Shown here: in pieces, positions 1 through 64,000 of the stretch | Layout: each line of letters begins with the position of its first letter | Position numbering within the stretch: position 1 is the first letter of the stretch | Source: Collinsella aerofaciens | Lineage (GTDB): Bacteria; Actinomycetota; Coriobacteriia; Coriobacteriales; Coriobacteriaceae | Direction of reading: 5' to 3' | Assembly: GCF_963360655.1 (NCBI RefSeq) | Contig: NZ_OY725712.1 | Coordinates: forward strand, 1-64,000 | Length of the DNA stretch: 64,000 nt | The notes under the pieces: model-generated | The model's input: the letters and a program-made list of their open reading frames with translations, nothing else | Databases searched by the model: none | What the model was told of the DNA's origin: nothing | Position numbers and translations under genes: made by a program

Positions 1-353
1 GTGTTTGCGCAGACGATTTCGTCCATGTGGCCTCCCCTGGTTTCGACCGTAGGCCGTGCGGAATGCGGGCATGGCCGATTATCTACCGGGGCATCATGCG
101 GGTAAGTACGGGAAGCAAACCAAATGCTGACAAAAGCATGCCGAGTTCCGCCGAAAAACCGTCGTGTGATAGAAAACCGCTGGAAGGAGCTTTGGGCATG
201 TGGTCCCTGTCTCCACATTTGCGCGCGGATCACATGGGGAATTCAATGAAAATACGCATGCGTTTTATACAAAACATGCAATGGCGTCAGCAAAAAGGGT
301 GCGAAAAAAATGACGCCTTATACGACTACGATTCGTTTTGGAGTCACCCTTGG
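1..353. other. Left edge, no supported gene
   Basis: I see no convincing coding region here. One plus-strand reading frame (27-383) is open, but its product is rich in Met, Arg, Lys and Trp, has no recognisable motif and runs into the tRNA terminator. An imperfect inverted repeat lies at 256-279 (GCATG and TTTT blocks facing AAAACATGC). Confidence 0.5.
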
Positions 354-397
354 TGTCAAAAAAGAAAAAGGTCAGAGGTTTAACACCTCTGACCTTT
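354..397 (-). terminator. Rho-independent terminator after tRNA-Val
   Basis: Perfect 13-bp arms at 367-379 and 385-397 with a 5-nt loop are followed, on the minus strand, by a T-rich run (CTTTTTCTTTTTTG). It begins 9 nt beyond the CCA end of the tRNA, so it very likely ends the tRNA-Val transcript. Confidence 0.9.
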
Positions 398-405
398 GCT
401 TTAGA

Positions 406-480
406 TGGTGGGCGATACAAGATTCGAACTTGTGACCCCATCCGTGTGAAGGATATGCTCTACCCCTGAGCCAATCGCCC
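406..480 (-). tRNA. tRNA-Val (anticodon CAC)
   Basis: The minus strand folds as a canonical cloverleaf: acceptor GGGCGAT pairs with ATCGCCC, the discriminator is A, and CCA is encoded. The D-loop sequence GGCTCAGGGGTAGAGC and T-arm GTTCGAATC are standard. The anticodon stem (ATCC/GGAT) encloses the loop TTCACAC, giving anticodon CAC (valine, GUG codons). Confidence 0.96.
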
Positions 481-618
481 GTCGCCTTTCGGCAAAAGAA
501 ATACTAACATAGCCGTGCGTGGTTTACCAAGAACTTTTTGCTTCCGATTTTAAATTCGCGGGCGCAAACCGCGCCACAGCAATCAGGGCAGCCGACAAAC
601 CCCCAGCTAAACCACCCT

Positions 619-1428
619 TTATCGCTTGATCCACGAGGTTTCGGGCCGGCAGATAAGTCGCGCGTTGTTGTAGGCCATGTCGAGCGTGAGGCAGGTGCGC
701 GCGGCGTAGAAACCGTCCTCGCGTTGGATGGTCAGCGCCAGCTCGGGCTTGTCGCCGGTCAGGCACAGCGGTAGGAGTAGCTGGATCCGGCCGCCGTAGA
801 ACTGCGGCACCGCGAGCGTATAGTTGGCTGCGGCGCGGCGGGCGGCCTCGACGACGGCTCCCTCAAAGGCACGGCGCAGCAGCAGCGAGTTGCCCTCCCC
901 CATCAGGCTGGCGGGAATGCGCGTAAGGTTTTCCTCGTCGCCAAGAATGTGATCGATGTTGGAACGGATGGGCAGACGGTAGTCAAAGACCAGCTCGGAG
1001 GGGTCCTCGGCAAAGCGCACGCGGCACGGCAGGTACTCAAATGAGACCAGCATGGGGTCGCTCTCCTAAAAGAAGCCCTTCAAAAACCAGCGCTGGCGCG
1101 CGTCGGGCTTGGTGTTGGGTTCAAACAGGCCATAGATGGTCTCGTAGCGGCGCGTATACAGGCCGGTGTTGAACAGGCAGCGGTCGTCGTCGAACACCAG
1201 CGGCAGGTTGGACGGCGCGGTCTGGTCTACGTCGCGCTCGGTCAAAAACACCGCGCGGCTAAACGAAAACGACAGGTAGTTTTTGAGGATGCGGTTGCTG
1301 GGACCCCAGTCCTCGGGGTCGGCAAGATCGACCAGGCGGTCGTAGCAGGGCTCGGGGCAAAACGCAAAGTCGTATACATTGCTGCACAGGGTGTTGGGGA
1401 TCTCCATGTGACGTCCAATCCATCTCAT
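619..1428 (-). pseudogene. DUF3825 family protein interrupted by an in-frame TAG
   Basis: Two consecutive open segments in the same frame, 1428-1066 and 1065-619, together make one DUF3825-type protein of about 269 residues. The first part has family features such as DLADPEDWG, RILKNYL and FNTGLYTRRYETIYGLFE and ends in WFLKGFF. A single TAG at 1066-1068 follows, then ESDPML continues without a frame change to HILGDEENLTRIP and LTLDMAYNNARLICRP at the C-terminus. Family knowledge: DUF3825 domains are often found with RNA-associated modules, function unsettled. The start could be the ATG at 1428 or the MEIPN methionine 7 codons later. Either a nonsense mutation has inactivated it, TAG is read through, or the second half restarts at the ATG at 1053. 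Confidence 0.75.
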
Positions 1429-1690
1429 AGCTGGCGTGCGGATGCTTTGATTCTATACGTGCGAAGCGTCGTCGGAGATCACGATGCAATGGCACCTAAG
1501 CTCGTTGGCTAGATTGTCGAACGTGCGGCGTCTAGCCAACGAGGTCCTGGATCCAGGCGTAGTACTGGTTGTCTTTGGGTTCCGGGCTATCGGAAAGTAC
1601 GATTGGAGCACTAGCGGCGTAACAGGAAGGTCCCGCCCGTCAACATCGGCAATCATGAGTTGACAAGCGTAATCATGGCTCAATTGCGGT
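1429..1690. other. Intergenic, no supported gene
   Basis: A minus-strand reading frame (1683-1453) in phase with the DUF3825 gene is open, but its product has no family features and ends in a stop 24 nt before the DUF3825 start. It may be a decayed N-terminal extension. Nothing else is visible. Confidence 0.4.
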
Positions 1691-1969
1691 TTAGCAATAG
1701 AATGTCAGGGAATCTTCACCAAAGGTTTCGTGCCACTTGTCACAAATGTATCGATGGTTCATGGTGATTAGTTTTGAAAGATCCCTGAGATCCTTAGCCG
1801 GAATCTTGCTCTCGTTGTTCGCAAGTGTGCATCCGCCATTTTTAGTGAGCCAAAACTTAGTCGAGTTAGCAGCCGCCCTCTTTACCCCTACATGGATGTG
1901 AACGGGTTCTCCGTTTTCCGCGATCCAAAAGAACAGAACATACTGTCCAAAAACAAGAATTCGAGGCAT
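1691..1969 (-). CDS. DUF4160 domain protein
   Basis: A 92-residue protein that begins MPRILVFGQYVLFFW and contains EPVHIHVGVK. This matches the DUF4160 pattern of a hydrophobic N-terminal strand followed by an H-x-H segment. Family knowledge: DUF4160 proteins usually sit beside a second small gene (often DUF2442) and have been proposed to act as toxin-antitoxin-like pairs, but no activity is established. Its start overlaps the stop of the upstream 88-residue gene by one base (TAATG), so the two are translationally coupled. The C-terminal half (SKIPAKDLRDLSKLI) is probably helical. Function is inferred only from family and arrangement. Confidence 0.75.
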   Translation of the reverse strand: MPRILVFGQYVLFFWIAENGEPVHIHVGVKRAAANSTKFWLTKNGGCTLANNESKIPAKDLRDLSKLITMNHRYICDKWHETFGEDSLTFYC

Positions 1970-2235
1970 TATGCCACCGCCGGTCCAGCTTTTTGCCGTT
2001 CTGCAAGCTCGAAGATAAACGGAGCGTTTGATCTAACGAACTCGGTCAAAAAATCCAGTTCGTCAGTAGAAAATCCTTCGACGTTAAACCATTTGACCGC
2101 AGGTAGAAAGCATTCTGCATGGTCAAAACCAAAATCAACCGGGCGCTCGACGGCTACGCGAACGGTCCCGTCGTCTCGTGTTTCTGAGTAGGCAAACTGA
2201 GTGCCGTCATCTAGCTGAACATAGCTCCAAAGCAT
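1969..2235 (-). CDS. Small acidic partner of the DUF4160 protein
   Basis: An 88-residue protein starting MLWSYVQLDDGTQFAYS. I chose the ATG at 2235 because AAGGAGG lies 6 nt upstream; the longer frame to 2286 has no ribosome site. It is acidic, with a beta-rich first half (TVRVAVERPVDFGF, AECFLPAVKWFNVEGF) and a helical end. It occupies the place usually held by a DUF2442 partner, but I do not see clear DUF2442 signatures. An inverted repeat at 2251-2270 lies directly before the ribosome site, as expected for a self-repressing first gene. A DNA-binding or antitoxin role is inference. Confidence 0.6.
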   Translation of the reverse strand: MLWSYVQLDDGTQFAYSETRDDGTVRVAVERPVDFGFDHAECFLPAVKWFNVEGFSTDELDFLTEFVRSNAPFIFELAERQKAGPAVA

Positions 2236-2250
2236 TGCTGCCTCCTTAGT

Positions 2251-2270
2251 GTTTATATCCAAGTATAAAC
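2251..2270 (-). promoter_or_regulatory. Palindromic operator candidate
   Basis: GTTTATA and TATAAAC arms (7 bp, perfect) are separated by 6 nt and end about 10 nt upstream of the AAGGAGG ribosome site of the 88-residue gene. The AT-rich dyad could overlap a -10 box. It would suit autoregulation of the two-gene DUF4160 unit. Confidence 0.5.
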
Positions 2271-2436
2271 AGCCGCTTAGATGCAACGTGATGCGAATTG
2301 AATTATTCCCATAAGACCTGAACTGCTGATTATTTGTATTACTGAGATTTGAAACACCTCACACTTCAGTGTCTTTTTGGCATGGAAAACCGTCATTGTG
2401 CGAAAGTCGGACTTTATGTCAAGGATCGTACTCAGA

Positions 2437-2476
2437 TTCAAGCGCTTGCCTGCTTAACTGTTTGCAAGCGCTTGAA
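2437..2476. repeat. Perfect 13-bp inverted repeat after the AbiU2-like gene
   Basis: TTCAAGCGCTTGC at 2437-2449 is matched by its exact reverse complement at 2464-2476, with a 14-nt loop. It starts 2 nt after the stop codon of the minus-strand gene at 2479-3297. There is no T-run, so it is not a classical terminator; it may be an RNA-stabilising hairpin or a protein site. Each arm itself contains the palindrome CAAGCGCTTG. Confidence 0.6.
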
Positions 2477-2478
2477 TT

Positions 2479-3297
2479 CTATAGATTACCCAAATGCTGC
2501 TCAACAGTCTCCATGCCAACCTCCACATATTTTAGGAGACCTTGTATATCGTTGCAGTTCTTGGGCAAGCGATCTTTTTCAATACCAGTAATTTTGGCTA
2601 ATAATTCGATTGTCAGATCGAGTGCGAAGTCGATTAGTTTTTGAATTTCACTGCAAGTTAAAGGAAGTCGCTTAACTAGCTCATCATAATTCAGTGCTTC
2701 CATGTCGCTATGGGCGAAAACCTTATTTCGCTGATCGCGAAGCATGTCAGTTAGTTTACTGAGACCGTTGAGTCGTTTTTTCCACAAATTGGAAAGGTCA
2801 TGAGTGGTTATACACACGGTAACCATTCCGTAATGATCTCCGAACAGTTTTTCATCTGAGCGTTGAGACTCAACCTCTTTGGGGTAAAAACGCTCCTCGT
2901 CCTCTGCCAATGGGTGAACGATTGGATTAAGCCTGTCAAAGTTTGGTCGATCACTGAATATAGAGATTGCAAGTGCGTCGATTTCAGTAGAATGAGACGA
3001 GACTTCTTCTATTAAGTTCCCAATACTGATGTCGCTTTTGGCATCAAATAACCGCGCGCAATTCATGAAACAGGATTCGGTTAATGCAAGTTGTGTAAAG
3101 CTGAAGAAGCAGCCAGCGCAAATTACTTCATTCTCATAGTCAGAAGATGCTTTAGACAGTTCGCGAAGGATTGCTAGTTCCGTGTTGGCATAAAATGCCT
3201 CGTTGTACAGATAGCTGCAACGCTCGAACAGCTCAAGAAGGCCGGCGTTTAATTCTTTTTTGGCAGCGTCAACTGTATGATCAGATTCGTGGTTCAT
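2479..3297 (-). CDS. HEPN-domain protein, AbiU2-like
   Basis: A 272-residue, largely helical protein. The key feature is RNKVFAHSD at residues 190-198, an R-x5-H motif at the end of a helix. This is the active-site pattern of HEPN ribonucleases, and the helical context (KRLNGLSKLTDMLRDQRNKVFAH) matches the AbiU2 branch of HEPN proteins. Family knowledge: AbiU was found as an abortive-infection protein in Lactococcus, and HEPN domains often cleave RNA in toxin or defence systems. It stands alone, with a perfect hairpin right behind its stop and no obvious antitoxin next to it. A nuclease or defence role is inference; a non-catalytic HEPN scaffold is possible. Confidence 0.65.
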   Translation of the reverse strand: MNHESDHTVDAAKKELNAGLLELFERCSYLYNEAFYANTELAILRELSKASSDYENEVICAGCFFSFTQLALTESCFMNCARLFDAKSDISIGNLIEEVSSHSTEIDALAISIFSDRPNFDRLNPIVHPLAEDEERFYPKEVESQRSDEKLFGDHYGMVTVCITTHDLSNLWKKRLNGLSKLTDMLRDQRNKVFAHSDMEALNYDELVKRLPLTCSEIQKLIDFALDLTIELLAKITGIEKDRLPKNCNDIQGLLKYVEVGMETVEQHLGNL

Positions 3298-3391
3298 GTT
3301 AGATAAATCCTGAGCAATTGTCGTAATAAACTATTCTACTAATGCGTCGTTACGAATATGGTCTTCTACATTGCTTATCGAAATGGGTGCT

Positions 3392-4486
3392 TCAGCAGCG
3401 ACATGCGGCAGCTAGAAACACTGTTCCCAACAGGAAAAGCGTCACGGAAGCGGTGATCCAGTTGCTGTCGCCGGTCTTGGGGAGTGCCTCAGTTGTCGCG
3501 GTGGCAGCCTTGGGCTTGGGGACTTTGGCGACCGTGGTCTTGGTTACTGTCGTTGTTGACTTGGTTGTCGCGGCCGCGGGTTTCAGCGAGGGATTTGCCG
3601 TGGGCCCTGTGGTGGGCTCTGCGGCAGCAGGGCTAGTATCGGCGGGAGACTTGTCCGCCCCACCGCCAGGCACATCGACCCCTTCGGTCTCCCCCGCCGG
3701 AGGTGTGGCGACATCGGGCTCAACCACCACATGCGGTGCCAACGCATCGCCGGCATCCACCACGCCACTAGCACCAAAGACCCCACCAGCAGGCGCCACA
3801 AACCGCGCGGACGCAAGCGACCCGCCCAAGCACGCAACGCCGCCGTCGGCGCCGGTCGCATCGAGCCACGAGGCATCGACGGAAAGCCGGCAGCCGGCCG
3901 CACCAACGCCAAGGCCCGCATCCTGCAGATACACGCCGTAGGCGCGCACGCCCGCTCCGGTCCCGGCGCCCGCGGCAACGACGCGCCCGCCGCCGCGCAC
4001 GGCCATGTCGCCTGCGATCACGCCGGCAACCGCCTCGTCCGTAATATCGGCCCCGTCTGCCCTCGCATCGACGGTGCAGCCTTCCACCGCTAGCGCCTGA
4101 GAAACGTGGACCCCGCACTGCGAGCCCGTCGCCGTCAGGGTCCCGGCACCGCGAAGCGTCAGGTTGCCCCACACCTCCATGCCGCACAGCGTGATGTCCG
4201 CATCGGGCGCATGCGACTCCGTCACGGAGTTTTGCCCGGCAAGCGTCAGCACCAGGTCGCCGTCGGCGCCGATGGCCTCGCCCGCGTAGCCGTTAAGCTC
4301 CAGGTGGTCGGCATCGGTCCAGACCCAGCCGGGGCCCGACACGCCCGGCTCGTAGTACGTCGCGCCCGCGATGATGAGGCTCTCCGCGCCCGCGGCATAA
4401 GAAGGCCCGCCCAGCAAAACGCATAGGCAGGCCATGGCAACAATCGCAATGTGATGACGGCTGGTGTGGGACTCGGCAGCAAACAT
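3392..4486 (-). CDS. LPXTG-anchored surface protein
   Basis: A 364-residue exported protein. The start at 4486 has GGAG 5 nt upstream; the longer frame to 4525 lacks a site. The N-terminus has a signal peptide (basic start, hydrophobic HIAIVAMACLCVLLGG, cleavage near SYAAGA). The middle is Gly/Ala-rich and beta-helix-like, with repeated blocks such as GDLVLTLAGQNSVT and GNLTLRGAGTLTATG resembling carbohydrate-binding beta-helix proteins. A Pro/Thr/Lys/Ala-rich wall-spanning segment follows, then LPKTG, a hydrophobic helix and a very short tail (CRC). Family knowledge: sortase cleaves LPXTG and links the protein to peptidoglycan. Its high GC content contrasts with the AT-rich genes on both sides. 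The ligand is unknown. Confidence 0.8.
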   Translation of the reverse strand: MFAAESHTSRHHIAIVAMACLCVLLGGPSYAAGAESLIIAGATYYEPGVSGPGWVWTDADHLELNGYAGEAIGADGDLVLTLAGQNSVTESHAPDADITLCGMEVWGNLTLRGAGTLTATGSQCGVHVSQALAVEGCTVDARADGADITDEAVAGVIAGDMAVRGGGRVVAAGAGTGAGVRAYGVYLQDAGLGVGAAGCRLSVDASWLDATGADGGVACLGGSLASARFVAPAGGVFGASGVVDAGDALAPHVVVEPDVATPPAGETEGVDVPGGGADKSPADTSPAAAEPTTGPTANPSLKPAAATTKSTTTVTKTTVAKVPKPKAATATTEALPKTGDSNWITASVTLFLLGTVFLAAACRC

Positions 4487-4684
4487 ACCCGCTCCGATCT
4501 TCGCAGGAGCCAATAGAATGTGCACCAGAAAATGCCCCGGTAGCAGCAGCTATTAGTTTAGCGAGATCAGACCTTAAATAAAGAAAATGCCTCTGAGCAG
4601 TGACGATAATTAGGTGTAAATCGTTTTGCCAGTCGGTGAAAGGATGAATTCGGGTTGACCCAGACGTACTATACCAACAAGCTA

Positions 4685-4702
4685 TTGAACGACTTTGTTC
4701 AA
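4685..4702 (-). promoter_or_regulatory. Short inverted repeat between two genes
   Basis: TTGAAC and GTTCAA (6-bp arms, 6-nt spacer) lie immediately behind the NTPase stop codon and about 200 nt before the start of the surface-protein gene. It could be a weak terminator or an operator; no T-run follows. Confidence 0.25.
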
Positions 4703-6493
4703 TCACATGTCTGTATCGGAATCTGCCGATACATGTTGAGCCCTTTCGTCCAACTCTTCAATAGCTTCTTTGAAGTCATTGCGAATACATTCGGTCCTCA
4801 ACTGTCCCATGCGTGATTTGAATCCGACTTTGACTAATCTGTCGTCAATACTTCTTAACCAATTAATAGCTTCGGTTAAACTCTGACCATCTGAGTACTT
4901 CTTTATGTCTCTATTGAAAAATGAATGTAGAGACATTTGAGAAGCTGCTGTTCCTTCATAGATTGACGCAGCAACATATTCAGCCGGTACATTCAAAATC
5001 GTCCTTGAGTACCCGGACTGCATAGCTTCTTTAAATAGCTCGGAGAGCGTATTTCCTGTATCCCCATCAACATCGGACAGCTCTAGGCTGATGCGATTTA
5101 ATGCTCGTTCACTTTCCTCTTTTTCAACGCTTGATATAAGCTCATCCATAATTTGATTAGCGTTCATACCGTAAAAGTCATTGGCCATTGCCCGCTCTTG
5201 CCTTAATTTGTCCGCGTTGCACTTAGGGTCACGATTGGCGGCTAGCCGAAGCGATTCGAGAAGCTTCTCGCGAAATGCTTCATCCCAGAATCCAAGATCA
5301 ATTAGATTAAGCGCGATCCTGATAATCTTATAAAACCAACCTTGAGAATACCGTCCCTCAGTTAAAAGTAATTCAAGTTGATTCGCCAACAATTTAACCT
5401 GATCATCTTCCAGCCAGGGCAAAGCAAACCATTGGTTTTCTATATCTTGCGCTTCGAGATCCGCGGCCGATTCAGGGTTTTCCGCTATAACATACTCCTT
5501 GAAAGAGTGCTCGATAGCATTAGGGCTTACATTCCCTCCTTCTGTTAAGGGGGCAAGAGCCTTGGATATCAGTAAATAGTTTTCGTATTCAATAAACTCA
5601 GAATTATCGATCATGTTCACAGCTTTGTTAGAGGTATCGGGCTTTTTGGGAGTATTTCCTGCCCATGCCCGGACTGCGTAACTAATAAAATTCGAGAGCG
5701 CTTGGGCTCTTCCGGATGATTTTACGGTCTTATCGACAAGAACTGATGTACTCAAGACGTAGTTAATGGTTGGAATTGATCTGGATAAAGCCCTTACATT
5801 AATGGCGGATCCTTTAATTCCATCAATAATTGCGTCATCAATATCAAAATCAATATGTTCTGGAAATTGAAGCCTGGGTTTAACTAAGCCCTGATAAAGT
5901 GTCTGCAGATCAGGCTCAAACATAATTTGACTCATGATCGCTTTTTCGACAGAGTTCTCATCCTCAAATGACAGCGGCTTATTTCTGACAAGCATTACAT
6001 GCCAGCCATGATTCTCGACCATGTTGTTGACGAACCCAAGAAATGTCCGATCGTCATGAGCGAAGCTGCTACGTTCGCAATCATCAAATATCACGAGAGC
6101 ATTCTTCGTGTCGAGTAAGGGCAACAGCAAGTCGGGTTTTAGGGAAAACTGAATTCCAAGGTCTTCAATCTTATTATTCAACATTGAAGAACCAGCCTTA
6201 ATGGCGTTTTTCACCAATGCGCTTATCGCGGCGCATATACCACCTACGGCTTTTTCGGATAAGGGGAGACAAGAAGCGATAACCCGATTGAGAGCCTCTT
6301 CATAATTGGAAACACCGAATAGCGAAACGCGACATATCTTTATGTCCATTTTGTTAAGTGCAGTTTTTAGATCGTTCTCGCAATAATAAGTCTTACCCGA
6401 ACCCCATTCGCCATGTAGGACTAAAGCCTGAAGATCAATGTCGTCACATTGCATGTAGCTTTTAATTACCTCGGTGATCTCATCGGCTTGCAT
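4703..6493 (-). CDS. KAP-like P-loop NTPase, putative defence protein
   Basis: A 596-residue protein. The Walker A motif is GEWGSGKT (residues 28-35), followed by a strand reading RVSLFGV (55-61) and Walker B ALVIFDDCER (132-141). This order, with GxWGSGKT, a SLFG strand and an FDDxER Walker B, is typical of KAP-type P-loop NTPases. The remaining 450 residues are helical with no domain I recognise. No transmembrane insertion, common in KAP proteins, is obvious. The ribosome site GGAGAAAAC precedes the ATG. Family knowledge: related NTPases often occur in defence islands, where they may sense or signal infection. Next upstream in transcription is a DUF2971 gene, 301 nt away, but a dyad lies between them, so co-transcription is uncertain. 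Confidence 0.7.
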   Translation of the reverse strand: MQADEITEVIKSYMQCDDIDLQALVLHGEWGSGKTYYCENDLKTALNKMDIKICRVSLFGVSNYEEALNRVIASCLPLSEKAVGGICAAISALVKNAIKAGSSMLNNKIEDLGIQFSLKPDLLLPLLDTKNALVIFDDCERSSFAHDDRTFLGFVNNMVENHGWHVMLVRNKPLSFEDENSVEKAIMSQIMFEPDLQTLYQGLVKPRLQFPEHIDFDIDDAIIDGIKGSAINVRALSRSIPTINYVLSTSVLVDKTVKSSGRAQALSNFISYAVRAWAGNTPKKPDTSNKAVNMIDNSEFIEYENYLLISKALAPLTEGGNVSPNAIEHSFKEYVIAENPESAADLEAQDIENQWFALPWLEDDQVKLLANQLELLLTEGRYSQGWFYKIIRIALNLIDLGFWDEAFREKLLESLRLAANRDPKCNADKLRQERAMANDFYGMNANQIMDELISSVEKEESERALNRISLELSDVDGDTGNTLSELFKEAMQSGYSRTILNVPAEYVAASIYEGTAASQMSLHSFFNRDIKKYSDGQSLTEAINWLRSIDDRLVKVGFKSRMGQLRTECIRNDFKEAIEELDERAQHVSADSDTDM

Positions 6494-6794
6494 AGGTTTT
6501 CTCCAAACGGTATTTTACATTTTGCAATGCTAGACCTAGTGTTTGTTGAGCAGTTGTAGTTGTCATATGTTATCTAAACCGTTAGATATGTATTTCATTG
6601 AGCCTGTTCAACTTAGTAATTGCCAGGCTGGTTGCAAATAATGAATGATTAATTCGGATTAACGTAACAAATACGGATAAGTTGAATTGTGCCAAATTTA
6701 TTGAAGACTGAGACGTGCAAGATAATCGAACTCCCCAGACCCCACTTAAGCAGGTCCCTCTTGTACACTCCGTCTGCACTTCGAGCTTGTCCGT
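6494..6794. other. AT-rich intergenic, promoter of the NTPase gene
   Basis: No gene is supported. A 65-codon minus-strand frame (6779-6582) has no ribosome site and a low-complexity product. The stretch carries a plausible minus-strand promoter (TTGAAC, 17 nt, TATCTA) with an inverted repeat over its -10 side. Confidence 0.4.
6571..6588 (-). promoter_or_regulatory. Dyad overlapping the NTPase promoter
   Basis: TATCTAA and TTAGATA arms (7 bp, perfect) with a 4-nt spacer. On the minus strand the first arm overlaps the candidate -10 (TATCTA), placed 17 nt after TTGAAC. A repressor bound here would block transcription of the NTPase gene. Confidence 0.45.
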
Positions 6795-7622
6795 TTAAGA
6801 AAGCTCAATCGAGCTCTCTGCAACTTCAATACCGGGTGCGTATTTCTCTACCAAAGCGTCCAAAATCACACGGTTTCCCGGTGTCATCTTTGGGGAAGCG
6901 ACGATCTTCATCGAAGAAAATGCTTCGTCTGAGATAATCAAATCGTAAAAGGAAGGAATTTCGGGATCGCATCTATCAAGTATGACCTCAGTGGCCCTCT
7001 TAACTGCTTCAACATCACCCTTGATTACAGAGGCGATGCCCACAGGAACTGCCGTCAAAACATATCGCCATTCGTTTTGGTATGACCAGGCAGTAGCTTT
7101 GTGAATCCCAAGTGTGTTTAAATCGGCTTCTATCCAGCCGTTTTCGCAGTTACGGATCAACTTTGGAAACAGAAGCGACTTATCGTTCGTATACTGGACT
7201 TCATGAAGCATCTCAACGCTTCGGGCCATTTCTTTAAAATGAAATTTTTTATCCCAAAAGTCTTCGAGCGGCAATTGAAGTCCATCAAACTTGCCACCAA
7301 GAGCATTCAAAACTGCGTCACTAGATAACTTACTTAGGCTTTCGGTAGACACAGAGTACCGCTTAAACGGATGACTCTTCATTTGGATTCTTACTCCACA
7401 TTCAGCTCCAGCGTACTCGCGCCACATGGGGATACTCTCCTCATCAGAAGAGGTCCAACAACTGACGAGCTTCATTTTTCCAAGATTTTGAGAGTCTGCT
7501 GAACGCTGTTCTTGTGGGTCATCAACCTTATCTAACCGGCTGAACCTGATAGTTCGATTATGCAGAATCAAGGCCAGCGTATCTAGGCTTGCATAATGAT
7601 AGAGAACGGCGGGTGCTTCCAT
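6795..7622 (-). CDS. DUF2971 domain protein
   Basis: A 275-residue protein with the family pattern in order: LYHYASLDTLALIL near the N-terminus, TIRFSRLDKVDDPQEQ, then SCWTSSDEESIPMWREYAG followed by GVRIQM, and AWSYQNEWRYVL in the second half. The ribosome site AGGAG is 6 nt from the ATG. Family knowledge: DUF2971 proteins are common in mobile and defence-related regions and share conserved H-Y, W and E-W-R positions; their biochemistry is unknown, and a nucleotide or ADP-ribose link is only a suggestion from remote similarity. Its AT-rich codons match the NTPase gene downstream, and the two may have arrived together. Confidence 0.75.
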   Translation of the reverse strand: MEAPAVLYHYASLDTLALILHNRTIRFSRLDKVDDPQEQRSADSQNLGKMKLVSCWTSSDEESIPMWREYAGAECGVRIQMKSHPFKRYSVSTESLSKLSSDAVLNALGGKFDGLQLPLEDFWDKKFHFKEMARSVEMLHEVQYTNDKSLLFPKLIRNCENGWIEADLNTLGIHKATAWSYQNEWRYVLTAVPVGIASVIKGDVEAVKRATEVILDRCDPEIPSFYDLIISDEAFSSMKIVASPKMTPGNRVILDALVEKYAPGIEVAESSIELS

Positions 7623-7865
7623 GTTTGGCTCCTAGCTATAACAATGAGTCCATATCACTGTTCATCAAAACTTATAGACGCGATCGTCGACGCGCCAATG
7701 CCCATTTAGGCGACACACCTTAATCCTTGCCTTGCGAGCGCAAACGCGGAGATGGCCAGAGATGACCGTCGCTGGCATATCGCTTTCACACCCCCAGCAC
7801 GATGATTGACGCACATGTGCAGCACGATTTACGCCGTGCATGCACATCAGCGTTAAGCCCAATCG

Positions 7866-9110
7866 TCACCACAGGCCTCTTCCAATGAAATGGAATATGA
7901 CATCACGAATTACCATAATTTCCCGAGCCATCAAAATGCAATCGCGAACCATTTCAAGCAAATAGGTGTTGCCTCGAGAATCGTTGGTCCCATCCTCACG
8001 CAAAGTGCGAATGACTTGAGTCGTGCAGTCGAAATCCGTCCGATTATGACTAAATGCATTGCGCAGAACCGGATTCCAACACTGCTTGATAAGGCCAGTA
8101 AATGAGCCCGTACCAACAGCGTTGAATCGCTTTGCCTTAGGGGCTACAGAAAGTTTGTCGAACGACTTTGCACCTAGGTCTACGCCTTTGGGCATGACAT
8201 CGAACGCCCCGTTACGTTCGATGTTGTCGAGCCCGATAAACAGAACAAGCAGACTGCCAATAAGCTCATATTCTCGACAATAAAGCTTCTCAATATCACT
8301 AGGAGTGCAGCAGAACGTACCGTACTTTTCCAAGTCATAGGCGTCTCCCGCCATAAGAAAGGTAAAACCGTTGAGGAGAACCGGATATGATTCGGCTACG
8401 GAATCCAGAACTTCGTTGATTTCAGCAAGCAGTGACTTGGCAGTCATATCGGTTTTGAGGTAGTAACCTGCCAGGCTAAGAAGCGCCCCTGTCTCTAGAC
8501 CCGAAAAGAGTTTTTTACATTCAACAGCGCGCTCATGCGCGTCGCTTCCTGCAATCATGGGGAGACCGAGCCAAGACATCCTCGCGATTCGGTTCAGCAA
8601 GGGATAGTGTCGATTGTCCTCGCCGAGCAGCTTCCATTCGAATTCCGAAAGAACCTTATCCGCATAATCATCATGCCCATCGCAATACAGTTGAAGAGCG
8701 GTCCTCAGGGTAGGCCAGTCTTCGCGGTAATAATGAAGACAATAAACCACATCGCTCACGTACTCGCTGAGTTCATCAAACGGAATCAGCCCAGAGGCTC
8801 TGATAAAGGGGCTTGTCATACAGGCACAATGTTCCATAGATATTTTATATGACGGAAGCTCACCAGATAACTCCACCATAACTCGGGCGCAATCTAAATT
8901 TCCACCCATGGAGGCAACCGTGCCAGGATCGAGATTAAAATCAATCAAAGCGCAGCTCGGGTCAAGGTGAACCGCTCCGTCGATGCGGTTCCGGCACTGC
9001 GGACACAAGTATCTAACCGGATAGTCATTAATAAATCCAGCCTGAACGCGCACACGATGCACGCATCCACATACTCCGCAAGTGACAAAGAAGTTCTTAA
9101 CCACAAGCAC
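7866..9110 (-). CDS. Zinc-ribbon protein with a HEPN-like C-terminal motif
   Basis: A 414-residue protein I cannot assign to a named family. The N-terminus has a CxxC pair at Cys11/Cys14 and a second at Cys36/Cys39 (CPQC), a typical zinc ribbon. The long middle is helical. Near the C-terminus, CWNPVLRNAFSHNRTDFD contains R350-N-A-F-S-H355, an R-x4-H motif in the style of HEPN nucleases, followed by a final helix with an aromatic end. The start is a GTG (9110, or a second GTG at 9104, better spaced from AGAGGT). It sits 243 bp upstream of the DUF2971 gene. An RNA-targeting role is inference from the two motifs alone. Confidence 0.6.
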   Translation of the reverse strand: MLVVKNFFVTCGVCGCVHRVRVQAGFINDYPVRYLCPQCRNRIDGAVHLDPSCALIDFNLDPGTVASMGGNLDCARVMVELSGELPSYKISMEHCACMTSPFIRASGLIPFDELSEYVSDVVYCLHYYREDWPTLRTALQLYCDGHDDYADKVLSEFEWKLLGEDNRHYPLLNRIARMSWLGLPMIAGSDAHERAVECKKLFSGLETGALLSLAGYYLKTDMTAKSLLAEINEVLDSVAESYPVLLNGFTFLMAGDAYDLEKYGTFCCTPSDIEKLYCREYELIGSLLVLFIGLDNIERNGAFDVMPKGVDLGAKSFDKLSVAPKAKRFNAVGTGSFTGLIKQCWNPVLRNAFSHNRTDFDCTTQVIRTLREDGTNDSRGNTYLLEMVRDCILMAREIMVIRDVIFHFIGRGLW

Positions 9111-9397
9111 CTCTATTCATCCTCACTGATTGCACGAATCAGAATTTACCAATCGATACTAAATCTGATACAAAGGCTATAGAAGGGAGTTATAAAATCC
9201 CCTCGTTACTCCCGCGAACATCCTCGAAATCGTGCTGTCATCCTTATTTAATAAACAATACCCAAAGCGACGCCTTGATAGCCCCTCGCCAATCGCCGAA
9301 TCGGTAAATCCGCGTGAGCGGCATGATAATTCATCGGGCGAAAATCAAAAACCGGATAAGCCTCGACGAGAGCGACCACAAGATTACGGCGAACGCC

Positions 9398-9724
9398 TCA
9401 CTCGAAGTCCTTCTTCCTCAATCTCGATACGTAACGATCGAGCTCGTAAAGGGCGTCAATGTAGAGCTGGGCGACATCTCGAACACCCCCAATGTCAAAG
9501 CAAAACCTTTGGAAATGGGGTCCGCCGTCCTCGTTCGAATCTTCCGAGTATGTTACCAGGACGACATCATCGTCCCGAAGGTACAACTCGACGTCATGCA
9601 GTCGTTCTTCTGCGATCTTGGAAGCTGTACAAATAAGGACGGACCGCTTTATTAGCTTGTAACAAAGCGGTCCGTCCTCAACAATGTAAGTATTAACTAT
9701 TGAGACGATAAATGTCCTATCGTT
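9398..9724 (-). pseudogene. Possible gene remnant without a start codon
   Basis: A minus-strand frame open from 9724 to the TGA at 9398 reads like a real protein (IVEDGPLCYKLIKRSVLI, ASKIAEERLHDVELYLRDDD, AQLYIDALYELDRYVSRLRK), but no ATG or GTG occurs before codon 47 (a TTG) and no ribosome site is seen. The frame stays open past the TGA for about 45 codons. It also runs through the strong hairpin at 9637-9677. A truncated gene is the simplest reading, but chance coding is possible. An overlapping plus-strand frame (9314-9655) competes for the same bases. Confidence 0.25.
9637..9677 (-). terminator. Strong hairpin, likely terminator
   Basis: Perfect 14-bp arms (GGACGGACCGCTTT and its complement) with a 13-nt loop. 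On the minus strand a modest T-rich tract (CCTTATTTG) follows. It lies 55 nt beyond the stop of the 126-residue gene at 9732-10112 and probably ends that transcript. Confidence 0.6.
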
Positions 9725-9731
9725 TTAGTTG

Positions 9732-10112
9732 CTACACTTGTTTACCCTTCTTAATTGAATCAGCAAGAGCGCTTGCAAAGAGATCTTGCATTTGTGGTGC
9801 TGCCATTAAATTGCCGACAAGGGAACCCATCAGCTGCTTGGTCATTTCATTCTGCGCGTTGGAGTTCGCCAGCTCGAGGGAATATCTATGCTCCGCTTCG
9901 AGTTTCTCCATCTCAAGCTTATGGGTCTCCTTTAAGTTGTCCAAATCAACTTCGTGCTGTTTCATTAGCTTTTCGATTTCATGCTCATTTGCTTCCTTGA
10001 GCGTTCGAATTTCCGAAGCGGATTTATTGTGGGCTACCAAATAAGAGCTGATGCCGGAAATTATCGCGGCAATTATCGAAACGATATACGGCGCAATAAT
10101 TGATAAATCCAT
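9732..10112 (-). CDS. Small membrane-anchored coiled-coil protein
   Basis: A 126-residue protein with one N-terminal membrane helix (IIAPYIVSIIAAIISGISSYLVAH, about residues 5-28). A long charged coiled coil follows (LKEANEHEIEKLMKQHEVDLDNLKETH and on to residue 85), with a short hydrophobic C-terminal part (LMGSLVGNLMAAPQMQDLF). A ribosome site (AGGAAAG) lies 5 nt before the ATG. I do not recognise a family. It lies between the defence-type genes and the polysaccharide locus and could belong to either or stand alone; its own hairpin terminator follows. It might be a membrane spacer or effector, but no function can be assigned. Confidence 0.7.
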   Translation of the reverse strand: MDLSIIAPYIVSIIAAIISGISSYLVAHNKSASEIRTLKEANEHEIEKLMKQHEVDLDNLKETHKLEMEKLEAEHRYSLELANSNAQNEMTKQLMGSLVGNLMAAPQMQDLFASALADSIKKGKQV

Positions 10113-10143
10113 AATGCTTTCCTAACACCAATCCCACAATTCG

Positions 10144-11358
10144 CTAGCTCAAGTTTACTCTAATCTGCCCAAGAGCCCATTCAGCTCGTGCCGCAGCAAC
10201 ATCTGCGTTATCGCCGCTGCATACGACATGCCCGATTCGGTCGTTACTTGAGTGCGGCGTCTCAATAGAGTCTCCGGGCTTAAGGTATAGCTCGATTTCC
10301 TCAACGCCTTCAGTGTGGCAGAGATTATCCGGCACATCAATGGAGGATATCGTTCCAGCATGATCCGCAGTGATAAAGCGAATTGCCGACCCACGATGCG
10401 CCTTTACCTCAAAGTCAAACGGCAGTCCAAGAGCTGCGGCCACGGTTCCCTCAACAAAATCGAGACCGGTCGACAGTGGTACGAGTTTGGAAGTAATAAA
10501 ATCGCCTCCAAGTCGTGCAGCCATCTCGATAACCTTCGGACCCTCGTCGGTGAGCATGATCTCCGTATGCGAAGGTCCAGTCACGATACCGATAGCATCG
10601 ATGGTCTTTTTCGCAACTTCGCTAATGGCTTCTTGGGCCTCAATTGGAAGTCTTGAGGGCTCAGAATGGCCAAGCTCGACAAAGAAAGGCGGTTCAGTTG
10701 TTAGCTTGTCGGTGATGGTCAGAATGGTCGTCTTACCATCAACCGTCATGCCTTCCACACTCACCTCACGACCGGTGACGCGCTGCTCGACCATTACAGT
10801 TCCCTTACGGGAGAAGCTGCGGAAGAGGCCGAAGAGCTCAGTCGCTGACGTCGCACGGTCCTCGGGAGTAATGAGCTTCACGCCGCGGCTAGCGGCGGAA
10901 TCCGCGGGTTTCGCGATGCAGTCGTAACCGAAGCGCTCCAAGGCGTATCCGAACTCATCAGCGTTATTGCACACTTCGAACTCGGGCATGGGCACTCCGT
11001 AATCGGCGAGCCTTCTCCGCATGGCATCCTTTTGCGTGGCGCATACTGCGTCGACTGACGGAATGCCGGTGGGGATCCCGAGCCTCTCGGAGACGAGGGC
11101 CGCTACCCTTACGGGAGCGTCACTCGTGGATGTAATCACGAAGTCTGCCTGTTCCTCGCGGGCGAGCGCTTCCACAGCTTCGACGTCGAGCGTGCTCGTA
11201 AGCGATGAGACGTCGGCGACTTTAAAGCCCACCGCATCGGGATCATAGTCGGCGCATACAACGCGGAATCCGAGTCTCTGCGCCGCCTCGATGGCAGGAA
11301 CCTGCAGTCTACTTCCGCCGAGCATCACTACTGTCCTGCGTTGATCTACATTTGTCAT
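10144..11358 (-). CDS. ATP-grasp ligase in the pseudaminate cluster
   Basis: A 404-residue ATP-grasp enzyme. A Rossmann-like preATP-grasp part (VVMLGGSRLQVPAIEAAQRLGF) is followed by the ATP-grasp core: CIAKPADSAASRGVKLI, MVEQRVTGREVSVEGM and the metal-binding HTEIMLTDEGPKVIEMAARLGGD. Such enzymes join a carboxylate to an amine or thiol through an acyl phosphate. The start overlaps the pseG stop by 4 bp (ATGA), so it belongs to the pathway operon as its last gene. No ATP-grasp enzyme is needed in the standard pseudaminic acid pathway. It may add an amino acid or other acyl group to the sugar or its precursor; that is inference. Carbamoyl-phosphate-synthase-like and PurK-like relatives are close. 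Confidence 0.85.
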   Translation of the reverse strand: MTNVDQRRTVVMLGGSRLQVPAIEAAQRLGFRVVCADYDPDAVGFKVADVSSLTSTLDVEAVEALAREEQADFVITSTSDAPVRVAALVSERLGIPTGIPSVDAVCATQKDAMRRRLADYGVPMPEFEVCNNADEFGYALERFGYDCIAKPADSAASRGVKLITPEDRATSATELFGLFRSFSRKGTVMVEQRVTGREVSVEGMTVDGKTTILTITDKLTTEPPFFVELGHSEPSRLPIEAQEAISEVAKKTIDAIGIVTGPSHTEIMLTDEGPKVIEMAARLGGDFITSKLVPLSTGLDFVEGTVAAALGLPFDFEVKAHRGSAIRFITADHAGTISSIDVPDNLCHTEGVEEIELYLKPGDSIETPHSSNDRIGHVVCSGDNADVAAARAEWALGQIRVNLS

Positions 11359-12407
11359 AGCGAGAGTATCTCCTTAGCTATCTTATTTGCGCCGTAGCCG
11401 TCTACGAGAGCGTGTGCACGAGTCGCAAGGGCTACGGCCCTGTCATGAGACGCGACGAGATCCTCGAGCCGATTAACGCTTTCAACTGCGGTGGCGTGCG
11501 GCTCGTTGCCCATAAGTCCGCAGTATTCCACAGCTCCTAGTTTCGCGAGAGACTCAGCGCTCTGCACCTGTTCTTCAACCATCGCAAAAGTTACAGAGGG
11601 AAGACCTGCAGCGAAAAGCTCGTACACCGTCGTGCCATTTGCAGAGACGGCGGCATCACATTGACCCATCAGCCCAGCCATATCAGTGACGGCGCGAAGC
11701 ATCTTAACCCTAGAGCTTCTCGATTCAATAAGCTCAACCTTTGCAGCGACATCGTCAGAGACCATTCTGCCTAATACCACTGTGAAGGTGATGTTGGAAA
11801 GACGTTTGTCGGAAAGAGCCACATCTAAGAAAGTGGGGAGAAAACCCTGAGGATCCGTGTTTCCCGTAGTCACGAGAACGTGTTCAATCTCGGCGCTGCA
11901 TTCACGATATGCACTGGCGAAGCATGGTCTAAGCGGTGCGTATTTGGGACCGAAAAGGAGCTTCGTCCCACGATCACCATATGTATCCTCGTAGAATGCC
12001 TCATCGATACAAGTCGAGTAATTAATGATAAGGGAAAGTTTGCCGAGATCTCCGTCTTTGCTGCCGAGATAGCATACCTTGGCGTGCTGAGCGAGGCAGT
12101 CGACGAATGCCCTAGACACCGAGTAGGTGTCAACAAGGACGATTGGAAGTTCGGCGTCGTTGCAGAGACGACAAAGCTCATCGGCCCCATCTCTGATATC
12201 TCTCCAGTCGGACCCGAGAACGGATGTTGCGAAGCCCCGGGACTCGATGAGTTGGACGGAGTTGCCGTCCGAGAGGACAAATGAGACATCAGCGCCAAGG
12301 CCCGCGAGTGCGTCGGCCACGGAAAGGCAACGCATGACGTGACCTCCCGCAATCACCGGGTTGGCGTCAGTGCGTATTAAGACTTTCCTTCGTGAAGTAT
12401 TCACCAT
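11355..12407 (-). CDS. pseG: PseG-like UDP-sugar hydrolase
   Basis: A 350-residue GT-B-fold protein. VLIRTDANPVIAGGHVMRCLSVADAL matches the PseG signature, in which the residues around GGHVMRC bind substrate, and ATDMAGLMGQCDAAVSANGTTVYEL-type sequence in the C-terminal half fits nucleotide binding. PseG removes UDP from UDP-2,4-diacetamido-2,4,6-trideoxy-L-altropyranose in pseudaminic acid synthesis. The start is uncertain: the frame opens at 12434, and I prefer ATG 12407 because family members begin only a few residues before VLIR. Even so it overlaps the end of the upstream acetyltransferase gene by about 40 bp. It lies between pseH-like and ATP-grasp genes in the same operon. Confidence 0.85.
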   Translation of the reverse strand: MVNTSRRKVLIRTDANPVIAGGHVMRCLSVADALAGLGADVSFVLSDGNSVQLIESRGFATSVLGSDWRDIRDGADELCRLCNDAELPIVLVDTYSVSRAFVDCLAQHAKVCYLGSKDGDLGKLSLIINYSTCIDEAFYEDTYGDRGTKLLFGPKYAPLRPCFASAYRECSAEIEHVLVTTGNTDPQGFLPTFLDVALSDKRLSNITFTVVLGRMVSDDVAAKVELIESRSSRVKMLRAVTDMAGLMGQCDAAVSANGTTVYELFAAGLPSVTFAMVEEQVQSAESLAKLGAVEYCGLMGNEPHATAVESVNRLEDLVASHDRAVALATRAHALVDGYGANKIAKEILSL

Positions 12408-12921
12408 TTTCATCTTGCCAATTTCGTTTCTCATACATTATGAATATCCTCTTGTTCTCGTCGACGAACCTCCCGCGTTCGGTGAATCCATTCGAAAGAA
12501 GAGCCTTCGAGCTCTTGGGGTTCGTTTTAAGCACGCAGGCTTTAACGCGAACCACGCCCTCGATAGAGAACGCTACGCGGCAGAGAAGGTTAACGATCTC
12601 CTTGGCGTAGCCCTTGCCACGCTGTAACTCATTCACAATGTAATACCAACACTCACAGCAATCGCCTTCGAAGTACTTAAGGCCGGCGTTGCCGATAAAG
12701 AACTCGCTAACGCAAACCGCGAAGAAAACCTGTTCGTGATCCACTAAGACGTTCTCGAAATACCTGCGGTGCGTCCCAGGGGTCGGCACTGCAGAACCAG
12801 CAAATTTGCCCATATACCAAGGGTTCGAAACCCAATCATAGGTCCTCGCGACATTATAGGAGATAAATCGCCGGAGCGAAACTCGGCCGAAGGGGAGCGG
12901 GATGCAGCATTCCATGTGCAT
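12367..12921 (-). CDS. GNAT acetyltransferase, PseH-like
   Basis: A 184-residue GNAT-fold protein. It has the FVHLRPF-like opening (LPFGRVSLRRFISYNVARTYDWVSNPWYMGKFAG), the acetyl-CoA loop ELQRGKGYAKEIVNLLCRVAF, and a typical end (KSSKALLSNGFTERGRFVDENKRIFIMYEK). Placed between pseI and pseG, it most likely N-acetylates the 4-amino group of UDP-4-amino-4,6-dideoxy-L-AltNAc, the PseH step. The frame opens with a GTG at 12942; ATG at 12921 or 12915 is more likely because GGCGGG lies just before. Its 3' end overlaps pseG. The PseH role is inferred from position and fold. Confidence 0.75.
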   Translation of the reverse strand: MHMECCIPLPFGRVSLRRFISYNVARTYDWVSNPWYMGKFAGSAVPTPGTHRRYFENVLVDHEQVFFAVCVSEFFIGNAGLKYFEGDCCECWYYIVNELQRGKGYAKEIVNLLCRVAFSIEGVVRVKACVLKTNPKSSKALLSNGFTERGRFVDENKRIFIMYEKRNWQDENGEYFTKESLNTH

Positions 12922-12975
12922 CCCGCCGCTTTTTCCAGGCACGAGGGCTAAAAGAGAGGGTGCCCGGTACGCCCC

Positions 12976-14019
12976 CTAGTCTAGGAGACCCCCGCTCGGT
13001 TTTAGGGTAGCATCAAACAGCGCGGGCATCACGCCTCTCTCCTCCTCAACCTTCCAGTCTGCCATCAAATCACGGAAATCGGCAAAAGCAGGAGCATAGC
13101 CGAAATCGCACGCCGCGCGGGAGATGTCGAACGAGTAGGGCTGGATACCGTTCGGCCTGGTTTCGTCGACGCAGACCTCGGAAGTGCCAGCGGCTCCCGA
13201 AAAGACTTCGGCTATCGCCTCCGCCTGCTCGCGGAGGGAAACCGCGCGCCCTGAGCCGATGTTGTATAGGCCAGAGGCCGACTCGCTCTCTCCCGCTTTT
13301 ACAAATGCTTGCGCGACATCCTTGACGTAGACGATATCTCTGACCGCCGCGTCGGCATCGCCGAATACGGTTATGTCCTCGCCTACCTTCGCCTTGTCGA
13401 CGAAAAGGCCAATGCCTGACTTCTTAACAGCGCCGTTGACCCTGAGCGAGCCGTGAGGACCACAGCCGTAAACTGGGGGAAGCCTGAAGACACAGTTTCT
13501 CATGCCGTACTGCTCGTTGTAGTAGAAAAGCAGGTCCGCGGAGGCATTCTTCGAGATAACGTAGGCGGCGTGGTCGCCGTCCAGCCTAAAGTCCCGCGGC
13601 CAGTCCTCGCGCACGGGCTCCGAAGCGCTCCAGCTGTTCTGGACGTCTGCGTAGGAAGTGGTGGAAACGATGCGGCGCACGCCGTTCTTGCGCGCCCACT
13701 CGAGTAGCAAGGCGGTTCCCAGGGCGTTCGTCCTGATATATTCAGCGGCGTCGTCCTCAGTGGAGAGGTCGAAGGCCGAGTTTGCAGGCAGCCTCCCCGC
13801 CAGATGGGCGACGAAGTCGAAGTCGGTGGGGAGGGCACCGGTGCCAGATGGGTCATTGAGGTCGAGGGGAATGTACTCGACGCCAAGCTTTCGATAGTGG
13901 CCCGCGAATCGTCGGTTCCTGCCCGTGCCGACTACTTCGTAACCAGCGTCGAGCAATGCATCCACGACATAGACACCAATGAAGCTCGAGGCGCCTATTA
14001 CAAGACATTTCTTGGTCAA
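12976..14019 (-). CDS. NAD-dependent epimerase/dehydratase (extended SDR)
   Basis: A 347-residue extended short-chain dehydrogenase. The cofactor loop is GASSFIG (residues 9-15), a variant of GxxGxxG, followed by HLAGRLPANS and the active-site pair Y-V-I-S-K. C-terminal SDR features include RDIVYVKDVAQAFVKA and YNIGSGRAVSLREQAEAIAEVF. The family makes or modifies nucleotide sugars by oxidation, epimerisation or dehydration. It lies between pseI and the pseH-like gene, so it may produce a variant of the nonulosonic acid or another repeat-unit sugar; the standard pathway does not need it. The substrate cannot be read from sequence. Confidence 0.8.
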   Translation of the reverse strand: MTKKCLVIGASSFIGVYVVDALLDAGYEVVGTGRNRRFAGHYRKLGVEYIPLDLNDPSGTGALPTDFDFVAHLAGRLPANSAFDLSTEDDAAEYIRTNALGTALLLEWARKNGVRRIVSTTSYADVQNSWSASEPVREDWPRDFRLDGDHAAYVISKNASADLLFYYNEQYGMRNCVFRLPPVYGCGPHGSLRVNGAVKKSGIGLFVDKAKVGEDITVFGDADAAVRDIVYVKDVAQAFVKAGESESASGLYNIGSGRAVSLREQAEAIAEVFSGAAGTSEVCVDETRPNGIQPYSFDISRAACDFGYAPAFADFRDLMADWKVEEERGVMPALFDATLKPSGGLLD

Positions 14020-14047
14020 ACCGTTCTCCTTTCCCTCAGCTCACCCG

Positions 14048-15088
14048 CTACAGGCTCTCCAGATCGGCCTGGATAATGGGCTCTCCGAACTTAATGTCGC
14101 GCTGCGCCACGTGGCCGAGCAGCTCGTCCAGGTGCTTGGGCGCCACTCCGTAGGCAGGCCTGATGCTCCGAACGTTCTCATTGGTGAAAGCCTCGCCGCG
14201 CGCGATGTCCTTCACCGCGTAGAGGGAGCGACGGCCGGGAAGGCCCTTCTCCTCCTTCTCAGTGCGCTCGTAGGTGACGTGGCCGATAGATGCCTTCGCG
14301 CGTCGAACGTCGCGGATCATCGCCTTGAACTCGGCAGGCTCCATTGAGAACTCCGAGTCCACAGTTTTCTGTTCGCGGGAGATGCAGTAGTGCTTCTCTA
14401 TGACGCTCGCTCCCAGCGTGGCCGCAGCCACGTCGACACCCCAGCCCATGGAGTGGTCAGAAAGGCCAACGGCGCACCCGAACCGGTCGCGCATGTCTGC
14501 CATGGTGGCAATGTTCATGTCTTCGTAGACGGCGGGGTACTCACTCGTGCACTTCAGCAGCACGATGCGGTCGTTGCCTACAGAACGGCAGGCGTTAACG
14601 GCGTCGGCGATTTCGTCCGCGGTGCCCATCCCGCAGGAAATGACCATGGGCTTGCCCTTTGAGGCGGTGTAACGGATAAGTGGCACGTCGACAAGTTCGG
14701 GCGAAGCAATCTTGTACATCTCGCAGCCGATGGACTCGAGGAAGTCAACGGAGGTCGGATCAAAGACGGAGGACAGGAAGTCCATGCCCAAGCGTTCGCA
14801 CTCCTCCTTAATCTCGACCTGCCATTCCCAGGGGGTGTGCGCCTCTTCATAGAGGTCGTAGAGCGTCCTACCCTCCCACAGGCCGCCAGGCGTCGTCTGG
14901 AAGTCGGGCGAGTCGCAGTTGATGGTGATGGTGTCGGCGGTGTAGGTTTGAAGCTTCAGACAATCCGCGCCTGCCTCAGCGGCGGAGCGGACGATTTCCA
15001 TTGCCTTGTCAACGCTCCCGCCGTGGTTGCCGCTCATCTCAGCAATGAAGTAGACGTCGCCGCGCTCTATGGTCTCGAATAGTCTCAT
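14048..15088 (-). CDS. pseI: Pseudaminic acid synthase
   Basis: A 346-residue NeuB-family protein of the PseI type. IAEMSGNHGGSVDKAMEIV, ADCLKLQTYTADTITI and LYDLYEEAHTPWEW are signatures that separate PseI from NeuB and LegI. The barrel is followed by a C-terminal antifreeze-like SAF domain (RRSLYAVKDIARGEAFTNENVRSIRP). It condenses phosphoenolpyruvate with 2,4-diacetamido-2,4,6-trideoxy-L-altrose to give pseudaminic acid. The substrate comes from PseG; the product goes to PseF, whose gene lies 3 nt upstream. Confidence 0.92.
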   Translation of the reverse strand: MRLFETIERGDVYFIAEMSGNHGGSVDKAMEIVRSAAEAGADCLKLQTYTADTITINCDSPDFQTTPGGLWEGRTLYDLYEEAHTPWEWQVEIKEECERLGMDFLSSVFDPTSVDFLESIGCEMYKIASPELVDVPLIRYTASKGKPMVISCGMGTADEIADAVNACRSVGNDRIVLLKCTSEYPAVYEDMNIATMADMRDRFGCAVGLSDHSMGWGVDVAAATLGASVIEKHYCISREQKTVDSEFSMEPAEFKAMIRDVRRAKASIGHVTYERTEKEEKGLPGRRSLYAVKDIARGEAFTNENVRSIRPAYGVAPKHLDELLGHVAQRDIKFGEPIIQADLESL

Positions 15089-15091
15089 TGT

Positions 15092-15787
15092 CTAGTCCTC
15101 CTGGGTCATGGCCCGATATTTCTGTTCGGCAAGCTCCCAATCCTCGGGAGTGTCGATGTCCTGTACGAGCCTGCTGGGTATGCGCAGAAATCTCGTATTA
15201 TTGGTGATGAAGCTGCCGGTCTCGTGGAAAGACGCGACCTTCGCGAAGTAAAACCTCCCGCAGTCGTGAACCATCTCAGGGAGGTCCTGACTGCGGGTCT
15301 GGGCGAACTCGGGGAAGGCATACTCGAGTGAGCCGTCCTCACCCACCCTGAAGCCGCGCAGAGGCGGGAAATCGAACGAGGTAACAGGGATTACGGATGA
15401 GGCCCCCGCCTCGATCATGGCGGAAGCCTCCTTGAGCTCAGAGACCTGAACGAAGGGTGCCGTCGGGTACAGGCAGCACATGGTGTCGAACTCAGCGCCG
15501 CACTTGCCGTAATCGGAGAGCACTTCGCGCAACACATCAGACGTCGTGGCATAGTCGTTGCTCGTGGCCTCGCTGCGCATGAAGGGAACCTCGGCTCCGT
15601 ATTTCCTAGCCACGTCGGCAATCTCATCGTCGTCGGTCGAGACCATTACGACGTCGAAGATGCCGCTCGCAACCGCAGTCTCGACCGAGTACGCCAGCAT
15701 GGGCTTGCCGCAGAACTCACGCACGTTCTTGCGAGGGATCCGCTTCGAGCCGCCACGAGCAGTAATGATGCAAACACTAGAGGGCAT
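15092..15787 (-). CDS. pseF: Pseudaminic acid cytidylyltransferase
   Basis: A 231-residue CMP-sugar synthetase. IITARGGSKRIPRKNVREFCGKPMLAYSVETA is the nucleotide-binding signature of the family, with KRIPRKN typical of the PseF branch. VSTDDDEIADVARKYGAEVPFMR and LVQDIDTPEDWELAEQKY complete the fold. It activates pseudaminic acid with CTP to CMP-pseudaminic acid, the donor for transfer. The start shares one base with the end of the aminotransferase gene (15787), which indicates tight coupling. Confidence 0.9.
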   Translation of the reverse strand: MPSSVCIITARGGSKRIPRKNVREFCGKPMLAYSVETAVASGIFDVVMVSTDDDEIADVARKYGAEVPFMRSEATSNDYATTSDVLREVLSDYGKCGAEFDTMCCLYPTAPFVQVSELKEASAMIEAGASSVIPVTSFDFPPLRGFRVGEDGSLEYAFPEFAQTRSQDLPEMVHDCGRFYFAKVASFHETGSFITNNTRFLRIPSRLVQDIDTPEDWELAEQKYRAMTQED

Positions 15788-16995
15788 TATTTCGCACCCC
15801 TATTGGCGCGGCACCACTCAACAACCTTTGTAACTGCATCGACAACGAGCTGCGCATCCTCGTTTGAGAGCCCACAGTGCAGCGGAAGCGTTACGCAGCG
15901 ATCATAGTAATCCTCGGCATTGGGACAGTCACCGCGGCCGTGGCCCAGGTCCTTGTAATAAGGCAACAAGTATACGGGCAGGTAGTGAACATTGACACCT
16001 AAGTTCTCAGCGCGCAAGGCATCGAAGATCCAACGACGAGTAACGCCAAGTGCCTCAGTGTCAAACTTCAGGCAATACAGATGACGAACGGTATCATCGG
16101 GCGAGGCGTCAATTTGGAATTGTACCTCCGGAATCTTGGAGAACTGCTCGTTATAGAAGGCAACGAGCTCCTTGCGGCGAGAGCCGAACTGGTCGAGTCG
16201 CTTCATCTGGCTAACGCCAAGAGATGCCTCGATATCGCTTATGCGATAGTTGTAGCCCAGGACCAGCTGCTCATAGTACCAACCGCCTTGGTCTGTCTCT
16301 CGCATCAAATCATGGTTTCGCGTAATGCCGTGCTTGGCGTAAAGCTCAATCATCTTGCCCAGCTCGGGATCATTCGTTGCTACGGCACCGCCTTCACCAG
16401 TGGTGATGGTCTTTACCGGATGGAAGCTAAAAGTCGTAATGTCTGCGATGGTGCCCACTGCGCGACCATTGTGGAACGTGCCCATTGCATGGGCGGCGTC
16501 CTCAATGAAAGTCAGGCCGTTCTCGTCGCAGATCTTGCGAATCTCCTCGGAGTCGACGTGAACGCCGCCAAAATCCACAGCTACAATTGCTTTCGTTTTA
16601 ACGGTCAACTTCTCGCGGATTGAGGCTGGATCGATATTCCAAGTCTTAGGGTCAATATCCGCAAATACGGGCGTAGCACCGCAGTAACGCACACAGTTAG
16701 CAGATGCCGCAAAGGTGATGGGCGACACAATAACCTCGTCGCCGGGTTTAATTCCCGCGGCAAGGCATGCCACGTGCAGAGCCGCGGTGCCGTTTGCCAC
16801 GGCAGTCACATATTTTGCCCCAGTGGCAGACTTAATGGACTCCTCAAAGGCTTCAGTCGCAGGACCACAGGTAAGGTAGTCACCACGCAGACAATCTTCT
16901 ACTGCCTTGATGTCGTCCTCGTTGATATCCTGGTGGCCATAGCCCAAAACCCTGGGGCTAGTAGGTTCTCCGCCGTTAATCGCGAGTTCTTTCAT
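15787..16995 (-). CDS. pseC: UDP-4-amino-sugar transaminase PseC
   Basis: A 402-residue DegT/DnrJ/EryC1 aminotransferase. The N-terminal YGHQDINEDDIKAVEDCLRGDYLTCGPATEAFE is characteristic of PseC. The PLP lysine is K195 in SFHPVKTITTGEGG, with D166 of FIEDAAHA contacting the ring. It transfers an amino group from glutamate to the 4-keto sugar made by the dehydratase at 17689-18735. The upstream spacing of 25 bp to the hexapeptide transferase supports one operon. AT content is slightly higher than in pseI and pseF. Confidence 0.92.
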   Translation of the reverse strand: MKELAINGGEPTSPRVLGYGHQDINEDDIKAVEDCLRGDYLTCGPATEAFEESIKSATGAKYVTAVANGTAALHVACLAAGIKPGDEVIVSPITFAASANCVRYCGATPVFADIDPKTWNIDPASIREKLTVKTKAIVAVDFGGVHVDSEEIRKICDENGLTFIEDAAHAMGTFHNGRAVGTIADITTFSFHPVKTITTGEGGAVATNDPELGKMIELYAKHGITRNHDLMRETDQGGWYYEQLVLGYNYRISDIEASLGVSQMKRLDQFGSRRKELVAFYNEQFSKIPEVQFQIDASPDDTVRHLYCLKFDTEALGVTRRWIFDALRAENLGVNVHYLPVYLLPYYKDLGHGRGDCPNAEDYYDRCVTLPLHCGLSNEDAQLVVDAVTKVVEWCRANRGAK

Positions 16996-17020
16996 GTCAA
17001 ACCTCCTGTTGACGGTACTA

Positions 17021-17677
17021 TTAGTTTCTGGGTTTAATCTTCAAATTCGGAGTTTTGCCGTAGACGACGGACCCTGCAGGCACATCCTCATCCCTTACAA
17101 CGGCACCTTCTCCAATCAGGCAGCTGTCACCGATGTGAGAATTGCCCAGCACCTTGCTACCGGTACACATTTGCACGTCACGGCCGATGACCGGGTAGAC
17201 TTCGTTAATGTTGCCGACTGTACACCCCTGAGTAAACGAGAAGCCCTCTCCGTAGGTTGCGCGACCCATGAAAGAGCCGGTCGGATGATCGAAGGTGAAA
17301 GTCTCAGGCATTTCAACTTCGTAATACAAATCGCAACCCGAAACCGTCTTCATTTGACCGTAGATCTTGTCGCAAACAATACGTGCTGCAGTGGGATTGT
17401 CTTTTTCCTCTCGGAAAATAGTGTTAGCCGTCAGGTACAGAAACAGCATCCAATGGCAAGTGTGCAACGGATCGAAGTAAGCTTCACGTTCCCCTGCTGC
17501 ATTGAGCCTCCAGTAATACTTATTGTCATTAGCGGAGATATTGCGCTCCAGCCTCTCGAGCGTTCGCTCCATATACTTAGTGATCAGACGTTCGTCATCA
17601 ATTGACTTAAAGAAATTAGTGCCAATTTGATTGAGCAGCATGTCTTTGACGTCACGCAACGGGAATCTATAAATCAT
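17021..17677 (-). CDS. Hexapeptide-repeat acyltransferase, serine acetyltransferase-like
   Basis: A 218-residue protein with a helical N-terminus (IDDERLITKYMERTLERLERNIS) and a C-terminal left-handed beta-helix of hexapeptide repeats (GSFMGRATYGEGFSFTQGCTVGNINEVYPVIGRDVQMCTGSKVLGNSHIGDSCLIGEGAVV). It ends with the usual GSVVYGKTPNLKI. The layout resembles CysE-type serine O-acetyltransferases, but the place between pseB and pseC points to acetylation or acylation of a sugar. It could modify the repeat unit or Pse itself; the 4-N-acetylation step is better explained by the GNAT gene. The substrate is unknown. Confidence 0.75.
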   Translation of the reverse strand: MIYRFPLRDVKDMLLNQIGTNFFKSIDDERLITKYMERTLERLERNISANDNKYYWRLNAAGEREAYFDPLHTCHWMLFLYLTANTIFREEKDNPTAARIVCDKIYGQMKTVSGCDLYYEVEMPETFTFDHPTGSFMGRATYGEGFSFTQGCTVGNINEVYPVIGRDVQMCTGSKVLGNSHIGDSCLIGEGAVVRDEDVPAGSVVYGKTPNLKIKPRN

Positions 17678-17688
17678 CTAGCCCTCCT

Positions 17689-18735
17689 TTAGATGTGGCG
17701 GATGCCGTCGAGCTCTTCACGTACATACTCGGCGGTCATGATTTTTTTCACAGTGCCCTCAACATCCAGTCGGTTGGTATTGTGGGACGTATAGGCCTCG
17801 TCGGTCATGGTTCTCACCTCTCCGGTGGCCTGCTCGTTGTCATAGTTCAGACCACGGATATCGGCTGCCACGCGATAATAACCGCCCATATCTTCGGCAC
17901 GCAGGCGCTCCTCGCGAGTCATGAGCGTCTCAAACAGTTTTTCTCCGTGGCGCGGGCCGATGATACTTGTACCCGTATCGCCAAACAGCTGCTGAACGGC
18001 CTTAGCAAGATCGCCAATGGTGCTTGCGTCTGCCTTCTGAATGAAAAGGTCACCCGGGTTGGCGTGCTCGAATGCGAACTTAACAAGGTCAACTGCCTCA
18101 TCAAGGTTCATCAGGAATCGTGTCATGCTTGGATCCGTAATGGTGATGGGATTACCAGCGTGAATCTGCTCAATAAAGAGTGGGATAACAGAACCGCGAG
18201 AGCACATAACGTTACCGTAACGAGTACAGCACACCACCGTATCGCCTTTTTCTGCAGCTCTACGAGCATTGGCGAAGATCACGCTTTCCATAAGGGCTTT
18301 GGACTTTCCCATAGCGTTAATGGGATACGCGGCTTTATCAGTGGAGAGACAAACGACTCGCTTAACGCCTGCATCCGATGCAGCGTGAAGGACGTTATCC
18401 GTGCCCATGATGTTGGTGCGGACAGCCTCCATCGGGAAAAACTCGCAAGAAGGAACTTGCTTAAGGGCTGCCGCATGGAAGATATAGTCCACGCCATGCA
18501 TGGCATCGCGCACGGATTGAATGTTACGTACATCGCCAATATGGAATTTTACCTTAGCGAAATGGTCAGGATATCGAGCTTGAAGCTCATGCCGCATATC
18601 ATCCTGCTTCTTCTCGTCGCGAGAGAAAATACGAATCTCCCCCACATCGGAGGTCAGGAAATGCTTGAGGACGGTATTGCCGAAGGATCCCGTTCCTCCC
18701 GTAATCATTAAAGTTGACCCGTTGAATGTCGACAT
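17689..18735 (-). CDS. pseB: UDP-GlcNAc 4,6-dehydratase (inverting), PseB/CapE type
   Basis: A 348-residue extended SDR. The cofactor loop is GGTGSFG (13-19), and the sequence continues STDKAAYPINAMGKSKALME. NLDEAVDLVKFAFEHANPGDLFIQK and GPRHGEKLFETLMTREE follow. The enzyme removes water from UDP-GlcNAc and inverts C5 to give the L-arabino 4-keto sugar that PseC aminates. The segment with methionine (MGKSK) where most SDRs have the active-site tyrosine is, from memory, typical of the CapE/WbjB branch, so the closest relatives may be capsule L-FucNAc enzymes. The next steps encoded here (pseC, G, I, F) make the pseudaminate route much more likely. Confidence 0.88.
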   Translation of the reverse strand: MSTFNGSTLMITGGTGSFGNTVLKHFLTSDVGEIRIFSRDEKKQDDMRHELQARYPDHFAKVKFHIGDVRNIQSVRDAMHGVDYIFHAAALKQVPSCEFFPMEAVRTNIMGTDNVLHAASDAGVKRVVCLSTDKAAYPINAMGKSKALMESVIFANARRAAEKGDTVVCCTRYGNVMCSRGSVIPLFIEQIHAGNPITITDPSMTRFLMNLDEAVDLVKFAFEHANPGDLFIQKADASTIGDLAKAVQQLFGDTGTSIIGPRHGEKLFETLMTREERLRAEDMGGYYRVAADIRGLNYDNEQATGEVRTMTDEAYTSHNTNRLDVEGTVKKIMTAEYVREELDGIRHI

Positions 18736-18794
18736 TGGATTGATACCTTTCTATCGTATTCGAATTGATAAGTAACCTAATAAAGAGTTGAGCT

Positions 18795-20258
18795 TCAGCT
18801 TCTCCTTGAAACAAACCCGCACAAGAGCGATGCTGCCTCGGATAATTCACTGAACTTGAAGAGCTTTGCTCCTCCCAGGTAGACAGAAGCGAAGAGGATG
18901 ACCTGAAGAAACAATTCGGGAACGTAGCCCAACCCCAGAAGCTGAACAGCGAGCGATGCCGCAGCGGCAACGAGAGAGAGGAATAAGATTGGCAGAACGT
19001 CCTTAACCTGGTTCAAAGACGAATAGCCATGAAGGCGCTTTGCAGGTGTAGCGTCGACGAAGACGATCGAGATAACTCCAACGATGAAATTTGCCCAAGC
19101 CGTATGGTAAATATCGTGGGTGATGGCGGCGGTGATCCATATGATGGCTCCTCCGCCCAAAACTTTAATAATTTGGAGACGCATATAAAGAGAGCTATCT
19201 CCCAGAGCCATGTACGCTCGGAGGTTTACAAGCTGAATCATCAAAATGGCATTAGAGATGCACGTCAGCTGAAAGATTGGAACACAAGCGAGCCATTTTT
19301 CTGTCAAGAGAATGGCAACTAGCGGCTTGGCAACTACGGCAGCCAGCAAAGATATGGGGGCGACGAGAAACGTACCGAGCGTGAGCCCGCGACGTATGGC
19401 GCCACGAAGTGCCTCAGAATCTCCTTTAATTGCTGAAAACATCGGAAATAATACGTTGGCGATGGAATTGCTCATCACCCCAATTGCTGCAGTGGGATAC
19501 TTACGGCCTTGGCTGTACAGCCCAAGTTCGCTGGCTGAGCAGGCACGACCGATTATCAACTCCGAGATGCCGGAGTAGATAACATTCAGAATTCCCGTAA
19601 TGCAGATCTTCCAGCCATAACTAAATAACGACCACGCCTGAGAGACATCGAACGTAAATGCGGGTTTCCAGCTGATTTGCAGCCACATGACAATACAAAT
19701 GAAAATGCTTTGAAGCAAAGACTGTAAGACTAGAGACCAAACGCCAAACCCAAAGAAAGCGAGCACCACGCCTCCGAAGCCCGAAATGAGCGCGGCTATT
19801 GTCGTGGCGGCGAAGATGCCCCTAAAATTCATGTTTCGTTGGAGGTAGGAACGCTGAATAGAGTTTGCCGAGTTGAAAAAGACTATTAAACCGAGCACTC
19901 GAAGATAAACCACGAGATCTGGCATATTATAGAAGACAGAGATTGTCGGCGACGTAAAGTACACTACGATATATAGAGCGGCTGCCAATCCGAGACTCAG
20001 CCACCAAGCGGTGGAATAAGAACGATCGTCCGCATCGCTCTTTTGAATAAGTGCCATCCCTAGACCGCTTTGGGCAATAGAATCGGTGATTTGAGTAACC
20101 ACCAACAATATTGCCAAAATGCCGAAGGCCTCAGGGGATAGCAATCGAGCAAGAATAATTTGAACGAAAAGTTGAATAGCCTTAGAGCCACCTTGTTCGA
20201 GGAAGCTCCAAAGAAATGTAGTTGCTTTTCCAGACTTATTTGAAGAACTACTTGCCAT
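18795..20258 (-). CDS. Oligosaccharide flippase (Wzx-like)
   Basis: A 487-residue polytopic membrane protein of the polysaccharide transporter (MOP) family with about 12-14 hydrophobic helices. The opening FLWSFLEQGGSKAIQLFVQIILARLLSPEAFGILAIL is the classic family start. I chose ATG 20258, which has GGAGGG upstream, rather than 20282; it overlaps the previous gene by 11 bp. It should move the undecaprenyl-linked repeat unit across the membrane. The codons are AT-richer than in the pse genes. As the last of the wzy-GT-wzx block it completes a Wzx/Wzy assembly system. Confidence 0.88.
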   Translation of the reverse strand: MASSSSNKSGKATTFLWSFLEQGGSKAIQLFVQIILARLLSPEAFGILAILLVVTQITDSIAQSGLGMALIQKSDADDRSYSTAWWLSLGLAAALYIVVYFTSPTISVFYNMPDLVVYLRVLGLIVFFNSANSIQRSYLQRNMNFRGIFAATTIAALISGFGGVVLAFFGFGVWSLVLQSLLQSIFICIVMWLQISWKPAFTFDVSQAWSLFSYGWKICITGILNVIYSGISELIIGRACSASELGLYSQGRKYPTAAIGVMSNSIANVLFPMFSAIKGDSEALRGAIRRGLTLGTFLVAPISLLAAVVAKPLVAILLTEKWLACVPIFQLTCISNAILMIQLVNLRAYMALGDSSLYMRLQIIKVLGGGAIIWITAAITHDIYHTAWANFIVGVISIVFVDATPAKRLHGYSSLNQVKDVLPILFLSLVAAAASLAVQLLGLGYVPELFLQVILFASVYLGGAKLFKFSELSEAASLLCGFVSRRS

Positions 20259-21480
20259 ACCGCCCTCCATATGTTGACCCACATTCGTTTTGTAAACGAT
20301 GAATAAGCAAATCGATGCAGCATTGGCCGTTGTCGATTTCTTGTTCCAAGAAGGACGTATAGGCTGGCATATATTTCGTCAAACTATATTCAACCGTCAA
20401 CCTCAGCAGCTCGTCAGGATTACTTGCGGTAGGCAACATTTCTTTGTATTCGGAAAAATAGCTGTCAAGAGACTCGTCAATAACAATGTAGGGGGTTCCA
20501 AGACATGCGACGTCTAGCGCAGCAGTAGACTGTTCAATAAAGGCGAAATCAAAATCAATTGATTCAATTTTCTCTTCCTTATATAGTTCAACATCACTCG
20601 TCGAAACGGCGTCGCGCAGTTCATTAATGGCAAACAGGGAGCCAGGATGCATTTTGATGAGAAGCTTGAAACCGAAGAGATTCTGAAGGTTAAGGAGAGG
20701 TTCGATGCGATGAGAAATCTGTTCAGAGGTTTTCGAGCTGGAGAGAATGAGCAAGACACGTTTTGCGTCAGCAAAACTCTCAACATAATGCTTAGGTTCC
20801 AGCCTCATCAATTTTGAAAATTTATAAGTACCTGCGTCGACAGCTTTTTCTGAATTGACAAGAAAAGCGCTCTTTTTGCTCCAGGCAAAGAAATATGTAG
20901 CACGCACAGGCGAAAAGAATCGAGCGTCTCCAATTAGGCCATGCTGAAGAACCGCGGATGTCGCATGGTCGTTCATGGCTATGACTGTTGAATAAAAATG
21001 ATGGTCAGTCATCAAAATAAAAGGATGCTGGTAGCCTATACGCGCAACGTAGTTATCCATTCGTTTAATTAAAAACCTAGCTAAACTATCATTTACGGTG
21101 CATTCGCTGCCGATAAAAGAAAGAACAGGAGGCAGGGAAAGGACAACAAGGGTCACAGCTTTAAATATCGGCCAAAACACGCCCATTTTGATGTGTCTAT
21201 TTGGCGAGTAACTATTGAGACAAATGAACGTAGCTTTCTCTGCATCGCAGATCTCCGCAGTATCTCGCAAATTAGAAACCATGTTGTTATTCTTAATTTC
21301 ATCAACGTAAATTGTCGATTCTGGTGCATGACGCAAACCAATCGAGTTGATATAGACAAGCAGCATTTTCAAGAGCAAGTCGATACCGCAGCGTCTTGAC
21401 CAAGCAGTTTGACCTTTGGCAACGACATTCCTTCGATCTTCGGTGCAAGCCGAAAGAATCATCTTTAATTTATCGTCCAT
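20248..21480 (-). CDS. Capsule-type glycosyltransferase, candidate pseudaminyltransferase
   Basis: A 410-residue protein. ATSAVLQHGLIGDARFFSP and KLLIKMHPGS with a C-terminal DFAFIEQSTAALDVACLGTPYIVID resemble GT-B glycosyltransferases related to polysialyl- and capsule sialyltransferases, in which a QHG element and a K-x-HP element recur. With CMP-pseudaminic acid made by the same operon, this gene is the best candidate for the transferase that uses it. I prefer the ATG at 21480 (GGGGAT upstream) over 21492. Codons are strikingly AT-rich (near 40% GC), like wzy. The activity is inferred; no exact family assignment is safe. Confidence 0.55.
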   Translation of the reverse strand: MDDKLKMILSACTEDRRNVVAKGQTAWSRRCGIDLLLKMLLVYINSIGLRHAPESTIYVDEIKNNNMVSNLRDTAEICDAEKATFICLNSYSPNRHIKMGVFWPIFKAVTLVVLSLPPVLSFIGSECTVNDSLARFLIKRMDNYVARIGYQHPFILMTDHHFYSTVIAMNDHATSAVLQHGLIGDARFFSPVRATYFFAWSKKSAFLVNSEKAVDAGTYKFSKLMRLEPKHYVESFADAKRVLLILSSSKTSEQISHRIEPLLNLQNLFGFKLLIKMHPGSLFAINELRDAVSTSDVELYKEEKIESIDFDFAFIEQSTAALDVACLGTPYIVIDESLDSYFSEYKEMLPTASNPDELLRLTVEYSLTKYMPAYTSFLEQEIDNGQCCIDLLIHRLQNECGSTYGGRYGK

Positions 21481-22765
21481 TACTATCCCCATAGATGCAG
21501 GCCAAAACGGAACCCAACGTTACTGAAGAAATTGCTTCAAAAAAGACATGACCACCTACACAGCTAAACGCAAGCATTCCAAGTAAAGCTATAAATTGAA
21601 AATGTCCTTCGTTTCTTGTTCGCCAAGACAGACGCAGCTGTTTAAACAAAAAGGCATATACACAGATAAAGGCAAAGGCCCCATAGGAAAAAAATAAATC
21701 AGCCCAATCAAATTCGATCGGTCTAACGTTTGCAGTTAATAAATAGCCACTTGATACAGCCAAATCATGGTGAAAACGATAGTAGCCATTGCCGATTAAG
21801 AAACCCAGAGGATTATTGCTTGCAATAAATAGATTGGTTGCTTCAGCCAGCATCCAGGTTCGTCCACTTGTGAGATAGTCAATTAATGAACGATTCTCGA
21901 AAAGGTAAGTTTGACGTACAGATACCTTTTCAAGCATTTCATTTAGAAAGGTTACGTTATTGAAGGCGAGTAGCAGGCCAGCAAAAACGAGAATTCCGAT
22001 CATGGCATTTCTCAACCTAGTTTCAGGGGGAATTAATAAGTAATACATCACTATGAAAAAGGCGAATAGATATCCCGCCTTTGTGCCAAGCAATAATAGT
22101 GAAATCAGATTTAACCCCATTGGGATAATCCATAGAGACTTTTTCTGTATAAATACAGCATCAGCCGAATAAGCAAAAAGCACAATCATAGAAACATTGA
22201 TGCTGTTAAGAGAAGAGAAGACGCTTTTATAGCCTGAGCCATCCCAATAGCTTGATGCCCCAAGTCCCAAAGCAATCGATCCCAAATATAGAATCGGAAC
22301 ATAAATTGCAGCGATAGATATTGCTTTTTTGACTTGATTAATAGACAACGCATTGCAGCGAATCAAACTTTTTGAAGCAAAGAAAACTGCAAAACAAATT
22401 ATTAGTTTAATACCGATGCTTATGTCATAAAGCAATGAAGGCGCTGTCATGCCTTCTGTGCTAAACGCCTGCGTTAGCACAGATTGAATTACAATCAACG
22501 TTAAAGCAAGAAACAGTATACAAAATCCTTTAGGGTCAAGACGAAGTTCGATATATAACAACAAGGCAAAGAATGTCATTCGTACAATTTGGGAAAACGA
22601 GCTTATGCCGAATAATCCTGAAAAGAAATCAAGCGCCACATTTCCGCAAATGAAGAAAAGCAGCAAATTGGCGAAGAGGCTATAGGTTTTTGTAGGTACG
22701 AAATTGCTCTTGCCAATCCCATGGCTATCAGAATTCGTAAACAATGAGGAAAGTTCGACACTCAT
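21470..22765 (-). CDS. O-antigen/capsule polymerase (Wzy-like)
   Basis: A 431-residue membrane protein with 10 or more hydrophobic helices and a large loop between late helices (ENRSLIDYLTSGRTWMLAEATNLF), which is the usual Wzy/O-antigen ligase-like arrangement; SGRTWML resembles the conserved G-R loop. It would join repeat units on the outer face of the membrane. Its start overlaps the rfbCD stop by 4 bp (ATGA), so it is translated with the rhamnose genes although its base composition is far lower in GC. As usual for Wzy, sequence identity to known proteins is expected to be low; assignment rests on topology and context. Confidence 0.75.
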   Translation of the reverse strand: MSVELSSLFTNSDSHGIGKSNFVPTKTYSLFANLLLFFICGNVALDFFSGLFGISSFSQIVRMTFFALLLYIELRLDPKGFCILFLALTLIVIQSVLTQAFSTEGMTAPSLLYDISIGIKLIICFAVFFASKSLIRCNALSINQVKKAISIAAIYVPILYLGSIALGLGASSYWDGSGYKSVFSSLNSINVSMIVLFAYSADAVFIQKKSLWIIPMGLNLISLLLLGTKAGYLFAFFIVMYYLLIPPETRLRNAMIGILVFAGLLLAFNNVTFLNEMLEKVSVRQTYLFENRSLIDYLTSGRTWMLAEATNLFIASNNPLGFLIGNGYYRFHHDLAVSSGYLLTANVRPIEFDWADLFFSYGAFAFICVYAFLFKQLRLSWRTRNEGHFQFIALLGMLAFSCVGGHVFFEAISSVTLGSVLACIYGDSNGR

Positions 22766-24258
22766 ACGGCTTCTATCCCCATAGATGATTGAGCGACGCT
22801 GTCGCCATCCGAGCCAACATACTCCCCCAGCTCTTCCTCCCAGTCGGGCATACGGAAGCCGGCAGCCTCGAGCCTGGACAGGTCGAGCGCGGAGTGGACC
22901 GGGCGCGGGGCGACGGGACCCTCGGCTCCGGCGTAGTACTCGGCGGTGCTGACCGGCACGACCCTGTCCCCGTTGCCGTTGGCGGCCTCGAAGACGGCGC
23001 GGGCGATATCGGCCCAGGACTTGACGGCGCCGGAGCCCGTGCAGTCGTAGGTGCCGTAGGGGGCCTTCACATTAAGCACGTGGAAGATGGCCGCGGCCAT
23101 GTCGCGCGTAAAGGTCAGGCGGCCCAGCTGGTCGTCGACCACGGTGACCTGCTCGAGTTTGTCCTCGGGGTCGGCGACGCGGTCTGAGAGTGCCTTCATG
23201 GTCTTCACGAAGTTGCGGCCCTCGCCGATGACCCAGCTGGAGCGCATGATGTAGTGGCGCGGGCACCCGGCCACGGCGATGTCGCCGGCGGCCTTGGTCT
23301 GGCCGTAGACGGATAGCGGGCTGAGGGGCTCGTCCTCCGTGTGGACCTCGGCGGTGCCGTCGAAGACGTAGTCGCTGGATACGTGGACGAGCGTGATGCC
23401 GTGCTCGGCGCAGGTGCGGGCGAGCAGCGCCGGCCCGGTCGCGTTGGCCTTCCAGGCGGTGGCGCGGCCCTCGGGGGTCTCGGCCCTGTCGACGGCCGTG
23501 TAGGCGCCGCAGTTGATGACGGTGCCGTAGAGCGACCAGTCGTACTGCGAATAGGCCTCCGGGTCGGACATGTCGAAGGTGTCGATGTCGCAGAAGTCGA
23601 AGTCCTTCGCCACGCCGCGCTCCTCGGCGAGCGCGCGCACCGCGCGGCCCAGCTGGCCGTTGCAGCCGGTGACGAGGGTGCGCTTCGGCGCCATCGGGAC
23701 GACGTCCCTGAGCATCGGGTGGTTGAGGTCGGCCACGGAGACGGTGGCCTCATCGAGCGGGATGGGCCACTCGATGGCGAGCTCGGGGTCGGCGAGGTTC
23801 ACGAAGGTGTAGGTCCTCTTCAATTCAAGGGACCAGTGGGCGTCCACCAGGTAGGTGTAGGCGGTGCCGTCCTCCAGGGCCTGGAAGGAGTTGCCCACGC
23901 CGCGCGGTACGTAGATGGCCCTGGACGGGTCCAGGGTGCAGGTGAACACCTTCCCGTAGGTGGCGCTGCCCTCGCGCAGGTCCACCCATGCGCCGAAGAC
24001 CGAGCCGCGGGCCACGGAGATGAACTTGTCCCAGGGCTCGGCGTGGATGCCGCGGGTGACGCCCCTCCTGTCGTTGTAGGAGATGTTGTTCTGGACGATG
24101 CGGAGGTCGGGGATGCCCAGCGCGGTCATCTTGGCGCGCTGCCAGTTCTCCTTGAACCAGCCGCGCGAGTCGCCGTGGACGGCGAGGTCGACGACCTTCA
24201 GGCCCTCGATGCCGGTCTCGGCGACGGAGAGGTCCTTTTCGAACTCGATGTCTGCCAT
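22762..24258 (-). CDS. Fused dTDP-rhamnose epimerase and reductase (RfbC-RfbD)
   Basis: A 498-residue two-domain protein. Residues 1 to about 190 are the cupin dTDP-4-dehydrorhamnose 3,5-epimerase (VVDLAVHGDSRGWFKENW, RGVTRGIHAEPWDKFISVARGSVFGAWVDLR, IYVPRGVGNSFQALED). From about 200 comes an SDR reductase (KRTLVTGCNGQLGRAVRAL, HVSSDYVFDGTAEVHTEDEPLSPLSVYGQTKAAGD). The start at 24258 follows GGAGAGGGGAGAG; the longer frame is a shadow. Together with RfbA and RfbB it makes dTDP-L-rhamnose. The fusion replaces two usual genes; such joined forms are known in actinobacteria and some Firmicutes. GC is very high (about two thirds). Confidence 0.9.
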   Translation of the reverse strand: MADIEFEKDLSVAETGIEGLKVVDLAVHGDSRGWFKENWQRAKMTALGIPDLRIVQNNISYNDRRGVTRGIHAEPWDKFISVARGSVFGAWVDLREGSATYGKVFTCTLDPSRAIYVPRGVGNSFQALEDGTAYTYLVDAHWSLELKRTYTFVNLADPELAIEWPIPLDEATVSVADLNHPMLRDVVPMAPKRTLVTGCNGQLGRAVRALAEERGVAKDFDFCDIDTFDMSDPEAYSQYDWSLYGTVINCGAYTAVDRAETPEGRATAWKANATGPALLARTCAEHGITLVHVSSDYVFDGTAEVHTEDEPLSPLSVYGQTKAAGDIAVAGCPRHYIMRSSWVIGEGRNFVKTMKALSDRVADPEDKLEQVTVVDDQLGRLTFTRDMAAAIFHVLNVKAPYGTYDCTGSGAVKSWADIARAVFEAANGNGDRVVPVSTAEYYAGAEGPVAPRPVHSALDLSRLEAAGFRMPDWEEELGEYVGSDGDSVAQSSMGIEAV

Positions 24259-24272
24259 GTCTCTCCCCTCTC

Positions 24273-25304
<1,032 letters not shown>

Positions 25305-26204
25305 CTAGTACTCGCGCGGGCTGTTGACGATCTCGCCGGCGGCGACCTTCTTCAGGTGCCGGCCGTAGACCGACTTGCCGTAGGCCTTCGCGGCCTCCTC
25401 GAGCTCGGCGGTGGTGATCCAGCCGTTCTCCCAGGCGATCTCCTCGGGGACCGAGACCGGCAGGTCCTGGGAGTGTTCCACGGCGCGGACGAACTCCGCG
25501 GCCTCGTGCAGGCTCTCCATGGTGCCGGTGTCCAGCCACGCGTAGCCGCGGCCGAGGGTGACCACTGACAGCGTCCCCTCCTCCAGGTACATCTGGTTGA
25601 GCGTGGTGATCTCCAGCTCGCCGCGCGCGGAGGGCTGCACCTCATGCGCCTTGGCGGCCACGTCGCCCGGGTAGAAGTACAGGCCGGTGACGGCGTAGGA
25701 GCTCTTGGGCTGGGCGGGTTTCTCCTCGATGGAGACGGCCCTGCCCTCCCCGTCGAACTCCACGACGCCGAAGCGCTCGGGGTCGTCCACGTGGTAGCCG
25801 AAGACCGTGGCCCGGCCCGACTCGGCGTTCTGGACGGCGCGCGTCAGGTGACGGCTGAGGCCGTTGCCGTAGAAGATGTTGTCGCCGAGCACCAGGGCGC
25901 ACGGCTCGCCGGCGATGAACTCCTCGCCGATGGTGAACGCCTGCGCCAGGCCGTCCGGCGAGGGCTGCTCGGCGTAGGAGAGGTTCACGCCGTAGCGCGA
26001 GCCGTCCCCGAGCAGGCGCTCGAAGTTGGGCAGGTCGGTCGGGGTGGAGATGACCAGGATGTCCCGGATGCCCGCCAGCATGAGGGTGGACAGCGGGTAG
26101 TAGATCATGGGCTTGTCGTAGACCGGCAGCAGCTGCTTGGAGGTAACGAGCGTGAGCGGGTACAGGCGCGTGCCGGACCCGCCGGCGAGGATGATGCCTT
26201 TCAT
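25305..26204 (-). CDS. rfbA: Glucose-1-phosphate thymidylyltransferase
   Basis: A 299-residue nucleotidyltransferase beginning [45 protein letters not shown], the RfbA signature with the GGSGTRL phosphate loop. [12 protein letters not shown] and [33 protein letters not shown] follow. I chose ATG 26204 over the frame start at 26237, because the signature starts there. It makes dTDP-glucose from glucose-1-phosphate and dTTP. The stop of the rhamnosyltransferase gene is 4 nt upstream. Confidence 0.95.
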
Positions 26205-26208
26205 AGTG

Positions 26209-27375
26209 CTACAGCCTTCCGAGGAAAAGGTCTTCATAGCTGTCGGTGATGGACCGCCACGAATACCGGTCGCGGATAACGGAGGTCGATGCCGTATCGA
26301 GCTCCTCGATCGACTTCAAGTCCATCGCGTCAGCACGGTTGATAAGTTCAGCCAGGTCTCCGGATTCCTTGCTCCAATACAGGGCCGAGTCCTCGGCGAC
26401 CTCACGGTTGAAGCCCACGTCTAAAAGAAGATTCAGCCGGGTGGAAGCCAAGGCCTCCAGGAGGCTCGGGTTGGTGCCCCCGACCTCGTGACCGTGGAAG
26501 TAGCCGTAAGCCTGCTCACGGATCTTCTTCAGAAGCTCCTGGTTGTAGACGGTCCCGACGAACTTGATGCGAGGATCGGACTTGAAGTGCGTCTTCCGCT
26601 CGAGCTCTGCGAGGAAGGAGTCGTCCACTCCCGTCACGAGCGCGAAATCCCGCTTGGATTCGGAAGCCATGAACTCCCGGATCATGGTCTCGTAGTTGTT
26701 CTCAGGCACGAAACGTCCCACAACCAGGTAGTAGCCGAAGGGCTCGAGGCCCTTCTCGGAGAGCCATCCCGTGAACTTGGGGTCGTCGTCAGCGAGCGCG
26801 GAGCGCCTGATGTCGGCCCCGTAGGCGATGAAGGTCGTCTCTGGGTGCAGGTCGGAATACTCCCCGCGGATGTACTTCTCGATGTTCTTGGAGTCGCACA
26901 CCATCAGGTCGGCGTGCTTGACCATTCCGCGCTCCGAGAGCTTCCAGTACCTGCGGACGGGTGCGCTCCACTTGGCGCGCTTCCACTCGTGCCCGTCGGG
27001 GTTCACGAGGACCTTGCCGCCAAGGGCGTGGATCCTGTTCACGTACCTGCCGAAGAACGGCCCGATGCGACAGGCCAGCACGTAGACGATGGGGTGTTCG
27101 ATCCGGTTCTCCTCGATATAGGCGATGCACCACTTGAGGGCATCGATGTCGTAGAAGATGGTCCTCGCGGCGCCGACGGGCCTGCGCAGCACGTTGAAGC
27201 AGTGCGCCCCGTTGTGCTCGAACTCGCCGACTTGCTCGGCGGAGTCCACGGCGCATGCCACGTGGTACTTGATGTCGTGCGATACCTGATTCTCGGTCAG
27301 CTTCTCCACGAATGTCTCGTAGCCGCCGTAGTTTGCCGGAATCCCCTTGGACCCGATGATGAAAACATGCTGCAT
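26209..27375 (-). CDS. Rhamnosyltransferase, Cps2T/DUF1972 type
   Basis: A 388-residue GT4-type glycosyltransferase. The N-terminal [25 protein letters not shown] is the DUF1972 signature seen in the pneumococcal beta-1,4-rhamnosyltransferase Cps2T, and [29 protein letters not shown] follows. The nucleotide-binding C-terminal half carries [18 protein letters not shown] and [12 protein letters not shown] with the acidic residue of the E-x7-E motif. It probably adds the second sugar, rhamnose, onto the lipid-linked first sugar. The neighbouring rfb genes supply the donor, and the priming transferase gene overlaps by one base (27375). Confidence 0.85.
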
Positions 27376-28124
27376 TAGTACGCATCGCTCCCGTTGAAGA
27401 CCTCCAGAACCGTGAGGAAGACGATCTTGAGGTCAGTGACAATTCCGCGCTTGGCTATGTACTCGAGGTCCCGGCGGACCATGCCGTCGAAACCGGTGGA
27501 GTTGCGCTCCGTAACCTGCCAGAGTCCGGTGATGCCTGGCTTCACGGCGAGCCGTTGCAGGTCGTACTCCGTGTACTCAGCGACCTCGTTGGGCAGCGGC
27601 GGCCGCGGGCCAACGACGGACATCTGCCCCAGGAACACGTTGAGGAACTGCGGGAACTCGTCGATGGAATGCTTGCGGATGAACTTCCCGATCCTGGTGA
27701 CGCGGGGGTCCTCCTTCATCTTGAACATGGCGCCGGCGATCTCGTTCTGCTCCTTGAGCTCGGCTAGGCGCTCGTCGGCGTCCCTGTACATGGAGCGGAA
27801 CTTCCACATGCGGAACGTGGTCAGGCTTCCGTCGGGGCGCGTCTGTCCCACTCGGATCTGGCTGTAGAAGGGGTTGCCCTCGCTCTCTAGGCGGATGGCC
27901 GCGGCAAGCACAAGGCTGGGTACAGCGATGACGGCAAGCACGCAGCCACTGAACACGACATCAAAGGCGCGCTTAACGGCGCGGTAGGCCAGGCGCGAGC
28001 GGTCCCAGTCCATGATGGATTGCATGGCCTTGTAGCGGCCAGCGCCTTCGCGCCGGTCCATGGCCTGAGCAATGAGCGCCGCTCCCGCAGGCGCATCCGT
28101 TGCTAATTGAGTTTTATCCGACAT
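27375..28124 (-). CDS. Undecaprenyl-phosphate sugar phosphotransferase (priming)
   Basis: A 249-residue bacterial sugar transferase without the multi-helix N-terminal part of WbaP. One hydrophobic hairpin (KRAFDVVFSGCVLAVIAVPSLVLAAAIRLES) leads into the catalytic region: QIRVGQTRPDGSLTTFRMWKFRSMYRDAD, RVTRIGKFIRKHSIDEFPQFLNVFLGQMSVVGPRPPLPNEV and GITGLWQVTERNSTGFDGMVRRDLEYI. It puts the first sugar phosphate on undecaprenyl phosphate and so starts repeat-unit assembly at the membrane. ATG 28124 has GGAAGAG upstream, better than the TTG at 28136. Which sugar is used cannot be read from sequence. Confidence 0.9.
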   Translation of the reverse strand: MSDKTQLATDAPAGAALIAQAMDRREGAGRYKAMQSIMDWDRSRLAYRAVKRAFDVVFSGCVLAVIAVPSLVLAAAIRLESEGNPFYSQIRVGQTRPDGSLTTFRMWKFRSMYRDADERLAELKEQNEIAGAMFKMKEDPRVTRIGKFIRKHSIDEFPQFLNVFLGQMSVVGPRPPLPNEVAEYTEYDLQRLAVKPGITGLWQVTERNSTGFDGMVRRDLEYIAKRGIVTDLKIVFLTVLEVFNGSDAY

Positions 28125-28190
28125 GTTCTCTTCCAAAAGTTTGTCCCCAGGTCGGGGATCCTCCCTGTTCTGTGTGGCAATCGCCAGCAG

Positions 28191-28736
28191 CTAGGCGATC
28201 GCCTTTTTAAGGTTTCGCATTGCGCGCTGCTCGGCTGAAAGCACGGCAAGGCCGACACGCGTAGTAACGCGTCGGCCGCACAGATCAAGCTCCAAATAAG
28301 CAGTGCTCTTGCGTCTGTTAATGGATTTGATAAGGCCTTCGTGGCCCAGCAGCGGACCTGCCGTAACTACGACCTGGTCACCATCTTTCAGGGCCTCGCT
28401 CATGGGCACCACGCGGTCTCCCCTATGCGTAAATCCGCCAATAAGCTGGACCTCTTCTTTTACCAGCGGCACAAACTGACCGTCCTGGGATAACACACGG
28501 GCAAAGTCGTCCATACGCAGCAGATACTGTTGCACGGTACGGGGATCTGCCGTATCGCAGATAAGATAACCGGGAAAGAGCGGCTTGGTCGCATTGACCC
28601 ATTCGCCGTGTACTTTGATCTCGGTTTGAAATTGGGGATAAAAGAGCTCCTGCATGGCGCTCGCCGGCACCATGCGCTCGATGCGCTCGCGCATTACGTC
28701 TTCGCGACCGTTAATGACCTGGATCACATACCACAC
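28191..28736 (-). CDS. NusG-family antiterminator, LoaP/RfaH-like
   Basis: A 181-residue NusG paralogue. The NGN domain (VWYVIQVINGREDVMRERIERM, ELFYPQFQTEIKVHGEWVNATKPLFPGYLICDT) is followed by a KOW domain (DGDQVVVTAGPLLGHEGLIKSINRRKSTAYLELDLCGRRVTTRVGLAVL). It is the first gene of the polysaccharide operon, behind a leader of about 300 nt. Family knowledge: LoaP, UpxY and RfaH act on RNA polymerase in the leader and let it read through long operons. The start is uncertain: GTG at 28736 has AAGGGGG at good distance, while GTG at 28745 is too close. It probably controls transcription of the 18-kb operon downstream. Confidence 0.85.
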   Translation of the reverse strand: MWYVIQVINGREDVMRERIERMVPASAMQELFYPQFQTEIKVHGEWVNATKPLFPGYLICDTADPRTVQQYLLRMDDFARVLSQDGQFVPLVKEEVQLIGGFTHRGDRVVPMSEALKDGDQVVVTAGPLLGHEGLIKSINRRKSTAYLELDLCGRRVTTRVGLAVLSAEQRAMRNLKKAIA

Positions 28737-28745
28737 GAGCACCAC

Positions 28746-29040
28746 CCCCTTGCTGTCTTACGTGTGGCTCACGGGGTTTGGGTATGGCTTCGCCAGGGCG
28801 CTTGTGCGCGAAGGCGCTCCATATTCAAACCCTGAGCCCAGTTAGACAAGCACGTGGCTCTGCCCCACCGTGAACGGTATGTATAAATGCAGTTGCTAGA
28901 GACGCGGACGTGTATCGCAAAATGACCGCGTCCCCAGCTGGCTGCGCGCGAGCCAGTCAAGCGGGTACAAAACTGGACCACGCGCAAACAGCTGCAGGAC
29001 TGATGTGGTTTGCCATACCAACTTATTGCACGCGTAATGC
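28746..29040 (-). promoter_or_regulatory. Long untranslated leader of the polysaccharide operon
   Basis: About 300 nt lie between the promoter at 29044-29072 and the antiterminator gene, with no supported coding frame. On the minus strand it carries a GC-rich hairpin at 28938-28956 (6-bp arms CTGGCT/AGCCAG, loop of alternating G and C). Long leaders with a hairpin are where LoaP- and RfaH-type factors load; that this one does so is inference. Confidence 0.5.
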
Positions 29041-29043
29041 GAA

Positions 29044-29072
29044 CTTATAAATAGCCACAAAAACTAATGCAA
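29044..29072 (-). promoter_or_regulatory. Promoter of the polysaccharide operon
   Basis: On the minus strand, TTGCAT (29072-29067), a 17-nt spacer, and TATAAG (29049-29044) make a good sigma-70-type promoter: the -10 box matches TATAAT at five of six positions. It faces the antiterminator gene and is the best promoter in the AT-rich gap before the locus. Confidence 0.6.
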
Positions 29073-29480
29073 AATCGAGTATGGCAATCGATATTGGAGC
29101 TCGTGGTGTTTCTGGCACCGCCGTTACGGCCGGATGCTGATCGACCCTGCGCTTTGCGACTTGCTGGAGCCGTGAGCGCAGTTGAACTCATGTAACATTA
29201 GGTATCCTAGCACAAGCTGGTAGCGAAACTGATTTGGGCTGCGTCGGACAACATATCGTTCATTTGGCGTGCTTAAGGGGGTTGTTTTGGGATGTTGTTC
29301 ACATTGATGCAGGTTATTGGGGTGCTAGCGGTGATTAAGGGTGATCTTGAAGCACAAATGGAACGGCGAGCTGCACTGGTAATTGCGTTTGTCTAACAAA
29401 CTATGTACAGAGATGGGAAATAAATTGTGCAACTTTTTGTTGGCGTAGGTGGGGTTTGCGGCTCGAGATATTTTGGCATG
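29073..29480. other. AT-rich gap with no gene
   Basis: About 400 bp between the operon promoter and the tRNA-Ala terminator. All reading frames are short and none has a ribosome site with a protein-like product. I see no further repeat or RNA gene in it. Confidence 0.4.
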
Positions 29481-29511
29481 AAAAAAGGCCTTCGGGATAC
29501 CGAAGGCCTTT
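29481..29511 (-). terminator. Terminator after tRNA-Ala
   Basis: Perfect 12-bp arms (29484-29495 and 29500-29511) with a 4-nt loop, followed on the minus strand by TTTTTT. It lies 10 nt beyond the CCA end of the tRNA and is a standard Rho-independent terminator. Confidence 0.92.
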
Positions 29512-29521
29512 GAATTCACGA

Positions 29522-29597
29522 TGGTGGAGACGAGGGGAATCGAACCCCTGACCTCTTGACTGCCAGTCAAGCGCTCTCCCAGCTGAGCTACGCCCCC
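29522..29597 (-). tRNA. tRNA-Ala (anticodon GGC)
   Basis: Cloverleaf on the minus strand: GGGGGCG pairs with CGTCTCC including G-T pairs, followed by A and an encoded CCA. The D-arm is GTAGCTCAGCTGGGAGAGC and the T-arm GGGTTCGATTCCCC. The anticodon loop CTGGCAG between CTTGA and TCAAG gives GGC, reading GCC alanine codons. Confidence 0.96.
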
Positions 29598-29712
29598 GTG
29601 ACGAGGTAGTACTATAGGGGAAGATCTTCGGGGATGCAAGGGGAATTTTGGATTGATTTACCGCCTTACGCGTTTTCCTTGGACGGTGGATAAAACCCTG
29701 ATGCGATAGACC

Positions 29713-30354
29713 TTACTTGTAGAGGTAAGCGATGGCGGTGCCGGTGTGGACTTGGATTGTGGCTGTTGACCTGACAACGTTGCTGATGCCCGTATCAGCC
29801 AACAAGCCCAGCGAGGCGTGATCTAACTCCCATTCTAGGCCGTGTTCGCTTACCTCGGTGTTTGGGGCAATAGCGATGATGGAGAACGTTTTGCCTTCGG
29901 CGCTTTCGATGGTCCACGTTTCGCCTGCGCGAAGGATGCGGGCGACCACCTTGTCCTCGGCAATCCAGACTGGGGCATGCTCGTAGCCAGCGAGCAGGCC
30001 CAGTACGGAAAGCGCCATGTCCGGGCGGCCGCCCGTAGCACAGGTTGCCACAACCTCGGCACCCGGCCAGCGACGGAGGATGGAATCGAGCGCCAGAGCC
30101 AGATCGGTATAGTCCTTGTACGGATCGTGGCGCTCAACTTCAAAGTCGGTGGCGGCATCGACTAACGCGCGACCCGCATCACTCACCGTGTCGGCGTCCC
30201 CTACATATACATCGCAGCCTAGGCCGGCGCCCAGCAGCGCGTCGAGTCCACGGTCCACGGCGACAACGTGGTCACACTCCCCTGCTAGCCTACGCAACAG
30301 ATTCGCGCTCGCCACCACGGGCGAGCCGCAGACCACTAACACCTTACAAGCCAC
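29713..30354 (-). CDS. thiN: Thiamine diphosphokinase
   Basis: A 213-residue protein. VVCGSPVVASANLLRRL, VAVDRGLDALLGAGLGCDVYVGDADTVS, DPYKDYTDLALALDSIL and ATGGRPDMALSVLGLL are, in order, the motifs of thiamine pyrophosphokinase (GD-D, K-TD and GGR-D). The C-terminal beta domain (SIIAIAPNTEVSEHGLEWEL, GISNVV) binds thiamine. It transfers pyrophosphate from ATP to thiamine, giving the cofactor. GTG start. It lies 9 nt behind the HAD hydrolase gene in the same direction; no TPP riboswitch was seen upstream. Confidence 0.85.
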   Translation of the reverse strand: MACKVLVVCGSPVVASANLLRRLAGECDHVVAVDRGLDALLGAGLGCDVYVGDADTVSDAGRALVDAATDFEVERHDPYKDYTDLALALDSILRRWPGAEVVATCATGGRPDMALSVLGLLAGYEHAPVWIAEDKVVARILRAGETWTIESAEGKTFSIIAIAPNTEVSEHGLEWELDHASLGLLADTGISNVVRSTATIQVHTGTAIAYLYK

Positions 30355-30363
30355 AGCTCTCGC

Positions 30364-31053
30364 CTATCCCTCAAACGTAAGAACGCGGGCCAGATCCAGG
30401 TCCTCATAGCTATCGATAAAGATGTCGCAGTTGGCACGCACCTCATCGCGCTCCATACGGCCGTGCGGGTCATAGATACCCACGCGCTTAAAGGCTGCAG
30501 TGCCAGAGCTCTTTAGGCCAAAGACGGCGTCCTCAAACACCCAGGCGCGCTCAAACTTGCAGCCGTGACGCTCCTCAAGGCGGCGCAGCGCCAGCTCATA
30601 CACATCGGGGAACTGCTTGGAGCGGCCCGCCTCGCCCGTCGTGGTAATAAACTCCATATAGCGATCAAGGCCGGCGCCCGCAAGTGCAGACGTAACCAAC
30701 TCGGCGGGCGTGGACGTGGCAACGCACATGGCAATACCGGCCTCCTGCGCCTGCTTCAAAAATGCAAGCAGGCCCTCACGCGGCGGCACCTTGGAGTAGC
30801 CATCGATCAGGATGTCGCTCAGCTCGTGGTAGAGCTCTTCGCCATTTTCGCCAATACCCCAGATGTCGTGGTAGGCCTGGCACTCGTCCTCGAGCGACAA
30901 ATGCTCAAACTGGGCAAAATCGTCGACCGTCACGTCAATACCGTGGCGGTGCAATAACTCGGGCTGGGCATAGGCCCAAACGGGGGTGCTATTAACCAGT
31001 GTGCCGTCGCAATCGAAAATAAAAGCAACACTTGAGGCGGCGATGTGGTCCAT
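30364..31053 (-). CDS. HAD-superfamily phosphatase, beta-phosphoglucomutase-like
   Basis: A 229-residue HAD hydrolase. Motif I is FIFDCDGTLVNS with a helical cap after it, motif II is CVATSTPAEL, the lysine of motif III is in AGRSKQFPDVYELAL, and motif IV is WVFEDAVFGLKSS. The cap and motif layout fit sugar-phosphate phosphatases or beta-phosphoglucomutase. I chose ATG 31053, 7 nt after AAAGG; the frame also opens earlier at a TTG. Divergent from glgB, with shared GGTAAAAC-type dyads between them, it could serve glucan metabolism, but substrate specificity is not visible. It is followed by thiN. Confidence 0.8.
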   Translation of the reverse strand: MDHIAASSVAFIFDCDGTLVNSTPVWAYAQPELLHRHGIDVTVDDFAQFEHLSLEDECQAYHDIWGIGENGEELYHELSDILIDGYSKVPPREGLLAFLKQAQEAGIAMCVATSTPAELVTSALAGAGLDRYMEFITTTGEAGRSKQFPDVYELALRRLEERHGCKFERAWVFEDAVFGLKSSGTAAFKRVGIYDPHGRMERDEVRANCDIFIDSYEDLDLARVLTFEG

Positions 31054-31090
31054 AAACATGCCTTTCGATGTCAAAGGGTAAACAACCTGC

Positions 31091-31105
31091 TAAAAACGTT
31101 TTACC
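31091..31105. promoter_or_regulatory. LacI-type operator candidate (first)
   Basis: TAAAAACGTTTTACC contains a 10-bp palindrome AAAACGTTTT, and its right half (GTTTTACC) matches the second dyad 35 bp away and the site before the GH13-GH77 gene. The CG-centred shape fits LacI/MalR regulators. It lies between the divergent HAD and glgB genes. Confidence 0.45.
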
Positions 31106-31137
31106 AAACGTCAACCTAACTATCTAGAAAACCTAAT

Positions 31138-31163
31138 TGGTAAAACTGTCAAGAGTTTTACCA
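31138..31163. promoter_or_regulatory. GGTAAAAC dyad (second)
   Basis: TGGTAAAAC and GTTTTACCA form 9-bp perfect arms with an 8-nt spacer. Together with the site at 31091-31105 and the one at 40994-41012, this is the third occurrence of GGTAAAAC or its complement in front of glucan genes. Confidence 0.5.
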
Positions 31164-31387
31164 TCGCAATTCTGCCAGTGGTATAAACATGGCGCTTACC
31201 GATTAAACGCCATCGCAAAAACACTTTCGTTCATATAAGTAACGTACAGGTGTTATCGTAGTTTTTGCCGAAAGTTCCACCGAGCACGCGAGGTGGAACG
31301 AATCATAGAACTATCGCCGTCCCTTCGATTCGTGCAGCCTTGGACCTTTCGCATCTAGTCACCAAGGCAACACGCTGCCGCGTCATG

Positions 31388-33631
31388 ATGGGATCAAACG
31401 TGAGCGATACAAAGCTAAAGCCAGCAACCAAAAAGCCTGCTACCCGTAAAGCCGCCCCGCACGCACCGGAGCTCACCAAAGACGATGTCTATCTGTTTGG
31501 CATCGGTACGTGGGAGCGCAGCTGGGAAAAGATGGGCGCGCATCCCGACACGCAGAACCGTACGCGTGGCTGGCGTTTTTGCGTTTGGGCGCCCGACGTA
31601 AAGAGTGTTCACGTCATTGGCGAATTTAACGACTGGGATGAGCAAGCCAACCCGCTGGTGCCCATGCATACGAGCGCTATTTGGGAAGGCTTTATTCCTG
31701 GCGCCGAGCAGGGCCAGCTCTATAAGTATCTCATCGAGACCAACGAGGGCGAAAAGCTCTACAAGGCCGATCCGTATGCCTTTAAGGCCGAGTGCCCTCC
31801 GGGTACCGCGAGCGTGCTGTGGACCCTCGATGGCTACCAGTGGAACGACGCGGCTTGGCTCAAGCGACGCGCCGGCCATAACCACATGTCGCAGCCCCTT
31901 AACATCTACGAGGTGCATATTGGCTCGTGGAAGCGCCACGGCGACGCGCCGCAGGGCGAGCCCGACGAGTACGGCAACTACCCCGGACCCATGGATCCCT
32001 TCCCCGCGCAGCGCGGCGAGTTCTATACCTACGACGACCTGTCGGTGGAGCTCGTGGACTACGTGCGCGACATGGGCTACACGCACATTGAGGTAATGCC
32101 GCTTATGGAGCATCCCTTCGATGGCTCCTGGGGCTACCAGACGACCGGCTACTATGCCGCCACGTCGCGCTACGGCAACCCGCAGCAGCTCATGCACTTT
32201 ATCGATGCGTGCCACGCGGCGGGCATCGGCGTGATCATGGACTGGGTGCCCGGCGGTTTTTGCGCCGACTCCCACGGCCTTGCCACCTTTAACGGCCACA
32301 TGCTGTTTGAGCACGAGATTCACCCCAACTGGGGCACGCACAAGTTTGACTTCGCCCGCGGCGAGGTCCGCTCCTTCTTGGTCTCCAACGTGCTGTACTG
32401 GCTCGAGAACTTCCACGTGGACGGCATTCGCATGGACGGCGTGTCCAGCATGCTGTACCTCAACTTTGGCATCGACGATCCGGGGCAAAAGAAGTTCAAC
32501 AAGTACGGTACCGAGGAAGATCTGGACGCCAGCGCGTTTATCCGTCAGGTCAACTGCGCTGTTGAGGCACACTATCCAGACGTGATGATGATGGCCGAGG
32601 AGTCCACTGCATGGCCGCTTGTGACCTACCCGCCGCAGGACGGCGGCCTGGGCTTCCACTACAAGTGGGACATGGGCTGGATGAACGACACCCTGCACTA
32701 CATGCAGACCGATTTTCCGTGGCGTCCAGGCAACCACGGCCTGCTCACGTTCTCCATCATGTACGCCTTTACCGAGAACTTCATTTGCCCGCTGAGCCAC
32801 GACGAGGTCGTGCACGGCAAGTGCTCGCTCATTGGCCGCATGCCGGGTGACTGGTGGCGCCAGTTTGCCGGCCTGCGCACGCTGGCCTTTTACCAGATGA
32901 CGCACCCCGGTGCCAAGCTCAACTTTATGGGCAACGAGATAGGCCAGTTTATTGAGTGGCGCTACTACGAGTCCATCCAGTGGTTCCTGACCGAGGAGTA
33001 CGAGACCCACCGTCATCATCAGGCGTTTATCAAGGCGCTCAACCACCTGTACACCGCCGAGCCCGCCCTGTACGAGCGCGGCTACACCGACGACGGCTTT
33101 ACCTGGATCGACGCGGATAACTCCAAGCAGTCCATCGTGAGCTTTGTGCGTCAGGGCGAAGATATTGATGACGACCTGGTAATCCTGATCAACTTTGACC
33201 CGGCGAGCTACGAGAGCTTCCGCGTGGGCGTGCCGCGTGAGGGTGACTGGGAGGTCATCTTCGATTCCGACCGTCCCGAGTTTGGCGGCAGCGGATACGC
33301 CGGTGAGGAGCCCTACACCTGCTCAAGCGAGCCCTATCCCTGGAACGGGCAGATGGACTCCATCGAGATTAAGGTACCCGGCCTGGCAGGCGTGGTGCTT
33401 AAGCGCCGCGGTCCCAGCAGCTATAAGCCGCCCGTGGTCGAGGGGCCCAAGAAGGCGACGCGCAAGCGCACGTCCTCGGTGAAGCCCAAGCCCGCGGCAG
33501 CCAAGAAGGCTCCGGCCAAGGCGAAGACTGCCAAGGCTACGGCTAAGCCCAAGGCCAAGAAGGCAGCCAATAAAAAGGCTGCTCCCAAGGCTAAGGCAGG
33601 CGCTGTTAAAGCATCTGGCAAGGAAGCGTAA
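31388..33631 (+). CDS. glgB: Glycogen branching enzyme with Lys/Ala-rich tail
   Basis: A 747-residue GH13 branching enzyme. After a short basic N-terminus come a CBM48 domain (RFCVWAPDVKSVHVIGEFNDWD), a (beta/alpha)8 barrel with nucleophile D350 (GIRMDGVSSM), acid E404 (MAEESTAWP) and LSHDEVVHGK, and a C-terminal beta domain. It makes alpha-1,6 branches in glycogen. The final 60 residues are an unusual tail of repeated Lys-Ala-Lys and Ala-Lys-Pro units that GlgB enzymes normally lack. The start is uncertain among ATG 31385, 31388 and GTG 31400; the frame extends to 31265 but lacks a site there. It begins the operon glgB-glgP-glgC-glgD-glgA. Confidence 0.93.
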   Translation: MGSNVSDTKLKPATKKPATRKAAPHAPELTKDDVYLFGIGTWERSWEKMGAHPDTQNRTRGWRFCVWAPDVKSVHVIGEFNDWDEQANPLVPMHTSAIWEGFIPGAEQGQLYKYLIETNEGEKLYKADPYAFKAECPPGTASVLWTLDGYQWNDAAWLKRRAGHNHMSQPLNIYEVHIGSWKRHGDAPQGEPDEYGNYPGPMDPFPAQRGEFYTYDDLSVELVDYVRDMGYTHIEVMPLMEHPFDGSWGYQTTGYYAATSRYGNPQQLMHFIDACHAAGIGVIMDWVPGGFCADSHGLATFNGHMLFEHEIHPNWGTHKFDFARGEVRSFLVSNVLYWLENFHVDGIRMDGVSSMLYLNFGIDDPGQKKFNKYGTEEDLDASAFIRQVNCAVEAHYPDVMMMAEESTAWPLVTYPPQDGGLGFHYKWDMGWMNDTLHYMQTDFPWRPGNHGLLTFSIMYAFTENFICPLSHDEVVHGKCSLIGRMPGDWWRQFAGLRTLAFYQMTHPGAKLNFMGNEIGQFIEWRYYESIQWFLTEEYETHRHHQAFIKALNHLYTAEPALYERGYTDDGFTWIDADNSKQSIVSFVRQGEDIDDDLVILINFDPASYESFRVGVPREGDWEVIFDSDRPEFGGSGYAGEEPYTCSSEPYPWNGQMDSIEIKVPGLAGVVLKRRGPSSYKPPVVEGPKKATRKRTSSVKPKPAAAKKAPAKAKTAKATAKPKAKKAANKKAAPKAKAGAVKASGKEA

Positions 33632-33725
33632 CAAAAGAGTTACCACTGTAATTACCCGCCTCGCCGAGGCGTAGGATACAAGTCATAACCGTTCCGGGAG
33701 AAACATCCCCGGGGGAAAGGAACGT

Positions 33726-36152
33726 ATGAATAAGATCTTCGACAACAAGCAGGAGTTTACCGAGCTCTATCGCGATGCCGTCATGAGCATCAGCGGCAAG
33801 AGCGTCGAGGCCGCCAGCGACCTCGACCGCTTTAACGCCCTGGCCAAGCTCGTGGCTGAGAAGGCGCGCACCGTTGCCACCAAGAGTGACGCCCGCGCCA
33901 CCGCCGAGGGCAAGAAGCGCGTGTACTACTTCTCGATCGAGTTTTTGATCGGCCGCCTGCTCGACAACTACCTGCTCAACTTTGGCGTACGCGACATGGT
34001 CGCCGAGGCGCTTGACGACATGGGCTTTGACCTGTCCGTCATCGAGAACCAGGAGCCCGATCCGGCTCTAGGCAACGGCGGCCTGGGCCGTCTTGCCGCA
34101 TGCTTCCTGGATTCCATGGCAGCCGAGGGCATCGCCGGCTACGGCAACGGCATGCGCTACCGCTACGGCCTGTTTAAGCAGGAGATCGTCAACGGCAGTC
34201 AGGTCGAGGCTACCGACGAATGGCTCACCCACGGCTATCCCTGGGAGGTCCGCCGTCAGGACAAGGCCGTGACCATCAAGTTTGGTGGCCATGTTGAGGG
34301 CTTTGAGGAGAACGGCCGCACGTTCTACCGCACGGTGGACACGCAGGACATCCTGGCCGTTCCTTATGACATCCCCGTGGTGGGCTATGCCGGCGAGACC
34401 GTCAACAAGCTGCGCGTCTGGGCTGCCGAGCCGGTCGAGGAGCACTTTGACCTGGAGGCCTTCAACCGCGGCGACTACGCCCTGGCCGACGCCGAGCGCG
34501 CCGAGGCCGAGGCCATCAGCGCCATCCTCTACCCCAACGACGCCGGCGAGCACGGCCGTCTTCTGCGCCTGAAGCAGGAGTACCTGTTTGTTTCGGCCGG
34601 CATCTACAGCCTGCTCGACACCTTTGAGAAGGAGCACGGCGAGAACTGGGAGCTGCTGCCGCAGTTTGTTGCCATCCATACCAACGACACGCACCCCGCC
34701 ATGTGCGGCCCCGAGCTCATGCGCATCCTGATCGACGAGAAGAAGCTCGAGTGGGACGACGCCTGGAACATCGTGACGCAGGTCGTGAGCTACACCAACC
34801 ACACCATCCTGCCCGAGGCTCTGGAGAAGTGGCCCATCGGCACGTTCTCCAAGCTCCTCCCCCGCGTGTACCAGATCATCGACGAGATCAGCCGTCGTTG
34901 GCACGAGTCGTTCGACACCACGCAGGAAGGCTGGCAGGAGCGTCTGCGCCAGACCGCCATTCTGTGGGACGGCGAGATTCGCATGGCCAACCTGTCCGTG
35001 ATCTGCAGCCACAGCGTCAACGGCGTGGCCAAGATCCACTCCGACATCATCAAAAACATCGTGCTCAAGGACTTCTATGCCCTGACGCCCGAGAAGTTCA
35101 ACAACAAGACCAACGGCATCTCGCACCGTCGCTTCTTTGCCGAGGCCAACCCCACCTATGCCAAGCTCGTGACCGAGGCCATTGGCGACGGCTGGCTCAA
35201 GGACGCCTTTGAGCTGGAGAAGATTAAAAGTTTCCAGGACGACACCGAGTTCCTGAAGGCCGTGGGTGCCTCCAAGCGCGCCAACAAGGAGCGTCTGGCC
35301 GCCTACGTTAAGGCCGAGACCGGTTTGGTCATCGACCCCAACACCGTCTTCGATGTTCAGGTGAAGCGTTTCCATGCCTACAAGCGTCAGCTCATGAACA
35401 TCATGAAGGTGATGGACATCTACAACCGTCGCATCGCCGATCCCAACTTCCACGTGACGCCGACGACCTTCATCTTTAGCGGCAAGGCTGCCTCGAGCTA
35501 CACCTTTGCCAAGGAGACCATCCGCCTTATTAACTCCGTGGCCGATGTCATCAACAACGACCCGCGTGTGAACGAGGTCATGAAGGTCTGCTTTATCCCC
35601 AACTTCCGCGTGAGCAACGCCCAGCTCATCTACCCCGCCGCCGAGATCTCGGAGCAGATCTCCACGGCCGGCAAGGAGGCCTCGGGCACGTCCAACATGA
35701 AGCTCATGATGAACGGCGCCATTACGCTGGGCACCCTCGACGGCGCCAACATCGAGATCGCCGACCTGGCCGGTCGCGAGAACGAGGCCATCTTTGGCCT
35801 GACCGCCCCCGAGGTCGAGCAGCTCTGGGCATCCAACAGCTACTTTGCGTGGGATACCCTCAACGGCGACCGCGAGCGTCTGGGCCGCGTGATGGACGAG
35901 CTCAAGGACAACACCTTTGCGGGTCTTTCGGGCAACTTCGAGAGCATCTACAACGAGCTCATGAACAACAACGACCCCGACCTGGTCATGGCCGATTTCC
36001 GCAGCTACGTGGATGCATGGGAAAAGCTCACCGGCAGCTACGGCGACCAGGAGACTTGGAACCGCAAGGCTCTGCTCAACACCGCTTCGAGCGGCTGGTT
36101 CTCGAGTGACCGCACCATTCGCGAGTACCGCGACGAGATCTGGCACGCGTAA
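33726..36152 (+). CDS. glgP: Glycogen phosphorylase
   Basis: An 808-residue GT35 phosphorylase. RVYYFSIEFLIGRLLDNYLLN, DPALGNGGLGRLAACFLDSMA and HTNDTHPAMCGPELMRIL are hallmarks. EASGTSNMKLMMNGAITLGTLDGANIEIA carries the PLP lysine region. It cuts glycogen from non-reducing ends to glucose-1-phosphate. GGGGGAAAGGAACGT provides a strong ribosome site before the ATG. Length fits the family, with no basic tail, unlike GlgB and GlgA. A long antisense frame across the gene is only a codon-bias shadow. Confidence 0.96.
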   Translation: MNKIFDNKQEFTELYRDAVMSISGKSVEAASDLDRFNALAKLVAEKARTVATKSDARATAEGKKRVYYFSIEFLIGRLLDNYLLNFGVRDMVAEALDDMGFDLSVIENQEPDPALGNGGLGRLAACFLDSMAAEGIAGYGNGMRYRYGLFKQEIVNGSQVEATDEWLTHGYPWEVRRQDKAVTIKFGGHVEGFEENGRTFYRTVDTQDILAVPYDIPVVGYAGETVNKLRVWAAEPVEEHFDLEAFNRGDYALADAERAEAEAISAILYPNDAGEHGRLLRLKQEYLFVSAGIYSLLDTFEKEHGENWELLPQFVAIHTNDTHPAMCGPELMRILIDEKKLEWDDAWNIVTQVVSYTNHTILPEALEKWPIGTFSKLLPRVYQIIDEISRRWHESFDTTQEGWQERLRQTAILWDGEIRMANLSVICSHSVNGVAKIHSDIIKNIVLKDFYALTPEKFNNKTNGISHRRFFAEANPTYAKLVTEAIGDGWLKDAFELEKIKSFQDDTEFLKAVGASKRANKERLAAYVKAETGLVIDPNTVFDVQVKRFHAYKRQLMNIMKVMDIYNRRIADPNFHVTPTTFIFSGKAASSYTFAKETIRLINSVADVINNDPRVNEVMKVCFIPNFRVSNAQLIYPAAEISEQISTAGKEASGTSNMKLMMNGAITLGTLDGANIEIADLAGRENEAIFGLTAPEVEQLWASNSYFAWDTLNGDRERLGRVMDELKDNTFAGLSGNFESIYNELMNNNDPDLVMADFRSYVDAWEKLTGSYGDQETWNRKALLNTASSGWFSSDRTIREYRDEIWHA

Positions 36153-36189
36153 AGGCGCGCGAGCTCCCCTATGCCAGCACGGCATTACT

Positions 36190-36220
36190 CGACGGGCGCA
36201 ACGTTGCGCCGCGCCCGTCG
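36190..36220 (+). repeat. GC-rich hairpin between glgP and glgC
   Basis: CGACGGGCGC and its reverse complement (10-bp arms) enclose an 11-nt loop that with the arm ends forms a smaller palindrome. No T-run follows, so it may be a stabilising or attenuating hairpin rather than a terminator. Confidence 0.5.
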
Positions 36221-36260
36221 CTAATGGGTTTAGGAACATCGATGACAGAAGGAGAAATCG

Positions 36261-37409
36261 ATGAGTAAGAAAGAATGCATCGCGATGCTCCTCGCAGGAG
36301 GACAGGGCAGCCGATTGGGGGCACTCACCCAAAAGATCGCCAAGCCGGCGGTTAGCTTTGGTGGCAAGTTCCGCATTATCGACTTTTCGCTCTCCAACTG
36401 CTCCAACTCGGGCATCGACACGGTGGGCGTTCTGACGCAGTATCGCCCCTACCTGCTGCATGCCTACGTGGGCTCCGGCGAGGCATGGGATCTGGACAGC
36501 CGCGACGGCGGCGTGTCGATCCTGCCGCCGTATGAGACGCAGACCGGCGGCGCCTGGTATGCGGGCACGGCCGACGCCATTACGCAGAACCTCGACTACA
36601 TCAAGGCCAACGACCCCAAGTACGTCCTGATTCTTTCGGGCGATCACCTGTATCGCATGGACTACCGCAAGATGCTCAAGACGCATATTGAGAACAACGC
36701 CGACCTCACGGTGAGCGTAATGCCCGTGCCGTGGGAGGAGGCCAGCCGCTTTGGCATCCTGACCACCGACCCCGAGGACGGCCGCATCACCAAGTTCACC
36801 GAGAAGCCCGATAAGCCCGATTCGAATCTCGCGTCCATGGGCATCTACATCTTCTCGGCCGACGTGCTGATCGAGGCGCTCGAACAGGACGCTCTAGACC
36901 AGCGCTCGAGCCACGACTTTGGCAAGGACATCATCCCCAAGCTGCTCGGCGAGGGCAAGCGCCTGTACAGCTACGAGTTCCACGGCTTCTGGAAGGACGT
37001 CGGCACCATCGCCAGCTTCCACGAGACCTCGATGGACCTGCTGGGCAACAACCCCGAGTTCGACCTGTTTGACAAGAACTTCCCCATCATGTCCAACATC
37101 ACCACGCGTCCGCCGCACTACATTGGCCCGGACGGCCGCCTGGACGACTGCCTGGTCTCCAACGGATGCAAGATCTACGGTACCGCTCGCCACTCGATCC
37201 TTTCGACCGATGTCATCATCGAGGAGCGCGCCGTGGTCGAGGACTCCGTGCTGCTGCCGGGTGCGCACGTTAAGAGCGGCGCGCACATCTGCCGCGCTAT
37301 TTTGGGCGAGAACTCCACGGTCGAAGAGGGCGTGAAGCTCGGCTCTGTCGATACCACCAAGGATACGGCCGTCGTTGGAAATGACGTCGTTATCGGGAAG
37401 GGGGAATGA
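36261..37409 (+). CDS. glgC: Glucose-1-phosphate adenylyltransferase, catalytic subunit
   Basis: A 382-residue nucleotidyltransferase. [40 protein letters not shown] contains the GGxGSRL phosphate loop. [46 protein letters not shown] and [12 protein letters not shown] follow, and a left-handed beta-helix with hexapeptides forms the C-terminus. It makes ADP-glucose, the committed step of glycogen synthesis. The stop is 4 nt before glgD. GAAGGAGAAATCG precedes the ATG. Confidence 0.95.
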
Positions 37410-37413
37410 TCCG

Positions 37414-38541
37414 ATGATCAATCGCAAGGCCATCGGTTATATCACCGCTAACTACTCTTCGACCTACGGCAGCGTGCTGCTCAAGGACCGCCCCATCGCG
37501 TCCGTTCCGTTTTTGGGCCGCTACCGCCTGATCGACTTCCCGCTGTCCAACATGATGAATGCCGGCATTAAGACCGTCGGCGTCGTCATGCCGGGCAACT
37601 ACCGCTCGCTGATCGACCACGTGGGCTCGGGCAAGGACTGGGGCCTGGACCGCAAGAAGGGCGGCCTGTTCATGGTGCCCGGCAACGCGTATGGCACCAC
37701 CAAGGGCGGCATGCGCTTCCTGCTGCGCGACATCATCTCCAACAAGACGCTGTTCCAGCGCTCGGACAAGCCCTACGTTGTGATGATGGGCACCAACATC
37801 ATCTTTAACATGGACCTCAACACCATCATCGACGCGCACGAGAACTCCGGCGCTCAGATGACCGTGGTGTACTGCAAGGCCACGCGCAACGTCGATGACG
37901 AGACCAAGCTCGAGATCAACGAGAACGGCCGCCTGACAGGCGTGAGCGCCGGCGTCGTGTACGGCGACAACGCCTCTATGGACTGCTGCATCGTCAACCG
38001 CGAGACGCTGCTCGAGATCATCGACCACTACCAGGCCGCCGACTATCTGGATCTGCTCGAGGCACTCCAGGGCGACTTTGGCAATATCGACGTGTGCAGC
38101 TACGAGTACAAAGGCGAGGTCGTGGGCGTGTTTAGCGAGAAGTCGCTGTATCGCCGCAGCATGGACCTGCTCGACCAGACCGTGGCCGACCAGCTCTTCG
38201 ATCCCGAGCGCCCGATCCTGACCAAGGCTCACGACGTGCCGCCTTCGCGCTATGCGACCGGCAGCCACGCGTGCAACTCGATCATCTCGGCCGGCTGCAT
38301 CATCAAGGGCACCGTGCGCAACTCGATCCTGTCGCGCGGCGTTGTGGTTGAGGAAGGCGCCTCGGTGACCAACTCGATCATCAACCAGAGCTGCATCATC
38401 AAGAGCGGCGCCCGCGTTGAGAACGCCATCCTGGACAAGAACAACGTGGTTCCCACCAACACCGAGCTTCGCGGCACGCCCGAGAACATCCTGGTGCTGG
38501 GCAAAGCCCCGTTAACTCCCGATACCACCATCGTGCATTAA
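37414..38541 (+). CDS. glgD: GlgD, non-canonical ADP-glucose pyrophosphorylase subunit
   Basis: A 375-residue paralogue of GlgC. The fold is retained (VPFLGRYRLIDFPLSNMMNAGIKTVGVVMPGNYRSLIDHVGSG and C-terminal hexapeptide repeats). In place of the GGxGSRL loop of GlgC, its N-terminus reads AIGYITANYSSTYGSVLLKDRP, so its own catalysis is unlikely. Family knowledge: in Gram-positive bacteria GlgD forms a hetero-oligomer with GlgC and raises or tunes its activity. The start ATG 37414 follows GGAAGGGGGAAT inside the end of glgC. Confidence 0.92.
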   Translation: MINRKAIGYITANYSSTYGSVLLKDRPIASVPFLGRYRLIDFPLSNMMNAGIKTVGVVMPGNYRSLIDHVGSGKDWGLDRKKGGLFMVPGNAYGTTKGGMRFLLRDIISNKTLFQRSDKPYVVMMGTNIIFNMDLNTIIDAHENSGAQMTVVYCKATRNVDDETKLEINENGRLTGVSAGVVYGDNASMDCCIVNRETLLEIIDHYQAADYLDLLEALQGDFGNIDVCSYEYKGEVVGVFSEKSLYRRSMDLLDQTVADQLFDPERPILTKAHDVPPSRYATGSHACNSIISAGCIIKGTVRNSILSRGVVVEEGASVTNSIINQSCIIKSGARVENAILDKNNVVPTNTELRGTPENILVLGKAPLTPDTTIVH

Positions 38542-38572
38542 CGTAGGCACCGCAACATCGCTCGTAACATGC

Positions 38573-38608
38573 AGAATAGCCGCCCGGTTTGCGCCAGGCG
38601 GCTATTCT
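38573..38608 (+). repeat. Perfect 12-bp hairpin before glgA
   Basis: AGAATAGCCGCC and its exact complement enclose a 12-nt loop. The hairpin ends 23 nt before the glgA start codon, with no T-run. It could be an attenuator, a partial terminator or an mRNA-processing site that sets GlgA level apart from GlgC and GlgD. Confidence 0.6.
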
Positions 38609-38631
38609 CGAATTGCAACATGGGAGACAAT

Positions 38632-40917
38632 ATGGCAGATTCCAGCAAAAAGATGCAGATCGTGTTTGCCTCGGCCGAGTGCGCACCGTTTGTAAAGACC
38701 GGTGGCCTGGGCGACGTGGCGGGCTCGCTGCCTGCGGCGCTTGTGCGCGCCGGCGCCGAGGTCATCGTGATGGTACCCAAGTACGCCACCATCAAGGACG
38801 AGTACAAGGCGCAGATGGAGCACTTCTCCGACTTTTATGTGAGCCTGGGCTGGCGCAACGAGTACTGCGGACTCGAGAAGCTCGAGCACGACGGCGTCAC
38901 CTATATGTTCATCGACAACGAACGCTACTTTGCGCGCGACTATCCGTACGGCTTCTTTGACGACGGCGAGCGCTTTGCGTTCTTCTCTAAGGCCATCACC
39001 GAGAGCCTGCAGCACCTGCCGGCCGGTTTTGAGTGCGACATCCTGCACTGCAACGACTGGCAGACGGCACTGGCGCCCGTGTTCTTGCGCGAGTTCTACC
39101 AGGGACTGCCGCTGTACGACCGCGTCAAGACCGTGTTCTCGATCCACAACGTGGCGTTCCAGGGCCAGTTTAGCGACACCGTGATGGAGGACATCCTGGG
39201 CGTGGCGCACATTCCGGCGGCCGCTTCGCAGCTGCGTTGCGACGCCTGCAGCATCAACTACATGCTGGGTGCGCTACGCTATGCCGACGCCATCACCACG
39301 GTGAGCCCCACCTATGCCAACGAGATCCAGACGCCCGAGTTTGGCGAGGGCCTGGACGGCGTGCTGCGCGAGCGCTCCTATGCGCTGCAGGGCATTTTGA
39401 ACGGCATTGACGTGGCGGGCTTTGACCCGGCGACTGACAAGCGCATTGCCGCAAACTACACGGTTGATGACCGTGGGGGCAAGGCCGTGTGCAAGGCCAA
39501 GCTGCAGGAAGAGCTGGGGCTCGAGGTTCGCGACGACCGTCCGCTCATGGTGATGGTTACGCGCCTGACGCGTCAGAAGGGCCTGGACCTGGTCATGTAC
39601 GCGCTCGACCGCATTCTTGCCGGCGGCGTGCAGGTGGCCGTGCTGGGCACCGGCGACCGCGACTACGAGGACGGCCTACGCTACTTCCAGGACAAGTACC
39701 CCGGCACCATGGCCGCGCGCATCGAGTTTGACCCGGCGCTGTCGCAGCGTATGTATGCCGCCGCCGATATGTTCCTGATGCCTTCGAAGTTTGAGCCCTG
39801 CGGCCTGTCGCAGATCATCGCTATGCGCTACGGCACCCTTCCGATTGTTCGCGAAACCGGTGGTCTGAAGGACACCGTGATCCCGTATAACGAGTTTACC
39901 GGCGAGGGCACGGGCTTCTCGTTTAGCAACTTTAACGGTGACGAGATGGGCGACGCGGTGTTCCGCGCGGCGCGTCTTTTCTGGGACAACCGCGATGCCT
40001 GGAACCAGCTGGTCACGCAGGCCATGAGCCAGGACTTTAGCTGGACGCGCTCGGCCGACAAGTATCTGGACCTGTACTTCTTTATGCACCCGGAGATTGA
40101 GAGGCCGGCGGCGGTTGTCGACGAGCCTGCGGTTGTGGCTGAGGAGACTGCGGCCGAGCCCAAGCCCAAGGCCGAGCCGGTTGTCGAGGAACCCAAGGCT
40201 GAGGAGAAGCCGGTTAAAGCTGAATCTAAGGTGAAGATTGAGGCAGCTCTCGAGACTGAGGCTAAGCCGGCTGCAAAGTCTGCCGCCAAGAAGACCACGA
40301 CTCGTAAGACGACGGCTAAGAAGGCCACTACGACCAAGGCGACGACAACCAAGACCACCGCTACCAAGACAACGACGACGCGCAAGCGCACGACCGCCGC
40401 TGCAAAGAAGGCCGCCGAGGCCGCTCCCGAGGTAAAGGCTGAAGCCGCCGTCGAGGCCAAGCCCGCCGTCAAGGCACCGGCCAAGACCACTGCCAAGAAG
40501 ACGACCGCGACCACCAAAAAGGCAACGGCAGCCAAGAAGACCACGACAACGAAGGCGACGACCACGAAGGCCGCCACGACCAAGGCAGCCGCAAAGCCGG
40601 CCGCCAGAGTCGAGGAGACGCCCGTCGAGGCAAAGCCAGCCGCCAAGACCACCACGCGCAAGCGCTCTACGACGACGGCCAAGAAGACCACGACCAAGGC
40701 TGCTGCTCCCAAGGCAGAGGCTAAAGCCGAGGACAAGCCTGCAGTAAAGGCCGAGCCGGCACCGAAGGCCGCTGAGGTCAAGACCGCTCCGAAGGCTACG
40801 GCAAAGACCGAGCCCGCCAAGGAGGCCCCGGTCTCCCCTGCCGCTCCGGCCGAGGAAAAGGCCCCGACCAAGAAGACCTCCGTCCGCAAGGCAACGGCCA
40901 CCCGCAAACGCCGCTAG
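38632..40917 (+). CDS. glgA: Glycogen synthase with long Thr/Lys/Ala tail
   Basis: A 761-residue protein. Residues 1 to about 485 are a complete GT5 glycogen synthase: FVKTGGLGDVAGSLPAALVRAG binds ADP-glucose, NDWQTALAPVFLREFY and FSIHNVAFQG follow, and FLMPSKFEPCGLSQIIAMRYGTLPIVRETGG is the second nucleotide site. It transfers glucose to growing glycogen. The remaining 275 residues are low complexity: first acidic Pro/Glu/Ala, then many KKTTT, TKATT and AAKK units ending in RKRR, like histone H1. The family usually ends near residue 480. ATG 38632 is preceded by GGGAG; an earlier ATG at 38620 is possible. Confidence 0.94.
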   Translation: MADSSKKMQIVFASAECAPFVKTGGLGDVAGSLPAALVRAGAEVIVMVPKYATIKDEYKAQMEHFSDFYVSLGWRNEYCGLEKLEHDGVTYMFIDNERYFARDYPYGFFDDGERFAFFSKAITESLQHLPAGFECDILHCNDWQTALAPVFLREFYQGLPLYDRVKTVFSIHNVAFQGQFSDTVMEDILGVAHIPAAASQLRCDACSINYMLGALRYADAITTVSPTYANEIQTPEFGEGLDGVLRERSYALQGILNGIDVAGFDPATDKRIAANYTVDDRGGKAVCKAKLQEELGLEVRDDRPLMVMVTRLTRQKGLDLVMYALDRILAGGVQVAVLGTGDRDYEDGLRYFQDKYPGTMAARIEFDPALSQRMYAAADMFLMPSKFEPCGLSQIIAMRYGTLPIVRETGGLKDTVIPYNEFTGEGTGFSFSNFNGDEMGDAVFRAARLFWDNRDAWNQLVTQAMSQDFSWTRSADKYLDLYFFMHPEIERPAAVVDEPAVVAEETAAEPKPKAEPVVEEPKAEEKPVKAESKVKIEAALETEAKPAAKSAAKKTTTRKTTAKKATTTKATTTKTTATKTTTTRKRTTAAAKKAAEAAPEVKAEAAVEAKPAVKAPAKTTAKKTTATTKKATAAKKTTTTKATTTKAATTKAAAKPAARVEETPVEAKPAAKTTTRKRSTTTAKKTTTKAAAPKAEAKAEDKPAVKAEPAPKAAEVKTAPKATAKTEPAKEAPVSPAAPAEEKAPTKKTSVRKATATRKRR

Positions 40918-40954
40918 CCCACAGACGATCTAAAACCTAATCAAAACCCTAAAC

Positions 40955-40987
40955 AAGGGGCGCTCCAACCGGGCGCCCCTTCTCTGT
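40955..40987 (+). terminator. Terminator of the glycogen operon
   Basis: AAGGGGCGC and its complement (9-bp arms, 40955-40963 and 40973-40981) with a 9-nt loop, followed by TCTCTGT. The T-run is weak, but the position just after glgA fits the end of the operon. Confidence 0.7.
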
Positions 40988-40993
40988 AGACAG

Positions 40994-41012
40994 TTGGTAA
41001 AACGATTTTCTA
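40994..41012 (+). promoter_or_regulatory. GGTAAAAC site before the GH13-GH77 gene
   Basis: TTGGTAAAACGATTTTC shares GGTAAAACG with the dyads in front of glgB and is an imperfect palindrome. A related GGTAAACGG occurs at 41031-41039. A plausible -10 (TATACT) lies at 41070. A common repressor for the glycogen operon and this gene is inferred. Confidence 0.45.
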
Positions 41013-41136
41013 GGACAACCGTTCGCCGATGGTAAACGGATGTTGTTTATACACCCTGTGTACAACAGATATACTTATATCTTGTGCGTAAAGCCCATGG
41101 CCCGTAGGCCGTGATTCTATTGAACTGGACCGTACT

Positions 41137-44100
41137 ATGAGATTGATACACAACAGCCGCCTACCGCAGTTTCGCACTCCGTTTGGCGCTGTGACCACAG
41201 GAACTACCGTTGCACTCTCGGTTATTTTGGAGGATGCCGATCCCAACCAGGCAACACTCACCCTGCGTACCTGGGTCGATGAAGTCGGCGAGACCCTGAT
41301 TCCGATGGAGCACGAAGGCGATGGCATTTTTACCGGCGAGCTCAAATGCACTGAACCGTGTCTTGTGTGGTACAGCTTTATATGCAATATCGAGGGCCAG
41401 CCCGAGGTTCGCCTGGGCGCGCCCCAGGGCCGCACCGGCGGCGAGGGCGTAACCTACGACTACGCCGAGGTGCCGTCCTTCCAGATTACCGTCTACAAGC
41501 ACCGCGAGAACCGCCCCACCTGGTACGAGCGCGGCATGGTCTACCAGATCTTCCCCGACCGCTACGCCCGTGACGAGCATTGGCGCGAGCGCACAATGGC
41601 CCAACTCGAAAAACCGCGCAAGGGCATTCAGCGCCAGATGGTCGAGGACTGGAACGAGCCGCCCGTGTACGAGCGCGCCGAGGACGGCTCCATCAAGACC
41701 TGGGACTTCTACGGCGGCTCGCTCAAGGGCATCCAGGAAGACCTGCCCCGCATCGCCGAGCTGGGCTTTACGGCCATCTACCTCAACCCCATCTTTGAAG
41801 CCGCGAGCAACCACCGCTACGACACGGCCGACTACACCAAGATCGACCCGATCCTGGGCACCGAGCAGGACTTTACCGAGCTGTGCCAGGCAGCCGAGAA
41901 GCTGGGCATCTCCATCATCCTGGACGGCGTCTTCAACCACACGGGCGACGACTCGATATATTTCAACCGCTATGGCAACTACCCCGGCGTGGGTGCCTGG
42001 CAGAGCGAGGATTCGCCGTGGCGCGATGCGTTTTATTTCCACGAGGACGGCTCGTACGACTGCTGGTGGGGCGTGGGCAATATGCCCGCCATCAATGAGA
42101 GCTCCGAACTGGTGCGCGAGCGGCTCCTGGGCAAGGACGGCGTCATTCGTAAATGGCTGCGCGCCGGCGCTCACGGCTGGCGTCTGGATGTGGCCGACGA
42201 GCTTTCCGATGACTTCCTGACCGAGATCAAAAAGGCCGTGCTCGCCGAGAAGCCCGACGCGCTGTTGCTCGGCGAGGTCTGGGAAGATGCCTCCAACAAG
42301 ATCAGCTACGGCCATCTGCGTCGCTATCTACAAGGCTCCGAGCTCGACTCGGCCATGGATTACCCCTTCCGCGACATGGTCATTGGCTTTTTGATGGGCT
42401 ACAAAAACGCCTACCAAGCTGCCGAGGATATCGAGACCCTACGCGAGAACTATCCGCGTGAGGCCCTGTCTTGCGCACTTAATCTGCTTTCGAGCCACGA
42501 CCGTCCGCGCATTATCTCGGTGCTCGGCGGCGGCCCTGACGAGTCGCAGCTGCCCGAGTGCGAGCGCAGCAAATGGCGTCTGGACGAGAACGCGATGGGC
42601 CTGGCCAAGAGCCGTTTTTGGCTCGCGACGCTCATGCAGATGACGTTCCCGGGCGTTCCCTCAATCTATTACGGTGACGAGTACGGCTTGGAGGGACTCA
42701 CCGATCCGGGCAATCGCCGTACCATGCCGACCAAGGACCAGCTCCACGACTTCGATACGCTGGCCATCGTTAAGAATGCCTCGGCCGTGCGCCGCGCGCT
42801 GCCGTTTATGATCGACGGTGAGATCAAGGCCTTCGCGCTCAATGACGAGGTGCTGGCCTACAACCGTACCGGTAAAGACGGCGAGTCCGCGACCGTCATC
42901 ATCAACCGCAGCCTGCGCAATTCGCATCGCGTGACGATCCCGGCGCTCGGCGAATGCGCGAGTGACGTGATCAGCGGTCACGAGTGTGAGATCCATAACG
43001 GTACGGTCACGCTCGATCTGTATCCGCTGGGTTCGTCGATCATCTATCACCATGCCGAGCAGCGCCTGCAGGAGCCTCTCGATCACGGTGCGGGTGTTGT
43101 GTGCCATATCACATCGGTGCCGACCGACGACGGCAAGCCCGGTACGATCGGTGCGCCCACGCGTCGCTTTATCGACCATCTGGCCGCCATGGGCATGCGC
43201 TACTGGCAGGTTCTCCCCGTCAACCCCACGGACTTCTTCCGCTCCCCATACGCCGGTCCTTCGGCCTTTGCAGGCAATATCGACCTGCTACCCGAGAGCC
43301 ACGAGGAGCTGGCCGCCGACTTTGAGACCTGGAAGGCCCGCGGCGGCGAGGATGCCGACCCGCTGTACACAGCGTTTAAACATCGCAATGCCGATTGGCT
43401 CGAGAAATACTGCGTCTATATGGCCGTCAAAAAGTACTTTGAGGGCGAGTCGCGCCACAATTGGCCGGCAGATGTCGCTCGCTACAACGAGCATCTAATC
43501 GACGACAAGCGCTTCCACAACGAGGCCGAGCTTCAGGCGTACATGCAGTACCGCTTTGACCTGGCCTGGTGCGAGCTCATGAACTACGCGCACAAGAAGG
43601 GTATCGAGGTTATCGGCGACATTCCTATGTACGTGTCCGACGATTCGGCAGACGCGTGGAGCGAACCCGAGAACTTCTGGCTGTCCGATACCGGCAAAGC
43701 AATCGAGATTTCCGGCGCGCCGCCCGACAACTTTGCGCCCGAGGGTCAGGTATGGGGCAACCCGACGTTCCGCTGGGACCACATGAAGCAGAACGGCTAT
43801 AGCTGGTGGATGGATCGCCTGCGCCGCGCGTTCTCGCTCTACGACCGCGTGCGTCTGGATCACTTTCTGGGGTTCCACAGCTACTTTAGCATCCCCGCCG
43901 GCAAGGCCTGCGCCGACGGTCGCTGGCTGGCGGGACCGGGCAAAGACCTGTTCCAGACTGCCTACGACGAGCTGGGTCCGCTCAACTTTATCGCCGAGGA
44001 CCTGGGCTATTTGACGCCCGGTGTTCGCGCCATGGCTTCGACCTGCGGTTTCCCCGGCATGGACGTGCTGGAGTTTAGCGATTACGACGTCCGTTGCGGC

Positions 44101-44433
44101 GTGCACCCCACGCCAGGAAAGATCCTGTACACCTCAACGCACGATACGTCGACGCTGGCCGGCTGGTGTACGCGTTCCTTTGCGGGCGGCGATGAACCGA
44201 GCGGTGTTGAGGTGGCGGCCAAGCTGATGAGCGACGCGCTGGCAAGCGACGCTCCCCTGGTGATGATGCCGCTGCAGGATGTCCTGGGGCTTGGCGACGA
44301 CGCGCGCATGAACGTTCCGGGCGTGGCCACGGGCAACTGGACCTGGCAGGCTAACGAGGCGAACATTGCAGCCGCCGAGGGCAAAACCGCACAGCTCCTG
44401 CGCAACAACCATAGATTCTGGGGCGAAGCGTGA
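41137..44433 (+). CDS. GH13 amylase fused to 4-alpha-glucanotransferase (GH77)
   Basis: A 1098-residue bifunctional enzyme. Residues 1-110 are a beta domain like the N-domain of neopullulanases. The GH13 barrel follows (MVYQIFPDRYARD, GVFNHTGDDS), with nucleophile D351 (GWRLDVADE), acid E380 (LLGEVWED) and D455 (SSHDRPR). From about residue 650 comes a full MalQ domain: QVLPVNPTDFFRSPYAGPSAFAGN, D908 (VRLDHFLGFHSYF), E954 (IAEDLGYLTPGV) and D1003 (STHDTSTLAGW). All six catalytic residues are present. It should cut branched or linear glucans and rearrange maltodextrins. No signal peptide, so it acts inside the cell, downstream of glycogen breakdown. Confidence 0.92.
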   Translation: MRLIHNSRLPQFRTPFGAVTTGTTVALSVILEDADPNQATLTLRTWVDEVGETLIPMEHEGDGIFTGELKCTEPCLVWYSFICNIEGQPEVRLGAPQGRTGGEGVTYDYAEVPSFQITVYKHRENRPTWYERGMVYQIFPDRYARDEHWRERTMAQLEKPRKGIQRQMVEDWNEPPVYERAEDGSIKTWDFYGGSLKGIQEDLPRIAELGFTAIYLNPIFEAASNHRYDTADYTKIDPILGTEQDFTELCQAAEKLGISIILDGVFNHTGDDSIYFNRYGNYPGVGAWQSEDSPWRDAFYFHEDGSYDCWWGVGNMPAINESSELVRERLLGKDGVIRKWLRAGAHGWRLDVADELSDDFLTEIKKAVLAEKPDALLLGEVWEDASNKISYGHLRRYLQGSELDSAMDYPFRDMVIGFLMGYKNAYQAAEDIETLRENYPREALSCALNLLSSHDRPRIISVLGGGPDESQLPECERSKWRLDENAMGLAKSRFWLATLMQMTFPGVPSIYYGDEYGLEGLTDPGNRRTMPTKDQLHDFDTLAIVKNASAVRRALPFMIDGEIKAFALNDEVLAYNRTGKDGESATVIINRSLRNSHRVTIPALGECASDVISGHECEIHNGTVTLDLYPLGSSIIYHHAEQRLQEPLDHGAGVVCHITSVPTDDGKPGTIGAPTRRFIDHLAAMGMRYWQVLPVNPTDFFRSPYAGPSAFAGNIDLLPESHEELAADFETWKARGGEDADPLYTAFKHRNADWLEKYCVYMAVKKYFEGESRHNWPADVARYNEHLIDDKRFHNEAELQAYMQYRFDLAWCELMNYAHKKGIEVIGDIPMYVSDDSADAWSEPENFWLSDTGKAIEISGAPPDNFAPEGQVWGNPTFRWDHMKQNGYSWWMDRLRRAFSLYDRVRLDHFLGFHSYFSIPAGKACADGRWLAGPGKDLFQTAYDELGPLNFIAEDLGYLTPGVRAMASTCGFPGMDVLEFSDYDVRCGVHPTPGKILYTSTHDTSTLAGWCTRSFAGGDEPSGVEVAAKLMSDALASDAPLVMMPLQDVLGLGDDARMNVPGVATGNWTWQANEANIAAAEGKTAQLLRNNHRFWGEA

Positions 44434-44521
44434 TAAAACCCCCGATATAGGGTACAGTTACAGACGTTTGAATTTTTGCGGGCAGAGTAATCTGCCCGCT
44501 TTGTGCTGAAAAGGAAGTATT

Positions 44522-44758
44522 ATGGCGCGCTACGATTACAAGTGCTCGAGCTGCGGCAACGTGTTTGAGGTTGAGCATCCCATGTCCGAGACTCCCGAGG
44601 TCGTGTGCCCCAGCTGCGGTGCCCCGGCGGCCAAGACGTTCTCGGCCAGCGGCATTAAATTTGAGGGCAGTGGTTTCTACAACACCGACCAGCGAAGCGG
44701 CGGCTCCAGCACCAACGCCACGAGTGGCTGCTGCGCCAACTGCCCGCATAGCCACTAG
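44522..44758 (+). CDS. FmdB-family zinc-ribbon protein
   Basis: A 78-residue protein. MARYDYKCSSCGNVFEVEHPMSE and VVCPSCGAPAAKTFS give two CxxC pairs (Cys8/11 and Cys29/32), the FmdB-type regulatory zinc ribbon, followed by GIKFEGSGFYNTD, a conserved FmdB ending. The final part has more Cys and His (CCANCPHSH), which could bind a second metal ion. Family members are small and of unknown function, often next to formamidase or ribosome-related genes. AAGGAAG before the ATG is a fair ribosome site, and a strong terminator follows. Confidence 0.85.
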   Translation: MARYDYKCSSCGNVFEVEHPMSETPEVVCPSCGAPAAKTFSASGIKFEGSGFYNTDQRSGGSSTNATSGCCANCPHSH

Positions 44759-44766
44759 GAACCAAA

Positions 44767-44805
44767 CAGCCCCGCGACCGACACCGATCGCGGGGCTGCT
44801 TCTTT
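44767..44805 (+). terminator. Rho-independent terminator after the FmdB gene
   Basis: CAGCCCCGCGA and its complement (11-bp arms at 44767-44777 and 44788-44798) with a 10-nt loop, then CTTCTTT. It begins 9 nt after the stop codon. Confidence 0.88.
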
Positions 44806-44826
44806 AGCTACCCAAGTTTCCTAATG

Positions 44827-44893
44827 AGTTGCGGTGAAATAAGGACTGTTTGGCGGGCAGAAGCCGCTATTCAATCCCTATTTCACCGCAACT
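44827..44893. repeat. Dispersed palindromic repeat, family A, copy 1
   Basis: AGTTGCGGTGAAATA at 44827 is matched exactly by its reverse complement at 44879-44893, with about 37 nt in between. The same arms recur at 61070-61136, so it is a dispersed element, not a local terminator. It ends 7 nt before the rsmB stop codon. Confidence 0.8.
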
Positions 44894-44899
44894 TAGTCG

Positions 44900-46300
44900 T
44901 TACTTGCGGACCAGCCTGGCGCAGAAGTGGCCGTCGTAGGAGTCGGCGTTTACCGGCACGCTTTGGAAGAGGCCTCGTTCGTTCTGGCGTACGGATACGA
45001 GCTTCTTAGCCTGATCGAACTCCGGGAGTTGCAAAATCTGCGCCTCGGAGAGCAGTGCCACGCTAAAGCAGGCGCCCTCGGGAGAGGCTAGGAAGGCATC
45101 CACGACCTGCGTGTTCTCTTCATCAAAAACCGAGCAGGTGGCATAGATGAGCTCTCCGCCGGCGGCCACGCGCGCAGAAGCCTCCTTAAGCATCGTCAGC
45201 TGAAGCTTGGGTAACTCGGCCGTCACATCATTCTCGGTTAGGCGCCACGGGATCTCGGGATGACGACGCATGGTTCCGGTGCCAGAGCACGGCGCATCGA
45301 TAAACACGGTATCGAACTTGACCCGCTCACCGCGCATAGCATCAAACGATGTGAGCACCTCATCAAGCTCGCAGGCATCACCCGAAACCGTACGAACGCC
45401 CTGAATACCGGCCTTGAGAAGGCGCGCGAGATTCAGATCGCACTTGCGGTCGTGCAAATCGAGTGCAGTATGCTGACGCTCATAGCCGGCACGCTTGGCC
45501 TGGCACATCATCACATAGGTCTTGGTGCCACGACCGGCACCAATCTCAAGGCAACTACCAGGGCGCGTGGCAGCTGTGGCGATGAGCTGCGCATTGAGAT
45601 CAGATGCAACCGCGGCAGCACGCTCAAACACACCAGAAGCAACGGTAACCTGGGCATCAACCGGGGCATGGCAGCCCGGGAAGACAGGCGCGACGAGCTG
45701 CGAGATATACGGATCGGGCTTAGTCACAAAGGCGTTCTCATGCAGGGCCAGCGGCGCGGGGGCCAGATTGCCGGCAAAGTTAAGCGCACCCTCTGGCGTG
45801 TCAAACGACGCCATAATGCGAGCGCACAGCCAGCGAGGAAGACCCATCAGGCGCGACAGACGAACCAAGCGTCGCTCAGACTCATCCACATCGGACGCCG
45901 TGGCAAAGTCCTCAACATTGTCCGCAACCTTATGCAGTACGGCATTGGCCAAGCCAGCGGCGGACTTAGCGCCGCAGCGGACCAGCTCAACACCCTGACT
46001 TACGGCAACGCGGCCACGCGTATGCAGATAGAGCATCTCGAAGGCCGAGATACGAAGCGCCATGCGAACACGCGGCGCAACCTTTTTAGGCTTATCGAGA
46101 AACTGATCGAGCAGCTCGTCCAAAATACCCTGGGTGGCTGCAACTCCAAGTGCCAAACGAGCGGCAAAAGCAGAATCGCGCTGGTCAATGGCCTTGGCCG
46201 AAGCACGGGAAGACAGCACGTCGCGCGCGTACATGCCGCGGCGATCGGCCTCCATCAACACATCGAGCGCAAGCTTGCGCGCGGGAGACAACTTGCTCAT
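44900..46300 (-). CDS. rsmB: 16S rRNA (cytosine-967-C5) methyltransferase
   Basis: A 466-residue protein. An N-terminal NusB-like helical domain (SPARKLALDVLMEADRRGMYARDVL, ALGVAATQGILDELLDQFLDKP) is followed by a SAM-dependent methyltransferase: CLEIGAGRGTKTYVM, IDAPCSGTGTMRRHPEIPWRL and LIYATCSVFDEENTQVVDAFL, with both catalytic cysteines (of APCSG and TCS) visible. It methylates C967 of 16S rRNA. The start ATG 46300 overlaps the fmt stop by 4 bp (ATGA). It is the last gene of gltX-priA-def-fmt-rsmB. Confidence 0.93.
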   Translation of the reverse strand: MSKLSPARKLALDVLMEADRRGMYARDVLSSRASAKAIDQRDSAFAARLALGVAATQGILDELLDQFLDKPKKVAPRVRMALRISAFEMLYLHTRGRVAVSQGVELVRCGAKSAAGLANAVLHKVADNVEDFATASDVDESERRLVRLSRLMGLPRWLCARIMASFDTPEGALNFAGNLAPAPLALHENAFVTKPDPYISQLVAPVFPGCHAPVDAQVTVASGVFERAAAVASDLNAQLIATAATRPGSCLEIGAGRGTKTYVMMCQAKRAGYERQHTALDLHDRKCDLNLARLLKAGIQGVRTVSGDACELDEVLTSFDAMRGERVKFDTVFIDAPCSGTGTMRRHPEIPWRLTENDVTAELPKLQLTMLKEASARVAAGGELIYATCSVFDEENTQVVDAFLASPEGACFSVALLSEAQILQLPEFDQAKKLVSVRQNERGLFQSVPVNADSYDGHFCARLVRK

Positions 46301-47217
46301 GACAAAACACCCCAGATAAGATCGGCGCCCTGCAGGCCAGCAGCCCAAGCAGAAGCGGCCATAGCACGCTTGCCATCAGGCTTAACCTCGAGCAACTCAA
46401 CCGAACCATCGGAAAGACCCAGGTAAACACGCTTGGCCTTAACGAGAACCTGATCCTCGCCAAGCGACACATCAGCCGGCGCAGCATCGAGCACGCGCAC
46501 GGTCTTGCCGGCAATCACGCAACGAGCAGGCGCGGTATCGGACGAAGCAAGCACATGACGCACGCAATCGAGCGCCGCCATCTGCGGATCCAGACGCATC
46601 TCCTGCTTAGAAATCTTGGTAGCATGGGTAACGAGCGACTCATCCTGCTCGGTCCAAACAGCGGTGCCGTCAGCAAGCGAAGGAAGCGTATCGGCAAGCA
46701 ATTTGCCGCCAAGCTCACCAAGCTCCATGGTCAGCGCCTCAGCATGCTTACCGGCAACCGAGGTCGAGGCCTGTGCGCAATAAGCACCGGTATCCACGCC
46801 ATGCCCAATACGCATAATGGAAACACCAGCAACATCATCACCAGCGAGAATCGCACGCTGAATAGGAGCAGCCCCACGCCAACGAGGCAGCAAGGACGCA
46901 TGAACATTCACAATACCAAGCGGCGCCATATGCAACACGTCATCAGGCAAAATGCAGCCATACGCAGCCACGCAGAAAATATCAGCCTGCGCAGCCTGAA
47001 GCGCCTCAACAACCTCAGGCGTCATACGATTGGCCTCAACGACCGGCAACCCCAGCTCAAGCGCCTTAGCCTTAACAGGAGACGGCTCCAGCTTCTTACC
47101 ACGCCCACGAACAGCATCAGGACGAGTAACAACAAGCGCAATCTCATTCCCAGCCTCAACAAGCGAAACCAGCGAAGGCACAGCAAAATCAGGCGTACCC
47201 ATAAACACAATACGCAT
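46297..47217 (-). CDS. fmt: Methionyl-tRNA formyltransferase
   Basis: A 306-residue protein. MRIVFMGTPDFAVPSLVSLVEAGNEIALVVTRPD is the family start. NVHASLLPRWRGAAPIQRAILAGDDVAGVSIMRIGHGVDTGAY holds the catalytic Asn, His and Asp and the SLLPxWRGAAPIQ loop, and a C-terminal OB-like domain binds tRNA. It formylates initiator Met-tRNA with 10-formyl-THF. Codons in the first half end strongly in T and G rather than C, unlike metK or glgP. A large palindrome lies in the 320-bp gap to def. Confidence 0.95.
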   Translation of the reverse strand: MRIVFMGTPDFAVPSLVSLVEAGNEIALVVTRPDAVRGRGKKLEPSPVKAKALELGLPVVEANRMTPEVVEALQAAQADIFCVAAYGCILPDDVLHMAPLGIVNVHASLLPRWRGAAPIQRAILAGDDVAGVSIMRIGHGVDTGAYCAQASTSVAGKHAEALTMELGELGGKLLADTLPSLADGTAVWTEQDESLVTHATKISKQEMRLDPQMAALDCVRHVLASSDTAPARCVIAGKTVRVLDAAPADVSLGEDQVLVKAKRVYLGLSDGSVELLEVKPDGKRAMAASAWAAGLQGADLIWGVLS

Positions 47218-47538
47218 AAAGGACGTCTCCCCTCAACCAAAGCCGAGACGGCTACAAAGAACAGCGGAAAGCCAAGTACCCGGCCCATCCGCAAGAACAA
47301 TTCAACAAAAACAAATATACCCAAAACCAAAGAAAGAGCCGCAATAAAAGCAGCTCTTCCAACAAAGCAATTATCAGCGAAGACGCCCTTCCCTGGCCCG
47401 ACGGCACCCGGGCGAGTCAAGCAGCGTCAACGTAGTCCCCGGGGCGCCCGCCTATATCGTCCCGCGCGCAGTTTCGCAGCGCAGCGAGAATGTTTGAGCA
47501 CGGGATGATATAGGCGGGCGCCCCGGGGACGGACAAAC
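47218..47538. other. Gap between def and fmt
   Basis: No gene is supported. The half next to fmt is T-rich on the minus strand; the other half is the family-B palindrome at 47435-47530. I see no clear promoter, though the low-GC half could hold one. Confidence 0.4.
47435..47530. repeat. Large GC-rich palindrome, family B
   Basis: Arms of 30 bp (47435-47464 and 47501-47530) are complementary with one mismatch, beginning and ending with GTCCCCGGGGCGCCCG or its complement. The 36-nt loop reads around GCGAGAATGTTTGAGCA. It ends 9 nt before the def stop codon. Arm length and the GTCCCC tip fit a REP/MITE-type element rather than a simple terminator. Confidence 0.75.
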
Positions 47539-48075
47539 CTACTCCGTCTCGCCCGGTCGAGCGCCGCGGGCCAGGGCGTCCTGGTACTCCTTGACGGCCT
47601 TGAGCCTCTGCATGGGCTTCAGTCGCTCAAACATGGTGTTACCGTGCAGGTGATCGATCTCGTGCTGTAGGCACACGCAGAACAGATCGCCCGAGGCCTC
47701 GTAGCGAATCAGGTTGGCATCCAAGTCGTACGCCTCGACGACGACATGGTCGGGACGCTCGATCTCGCAGCTAATGCCAGGAATAGAAAGGCAGCCCTCG
47801 CTAAAGGGCACCAGATGGTCGCTCTGCTCAACAATGACGGGGTTAATGAGCACGTACGGGTCGTAGTCGCTCTTGTCGCTGTAGTCGCAGTCGATGGTGA
47901 CGAGCTGAATGAGCTCGCCGATCTGCGGGGCAGCCAGGCCGCAGCCGCCGTTCTCGAACATCATCTTCTTCATCTTCTCGGCAAGCGCCTCGATTGCCGG
48001 GGTGATCTCCTCGATGACGGCGCACTCCTGGCGCAGACGAGGGTCGGGCGACAGTACGATTCCGTTGGCTTCCAT
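47539..48075 (-). CDS. def: Peptide deformylase
   Basis: A 178-residue metalloprotease. All three family motifs are present: GCGLAAPQI (motif 1), EGCLSIPG (motif 2, with the metal-binding Cys) and QHEIDHLHG (motif 3, with the two His and the catalytic Glu). It removes the formyl group from new proteins, the counterpart of Fmt. I chose ATG 48075, 6 nt after AAAGG; the ATG at 48081 is too close. It follows priA by 18 nt. Confidence 0.95.
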   Translation of the reverse strand: MEANGIVLSPDPRLRQECAVIEEITPAIEALAEKMKKMMFENGGCGLAAPQIGELIQLVTIDCDYSDKSDYDPYVLINPVIVEQSDHLVPFSEGCLSIPGISCEIERPDHVVVEAYDLDANLIRYEASGDLFCVCLQHEIDHLHGNTMFERLKPMQRLKAVKEYQDALARGARPGETE

Positions 48076-48093
48076 GGCCATCCTTTCGGGTTG

Positions 48094-50547
48094 TTACATC
48101 AAATCATAGGCGTCGACATCAACGCTCACGCTCACGCCGCGCACAGAGCCCACCTCTTTGAGGCAGGCGTCGATATCATCAGAGACATGGTACCCCACGG
48201 GCGACTTCACAAGCAGATGGAAGCGATAACGGTCCTTGGCTCTCTCGATTACACACGAAGCCGGGCCCAGCACCTGCGGCACGGCACTCCCCGCCCGTAA
48301 AAAGTCGGGCGCGGCGGCATGCCAACGGCGCTTAAGAAGCTTTGCAATGCGCCCGATGTAGTCCTGCGCGTCGTCTCGGTTCGCCGACCACACCAAAATG
48401 TTGACCAGGCGAACAAACGGCGGGTACATCGCGTCGCGGCGCTGGTCCAGGTCGTAGTCGGTAAAGATCGAACGGTCGTGCTCAGCGACAGCGCGAATGA
48501 CCGGATCTTCGGGCAGGTAGGTCTGGATGATCACCTCACCGGGGCGATCGCCGCGGCCGGCGCGGCCCGCAACCTGCTCCAGCAAGTCGTAGGCGCGCTC
48601 TCCTGCGCGGAAGTCCGGCAGCTTGAGGGCGAAATCGGCATTGACCACGCCCACGAGCGTGACCTCGGGAAAGTCGAGGCCCTTGGCGATCATCTGGGTG
48701 CCCAGCAGCACCGCACAATCGGCGGCATCGAACTGCTCGAGCAGCTTTTTATGCGCATCCTTGCCGCGCGTGGAATCGGCATCCATGCGAATAATGGCGA
48801 CGTCCTCGGGAAGCATCTGGTGCAGCGCGTCCTCGATCTGTTGAGTGCCCAGACCCATTTTTGCCAGGTAGCGACTGCCACATTTGGGGCAACGGCTCGT
48901 GGGCGCAGGATACGGCTGCACGCGCCAAGACGAACCGCAGGTGTGGCACTGCAGTGTATGGGTGCGCTCGTGATACGTAAGCGCGGTGGAGCAGTGGTTA
49001 CAGGTGGGGACGCAGCCGCATTCGCGGCACATCAGGAACGGCGCAAAGCCGCGGCGGTTATGCAGCAGCACAGCCTTCTCGCGCCGCTCAACAACGCGCT
49101 CCAGACCTTCCATGAGCGGTTTTGAGAACATGGAGCGGCTGCCGTGCGAGAACTCGCGGCGCAGGTCGGCAATGCGGACTGTCGGCAGCACGGCGTGTCC
49201 CGGGCGCTCGGGCATCTCGATGCGCGTCCAGGTGGCGCCGTTATACGTGCCACGGCGGCAGCGGTCGAGGGCCTCGGCTGAAGGCGTGGCGGAGCCCAGC
49301 ACGAGCGGGCAGCGGTAGCGCCGCGCCATCTCGGCCGCCACCTCGCGCGCGTGGTAGCGCGGACTGGAGCCCTGCTTGTAGCTGGTCTCGTGCTCCTCGT
49401 CGATGATGATGAGGCCCAGGTCGCTGAGCGGGCAAAAGAGAGCCGAACGGGCACCCACGACCACACGCGCGGCACCGCTGGCAACCATATCCCACTGGTC
49501 CAGGCGCTCGCCGGCCGAAAGGCGTGAATGGAAAACTGCGACCGTCTCGCCAAAGCGCGAGCGGAAACGGCCGACGGTCTGGGCCGTCAGCGATATCTCG
49601 GGCACGAGCACGCAAGCCGATCGGCCGGCCGCCAGCACGCGCTCAATCGCCGAAAGGTAAACCTCGGTTTTGCCGGAGCCGGTGACGCCGTCGACAAGGA
49701 CCACGTCTCCGTGGGCGTCAAGACGGGCGCGCTCAATCTGCGCGAGCGCCTGCTGCTGGCCGTTGGTAAGGAAGACCGGCGCCTTGCCACTTGCCGAGGA
49801 CAGCGAGGTCTGCTCGCTGCAGCCACGCCAAGCACGGCGCCCCTCCACCACCACGACGCCGCGTTTTTCGAGCGCCTTGATGGTCGCCGACATGCTGTTA
49901 TAGAGAAGGTTGAGGTCGCGCGTCGTGACCGGGCCGCACTGGAGCGCCTCAATGAGCTGACGCTGACGAACTGCAGTCTTGGGCGGCGTATAGTCGAAAC
50001 CCTCGGGCGTGAGCATGACCCAGCGGTTTTGGATAGGCTTGACGGCGGGGCGCTCAACGGCCCACACGCCGTCACCGCCCTTGACCACGCGCGGGCTTCC
50101 ACCCGGGGGCAAGAACAAACGCAGGCACTCGGAAAGCGTTGCGACGTACTCGCGGCTCATCCAGCGTGCGATACGGGCAGCCTCGGCGGTAAAGAGCGGT
50201 TTGCTGAGGATGGCTTCGACGGGCTTAATACGCGAAAGGTCGAGGGCGTTGTTGCCCTGCAGGTCTCCCAGCTCAGGCGCAATGTCGACGATATAGCCCG
50301 CGGCAGCACGGTTACCAAAGTGGACCAGGACCGTGGATCCGATCTGCGCCTCGTTGGCAAGGGACCGGGGGATACCGTAGGCGAATGGCTCGGACAGCGC
50401 ACGGGTCGGGATGTCGAGGACCACGCTCGCGTAGGCGGCAACGGGCTCGGGCGCGGACTCGGGCTTGGCCTGCTCGGCCGAGCGGTCGGGCTTTTCGAGG
50501 GCCTGTTTTGGTTCCGGCGAACCAAACAGCGAAAGTTGCTCGGCCAT
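48094..50547 (-). CDS. priA: Primosomal protein N' (replication restart helicase PriA)
   Basis: An 817-residue protein. The N-terminal DNA-binding part carries YASVVLDIPTRALSEPFAYGIP and VLVHFGNRAAAGYIVD. A superfamily-2 helicase follows: GVTGSGKTEVYLSAIE (Walker A), LIIIDEEHETSYKQGSSPRYHAREVA (DEEH), LGSATPSAEA. A cysteine-rich metal-binding insert is visible (CRECGCVPTCNHCSTALTYH, CHTCG and CPKCGSRYL). Motif VI reads QVAGRAGRGDRPG. It reloads the replisome at collapsed forks. Length is a little over that of the E. coli protein. Confidence 0.95.
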   Translation of the reverse strand: MAEQLSLFGSPEPKQALEKPDRSAEQAKPESAPEPVAAYASVVLDIPTRALSEPFAYGIPRSLANEAQIGSTVLVHFGNRAAAGYIVDIAPELGDLQGNNALDLSRIKPVEAILSKPLFTAEAARIARWMSREYVATLSECLRLFLPPGGSPRVVKGGDGVWAVERPAVKPIQNRWVMLTPEGFDYTPPKTAVRQRQLIEALQCGPVTTRDLNLLYNSMSATIKALEKRGVVVVEGRRAWRGCSEQTSLSSASGKAPVFLTNGQQQALAQIERARLDAHGDVVLVDGVTGSGKTEVYLSAIERVLAAGRSACVLVPEISLTAQTVGRFRSRFGETVAVFHSRLSAGERLDQWDMVASGAARVVVGARSALFCPLSDLGLIIIDEEHETSYKQGSSPRYHAREVAAEMARRYRCPLVLGSATPSAEALDRCRRGTYNGATWTRIEMPERPGHAVLPTVRIADLRREFSHGSRSMFSKPLMEGLERVVERREKAVLLHNRRGFAPFLMCRECGCVPTCNHCSTALTYHERTHTLQCHTCGSSWRVQPYPAPTSRCPKCGSRYLAKMGLGTQQIEDALHQMLPEDVAIIRMDADSTRGKDAHKKLLEQFDAADCAVLLGTQMIAKGLDFPEVTLVGVVNADFALKLPDFRAGERAYDLLEQVAGRAGRGDRPGEVIIQTYLPEDPVIRAVAEHDRSIFTDYDLDQRRDAMYPPFVRLVNILVWSANRDDAQDYIGRIAKLLKRRWHAAAPDFLRAGSAVPQVLGPASCVIERAKDRYRFHLLVKSPVGYHVSDDIDACLKEVGSVRGVSVSVDVDAYDLM

Positions 50548-50579
50548 GGCCCCAGCACCTCCTATCCCATACGTCTACA

Positions 50580-50613
50580 GAAACAAGAGCCCCGCTCTGA
50601 GTGAACGGGGCTC
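50580..50613 (-). terminator. Terminator between gltX and priA
   Basis: GAGCCCCG and its complement (8-bp arms at 50587-50594 and 50606-50613) with an 11-nt loop. On the minus strand TTGTTTC follows. It starts 24 nt after the gltX stop, so gltX may end here partly, with priA downstream having its own start or read-through. Confidence 0.7.
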
Positions 50614-50636
50614 GGATACATACATTTGCGCAGCGA

Positions 50637-52112
50637 TTACAGCGCCATCGTGCGGGCGCGGTCGATGCGCGCCAGGCAGTCGTCGCGGCCGACGAGCGCC
50701 ATGGTCTCGCCCAGCGGAGGACTCACCATGTTGCCGCAGACGGCGACGCGCACGGCCTGGAACACCACGCGCTTCTTAAGGTCCATCTGCTCGGGAAGCG
50801 GCTCAAGCGCGGCGTCAATGTTGACAGCCGTCCACTCGTCCACGCCCTCGAGCGCGGCCTTGGCGGCATCCAGAATGGCACCCATGCCTTCCTTGGCCAG
50901 GCCCTTGTTGACGGACTTCTCGTCATACTCAAGCGTCTCGGCCGTAGCAAAGATGGGAGCGGCGACGGTCACGGCGTCGGCCGGCATCTTGGTGCGCGGC
51001 TTAACGATGGCAGCAAGCGCATCGATCCAATCCTCGCCGTACTCGACATTGCCCTCGATAAGACCCGCCTCGTGCAGCTCGGGGACCATGATCTCATCGG
51101 CAAACTGAGCATCGGACATGCCATTGATGTACTCGGCATTAACCCAATCAAGCTTCTTGGGGTCGAAGGTCGCCGGGTTCTTGGAGATGCGGTCGAGCGA
51201 GAACTTGCTGGCCAGGACATCGCGCGGGATGATCGTGGTCTCGCCGTCGAGCGACCAGCCGAGCAGCGCCAGATAGTTGACGAAGGCGTCGGACAGGTAA
51301 CCGGCGTCGCGGTACTCCTCCACCGAGGTGGCGCCGTGGCGCTTGGAGAGCTTTTTGCCGTCGGCACCCAAGATCATGGAGATGTGGGCGAACGTGGGCA
51401 CGGGCGCGCCGAGGGCCTCGTAGACCATGACCTGACGCGGGGTGTTGGACAGGTGGTCGTCGCCGCGGATGACATGGGTGATCTTCATCATGGCGTCGTC
51501 GACGACAGTCGCGAAGTTGTACGTGGGCGTGCCATCGGAGCGGAAGATGACAAAGTCGTCGAGCTCCTTGGCATCGAAGGTCACCTCGCCGTGGACGGCA
51601 TCGTGGATAACGACGTCGCCGCGGTCCTCGGGCACCTTGATGCGAAGGACGTAGGACTCGCCGGCCTCGATGCGACGGCGGGCCTTCTCGGGATCAAGAT
51701 TGCGGCAACGGCGCTGATAGCCCTGGAAGGGGTCCTTGCGCTCCTGCGCGGCCTTGCGGTCGGCGTCGAGCTGCTCCTTGGTGCAGAAGCAGGGATAGGC
51801 CTTGCCCTCGTCCCAAAGCTTCTGGGCGGCCTGCTTGTACAGGTCCAGGCGCTCGGTCTGGGCGTAGGGGCCAAAATCGCCGCCCACCTCGGGACCCTCG
51901 TCCCAGTCCAGGCCCAGCCAACGCATGGCGCGCAGGATGATCTGCGTGTTCTCGTCGGTAGAGCGGGTGGGGTCGGTGTCGTCGATGCGCAGGATGAACG
52001 TGCCGCCGTTTGCACGGGCGAAAGCCCAGTTATAGATAGCGGTGCGGGCGCCGCCGATGTGCAGCTTGCCCGTCGGTGAGGGTGCAAAGCGGACGCGAAC
52101 GTCTGATGCCAT
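50637..52112 (-). CDS. gltX: Glutamyl-tRNA synthetase
   Basis: A 491-residue class I aminoacyl-tRNA synthetase. RVRFAPSPTGKLHIGGARTAIYNWAFARANGG contains the HIGH-type signature, and GADGKKLSKRHGATSVEEY contains KLSKR in place of KMSKS. An insertion with CFCTKEQLDADRKAAQ and CRNLDPEKA is typical of discriminating or non-discriminating GluRS. It attaches glutamate to tRNA-Glu. ATG 52112 follows GAGGAG; the frame opening at 52151 lacks a site. Confidence 0.95.
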   Translation of the reverse strand: MASDVRVRFAPSPTGKLHIGGARTAIYNWAFARANGGTFILRIDDTDPTRSTDENTQIILRAMRWLGLDWDEGPEVGGDFGPYAQTERLDLYKQAAQKLWDEGKAYPCFCTKEQLDADRKAAQERKDPFQGYQRRCRNLDPEKARRRIEAGESYVLRIKVPEDRGDVVIHDAVHGEVTFDAKELDDFVIFRSDGTPTYNFATVVDDAMMKITHVIRGDDHLSNTPRQVMVYEALGAPVPTFAHISMILGADGKKLSKRHGATSVEEYRDAGYLSDAFVNYLALLGWSLDGETTIIPRDVLASKFSLDRISKNPATFDPKKLDWVNAEYINGMSDAQFADEIMVPELHEAGLIEGNVEYGEDWIDALAAIVKPRTKMPADAVTVAAPIFATAETLEYDEKSVNKGLAKEGMGAILDAAKAALEGVDEWTAVNIDAALEPLPEQMDLKKRVVFQAVRVAVCGNMVSPPLGETMALVGRDDCLARIDRARTMAL

Positions 52113-52193
52113 GGAAATCTCCTCGATTGCAGGATGGATGTCTAACCGCATCAGTATAAAGCATCAAAGCAACCTCCGCACAAAGGGCACCGA

Positions 52194-52313
52194 CCTACTC
52201 ATTGGGGACAGACTTAAATGACCAGTCTTTGGGCAACCTGTCGGCACTTAGGCAAGGCTGATCATTTAAGTCTGTCCCCAATGAGTAATTTAAGTCTGTC
52301 CCCAATGAGTAGG
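52194..52313. repeat. REP-like palindrome with a duplicated arm, family C
   Basis: CCTACTCATTGGGGACAGAC... at 52194-52222 is reversed at 52262-52287 and again at 52288-52313. The two right-hand copies are direct repeats sharing TTTAAGTCTGTCCCCAATGAGTA. Only the second extends far enough to match the whole left arm. The GTCTGTCCCC core is like REP elements seen beside TnpA/RAYT transposases. It lies between the divergent gltX and metK. Confidence 0.75.
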
Positions 52314-52419
52314 TGCGGAAAGGGTGTGAATGTTTGATTTACGCGCTATGATGTGCCCTTGCATAGAGAGCCCGGCGGAATGGTAACGGTCGCCGGGACA
52401 CGTTTTTGAAAGGACAATC

Positions 52420-53700
<1,281 letters not shown>

Positions 53701-53737
53701 GCACGCGGCTAAAGCTACAGCCAAATAGAAACGCACC

Positions 53738-53776
53738 AAAAAGAGGTACCGAAACAACCGGTACCTCTTTTTTATT
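53738..53776 (+). terminator. Rho-independent terminator after metK
   Basis: Arms of about 12 bp (AAAGAGGTACCG and complement) with a 7-nt loop, then TTTTTTATTTAAT. The A-rich left flank makes it a good terminator in both directions. Confidence 0.93.
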
Positions 53777-54012
53777 TAATCGGTGGTGAAGATGAGTCGA
53801 CATGGAGCACAGAATAGGTCTCCAGCTGATGGATTTTGCAGCATGAGCGCCTCTACCATGTATCCTAAGTTCCGAGGGCTTTGGTATTTGGTCGATCGCG
53901 AGTTCCGCACGAGCCGGAGGCCACTTAATGTGGCCTCCGTGCGAGCCAGGACTGTAGAGCAGGCGACCAAATACCAAAGCCCTCGGGACGAAGGGATAGA
54001 AAAGGAGCAGCC
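53777..54012. other. Structured gap before sdaA
   Basis: No gene is supported. A minus-strand frame of about 84 codons (54030-53776) covers most of it, overlapping the start of sdaA; the nested palindrome makes chance open frames likely. The right part holds the structure at 53872-53986. Confidence 0.35.
53872..53986. repeat. Nested palindrome upstream of sdaA
   Basis: Outer arms of 23 bp (53872-53894 and 53964-53986) are perfectly complementary. An inner hairpin (GGAGGCCAC, TTAAT, GTGGCCTCC at 53916-53938) lies between, with CGCAC/GTGCG just outside it. The outer arm ends 26 nt before the sdaA start codon. It may be a dispersed element or a folded leader; with one copy here I cannot tell. 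Confidence 0.65.
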
Positions 54013-55620
54013 ATGGCAGGCAAGCCGCAAACACTAGCTACGACCTCGGCATTCGAGATCTTGGGCCCCGTCATGGTCGGCCCCAGCTCGTCGCACACCG
54101 CCGGCGCCCTGCGCTGCGCCCAAGTTGCCGCCAGCCTGCTGGAAGGCCGCATCACCAAAGTCACCTTTGGCCTGTGGAACTCCTTCGCCCACACCTACCG
54201 CGGCCACGGCACCGATCGTGCGCTCGTCGCGGGCATCCTGGGTCTCGACACCGATGACGAGAACATCAAGCAGGCCTTCGACCTCGCGCGCGAGCAGGGC
54301 CTCGAATATCACTTTGACATCAAAGGCGACGACGCCTCCATCCACCCCAACACCGTCGACATCGAAATGGTCGACGACACGGGCGCCACGGCACAGGTTC
54401 GCGGCGAGAGCCTGGGCGGTGGCAAGATGCGCATCAGCCGCATTAACGGCGTCGGCGTCGACATCTCGGGCATGTATTCCACGCTCTTCGTTGCGCACAA
54501 GGATGTCCCCGGTGTACTCGCCGCGCTCACCAACCTGCTCGCCTACGCCCACGTGAACATCGCCTTCTGCCGCACCTACCGCACCGAAGTGGGCGGCCAG
54601 GCCTACTCCGTATTTGAGACCGACGGCACGCCCGACGACACCGTCGTCCCCATGCTGCGCAAGCTCGACAATGTCGATTACGCAACGTTTATCGAGCTCC
54701 CCGGTTCTGCCTCGTCGCTCTCCCCCGGCGTCTCGGCCAAGGAAATCTTCGACGACGGCGAGCAGCTGCTCGACGCGTGCGAGGAACTGGGGCTCAGCAT
54801 CGGCGCCGTCATGGCCGTGCGCGAGGCGCGTCTGACCGGCGAGGCCCACGCCGTCGCCGCCATGCGCCGCGTGCTCGACGTCATGCGCGAGGAGACCACG
54901 GCTCCCATCGCCAATCCGCAGCGATCGCTCGGCGGGCTTATCGGCGGCGAGGCCAAGCTCGTCGAAGCCACCAGCCGCAACGATTTGAGTGCAAGCCTGA
55001 TGGGCCCCGTTCAGACCGACGCCGTGGCCCGCGCCATGGCCGTGCTCGAGCGCTCCGCCACGATGGGTGTGATCGTCGCAGCTCCGACGGCAGGCTCCGC
55101 GGGTGTTGTGCCCGGCTGCGTGCTGGCGCTCGCCGATCGTCTGCAGCTCGACGACGAGCAGGTCATGGACGCGCTCTACTGCGCAGCCGCCATCGGCCTC
55201 AACCTCACCACAAGCGCCTGCGTTGCCGGCGCCGAGGGCGGCTGCCAGGCCGAGGTGGGAAGCGCCGCCGCCATGGCAGCCGCCGCTCTGGTGCAGATGC
55301 TCGGCGGCACGCCCGAGCAGGCGCTCGACGCCAGTTCCATCGCGCTGAGTAACCTGCTGGGCCTCGTTTGCGACCCCGTCGGTGGCCTCGTGGAGGTGCC
55401 CTGCCAAAACCGCAACGCCATCGGCGTGGCAGCGGCCTTTAGCTCGGCACAACTCGCCCTCGCAGGCATTAAGAGTTTAGTGCCGTTTGACCAGATGGCA
55501 CATGTCATGCTCTCGGTAGGTCACGCGTTGCCGGCCACGCTGCGCGAGACGGCAAAGGGCGGCATCGCGCAGGCTCCGGCCGCACTTTCGGCCTGTGCAA
55601 AATGCGGTGTGTGCGGATAA
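54013..55620 (+). CDS. L-serine ammonia-lyase, iron-sulfur type, single chain
   Basis: A 535-residue protein that joins the beta part first (AFEILGPVMVGPSSSHTAGALRCAQVAAS, with an ACT-like region ending near RTEVGGQAYSVFETDGTPDD) and then the alpha part (FDDGEQLLDACEELGLSIGAVMAVREA, APTAGSAGVVPG, CVAGAEGGCQAEVGSA, GLVCDPVGGLVEVPCQNRNAIG). Cysteines in the last blocks are expected to hold a 4Fe-4S cluster. It converts serine to pyruvate and ammonia. The layout matches the E. coli SdaA order fused rather than the split Bacillus form. Ends with CAKCGVCG, unusual. The ribosome site AAGGAG lies near the ATG. Confidence 0.92.
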   Translation: MAGKPQTLATTSAFEILGPVMVGPSSSHTAGALRCAQVAASLLEGRITKVTFGLWNSFAHTYRGHGTDRALVAGILGLDTDDENIKQAFDLAREQGLEYHFDIKGDDASIHPNTVDIEMVDDTGATAQVRGESLGGGKMRISRINGVGVDISGMYSTLFVAHKDVPGVLAALTNLLAYAHVNIAFCRTYRTEVGGQAYSVFETDGTPDDTVVPMLRKLDNVDYATFIELPGSASSLSPGVSAKEIFDDGEQLLDACEELGLSIGAVMAVREARLTGEAHAVAAMRRVLDVMREETTAPIANPQRSLGGLIGGEAKLVEATSRNDLSASLMGPVQTDAVARAMAVLERSATMGVIVAAPTAGSAGVVPGCVLALADRLQLDDEQVMDALYCAAAIGLNLTTSACVAGAEGGCQAEVGSAAAMAAAALVQMLGGTPEQALDASSIALSNLLGLVCDPVGGLVEVPCQNRNAIGVAAAFSSAQLALAGIKSLVPFDQMAHVMLSVGHALPATLRETAKGGIAQAPAALSACAKCGVCG

Positions 55621-55638
55621 CGGCAAAGAACGACTCAA

Positions 55639-55664
55639 AGGTGGGACAATTGTCCCACCTCTTT
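55639..55664 (+). terminator. Terminator after sdaA
   Basis: AGGTGGGACAATTGTCCCACCT is a perfect 22-bp palindrome (55639-55660) with CTTTTG after it and CTCAA before it. With a tight loop it makes an 9-bp stem, which fits a terminator for sdaA. Confidence 0.75.
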
Positions 55665-55769
55665 TGAATGCCACCGTTTCCGTACCACAAACAGCAGGGC
55701 AATCGCTATAATGCAAGCCCAGTAAAAACACGATGAACCGCAAGGCGAAAATCGAAGGATATGCATACG

Positions 55770-57503
55770 ATGTCGCAAAACGATCGAACTCAACTGATTC
55801 CCGATCCGCAGCAGCCGAGCAGGCACACCGGCGGCGTTCAATCGCCGCGCCCTATCGCGCCGAGCCACGGTCAGCAGCGTAGTGCAGCAAACGCTTCCCA
55901 ACACCCGAACCAACAGCGACAGCAGCGTCAACAACGTCAGCAGCGCCGGGCAAACGGCAATGCGCCCAAGCAGCCCCCCACGCACGCTCGAGGCGATCGC
56001 GGCCCCGCGCGCAACCCCGCCGAGAACAATAAGTCGGGCAAAAAGACGACGCTCTTTGTCGTCCTGGGTCTAATCGTCATTGTCTATATCGTAGGCATCG
56101 TAGCGTTTTCGCAGCTAGCATACCCCAACACCACCATTGCCGGCGTCGACGTCTCGTTCTCCAACGCTTCGTCTGCCGCCACCAAGGTCAACTCGGCATG
56201 GAAGCACTATAAGCTCACCGTGACAGGCGATGACTTTAGCTGGACCTATCAGCCCGAGTCCGATGAGCCCATCGTCGACGGCGAAGCTGCCGCAAAAGAA
56301 ATCATCAGCCACAACGAAGCCTTTGTATGGCCGGTCCGCCTTGTGGAATCCTTAAGCGGCAAGACCAAAACAACCGCCACCTCCAACGAAGTCGATCTTG
56401 ATCAAGACGTCGACCTGTCCATGCTCTCCGACACCTTTAACCAAAAGCAGTTTGAGAAGGATCTGGGCGCCGCCATCGACGAGTTTAACGAGGGCCGTTC
56501 GGGCACGTTCGAGGCCAATAGCTCCTATGACGAACAGGCCGGCAAGTTTACCGTCGAGAAGGCGCGCTCCAACGAAAAACTCAACCGCGAGCATGTCATT
56601 AAGTATGCCGAGCTCGAGCTTGCCTCGCTGGCCGAGACCGTAGATCTTTCCAAGCTCGGCAACGATGCCTATGAGCCACTCAATGGAACGCTGACCGATG
56701 ATCAGATTCAGGCCGCATGCGATGCCGCCAACAACTTCCTGGGCGTCAACGTGACCCTCAAGCTCAACGGCGAGGATGCCGGCAAGGTTGATGGCAGCTC
56801 CGTGTTGCAGTGGATCAGCTTTGCCGATCCCGCCAACCCCACGCTCGATACTTCGCAGATCAGTAGCTGGGCAGCCGAGCTCGCCAACGGCTTTAATACC
56901 GTGGGCTCCACTCGCTGGTGGACGCGCGCCGATGGCAAGCAGTGCGCCGTCGAAGGCGGCGACTTTGGTTGGTCCATCGACAGCAGCTCGCTCGCCAAGC
57001 AGGTCGAGGACGCCATTAACAACAAGCAGACCGGCGAGATCGAGATCAAGTACTCCCAGAAGGCCGACACCTTTACCGCAAAGGGAGAGCCCGACTGGAA
57101 GGCGTATATCGACGTCGACCTGTCCGAGCAGCACGCGCGCTACTATGACGAGAACGGTAATATCGTTTGGGAGGCCAACTTTATTTCCGGCAAACCGGGC
57201 GAAGACGCCACCCCCGAGGGCGTGTGGCAGATCAACAGCAACGACGGCGGCAGCACCCTGATCGGAGCCAAGGATCCCGAGACCGGTAAGCCCAAATATG
57301 AGAGTCCGGTGAGCTACTGGATGCCGTTTGAGGGCAACATGATCGGCTTCCACGATGCCACCTGGCAAAACGACAAGAGCTTCGACAACGCCGAGTCGTA
57401 CAAGTGGTGCGGCAGCCACGGCTGCATCAACCTGCGCCTGGCCGACGCCAAGGCACTTCACGACTGCATCAAAGTCGGCCTATGCGTGGTTGTCCACTCG
57501 TAG
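55770..57503 (+). CDS. L,D-transpeptidase with peptidoglycan-binding domain
   Basis: A 577-residue membrane-anchored enzyme. A Gln/Arg/Pro-rich cytoplasmic N-terminus of about 90 residues leads to one membrane helix (TLFVVLGLIVIVYIVGIVAFS), then two repeats of a PG_binding_4-like domain (TIAGVDVSFSNASSA onward), and at the C-terminus a YkuD domain. The active site reads GSHGCINLRLADA with the catalytic cysteine near residue 552 and the His 4 residues before it. It should form 3-3 cross-links in the cell wall. ATG 55770 is chosen over 55761. It is monocistronic, followed by its own gap before the adaptor gene. Confidence 0.9.
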   Translation: MSQNDRTQLIPDPQQPSRHTGGVQSPRPIAPSHGQQRSAANASQHPNQQRQQRQQRQQRRANGNAPKQPPTHARGDRGPARNPAENNKSGKKTTLFVVLGLIVIVYIVGIVAFSQLAYPNTTIAGVDVSFSNASSAATKVNSAWKHYKLTVTGDDFSWTYQPESDEPIVDGEAAAKEIISHNEAFVWPVRLVESLSGKTKTTATSNEVDLDQDVDLSMLSDTFNQKQFEKDLGAAIDEFNEGRSGTFEANSSYDEQAGKFTVEKARSNEKLNREHVIKYAELELASLAETVDLSKLGNDAYEPLNGTLTDDQIQAACDAANNFLGVNVTLKLNGEDAGKVDGSSVLQWISFADPANPTLDTSQISSWAAELANGFNTVGSTRWWTRADGKQCAVEGGDFGWSIDSSSLAKQVEDAINNKQTGEIEIKYSQKADTFTAKGEPDWKAYIDVDLSEQHARYYDENGNIVWEANFISGKPGEDATPEGVWQINSNDGGSTLIGAKDPETGKPKYESPVSYWMPFEGNMIGFHDATWQNDKSFDNAESYKWCGSHGCINLRLADAKALHDCIKVGLCVVVHS

Positions 57504-57635
57504 TGCAACGCGCGCATTCCTACAACGTGGAACCGCTGCGACCAATCTAACAGTTCCGAAAGAAACCGTCCTATGCGCCCGCCCCAACCGGTGGGCGCAT
57601 ATAATTATCGAGATTCTTTCTATAAAGGAGACGCT

Positions 57636-59072
57636 ATGCCGAATGTCCCCACCATCACCCCGGGCCCGGATGATACCGAGAACACGCCCGAAGGTGCCAC
57701 CGAAACGATTCCTCTGATTACAGACATACCTGCCGACAAACAGGGCGGACGCACAAACGATACGGCCGAGATTTCCGATGAAGAGGCATATGCCAAGCTC
57801 AAGGCAAAACGTGCCGAACGTCGACGCAAAAAGCTGATTCGACGCGGTATTGCCGCCGGCGTCGTAGGTGCCATCGCGCTCATTGCCATTGTCGCAACCC
57901 TGGTTATCAATGCGCAGCCACAGGGAGCCAGCGGGCCTGTGACCGACATGGTAACTGAGGGCACGTTTACCACAACGGTCGAGGCGAAAGGCCAGCTCAA
58001 ACCCATTTCGTCCTCAGTGGTCTCCCCTTCTGTCGACGGCACGGTCGATTCGATCAACGTACAGGCAGGCCAATCCGTCAACGAGGGCGACGTGCTTATG
58101 ACCATTAAAAACGACGAGCTCGATCGCAGCGTTGCCGAGGCGCAGCGTGCAGTTGCAGCTGCCCAGGAAGACCTCGCCAACGCGCAGAAAGCCGCAGCTG
58201 CCGCGCAGGCCTCCCCAACGACGGACGTTGATGGAGCTTCCGCAGTGGCTGGCGTCTCCGCCGCATCGGCGGACACGAACGCCGTATCGGCCGCGCAGCG
58301 CAGCCTCGCATCGGCCCAGGCAAACCTCGATCAGGCGAACGCCAAGGCCGCCAGCCGTACGGTCACGGCCCCGAGCACGGGCAGCATCGTGGAGCTCAAC
58401 GCCAAAGTGGGCGCCACGGTAACAGGCGGCATGATCATGGGCGAAAGCGATACGAGCGGCGGCAAGCAGTGCATGCAGATCGCCGACCTATCCAAGATGA
58501 AGGTGACCGTGCAGGTGGGCGAAAAGGACATCGCCAAGATCGCCGTTGGGCAGAGCGCCAACGTCACGTATCCCGCGTTTCCCGATATCGTGAGCCAGGG
58601 CACCGTCACGGCTATCGCGTCGGTGGCAAACTCCGACGCCGCCAACGGTGGCGGCGGCAGCGTAACCTTTAACGTCGACATTCTCATCGAGGCGCCCGAC
58701 GCGCGCCTGAAGCCGGGCATGACGGCCGAGGTATCGGTGGTGACCGAGCAGCTCGACGACGTGGTGATGGTGCCGACGATGGCGCTCATGACCGAAGACG
58801 GCGAACACTATTACGTCAACGTCGCAACCGATGACGAGGGCAAGCAAACCCGTCGCGTGAAGGTGACCGTCGTGACGCAAAACGACAACGAAGCCGTAGT
58901 CGGCAAGACACAGGTCAAGCACGACGACCAGGGCAACGAGATCAACCCCAACGTGTCGGTTACCAAGCTGCGCGATGGCGACACCCTCATCATGGACACC
59001 GGAGCGGACGCAACGGCTGACGGCGGCTACAGCGCAGATTCTGGCAGTATGTCTGCCGATGAGGACATGTAA
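57636..59072 (+). CDS. Membrane-fusion (HlyD/MacA-like) adaptor of an ABC exporter
   Basis: A 478-residue protein. The first 75 residues are cytoplasmic and charged, followed by a membrane helix (AAGVVGAIALIAIVATLVINA). A biotinyl-lipoyl-like split domain (TVEAKGQLKPISSSVVSPSVDGTVDSINVQAGQSVNEGDVLMTIKNDELD) has an Ala-rich coiled coil in its middle, and a beta-barrel (VTVQVGEKDIAKIAVGQSANVTYPAF) and a final domain follow. It links the exporter to substrates at the outer side of the membrane. AAAGGAG precedes ATG 57636. Its stop shares a base with the ATPase start (TAATG). Confidence 0.88.
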   Translation: MPNVPTITPGPDDTENTPEGATETIPLITDIPADKQGGRTNDTAEISDEEAYAKLKAKRAERRRKKLIRRGIAAGVVGAIALIAIVATLVINAQPQGASGPVTDMVTEGTFTTTVEAKGQLKPISSSVVSPSVDGTVDSINVQAGQSVNEGDVLMTIKNDELDRSVAEAQRAVAAAQEDLANAQKAAAAAQASPTTDVDGASAVAGVSAASADTNAVSAAQRSLASAQANLDQANAKAASRTVTAPSTGSIVELNAKVGATVTGGMIMGESDTSGGKQCMQIADLSKMKVTVQVGEKDIAKIAVGQSANVTYPAFPDIVSQGTVTAIASVANSDAANGGGGSVTFNVDILIEAPDARLKPGMTAEVSVVTEQLDDVVMVPTMALMTEDGEHYYVNVATDDEGKQTRRVKVTVVTQNDNEAVVGKTQVKHDDQGNEINPNVSVTKLRDGDTLIMDTGADATADGGYSADSGSMSADEDM

Positions 59073-59845
59073 TGCGTCCCGTAATCGACATCCGCAACGT
59101 GCACCGCATCTTTGAGAGCGAGGCAGGTTGCGCCCACATCCTGCACAACGTGAGCCTGGCGGTAGATCCCGGCGAGTTCGTCGCCATTACCGGCCCCTCG
59201 GGCTCGGGCAAATCAACGCTCATGAACATCCTAGGCTGCCTGGATAAGCCGACGGCGGGCGACTACTACCTGCAAGGGCTCAACGTGGCCGAGCTTGACG
59301 ATGACGAGCTCACCGAAGTTCGTGCCCTGAGCATTGGCTTTGTCTTTCAGAGTTTCAACCTGCTGCCGCGCCTGTCGGTTATCGAAAACGTCATGCTGCC
59401 GCTGGCCTACACCAATGTGCCCCGTAGCCAGCGCGAAATGCGCGCCGTGCACGCGCTACAGGCCGTCACGCTGCCGGTCGACCACTGGGACCACCGCATA
59501 TCAGAGCTCTCGGGCGGACAGATGCAGCGCGTCGCCATCGCGCGCGCTCTTGTCAATGACCCGCCCATCATCCTGGCCGATGAGCCGACGGGAAACCTGG
59601 ACTCCGCCACTGGGGCGCTTGTAATGGAGACCTTCCATAAGCTCCAGAAGCGCGGCAAAACCATCGTTCTTATCACACACGACCCCGGCATCGCCGCCGA
59701 GGCCGACCGTGCCGTGACCATACGCGACGGTCGCATTCACGACGGCGCGTATATTCCACATGCACCGCGGACCCTGCGCAGCGCCGTAGATAGCCTGCCC
59801 ATGATTTCCGCCTCCGCCAACCCGCCGAAAGGAGCGATGGCATGA
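59072..59845 (+). CDS. ABC transporter ATP-binding protein, MacB/LolD type
   Basis: A 257-residue ABC ATPase. [21 protein letters not shown] (Walker A), [21 protein letters not shown] (Q-loop), [37 protein letters not shown] (signature, Walker B, D-loop) and ITHDPGIA (H-loop) are all complete. It powers the adaptor and permease encoded on either side. A Ser/Ala-rich C-terminal extension after the core is short. Its stop overlaps the permease start by 4 bp (ATGA). Confidence 0.94.
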
Positions 59846-61056
59846 GCGCCCGCGATCTCATCCAGGAAGCCCTTCACTCGCTCGAGGCAAACAAGGGGCG
59901 CAGTCTGCTCACCATCCTGGGCATCGTCATTGGCATTGCTTCGGTTATCGCCATGACTTCGCTCATCGGCGGCATCCAAAACAGCCTGATCAACAGTCTG
60001 GGCCTCAATGCGGCACGCATGGTGCAAATCTATTCGTCGCAAGAACTCACCGAGTCGGACATCGAGAAGCTTCAAAAACTGGTGCCGCAGATAGAGCAGA
60101 TCGGAATTGTCGACAGCGCGTATACCGAGTACAAGACCGGCGATAAAAGCTATACCGTCATGGCACAGGGTGTCGATAGCGACATGCTTGACGCCGTGGG
60201 GGCCAGCAAGCTCGTTGCGGGGCGTACCTATTCCCAGGCCGAGTCTCAATCAGGCTCGCGCGTGGCGCTCATCAGCCGCGGCGGCGCCGATCAGCTGTAC
60301 GGCAACGAACAGGATGCGCTGGGGAAAACCATCAAGGTGTCCAACGGCGAGGTGCAGATTGTAGGCGTGATTGATGGCGGCAGCGACTCCATGGGCTCTC
60401 TCACGCTGTATATGCCACGCGAAACCATCTCAGGTCTGTTTGGCGACGAGAATCCCTCATTCCCCAGCGTGACGGCACTTGCCGCCGAGGGCACGGACAT
60501 GGACGAGCTTTGTAAGACCATCGAGTCCAAGGTGCGCGCGATGAAGGGCATCGCGGAGGATGATGAGTACGACAGTGTATCGGCGACCTCCATGAAAAGC
60601 GCCATCGATGCGCTCAACTCCTTTATGGGCGCGTTCTCACTCATCATGGGTGCTGTCGCCAGTATCTCGCTGCTTGTCGGCGGTATCGGCATTATGAACA
60701 TGATGCTCACCAACGTGACTGAGCGCATCCGCGAGATCGGCATCCGCCGCGCTCTGGGCGCCAGTCGTCGCGATATCACCGCCCAGTTTTTGGCCGAGTC
60801 TTCGGCATTGTGCATCACCGGCGGTCTGCTGGGTGTCCTGATTGGCTATCTGCTGGCCTGGGCTCTTGCGATGTTTGCCGCAGGATCAGGGATTCTTGGC
60901 GAGCTCGGTGCCAGCGGGCAAATCACACCGAGCTTTTCAATCGCCACGGTGCTGCTGGCCTTCGCCGTCTCCGTCGGCATCGGCGTAATCTTTGGCTTCT
61001 ACCCCGCTCGCCGCGCGGCAAAGCTCGACCCGGTGGAGTGCCTACGCTACCAGTAA
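59842..61056 (+). CDS. ABC transporter permease, MacB/FtsX type
   Basis: A 404-residue protein: one N-terminal membrane helix (SLLTILGIVIGIASVIAMTSLIGG), a large extracellular MacB-PCD domain (VQIYSSQELTESDIEKL, VMAQGVDSDMLDAVGASKLVAGR), then three helices near the C-terminus (FSLIMGAVASISLLVGGIGIMNMMLTNVTERIREIGIRRALGAS). The EIGIRRALGA motif contacts the ATPase. It forms, with the preceding two genes, a complete MacAB-like system for export of peptides, antimicrobials or lipids, or for mechanotransmission. Substrate not visible. Last gene of its operon. Confidence 0.93.
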   Translation: MSARDLIQEALHSLEANKGRSLLTILGIVIGIASVIAMTSLIGGIQNSLINSLGLNAARMVQIYSSQELTESDIEKLQKLVPQIEQIGIVDSAYTEYKTGDKSYTVMAQGVDSDMLDAVGASKLVAGRTYSQAESQSGSRVALISRGGADQLYGNEQDALGKTIKVSNGEVQIVGVIDGGSDSMGSLTLYMPRETISGLFGDENPSFPSVTALAAEGTDMDELCKTIESKVRAMKGIAEDDEYDSVSATSMKSAIDALNSFMGAFSLIMGAVASISLLVGGIGIMNMMLTNVTERIREIGIRRALGASRRDITAQFLAESSALCITGGLLGVLIGYLLAWALAMFAAGSGILGELGASGQITPSFSIATVLLAFAVSVGIGVIFGFYPARRAAKLDPVECLRYQ

Positions 61057-61069
61057 GCCACCACCAACA

Positions 61070-61136
61070 AGTTGCGGTGAATTAGGGACTGAATACGCTA
61101 TCTAGCAGCAAAAACAGACACTATTTCACCGCAACT
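61070..61136. repeat. Dispersed palindromic repeat, family A, copy 2
   Basis: AGTTGCGGTGAATTA at 61070 and TATTTCACCGCAACT at 61122-61136 are the same arms as in copy 1 at 44827-44893, with one mismatch and different loop. Its right arm overlaps the end of a transposase remnant. Confidence 0.8.
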
Positions 61137-61250
61137 TATTGAAGGGCTGCTTGCGCCAGTTCCGGGCGTCGTCCTCGAACTTTTGGCGGATGACGGGCTT
61201 GTACGGGTCGAGCTTGCTCGGGGCGCTCCTCCTCGCGGGCGGAAGGGCGC
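61126..61250 (-). pseudogene. Transposase remnant (IS21/IstA-like)
   Basis: On the minus strand, in a frame ending at the stop at 61126-61128, the sequence reads RRSAPSKLDPYKPVIRQKFEDDARNWRK. SKLDPYKPxI is a common start of the core of IS21-family IstA transposases. The rest of the gene is absent: the frame ends inside the palindrome at 61122-61136. There is no start codon, and the cobK stop lies just upstream. Only about 40 residues survive. Confidence 0.45.
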
Positions 61251-61267
61251 GCAGGCGCGGCGAGCGC

Positions 61268-62041
61268 CTAGCGCGCGAACTCGCGTAAAAGCGCGTCTTC
61301 CACTTCCCGAAGCGAAAGGGCCCCGCCTCCCTCGGCGGGACGGGTGACCACGATGCAGCGCGCTCCCGCGTCGCGCGCAGCAGCGAGCTTCACGGCCGTG
61401 CCGCCTACGGTTCCCGAGTCCTTGGTCACAAGCCACTGGGCGCCCACCTGCCGAAGCATCGCCTCGTTGAGCTCGCGGGTGAAGGGCCCCTGCATGCCGA
61501 TGACGTGCGACGGCGAAAACCCCGCGTCGATGCACTTCGTTATAGCACCGGGCAGCGGGAGCACACGCACGAAGAAGCGCTCCGCGAAATCGGCGACACG
61601 CGTGTAGGGAGCAAGCTCCTTGCTCCCCGTCGTGAGAAGCGCGCGACCCGGGTTCTCGGAGAGAAAGCGCGCCGCGCAGGCGATCGACGCGACCGGCACG
61701 ACGCCTTTGGGCAGCACCTCGGCCGGGCGCGCAAGGCGCAGGCATCGTGCACCCACGGCGAGCGAAGCGGCCCGGATGTTGCCGCTTGCGAGCGTAGCGA
61801 AGGGGTGCGTGGCATCGACGACGATGCGCGCGCCGGAAAGCTCGCGCTCCATGTCGGCCTCGTCGAGCCTGCCCGCCTGCACCTCGATGCCCGGAAGCTC
61901 GCCCAAAAGCTCGCCTCCGTACTCGGTTGCCGCGTAGGCACGGGCGGGGATGCCCGCCCCGCTCGCCCATTCGCACAGAAGGCGGCCCTCAGTGGTGCCG
62001 GCGAAGATGCGCAGCGCCGACGCGGATGCGGGGGCCGTCAC
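61268..62041 (-). CDS. cobK: Precorrin-6A reductase
   Basis: A 257-residue protein. LRIFAGTTEGRLLCEWASGAGIPARAYAATEYG and IVVDATHPFATLASGNIRAASLAVGARCLRLARP are the CobK/CbiJ signatures, then GTVGGTAVKLAAARDAGARCIVVTRP at the end. It reduces precorrin-6A (or cobalt-precorrin-6A) with NADPH in ring contraction of cobalamin synthesis. The start is a GTG at 62041, overlapping the cbiC stop (GTGA); the long frame further upstream is a shadow. High GC and many Arg/Ala residues. Confidence 0.85.
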   Translation of the reverse strand: MTAPASASALRIFAGTTEGRLLCEWASGAGIPARAYAATEYGGELLGELPGIEVQAGRLDEADMERELSGARIVVDATHPFATLASGNIRAASLAVGARCLRLARPAEVLPKGVVPVASIACAARFLSENPGRALLTTGSKELAPYTRVADFAERFFVRVLPLPGAITKCIDAGFSPSHVIGMQGPFTRELNEAMLRQVGAQWLVTKDSGTVGGTAVKLAAARDAGARCIVVTRPAEGGGALSLREVEDALLREFAR

Positions 62042-62679
62042 TTCGGGCCGCCCGTGCGCGTGATCTGGTAGAGCAGCGCGTTCATAATGGCGGCCGCCAC
62101 GGTCGAGCCGCCCTTGCGACCCCTCGCGACGATGGCCGGCACGCGTCGCGCGAGTAGCTCCTCTTTCGCCTCGACCACGTTCACAAACCCGACCGGCACC
62201 CCAACGACGAGCGCGGGCGCGATCTTCCCCGCGTCCATGAGCTCGGCGAGGCGCAGAAGTGCTGTGGGAGCGTTGCCGACGGCCACGATAAGCGGACCCT
62301 CGATGCCGCAAGCTTTGTCCATGCTCGCAACGGCGCGAGTCGTGCCCGCAGCGCGCGCGGCCGCGGCGACATCAGGGTCGGCCATGTAGCACACGGCCTT
62401 GCAGCCGAGCTTCGCGAGCGCGGGCTTGCTTATGCCTGCGAGCGCCATGTTCGTATCGGTAAGCACCGTAGCCCCTGCGCGCAGTGCGTCGAGCGCACAG
62501 TGCGCGGCGTCATGGGTGAACACGAGGGAATCGGCGTACGAGAAGTCGGCAGTGGTGTGGATGACGCGCTTCACGACGGGCTCTTCGAGCGGCGGGAACG
62601 TGCGGCCGCCGAGCTCTTCGGTGATGATCTCGAAGCTGCGCCGCTCGATGTCGCCGGGCGCCATCTCCTTGGAATCCAT
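62038..62679 (-). CDS. cbiC: Precorrin-8X methylmutase (CbiC/CobH)
   Basis: A 213-residue protein. IERRSFEIITEELGGRTFPPLEEPVVKRVIHTTADFSYADSL holds the catalytic histidine (VIHTTAD). TVLTDTNMALAGI, VAVGNAPTALLRLAELMDAG and GVPVGFVNVVEAKEELL follow in family order. It moves the C11 methyl group to C12 to give cobyrinic acid. The ATG at 62679 has GGAG upstream inside the end of the btuR-like gene. Confidence 0.92.
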   Translation of the reverse strand: MDSKEMAPGDIERRSFEIITEELGGRTFPPLEEPVVKRVIHTTADFSYADSLVFTHDAAHCALDALRAGATVLTDTNMALAGISKPALAKLGCKAVCYMADPDVAAAARAAGTTRAVASMDKACGIEGPLIVAVGNAPTALLRLAELMDAGKIAPALVVGVPVGFVNVVEAKEELLARRVPAIVARGRKGGSTVAAAIMNALLYQITRTGGPK

Positions 62680-63195
62680 CTAGTACTCCACTCCTTCCCT
62701 TGCACATATCCCCTGCTTGTAGGGGTGTTTTTCGCACCGCATCTCGGTTATGTAGTCGGCCTTCTCCACGATCTTGCGGGAAGGCGCGCGCCCGGTGAGC
62801 GCTACTTCGACGCCGCGCGCGGACATCTCGAGGGCGCGGTCCACGAGCGCCTCGTCGACAAGACCCTTCGAAAGCGCGTCGAGCGCCTCGTCGAGCACGA
62901 GCAGCCCCTCCTGCGCGCCCTCGAGCTCGGCGAGCGCGGAAGCGAGGTTCCCATCGTGCAGCTCGCGCGTCGCGGCAAGTTCTTCCGACGTCATCGACCA
63001 GGTAAACTTGTCCGACGCCTTCCCCGCGAACACGGGCACGCCGAAATGCTCGGCGAGCAGGCGCGCCTCCCCGCTTTCGCCGTCTTTAAGGAACTGCACG
63101 ACGACGACGCGGCGGCCTGCGGCGAGCATGCGAAGGTCGAGGCCCATCGCCGCCGTGGTCTTGCCTTTGCCGTCGCCATGATACACGTGGATCAT
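62680..63195 (-). CDS. Cob(I)yrinic acid a,c-diamide adenosyltransferase
   Basis: A 171-residue P-loop protein of the CobA/CobO/BtuR family: IHVYHGDGKGKTTAAMGLDLRMLAAGRRVVVVQFLKDG has the GDGKGKTT loop, and EEGLLVLDEALDAL-type and EVALTGRAPSRKIVEKADYITEMRCEKHPYKQGICAREGVEY sections close it. It attaches the 5'-deoxyadenosyl group to cobalt. The ATG at 63195 overlaps the stop of cobQ by 4 bp (ATGA). The operon order is cobQ-btuR-cbiC-cobK. Confidence 0.93.
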   Translation of the reverse strand: MIHVYHGDGKGKTTAAMGLDLRMLAAGRRVVVVQFLKDGESGEARLLAEHFGVPVFAGKASDKFTWSMTSEELAATRELHDGNLASALAELEGAQEGLLVLDEALDALSKGLVDEALVDRALEMSARGVEVALTGRAPSRKIVEKADYITEMRCEKHPYKQGICAREGVEY

Positions 63196-64000
63196 ACGCC
63201 CTCCTCGATAATGCGGTAGACATACTCCATGTCGAGCGCCTCGCGCACGACGTCGGCCAGGCGGTCGAACTCGCGCGCACGGTGATCGGCCGCGGACGCC
63301 GCGCCCGCAGCACCCACGACGCTCTCGGGCAGGCCGCGCATGCGCGCGAGCGAGCGTGCGAGGGCGAGCGCCACCCCCGGTTCGTCGAACAGGCCGTGGA
63401 GATAGGTTCCGAACACGTTTCCGCAGGCCGCGCCTTCTGGTTTGCCGCCAATCGTGCCCGCAGGGGCGCAAGAGACGGTCGTTTCGCCGTCGTGAATCTC
63501 GTACCCGCGCGCCGTCATGCCGTTCCACACCGAGAACGCGCCTTGGGCGCCCGTGATGCGCAGCTCCGACTGGGCGAGGCGCTTTTCCTCCTTGAACACC
63601 GTACTTGCAGGGATGAGCCCGAGCCCGCGCGCGGTGCCAGCGCCTTCCCTGCCGTGCGGATCGGAAAGCTCGTCTCCCAAAAGCTGGTAGCCTCCGCATA
63701 TGCCGAGCACCGGCGTGCCCGCGCCCGAAAGCGCGCGTACACAGGCTCCGATGCCGCTAGCCGCAAGCCAGCGCGCGTCGTCGAGCGTGGTCTTCGAGCC
63801 GGGGAGCACCACCAGGTCGGGTCGGCCCAGATCGGTCGTCGAGGAAACGTAGCGCACGCCCACGCCGGGCACGCGCGAAAGCGGGTCGAAGTCGGTGAAG
63901 TTCGACAGATGCGGAAGGCGCACGACGGCGACGTCGATGACGCCGCGCGCCTCGCGGGCAGATAGGCGCGGCGCGAGCGAGTCCTCGTCGTCCAGGTCGA
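63192..64000 (-). CDS. cobQ: Cobyric acid synthase (partial, C-terminal part)
   Basis: The reading frame continues past the right edge of the window, so only the last 268 residues are present. VAVVRLPHLSNFTDFDPLSRVPGVGVRYV joins the synthetase to the glutamine amidotransferase domain. The nucleophile lies in PVLGICGGYQLLG, and the catalytic His is in GTYLHGLFDEPG. It amidates four side chains of adenosylcobyrinic acid a,c-diamide using glutamine and ATP. The visible part is complete and typical. Confidence 0.93.
   Translation of the reverse strand, partial: DLDDEDSLAPRLSAREARGVIDVAVVRLPHLSNFTDFDPLSRVPGVGVRYVSSTTDLGRPDLVVLPGSKTTLDDARWLAASGIGACVRALSGAGTPVLGICGGYQLLGDELSDPHGREGAGTARGLGLIPASTVFKEEKRLAQSELRITGAQGAFSVWNGMTARGYEIHDGETTVSCAPAGTIGGKPEGAACGNVFGTYLHGLFDEPGVALALARSLARMRGLPESVVGAAGAASAADHRAREFDRLADVVREALDMEYVYRIIEEGV

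Follow-up and report, generated by a model that had tools for sequence, protein, structure and literature searches.

The stretch of DNA analysed here, which we refer to as the window, comprises 64,000 nucleotides of a Collinsella genome, and the glycogen synthase core it encodes is 98–99% identical to those at loci of the C. aerofaciens group. Its glycogen genes lie in the order glgB, glgP, glgC, glgD and glgA, followed by a gene for a GH13–GH77 fusion, with these features:

31385..33631, + strand: glgB, 1,4-alpha-glucan branching enzyme (Pfam CBM_48, Alpha-amylase and Alpha-amylase_C; NCBIfam PRK12313 equivalog above cut-off)
31388..31483, + strand: GlgB basic N-terminal leader (MGSNVSDTKLKPATKKPATRKAAPHAPELTKD), near-invariant in the C. 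aerofaciens group and mostly of low pLDDT
33416..33628, + strand: GlgB C-terminal tail, 71 aa, net +21 (composition, low model confidence, absence of secondary structure, selection on charge)
33726..36152, + strand: glgP, glycogen phosphorylase, without a tail (Pfam Phosphorylase)
36261..37409, + strand: glgC, ADP-glucose pyrophosphorylase, without a tail
37414..38541, + strand: glgD-like subunit, without a tail
38632..40917, + strand: glgA, glycogen synthase (NCBIfam GlgA equivalog above cut-off; start context)
40078..40914, + strand: GlgA C-terminal tail, 279 aa, net +33 (composition, end of the synthase model, AlphaFold2, alignment to solved structures)
40078..40227, + strand: proximal part of the GlgA tail, acidic and rich in Glu and Pro (charge profile)
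40228..40698, + strand: basic K/A/T blocks of the GlgA tail, separated by short spacers that contain Glu (charge profile)
40870..40914, + strand: basic C-terminal end of GlgA, KKTSVRKATATRKRR, the species version of a VSAARKxxxRKR-like motif
41137..44433, + strand: GH13–GH77 fusion (MalQ-like), without a tail

The start of glgB, an ATG at either 31385 or 31388, is uncertain since no ribosome site is clearly visible, while the glgA frame opens at 38569 and its likely start is the ATG at 38632 behind GGGAGA. As in ordinary bacterial GlgA and GlgB, the catalytic cores of both enzymes are normal members of their families. GlgB has its CBM48, its GH13 domain and its C-terminal all-beta domain, with the branching-enzyme model stopping at residue 674 of 747 and solved structures aligning up to 673. 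GlgA contains a full-length GT5 catalytic domain (PRK00654.1-1, 656 bits against a cut-off of 603, residues 29–503), the model's end at residue 503 of the 782-aa ORF corresponding to about residue 484 of the 761-aa form, where solved structures end at 484–486; E. coli GlgA is its top PDB fold match. The protein encoded 3′ of glgA joins a GH13 amylase-like part to a GH77 4-alpha-glucanotransferase in 1,098 residues, and at 52264–52311 the window holds a perfect 24-base direct repeat in two tandem copies.

Behind their complete catalytic domains, GlgB and GlgA both continue in frame into tails rich in Lys, Ala, Thr and Pro. A preliminary description of this DNA had estimated the tails at about 60 residues in GlgB and about 275 in GlgA, close to the 71 residues (K 29%, A 28%) and 279 residues (A 26%, K 19%, T 19%) that we measured beyond the cores. 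AlphaFold2 predicts both tails to be disordered, with block means of ∼30–57 and no secondary structure, and models the cores mostly at high confidence. The GlgA tail is segmented, its first 50 residues being acidic and its basic blocks thereafter alternating with short Glu-containing spacers. Both tails are long, basic, Lys/Ala-rich and disordered C-terminal regions of the kind seen in PhaF, PhaM and AlgP, and they resemble the multiple degenerate Lys-rich repeats of actinobacterial TopA in composition, not by homology. The tandem KPAA-type repeats of AlgP and PhaF do not occur in them; their units are K-T-T, K-A-A and A-A-K-K without a regular period.

The preliminary description had also raised a frameshift as a possible source of the tails. 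We find no frameshift, stop or recent repeat expansion behind them: both frames are open, codon use is normal and relatives share the tails, which excludes frameshift and read-through alike. Codon diversity in the tails equals or exceeds that in the cores (Ala and Thr in GlgA, Ala in GlgB) and the resemblance between successive synonymous codons is close to expectation, so neither tail is a newly expanded repeat, and in accordance with this no long tandem array was found in either tail, the arrays present being short and poor. Since the GlgB tail has a single aromatic residue and the GlgA tail none, the tails are rejected as glucan-binding modules, and direct binding of glucan or other carbohydrate by them appears unlikely.

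To gauge how unusual such tails are, we sampled 60 stretches of 20 kb from a close relative (G182, ∼52% of its genome) together with the window, a total of 1.26 Mb with 1,114 ORFs of at least 80 aa. A comparable 40-aa block occurs in only four of these ORFs, which argues against a lineage-wide habit of basic tails, and the two C-termini richest in K/R/A/T/P/S in the sample are those of GlgB and GlgA. The other two carriers are Rho, in the close relative (L192:16839-19391), and an FtsQ-like protein with a weak FtsQ match (L178:4813-6066), and their basic low-complexity regions are N-terminal. Searching the complete genome of the window with a DNA pattern added two proteins. Topoisomerase I ends in a K-T-T/K-A-A tail in the style of GlgA and GlgB (G000:C6:795654-795694; L232, L233), the longest tail of this K-T-A style that the search added, and the style recurs more weakly in ribosomal L17, named from its sequence, as a short C-terminal extension that is rich in Lys, Ala and Pro and acidic at its end (G000:C6:468068; L231). 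Topoisomerase I, L17 and Rho are nucleic-acid binders; the FtsQ-like carrier is an exception, as it would be a membrane protein. In a separate search the HU family (PF00216) was not found in 39 of 39 Coriobacteriales genomes (G000 and 38 others), and the same search matches 9 of 14 controls.

This company bears on which nucleic acid the tails might meet. L17 and Rho bind RNA, and a basic disordered tail does not by itself tell RNA from DNA, so the tails could bind RNA or ribosomes and not the nucleoid, in which case glycogen would be made where ribosomes abound in the cytoplasm, or its synthesis would be linked to the translation state. However, the longest tail of this style that the search added sits on topoisomerase I, a DNA enzyme, and the known granule precedents are DNA tethers, and we regard RNA or ribosomes as an unlikely target.

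We then followed the tails through three families, Coriobacteriaceae, Atopobiaceae and Eggerthellaceae, which is how we read, from named loci and general knowledge, the groups that carry the search labels f1, f5 and f2. Counting a GlgB tail as one of at least 20 aa with a net charge of at least +6, we find it in 50 of 56 cases (Coriobacteriaceae 22/25, Atopobiaceae 28/31), and none of the 22 GlgB proteins examined from other Actinomycetota has such a tail, in contrast to GlgB of the window. A long positive GlgA tail is present in 21 of 25 Coriobacteriaceae and in 1 of 31 Atopobiaceae, and one Eggerthellaceae genome, L157, has both tails. Absence of the tails from close relatives had been named as evidence against the preliminary description, and this objection falls away, as all close relatives have them. 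Its statement that GlgC, GlgD and GlgP are tail-less is borne out in the window and in nearly all relatives, where GlgP, GlgC, GlgD and MalQ have no such tails apart from one clear exception in the clade, a 35-aa tail on the GlgC of L149. Several Atopobiaceae (L261–L268) also have a second GlgA paralogue, ∼45% identical and without a tail; a C-terminal tail was considered for it and rejected, since its extra length, 110–390 codons of open frame, lies upstream of the core.

In a tree built from the two cores, most of the line joining Coriobacteriaceae and Atopobiaceae has the GlgB tail, the exceptions being a few early or short-tailed ones; GlgA tails occupy three places (the main Coriobacteriaceae clade, L138 and L157), each in lineages with a GlgB tail. 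By this distribution the GlgB tail is older and wider than the GlgA tail, a Coriobacteriaceae trait that arose separately about twice more, a count that is approximate because several deep nodes are weakly supported. Four Coriobacteriaceae have weak GlgB ends (L112, L121, L124 and L126), and all of them keep the GlgA tail. GlgB tails range from 10 to 269 aa with sequence hardly conserved between genera, Arg replaces Lys in the GlgB tail of one lineage (L120), and the GlgA tail is polyampholytic, that of L021 being near neutral (net +2). Because several genomes with glycogen genes have very short GlgB tails of 10–17 aa (L154, L155, L156, L273 and L275), whatever the tails do is not universal.

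The distribution also bears on the possibility of a glycogen-body scaffold, in which the basic GlgB tail and the acidic/basic GlgA tail would coacervate with each other, or with some anionic protein, and so cluster the enzymes. An acidic stretch of 50 residues followed by basic blocks in the GlgA tail would suit this arrangement, as would the presence of tails on both chain-building enzymes in most Coriobacteriaceae. Most Atopobiaceae, however, have the GlgB tail without the GlgA tail, which makes tail pairing unlikely as the original function, and no acidic partner is known; we therefore consider a scaffold improbable, to about the same degree as an RNA target.

Selection on tail charge was assessed within the C. 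aerofaciens group from nearest-neighbour pairs in low-complexity alignments, compared with mutation expectations. Among 22 distinct GlgB tails there are 5 charge-changing and 74 charge-neutral amino-acid changes, giving omegas of 0.059 versus 0.383 (p 2e-7). GlgA tails, which include one cut by a contig end (L018), show 85 charge-changing versus 317 charge-neutral changes and omegas of 0.182 versus 0.347 (p 3e-8), and omega for the cores is 0.03 in GlgB and GlgA alike. As a control, we counted first-position G/A transitions, which in GlgB produced 27 Ala/Thr swaps but not one between Lys and Glu, and in GlgA 120 and 38, respectively. The omegas and swap counts together indicate that charge is strictly maintained in the GlgB tail and less strictly in that of GlgA. 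From these substitution patterns, tail charge is under selection and tail sequence drifts fast. In the class sample the GlgB C-ends are net positive in all 55 measured.

These results weigh directly on the idea that the tails lack a specific partner, being drifted ends or tags for solubility. Their widely varying length and poor conservation between genera are what such an origin would leave behind, but substitutions that alter charge are selected against, the tails are positive without exception, and no tail is carried by GlgP, GlgC, GlgD or the clade's second GlgA paralogue, so that we hold this explanation to be quite unlikely. One conserved element may exist within the drifting sequence: a V-S-A-A-R/K-K...R-K-R-like motif ends 13 of 21 Coriobacteriaceae GlgA tails, compared with 0.2 expected from shuffled tails. 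The window's own version, KKTSVRKATATRKRR, does not match the strict VSAARKxxxRKR-like pattern, and between-genus similarity at the GlgA C-end is 18.3 versus 16.2 for an internal segment at matched position. Since related sequences are not independent and the excess at the C-end is slight, we treat the putative motif as a lead only.

Because the charge is selected, its sign is always positive and the other carriers (the FtsQ-like protein excepted) bind DNA or RNA, the binding of a polyanion by the tails would fit well, and nucleic acid is favoured over polyphosphate as the probable partner. The window's genome does have PPK1, and in our first sample the GlgB tail charge was lower in genomes without PPK1 (median +11.5 versus +21, p 0.005), as might be expected if the tails bound polyphosphate and coupled the two reserves. 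With eight further genomes, however, the median without PPK1 became +13, and the difference is confounded by relatedness and genome size. No PPK1 turned up in 18 of the genomes from which we read the GlgB end, and strong GlgB tails persist where neither PPK1 nor PPK2 is detectable (G171 +37, G202 +30, G209 +30, G160 +27 and G253 +25), absence of PPK1 in G253 and some others meaning that it is not among the matches listed. In at least these five genomes, then, tails occur with no detectable means of making polyphosphate, which rules it out as a required partner, and we judge that polyphosphate is very unlikely to be what the tails bind. The preliminary description had offered clustering on a polyanion, nucleic acid or polyphosphate, or a glycogen-body scaffold: the polyanion stands, with nucleic acid the favoured one, the need for polyphosphate does not, and the scaffold is conceivable and less specific.

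Long, Lys-rich, floppy tails like those of DNA-binding proteins suggest that glycogen may be anchored to the chromosome, as other storage granules are. We infer that their partner is nucleic acid, with the nucleoid the most likely one, and that this positions the granules; that disordered polycation tails thereby tether growing glycogen to the nucleoid we consider an evenly balanced proposition. Like the polycationic, disordered tails of histone H1, actinobacterial topoisomerase I, PhaF and AlgP, those of GlgB and GlgA would hold the nucleoid while the folded cores of the two enzymes stay on the growing glycogen particle, so that the polymer-making enzymes would themselves be the tether. Many weak, non-specific contacts could distribute glycogen particles along the chromosome, hinder their coalescence into one body at a pole and divide the reserve between the daughter cells. 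Both enzymes would carry the tether in Collinsella, and only GlgB in most Atopobiaceae.

For a tether speak the complete cores with disordered tails, the selected charge, the nucleic-acid-binding co-carriers, the recurrence of long GlgA tails in lineages with a GlgB tail and the bare ends of GlgP, GlgC and GlgD. Against it stand the polyampholytic GlgA tail, the very short GlgB tails of some genomes and the membrane-type FtsQ-like carrier; the same sequence facts would also follow if the partner were RNA or another polyanion, and rarity was gauged on about half of one relative's genome plus one pattern search. The mechanism by which the tails would hold the nucleoid rests on a precedent and on a finding in E. 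coli. PhaF, PhaM and AlgP tether PHA or polyphosphate granules to the nucleoid via histone-like domains, and upon loss of the H1-like regions granules clump or are spaced unevenly (PMC13052382, PMC9239181, PMC3574117). In E. coli, glycogen phase-separates and displaces the nucleoid, the two being mutually exclusive; it collects at the old cell pole, and daughter cells inherit unequal shares (PMC12706056).

Carboxysomes, magnetosomes, PHB and polyphosphate are treated in a 2025 review on the positioning of organelles, which makes no mention of glycogen (PMC13052382), and the available part of a 2024 review of alpha-glucan enzymes mentions neither the nucleoid, disorder nor Coriobacteria (PMC11046441). 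Our literature search, whose coverage was partial such that a report may have escaped it, returned no account of such tails on glycogen synthase or branching enzyme. H1-like tails have been described before, as have granule tethers, but not on GlgA and GlgB in the literature searched. A clade with DNA-binding-type tails on its glycogen enzymes offers a testable contrast in abundant gut bacteria, with natural variants that have the GlgB tail only, both tails or neither. A broader statement, which we advance tentatively and rate a little short of even, is that glycogen would be a third chromosome-tethered bacterial storage polymer after PHA and polyphosphate, with the tether on branching enzyme and synthase and not on a phasin-like accessory, so that particle synthesis and nucleoid attachment would be one act, the GlgB tail having appeared early in the Coriobacteriaceae–Atopobiaceae line and the GlgA tail having been added several times.

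Among known systems, the tail of actinobacterial topoisomerase I has the same composition and is present on the window genome's own enzyme; such lysine repeats, likened to histone H1, stabilise TopA on DNA (PMC7398561). In contrast to GlgA and GlgB, topoisomerase I itself works on DNA, and its tail serves processivity. Mycobacterial HupB likewise puts a eukaryotic-like tail on an actinobacterial protein (PMC5676037), though a nucleoid protein and not a metabolic enzyme. AlgP of Pseudomonas aeruginosa has a 154-aa KPAA-rich H1-like region, a mutational hot spot, and removal of this C-terminal domain perturbs the spacing of polyphosphate granules (PMC9239181); unlike the enzymes studied here, AlgP does not make a polymer, its repeats are KPAA and not K-T-T/K-A-A, and its granules are polyphosphate and not glycogen. 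PhaF and PhaM share the overall design, in which a storage-polymer-binding part is joined to a C-terminal histone-like DNA-binding part, natively unfolded in PhaF; for GlgA and GlgB, the first of these parts is expected to be supplied by the cores acting on glycogen. Whereas PhaF and PhaM are accessory PHA proteins with cores of unrelated families, the tails described here sit on the glycogen polymerase and the branching enzyme.
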